DNA of 5,483 nucleotides from Caldilineaceae bacterium (GTDB taxonomy: Bacteria > Chloroflexota > Anaerolineae > Caldilineales > Caldilineaceae). Each line of letters opens with the position of its first letter. The stretch's first letter is position 1. Positions 1-5,483 of the stretch are shown piece by piece. The translations under genes were made by a program, and so were the position numbers. The notes beneath the pieces are model-generated. The model saw nothing but the letters and a program-made list of their open reading frames with translations, was not told the DNA's origin and ran no database searches. The DNA is taken from contig JAPPKT010000320.1 of NCBI GenBank assembly GCA_028819675.1, forward strand, positions 1 through 5,483. The letters are read 5' to 3'.

Positions 1-52
1 CGAGGAGGTTGGGGCTGTCTTCTTCGTTGACGATGGCGATGACTAACTTCAT
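1..52 (-). CDS. darA: Start of a PII-like cyclic-di-AMP receptor (DarA/YaaQ family), cut by the window edge
   Basis: Only the first 17 codons are present, reading MKLVIAIVNEEDSPNLL, and the gene runs off the low-coordinate edge. This matches the typical opening of the DarA/YaaQ (PstA, DUF970) family: a first beta strand starting MKL-hydrophobic-A-hydrophobic-V, then an acidic turn with D and a following N/R-L-L helix start. Family members are small (about 110 residues) cytoplasmic trimers with a PII-like fold that bind cyclic-di-AMP. In Bacillus the gene lies beside tmk, and a tmk end is also present in this window on the same strand, which supports the call. The ATG has no Shine-Dalgarno-like sequence before it; a period-7 A-rich repeat abuts it directly. 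The gene is 350 bases from the upstream glycosyltransferase stop, so it may have its own promoter, although none could be identified. Too little protein is visible to test ligand-binding residues. The family call comes from the N-terminus plus neighbourhood. Confidence 0.68.
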   Translation of the reverse strand, partial: MKLVIAIVNEEDSPNLL

Positions 53-87
53 GTTTTTGGTTTTGAGTTTTCAGTTTCTAGTTTTTG
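53..87. repeat. Five-unit degenerate heptamer tandem repeat touching the darA start codon
   Basis: Five consecutive 7-base units, beginning at 53, 60, 67, 74 and 81, all fit GTTTYNN on the plus strand; the first and last are both GTTTTTG. On the minus strand each unit reads NNRAAAC, and the last unit ends immediately before the darA ATG. The repeat therefore occupies the whole region where a ribosome-binding site would be expected and supplies only A-rich, unstructured sequence. It is the most AT-rich stretch of the window. It may be a short tandemly repeated heptamer of the kind dispersed in cyanobacterial and some other genomes, or a local slippage product that serves as an unstructured translation leader. 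Confidence 0.75.
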
Positions 88-249
88 GATTCCGTTGACA
101 TCTTGGGTAGGGCGTCCAGGATTCAACAGGAACGGAAAGTCTGCAGGCGAGTTGGCGGTTGAAGGCGTTCCTTTGGGAGATGACTTGGGCGTTCTCCGAC
201 TTCCAAGGCAGCCCAGCGGAAGGACCAATCAAATCATATCCCATTTCGA
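88..249. other. Gene-free intergenic segment, no recognised content
   Basis: This lies between the heptamer repeat and the first inverted repeat, downstream of the large glycosyltransferase gene and upstream of darA. Short open frames cross it on both strands, but none has a ribosome-binding site or a recognisable product. The longest minus-strand frame starts inside the adjacent hairpin and stops inside the heptamer repeat, so it crosses two non-coding elements. No convincing sigma-70 promoter pointing at darA was found. A TTGACA hexamer at 95-100 points the wrong way and lacks a matching -10. The segment could be part of a longer dispersed repeat or a remnant of a decayed gene; the sequence alone does not decide. 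Confidence 0.5.
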
Positions 250-275
250 CCACATCTGTCTATCGGCAGATGTGG
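250..275. repeat. Perfect 9-bp inverted repeat (hairpin) downstream of the glycosyltransferase gene
   Basis: The arm CCACATCTG at 250-258 pairs perfectly with CAGATGTGG at 267-275, leaving an 8-base loop. In the minus-strand transcript it lies about 130 bases past the stop codon of the large gene. No run of T follows on either strand, so it is not a textbook intrinsic terminator. It could still act as a 3'-end stabiliser, a weak terminator or a protein-binding palindrome, or be part of a dispersed intergenic repeat together with the hairpin at 308-328. Confidence 0.7.
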
Positions 276-307
276 CCGGGTGCGGTCCCAGACTGGGGGG
301 CGTGCCA

Positions 308-328
308 GGGCACCCACAAGGGGTGCCC
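308..328. repeat. Perfect 8-bp GC-rich inverted repeat (hairpin)
   Basis: The arm GGGCACCC at 308-315 pairs with GGGTGCCC at 321-328 around a 5-base loop, ACAAG. It is the first strong hairpin in the transcript after the large gene, about 75 bases past its stop. There is no T-tract after it on the minus strand. On that strand it reads as GTAGGGGCACCCCTTGTGGG at its leading side, a style of sequence familiar from multicopy intergenic palindromes in high-GC genomes; that resemblance is from memory and unproven. A smaller palindrome, CCCAG-a-CTGGG, lies beside it at 287-297. Confidence 0.68.
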
Positions 329-402
329 CTACCGGTATCTTTGGCGGGAAAGGCGATGTACCGGTTGGCGCGCTTGTGCCTCCTTTCCACATAGTTGCAG
401 GT

Positions 403-3400
403 TCATCTGCCGTTGGCCTCATTCTCAAATTCGGAGAGAACGACTGAGTCCAGGCCTCTCTCCGTCATGATCTTGGGCGCGCCTTCCAGGGATACGTCGT
501 AGAGGCCGGCGATCAGGCGAAGGGGGCCGGGCGGCAGCGTTGCGGGCAGTTGGAGGGCAGTGCTGCTGAATCCTTCTGCCGAATTCAGCTGCAGGATTGG
601 GTCTGCCTGGGAAAGAATGCCGCCGGACTCGTTGAGCAGGTGGACGAATATTTTCTCCCCGCCGGTAAGAGTTGCTTGATCCCCTCTCCAGTCCATGTGC
701 AGGACCAGAATGGCGCCGGCGGTCAGCGTTTGCGGGCTTAGTTGGGCTTTCACCAGTGTAACGCCGTTTTCGAACAGTGCGTCCAACTCTTGCCAGCGCT
801 GCGGGTCGGGTCGGGCGTAGAGGTGCACGGGAAAGATGCCGACCTTCTCCTGCAGGACCTTTCGGAAGCCGGCGGCGAGTGCGTCGGGCGCGATGCCCGA
901 AGCGTCCCAGTTGGGAGCGGGCGCGGCAGGTAGAATGACCCTGAATACGTTGCTGCGGATGAGGGAATCGACCACCTGCGCGGCACCGTCGGCGTCATGG
1001 GGCCTGGGGGGAATCATGAATCGTTGGACGTCGCCTTTGTAGTAGTAGGCGAGGGTGGGGTCGGGGAAGTTCTCGGCGATGCGTACATCTTGTGTGGGCA
1101 TACCGAGGCTCCAGCGATCCAGCGTCCCGGCCAGGGCGCGCCACCCCAATGAACTGCCGCCAGAATAGTGGATGCGCAGGCTGTAGAGGTTGGCGGTAAG
1201 GACGAGGACAATCAGCGCGGCGGCGGAGATCCGGCCGAGCAAGATCCTTGCGAGAGGACTGGGGCGATGGGCTGCAGAATCTGGCCGGCTGCGTGCGCCC
1301 GTTTCACCGTCGACCCAGTAACGCCAGCGCCAGCTCAGGTGCGTGTCAACCCAGCAACTCATCCTGGTAGCGCTGACGGCTATCAGCAGCAGGAAAGGGG
1401 GCAGCGCGGCGACCAGATAGCGTTCGTCGAATATGGGACGCTGGCGTGCGCCGATCCAGGTGGCCAGGAGAGGGATGAACAGGTAGAAGAGAAGGAAAAC
1501 GGTTGCGCTTGACTGGCCGGGCAGAGTCTGCTGTTGGTCTTCGGCGCCATTTGAATGGCTCTCGTCGGTCTGGCTCTCGGGGTCCTGGCCCCCTTCGGTC
1601 CCGCTGCTGTTTTCGGTGCTGTCTCTGTTGCGGAGGCCAAGGGCGAGTCCGGCGACGATGATGGCCCCGGCCAGCAGGCCGCCGGCGAATCGCCAGATCG
1701 GATGGGGGACCGCTTCGCTCAGGGCAAAGACACCGAGGGAGCGCCAAAGCATTGCTCCGAAGGCGGGGGAATCGCCGTTACCGCCGTAGCGGACAAGTGT
1801 GTGCCAGGCGCTGACAAACCAGGGAGCGCATAGGGCAATGGTCAACAGTTGGGCGAGGGTCCAGCGTGTCAGCAGCGCGCCAGCGCCGGAAGGCCAGTTT
1901 TCGAGGGACTGGCCGGCGCGGCGCATCCAGAGGTTGCGCAGCAGCAGGAAGAGGAGAAAGGCGTTGTGTGCCAGGATGACGAATGCGGCGTAGTAATGGA
2001 CCTGGAGAGCGACGGCTGCGCAGAGGGCATAGGCTGCGGGAGCCGGCCAGAGCTTTGGCTGTCGGACAACGCGCAGGGCGAGGACTGTGGCGGCCGCGGT
2101 CAGCGCCAGGCTCAGCGAGTACATGCGGGCATCCTGGCTGTGCCAGATCGCGTAGGTGTTGGCGGCCAGGAGCAGGCTGGCTGTGAGGGCGGTCGGGGTG
2201 CCGAGGCGAAGCTGTTTGGCCAGGTGGAAGACCAGTGGGATGGCCAGCGTCCCGGCGAGGACGGGGATAAATCGCAAGGCGAACTCATGCGTTCCGGCGA
2301 GCTGGAGCCAGGCGTGCTGGAGGAAGTAGCTGCCGACGGGGTGGGGTTCTCGCATCTCCAACGTACGCGCCACGATCTCGGCAGGGGAGCTCAGGCTGAA
2401 GAAGAAGCCGAAGCTCTCATCGCCGCGAAGTTCGCGAAAGCCGAGGCGGAAGAGCCTTAGCAGAAAGCCGAGAAGGAGGACTGTCAGCAGGGCGCCGCGC
2501 TGGAGATGCTTGTTGGCCAGCGCGCGCTGGGCTGCGTGCTGACGATGCCGGCGGGCGAAGGGCGGCGCAGCGGGGCCTGCGAGCCCGGGAGAGGGTTGTG
2601 CCGGTTTGCGTTTGTGCCGGTCAAGCGAATCATGGGCGCGCTGCCAGGCGGTTCGGGCCGCGGCCAGTAGTTGAAGGCGAAGGGCAATGAACAGGCCGAC
2701 CCAGCCTACTGCGCTGGCGGCCAGGCCCCAGACTGCGCTGCGGGGTCGATAGACGAGTTCGAGGGTGCCGGATCCGGCGGGTACGGGTATGGCAAGGAAT
2801 GCCCGATGGGCGCGGGCCACCGGGAGAGAGTGTTCACCTTGCCAGCGGGCCTGCCAGCCGGGCAGCCACTTCTCGCTGAGGAAGAGGAGGCCGCGCTGTG
2901 CGCTCCGGATGTGGATTTGCAGATGCCCGGCGGCAACGCGTTCGACCAGCAGGTCGGCCTGGCCACCGTCGCCGAGGTTCATACGCCCATCCTGCCAGTT
3001 GTTTCCCAGCGCCTCGGCATGGGAGGGGGGGACCAGGAGCTCGTCACGGATGTTGAAGGCGGGGTCGGCCAGAAGGGCAAGGGCTTCGCTGTCGTCGACA
3101 GTGCGAGCGTTCTGGGTCCACCAGAGTCGAGGGGAGATCGACTCAAGCACGTGAAGGTAGGTGGTCGAGCTTTGCGGCCGGGGGAATTCGGCCAGCCGCT
3201 GGCTTGGGACGGGCAGCTCGTGCATCCAGGTGAGAACGGTGCCGGTTCCGGTCAGCTCCCACATGCGCTCGAGGGGGAAATCGGTGATGAAGGCGTTGTA
3301 TTTGGCGTGGCGGAGGGGGCTTTTGCCGAGGACGTCCTCCCAGCCGAGGAGCAGGCCGCTGTTGCGCGAGACGCGATGCTCGTTGTAGACGCGTGGCGGG

Positions 3401-5070
3401 AGCGAGTTGGGGCGTTCGGCGAGAGAGTGTGAGGCATCGAGCACGGCCGCGGCCTCTGGGGGCACCAGGCCATCTCTTACCCGCGGGCCGAAGGAATGGT
3501 TGGTTGCGAAGTTGACGATGAATAGGTCGAGCAGGGCCAGGGGGATCAATAAGATGAGGCGCGGGCGGGCGACCGGCTGGTCGCGAGCGAGTCGCGGTCC
3601 GGTCAGGATGGCGAAGGTGAGGGCGATGAGCAGTGTCATGACGCTGGGCCAGAGGAGGTCCGAGTCGGCGATGCCGGCGCGGGCGGGAAGCTGCCGCCAG
3701 GTCCAGAACGGGGTCAGGGCGGCAGCGACGGCGGCGGCGAAACCATAGCAGAGCGTTCGCCTGCGGGGCGCGGACAGGGTGGGCAGAAGCGCCAAGCCGT
3801 AGCCGCTGAGGACGCTCAGGGAGAAGGCAACGAGAAATATGGCCCGCTCCTGGCCTCGAAAGAGCTCGCCGCCGGGCGTGAACCGATAGAAGAGGCTGTA
3901 GAGCGGCAGTCTGCTGCCATAGGAGAGGAGGAGGGCGGCAGCGCCGCAGATTACGAAGTAGAAGGCGGCGGCACGGGCGTGGGGCGCGGCGCCTAGCCAG
4001 GAGAAATTGGATGAGAACAGGGTGACGACGGCGACGAGGGTCAGGCCAAGCGCCGCCACGCCTACGTATTGCGGGGCGTAGACCGTGAAGAGGCCGGGAA
4101 GCAGATATTGGAGTGTATCTCTGAAGGCGAAGCCGCCGCCGGCCTGCTGGAAGGTGAGGGAGGCGCGAACGGAGTGTTGTACGAATTCATAGACCGGCCA
4201 GAGCTGGGCCAGCGTCAGGATGACCAGGACGGTGACATAGGCGGTTACCAAGCCGGCGTACAGGAGTGCTCTGGCAGAGAGGGCCTTATAGACGGCCCTG
4301 CCGGCCGTGCCATTTCCTCGATGCCTGTTCAGATCGCTGGCGAAGAGCATCAGCATCCAGCCGCCGACGGCGTAGGAGAGGAAGAGAAAGGTCTGGGGAT
4401 GGCCGCCGAAGAAGGCGACGGCGTGCACGCCGGCCGCGGCCAGCCAGCGTTTCCATGGGGGGAATAGGCGGGAAAGGCCGGTAGCCGCGGGCGGTGCGTG
4501 GCCTCCAGCGGCGGTGTCTTCGGAGTTTCCCGTTCGCGCGCGGCCCGCCCCCGGCAGAAGGAGAAGGAGGATGGCGGGCAGCCAGACGGCGACGCGCAGG
4601 ATGCCGATCTGCACCGGGACGTAGCCGGTGATGTAGCCGGAGAAGCCGAAGATTGCGCCGGCAGTGAATGCGGCCATTTTGCTGCCGGTCAGGCGGCGGA
4701 CGAGCAGGTAAGTGAAGAGGCAGGCGAGAAAGATATGGAGGGCGGCCTCGACCTGCAGCCAGTAGAGCCTTCCCACGGGGCTGCGGTCGAAGCTTGTGAG
4801 GAGGAGCAGCGCGTTGCTGACAGGGTAGAACACGGCGGACTGGGCGTCGGCGAGGAAGGGGTGGCCGGAGAAGGTGTGCGGGTCCCAGAGGGGCAGCCGC
4901 AGGTCGAGGATGGCGGACTGTTGAAAGAGGCTGAAGGGCAGGAAGTGGCGGGTGAAGTCGCTGTCGGGGAAGGCGGTCAGGCCCAGCAGGTGGGGCGCGA
5001 AGAAGAGAAGGACGAAGGCGCCGTAGGCGAGGGCGACGGGAAAGGCCGGCGGCTGAAGCGGGCGCTTCAT
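403..5070 (-). CDS. Giant two-module GT-C membrane glycosyltransferase: YfhO-like module fused to ArnT/PMT-like (GT39) module
   Basis: The 1555-residue protein probably transfers sugars from polyprenyl-phosphate carriers to an envelope acceptor on the outer membrane face; donor and acceptor are unknown. Basic residues 2-3 precede the first helix (about 10-31), placing the next loop outside. YfhO-like traits in order are the loop with D36 and D38, PLWDPHTFSGHPFLADAQ (60-77), FGGHPQ (221-226), the PGGELFRGQER block (399-409), the RVYNEHRVSRNSG block (560-572) and the closing KWLPGWQARW domain (734-743) with a last helix near 780-800. A basic, proline-rich linker (805-858) follows. GT39-like traits are RGDESF with D884 and E885, REPHP (907-911), HSQDARMYSL (977-986), VHYYA (1024-1028) and FDERYL (1214-1219). 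Residues 1300-1555 are soluble and end in a probable beta-sandwich. The ATG is the only usual start codon after an in-frame TGA 16 codons upstream; no Shine-Dalgarno is visible. The ATG overlaps a preceding tiny ORF by four bases. Module calls are strong; activity and substrate are inferred. Confidence 0.88.
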   Translation of the reverse strand: MKRPLQPPAFPVALAYGAFVLLFFAPHLLGLTAFPDSDFTRHFLPFSLFQQSAILDLRLPLWDPHTFSGHPFLADAQSAVFYPVSNALLLLTSFDRSPVGRLYWLQVEAALHIFLACLFTYLLVRRLTGSKMAAFTAGAIFGFSGYITGYVPVQIGILRVAVWLPAILLLLLPGAGRARTGNSEDTAAGGHAPPAATGLSRLFPPWKRWLAAAGVHAVAFFGGHPQTFLFLSYAVGGWMLMLFASDLNRHRGNGTAGRAVYKALSARALLYAGLVTAYVTVLVILTLAQLWPVYEFVQHSVRASLTFQQAGGGFAFRDTLQYLLPGLFTVYAPQYVGVAALGLTLVAVVTLFSSNFSWLGAAPHARAAAFYFVICGAAALLLSYGSRLPLYSLFYRFTPGGELFRGQERAIFLVAFSLSVLSGYGLALLPTLSAPRRRTLCYGFAAAVAAALTPFWTWRQLPARAGIADSDLLWPSVMTLLIALTFAILTGPRLARDQPVARPRLILLIPLALLDLFIVNFATNHSFGPRVRDGLVPPEAAAVLDASHSLAERPNSLPPRVYNEHRVSRNSGLLLGWEDVLGKSPLRHAKYNAFITDFPLERMWELTGTGTVLTWMHELPVPSQRLAEFPRPQSSTTYLHVLESISPRLWWTQNARTVDDSEALALLADPAFNIRDELLVPPSHAEALGNNWQDGRMNLGDGGQADLLVERVAAGHLQIHIRSAQRGLLFLSEKWLPGWQARWQGEHSLPVARAHRAFLAIPVPAGSGTLELVYRPRSAVWGLAASAVGWVGLFIALRLQLLAAARTAWQRAHDSLDRHKRKPAQPSPGLAGPAAPPFARRHRQHAAQRALANKHLQRGALLTVLLLGFLLRLFRLGFRELRGDESFGFFFSLSSPAEIVARTLEMREPHPVGSYFLQHAWLQLAGTHEFALRFIPVLAGTLAIPLVFHLAKQLRLGTPTALTASLLLAANTYAIWHSQDARMYSLSLALTAAATVLALRVVRQPKLWPAPAAYALCAAVALQVHYYAAFVILAHNAFLLFLLLRNLWMRRAGQSLENWPSGAGALLTRWTLAQLLTIALCAPWFVSAWHTLVRYGGNGDSPAFGAMLWRSLGVFALSEAVPHPIWRFAGGLLAGAIIVAGLALGLRNRDSTENSSGTEGGQDPESQTDESHSNGAEDQQQTLPGQSSATVFLLFYLFIPLLATWIGARQRPIFDERYLVAALPPFLLLIAVSATRMSCWVDTHLSWRWRYWVDGETGARSRPDSAAHRPSPLARILLGRISAAALIVLVLTANLYSLRIHYSGGSSLGWRALAGTLDRWSLGMPTQDVRIAENFPDPTLAYYYKGDVQRFMIPPRPHDADGAAQVVDSLIRSNVFRVILPAAPAPNWDASGIAPDALAAGFRKVLQEKVGIFPVHLYARPDPQRWQELDALFENGVTLVKAQLSPQTLTAGAILVLHMDWRGDQATLTGGEKIFVHLLNESGGILSQADPILQLNSAEGFSSTALQLPATLPPGPLRLIAGLYDVSLEGAPKIMTERGLDSVVLSEFENEANGR

Positions 5071-5153
5071 CTGTCTGTGGCAGGGGGGTGCAGGCGGGTG
5101 GGCGCGACAACGAGTTCAACCGCATTGGGGAGGGGGGGATGGAGGCGAGTCAT
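5067..5153 (-). CDS. Tiny 28-codon ORF overlapping the glycosyltransferase start; doubtful as a protein
   Basis: The frame opens with the ATG that directly follows the TAA of the preceding 46-codon ORF and closes with a TGA sharing four bases (ATGA) with the start of the large gene. The peptide is hydrophilic and proline-rich and contains TRLHPP twice, at residues 2-7 and 19-24. The two copies come from an imperfect 51-base-spaced DNA direct repeat with 14 of 18 bases identical. No domain or signal peptide is recognisable, and no Shine-Dalgarno precedes it. If translated, its likely role would be to deliver ribosomes to the large gene, which lacks its own binding site. It may equally be a chance open frame in a C-rich leader with a run of seven C. 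Confidence 0.3.
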   Translation of the reverse strand: MTRLHPPLPNAVELVVAPTRLHPPATDR

Positions 5154-5294
5154 TTACCGGTTCGTCAAGTAGACAATTCCGGCCAGTGCGCGGCCAAGTT
5201 GAGGCGCGTTTAGGTATAAGGGGTTGGACGAAGGCGCGGACAGGTCCCACAGGCGGACCAGGAGATGCGGAAACGGTGCTGATTTCACCTTCAT
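5154..5294 (-). CDS. Small 46-codon ORF overlapping the tmk stop; unknown, possibly a coupling ORF
   Basis: The ATG shares four bases (ATGA) with the tmk stop codon, the classic geometry for termination-reinitiation, and the TAA is followed at once by the ATG of the next tiny ORF. The peptide starts MKVKSAPFPHLLVRLWDL and has no recognised domain, no clear transmembrane helix and no signal peptide. About 70% of its third codon positions are G or C, lower than the strongly GC-biased codons at the start of the large gene, which argues against a long-conserved protein. No Shine-Dalgarno is visible. It is reported because of its junctions, not because of its sequence. It could be a small unstudied protein, a leader whose translation matters, or chance. 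Confidence 0.33.
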   Translation of the reverse strand: MKVKSAPFPHLLVRLWDLSAPSSNPLYLNAPQLGRALAGIVYLTNR

Positions 5295-5483
5295 CGGCTG
5301 GGCGCGGGGGCGGGGAGTTTGTGCTGGACTGCGCGGATGATGTCCTGATTGACTTCGTCGCGGGAGCGGCTGGCGTCGATGACGGTCCAGCGTTGGGGCT
5401 CCTGGGCGATGAGCTGGCGGTAGCCGGATTCGACGCGCTGGTAGAAGGAGAGCTCCTGGGCGTCGAGGCGGTTCCAGTCGCCG
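5291..5483 (-). CDS. tmk: Thymidylate kinase (dTMP kinase), C-terminal end only
   Basis: The last 63 codons are present, starting GDWNRLDAQELSFYQRVESG and ending APAPSR before TGA; the rest lies beyond the high-coordinate edge. Thymidylate kinase phosphorylates dTMP to dTDP with ATP in the cytoplasm, an essential step of dTTP synthesis. The family's C-terminal signature is clear: R-L-(D/E)-x-x-x-x-x-F-(H/Y)-x-R-V-x-x-G-Y, then a short helix, the EPQRW turn, the strand VIDAS, and a final helix with the pattern D-x-V-x-x-x-I. The frame has no stops or shifts. The stop codon is embedded in an ATGA overlap with a 46-codon ORF. Together with the darA start at the other end of the window, it matches the tmk-darA neighbourhood known from Bacillus. 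The P-loop and dTMP-binding residues lie outside the window and cannot be checked. Confidence 0.92.
   Translation of the reverse strand, partial: GDWNRLDAQELSFYQRVESGYRQLIAQEPQRWTVIDASRSRDEVNQDIIRAVQHKLPAPAPSR

Follow-up and report, generated by a model that had tools for sequence, protein, structure and literature searches.

In enzymes of the GT-C class, polyprenyl-linked sugars are used at the outer face of the membrane, and the tip of the first juxtamembrane helix bears a catalytic aspartate (PMC12041525, PMC11127046), with ALG6, ArnT, PglB and PimE given as cases in the former. According to a review of multi-component glycosylation systems (PMC8035078), the YfhO proteins of B. subtilis and S. 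aureus act in LTA glycosylation, GtlB (Lmo0626) is given with a PMT-2 domain and not with YfhO, and some smaller GT-C enzymes are speculated to need a second protein for acceptor recognition. A sequence-only reading of the present locus had counted GtlB as a YfhO protein, which that article contradicts, and had expected a different acceptor from the different lineage, although lineage by itself does not tell the acceptor. By description we liken the first half of the locus to 'Component 27' (PMC10584680), a bacterial YfhO-like GT-C annotated YfhO and linked to STT3/PglB-type enzymes; its median length is 665 aa and the accessible text describes no fusion, in contrast to the fused protein of 1555 aa reported here. 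Going by the entry titles among our structure matches, Pmt1-Pmt2 and EmbA-EmbB hold two GT-C units per complex, as here. Those are pairs of chains of one family each, whereas the window protein joins two families in one chain; AftD (6w98) has one GT-C core, not two.

The window is a 5,483-nucleotide stretch of a Caldilineaceae bacterium contig, and its features are collected in Table 1. The fused gene runs from its ATG start to its stop in a single frame on the minus strand (403-5070), and no stop interrupts the linker (aa ~801-858, nt 2670-2497). The claim that two complete GT-C units share one frame was borne out, by this frame of 1555 aa, by the models of the modules and by the relatives, 123 proteins being fused in a capped, query-biased set of 199.

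Table 1. Features of the window (positions on the 5,483-nucleotide stretch).
Feature	Positions	Strand	Basis
Fused gene, 1555 aa: YfhO-like GT-C module, linker, GT39/PMT-like GT-C module	403..5070	-	ORF, Pfam, homologue comparison
YfhO-like module, transmembrane GT-C core, aa 1-535	3466..5070	-	~13 membrane helices, by eye from model
D38 of the YfhO-like module, Asp with which the first juxtamembrane helix begins; candidate catalytic base	4957..4959	-	conservation and model
YfhO-like module ectodomain, beta-sandwich and PGW motif (P737 G738 W739), aa 536-776	2743..3465	-	model secondary structure; structural match of the sandwich, aa ~557-776
Last membrane helix of the YfhO-like module, aa 777-800	2671..2742	-	hydropathy scan and model
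Linker, basic, putatively cytoplasmic, aa 801-858	2497..2670	-	net charge across fused rows
GT39/PMT-like module, transmembrane GT-C core, aa 859-1303	1162..2496	-	~11 membrane helices, by eye from model
D884-E885, DE motif of the GT39-like module	2416..2421	-	profile alignment to the yeast Pmt4 DE pair
GT39-like module ectodomain, aa 1304-1555 and stop: alpha/beta part, then beta-sandwich	403..1161	-	
Thymidylate kinase (tmk), C-terminal part, upstream neighbour	5294..5473	-	tblastn 68% over 60 aa to L005 tmk; Pfam of the L005 gene
Cyclic-di-AMP receptor (CdAMP_rec/DarA-like), N-terminal 17 codons, downstream neighbour	2..52	-	tblastn, 17 aa at 100%; the L005 copy carries PF06153

The intergenic stretch at 95-394 holds a plus-strand frame (MTSWVGRPGFNR...), antisense to the gene, that recurs beside L005, L006 and L020, and an inverted repeat (gggcacc...ggtgccc) at about 308-328; it may be a conserved intergenic element or a small gene.

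The second half passed the Pfam threshold for PMT_2 (PF13231; aa 910-1049, 37.8 bits against a cut-off of 26.1), while PMT (PF02366) scored 16.4, below its cut-off of 22.7, and all NCBIfam matches were sub-threshold, including Agl23 (TIGR03663; 40.5 against 126.25). The first half reached 20.9 bits against YfhO (PF09586) over aa 710-784, under the cut-off of 28.5, and we therefore refer to this half as YfhO-like and not as YfhO. That assignment comes from relatives and from the modelled fold. L023 passes the cut-off at 52.8 bits in three stretches (L033 gives 16.8 only), the PGW-bearing C-terminal part of the window's half matches the end of the profile, and the fold is modelled as GT-C; differences from the YfhO family are the score under the cut-off, the joining to a second GT-C and relatives that belong to Chloroflexota. 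AlphaFold2 models of the modules, built separately, had pLDDT values of 87 (YfhO-like) and 84 (GT39-like), and the modelled cores of both halves match solved GT-C enzymes, which places both in that fold superfamily; a family missing from the fold-match lists was not counted as evidence of absence. A PDB sequence search with the window protein gave no match, and the profile of the YfhO half retrieved designed helical proteins alone (E 0.21), which we treated as chance. In the GT39-like half an Asp-Glu pair follows TM1, D884-E885 falling on the Pmt4 DE pair in a profile alignment of moderate local confidence. Compared with PMT_2/GT39-like GT-C proteins (PF13231; ArnT and Pmt4 folds), the module differs in sitting behind another GT-C, in its C-terminal ectodomain of ~250 aa and in the absence of the DE-motif Asp from the window's sister groups.

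Membrane crossings, read by eye off the models, number ~14 in the first half and ~11 in the second before the C-terminal ectodomain, and a plain hydropathy scan found 11 and 9 segments. Helix 38-55 follows TM1 in the YfhO-half model, and D38 and D884 each start the first juxtamembrane helix of their half. The linker, 22-70 residues long, has a positive net charge in 152/152 fused rows, which come from two alignments in which one gene may count as both a P and an L row. With the topology read from the models, short inside loops have a K+R density of 0.13 and short outside loops one of 0.089, a bias due largely to the linker; the acidic inside loop at aa 1148-1184 and the lower helix counts of the hydropathy scan speak against this topology. 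We tentatively infer that the first loops, with D38 and D884-E885, face outside and that the linker lies inside. Were this topology right, a GT39-first protein would join an outside C-terminus to an inside N-terminus, which could explain why the YfhO part comes first in 123/123 fused proteins of our query-biased set; the searches used YfhO-first queries and may have under-sampled reversed fusions. Separate adjacent genes in the order GT39-YfhO exist (e.g. L035, L043, L046, L054 and L058).

A search with the window protein returned 103 homologues, many of them full length, at 37-93% identity, and a profile of eight fused proteins gave 1060 matches, the best 120 of which were listed. The first search's list, 95 new proteins from those best 120 of 1060 and the window's own protein make up a query-biased set of 199, in which 123 contain both modules (each more than 60% covered), 13 are partial, 58 have the YfhO part only, 4 consist of little or nothing but the GT39 part, and the remaining one is the protein of the window. 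Named sources include MAGs of Caldilineaceae, Caldilineales, Anaerolineaceae and Ardenticatenaceae, most proteins being unlabelled; the relatives are almost all metagenome-assembled and many rows are close kin, so that row counts are not event counts. Public databases name fused proteins as, for example, 'glycosyltransferase family 39 protein', and among the titles and abstract openings listed by our searches of the open-access literature we saw no description of the fusion architecture.

Homologues that are always separate genes in close relatives, or a stop or frameshift in the linker, had been named beforehand as grounds for rejecting a natural fusion. Just a handful of relatives behave in this way, namely L005, L006 and L029 with a split at the linker and the unfused L030. 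Both modules share one frame in 24 of the 29 loci titled Caldilineaceae (among 64 loci); besides the three splits, the other five comprise L004, which ends with its contig, and L021, which is broken inside the GT39 part. Across a phylum sample of 301 genomes (the centre genome G001, picked for having the fusion, plus others drawn evenly), 18 match at E 1e-30 and both halves lie in one frame in G001 alone, with at most two candidates scored per genome and fusions possibly missed; the matched frames of the other 17 are 618-1017 aa long. The fusion is rare in its phylum in this sample, which agrees with the earlier statement that YfhO-like and GT39-like proteins are normally separate. Separate GT39-like frames of 754-765 aa are present in 4 of 10 genomes searched (G001, at C1:63693-65921, G002, G008 and G009); at 34-36% identity to the window's GT39 core and 47-51% to the window protein's last part, they may be relatives of the GT39 half that stand alone.

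The trees do not show that the fusion arose once. In both FastTree trees unfused rows stand between two lineages of fused proteins, one of 34 and one of 23 rows, a pattern that gain or loss could give, and starred branches force at least three and at least two changes between fused and unfused labels, some rows labelled single in those trees (L047, L049) having weak GT39-like frames alongside. All trees were quick or FastTree runs on chosen subsets (48, 48, 95 and 71 rows), each with a long-branch warning, and one alignment was repeated minus five rows, namely L026, truncated where its contig stops, and the products of four neighbouring genes at 20-22%, of which three are DUF2142-type and one is unassigned. 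P0107, a fused protein labelled Nitrososphaerales archaeon, clusters with P0083 in the L023 lineage, and its label is probably a binning error.

We observed different fates for the conserved residues of the two halves. D38, W62, D75, H224, Q226, E408 and R409 of the YfhO half are all present in 122/122 scorable fused rows (3/125 were unscorable), a score that is partly by construction because these residues were chosen from columns already invariant or nearly so, while six residues of the GT39 half are all present in 67/125 fused rows, the window's included. A fairer test used 46 later rows (44 from the wider profile search, P0087 and L042, of which only P0087 was also in the residue-picking alignment), and here D38, D75, H224 and E408 were kept in 46/46 and D884 in 44/46. 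P737, G738 and W739 are invariant or nearly so in the alignments. Among long rows, on which all group counts and identities are based, D884 is kept in 29/30 members of the window's group (A), 0/42 of group B and 0/8 of group C; R982 (29/30 in A) and R1217 (30/30 in A) are gone from all B and C rows, and H1025 falls from 30/30 in A to 18/42 in B and 0/8 in C. E885 is kept in 126/126 rows, including those lacking D884, and D38 in 77/77 rows of the three groups with a letter there (3/80 gapped) and in the 46/46 further rows.

Mean identity to the window in the GT39 core and the YfhO half was 35.5% vs 52.5% in group B, 35.4% vs 53.9% in group C and 73.5% vs 76.3% in group A, and Pfam still detected both PMT and PMT_2 in L017, a member of group C. 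In the GT39-half tree the 27 degenerate rows group together with support 100; in the YfhO-half tree they do not make up a single clade. For 13 chosen pairs, dN/dS of the GT39 halves was 0.16-0.35 in seven degenerate pairs vs 0.19-0.29 in six window-group pairs, which means that the degenerate halves are held by selection and are not decaying. Taken together, the residue patterns indicate that the GT39-like half of groups B and C has probably lost its activity; since E885 is kept throughout, the loss is likely and not proven. The sequence-only reading had offered two catalytic sites, or one active module and one scaffold, as alternatives, and both seem to occur, in different paralogs, with the GT39 motif intact in the window's group and lost in two sister groups. 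Its further suggestion of sequential or alternating transfer to one acceptor is conjectural.

The reading that we prefer, and hold with middling confidence, is that the protein is a tethered GT-C pair that adds polyprenyl-phosphate sugars to one extracytoplasmic glycan, and that its GT39 half has lost activity in two sister groups. Both active sites would lie on the outer membrane face, and each would draw on a sugar carried by polyprenyl phosphate and brought across the membrane by a GtrA-type flippase, the gene for which would lie elsewhere; GtrA (PF04138), the flippase type that a CsbB-GtcA-YfhO type multi-component glycosylation system would call for, scored above cut-off in 3/3 relatives' genomes tested, and no CsbB- or GtrA-like gene was present among the Pfam-identified neighbours of the fusion. 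It is the GT-C literature, the placement of D38 and D884 and the presence of GtrA in relatives that point to two outer-face transfers by a tethered pair. The beta-sandwich domains would bind the acceptor glycan, and the halves would act as a fixed 1:1 pair whose sugars go to identical or adjacent positions on a single extracytoplasmic glycan. The YfhO-like site would be the family's constant activity and the GT39-like site a second, optional one, retained in the window's group, whereas in groups B and C the GT39-like half may have become a partner or an acceptor-binding pseudo-enzyme. The covalent tether would mainly set stoichiometry and co-insertion and would be dispensable.

Naturally occurring splits bear on the role of the tether. 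In L005 and L006 the gene is split within the linker by an ATGA overlap, the TGA stop of the first half lying over the ATG of the second, at position 12457 in both; their YfhO halves are each 83% identical to the window's and share the alignment gaps at the split. L029, a group B copy, is split by an ATGA overlap at position 12436, and L030, from another Anaerolineae MAG, is an unfused pair with a GTGA overlap at position 2715. The two halves can therefore probably do without a covalent link, for which coupled translation may be an adequate substitute. In a separate observation, a YfhO-like frame at L032:9679-13813 is followed by GT39 fragments in shifted frames, possibly a further split copy, and the window-type copy L021 has a frame break inside its GT39 core (12984-13489), either an assembly error or decay. 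Modules also differ in history between copies: dS between L005 and L006 is 0.07 in the YfhO half and 0.38 in the GT39 half, a sign that one half was replaced; identity between P0030 and P0033 is 49-70% over aa 1-700 and rises to 79-96% after that, and between P0062 and P0045 it is 42-62% up to aa 900 and 74-100% from there on. Some copies thus look like mosaics, with modules exchanged between copies.

These same data can be read as two independent enzymes that share a transcript and a chain, the fusion serving co-expression and equal dosage and each half having its own acceptor, which we regard as possible but rather doubtful. The overlapping unfused pair, the three splits, the recombining modules and the frequency of YfhO-only relatives (58/199 in the query-biased set) all fit such independence. 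However, purifying selection on a GT39 module that has lost its motif suggests that it has a role for the YfhO half, and topology or the YfhO-first queries could account for the invariant YfhO-first order of the fused proteins.

Next, we compared the surroundings of the paralogs. The 12 window-type loci (L001-L006, L010, L020-L022, L027 and L037) have tmk upstream in 12/12 cases and darA downstream in 11/12 (L004 ends first); in all 12 an R3H/ATPase-domain gene lies upstream of tmk, with just its end on the contig in L004. A degenerate B-type locus is also present in the assembly of each window-type locus (12/12). A strict link between loss of the GT39 site and a window-type copy was ruled out by four degenerate loci, L014, L017, L018 and L025, whose draft assemblies yielded no window-type copy, so a degenerate copy need not have a partner. 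A second genomic place, with a putative rsuA, cmk and an E1 dehydrogenase gene upstream and an aminotransferase gene downstream, is occupied by 16 loci: 13 belong to group B, L017 and L018 to group C, and L033 has an intact GT39 motif. The B-type L025 lies in a place different from the other group B loci. No glycan gene cluster appeared among the identified genes around the window-type or the second place.

Just downstream of the fusion, tblastn found a DUF2142/PMT-type GT-C gene in 13/13 group B loci at the cmk-aminotransferase place (14768-17068 in L012) and did not find it at L017, L018, L033 or the window-type loci. The degenerate group may therefore have a third, separate GT-C. In the main degenerate group, this adjoining gene might have taken over the lost GT39 activity, an explanation compatible with the other readings that we nonetheless judge unlikely. 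Its distribution fits, a PDE motif is present in four aligned copies, and the L012 copy scores over the Pfam cut-offs for PMT_2, PMT and DUF2142; on the other hand, L017 and L018 of group C and L025 are degenerate without that gene at that place, and co-location does not prove replacement.

The unequal residue conservation could also mean that the YfhO-like half alone is enzymatic everywhere and that the GT39-like half, also in the window protein, serves as a GT-C scaffold for acceptor binding or stability. The unbroken set of YfhO-half residues and the incomplete GT39-half set in 58/125 rows are consistent with this, and PMC12041525 mentions as a structural homologue PIGU, a GPI transamidase subunit whose fold is similar and whose function differs. 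A pure scaffold would have no need of these residues, yet the window's group keeps D884 and R982 in 29/30 rows each and H1025 and R1217 in 30/30, and D884 persists in 44/46 further rows, which makes this explanation improbable. An assembly chimera or frame artefact, suggested by the frame breaks in some relatives (L005, L006, L021, L029 and L032), has a negligible chance of being correct and is refuted for the family by the recurrence of the same architecture across many separate assemblies. Three of the contigs concerned are titled as chromosomes (L001, L027 and L033), and two of these (L001 and L027) carry the fusion between tmk and darA as in the window.

Returning to the tethered pair, we tentatively propose, as a possibility well short of the pairing itself, that one half of the chain is on its way to becoming a pseudo-glycosyltransferase. 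A genome keeping both the two-site and the one-site version could then use a single scaffold for a pair of related glycans, or for a longer and a shorter form of one glycan, and the degenerate half would assist the YfhO-like half by binding the acceptor or allosterically. What is new here is the unequal fate of the residues in the two halves, the paired degenerate copies in 12 assemblies, the ATGA splits together with module swaps and, more tentatively, an argument from topology for the module order. Collectively, a one-chain GT-C pair with splits, swaps and the loss of one motif set amounts to a series of natural experiments, some of them within one genome, through which the question of GT-C partners and that of non-catalytic GT-C folds in bacteria become testable by point mutants.
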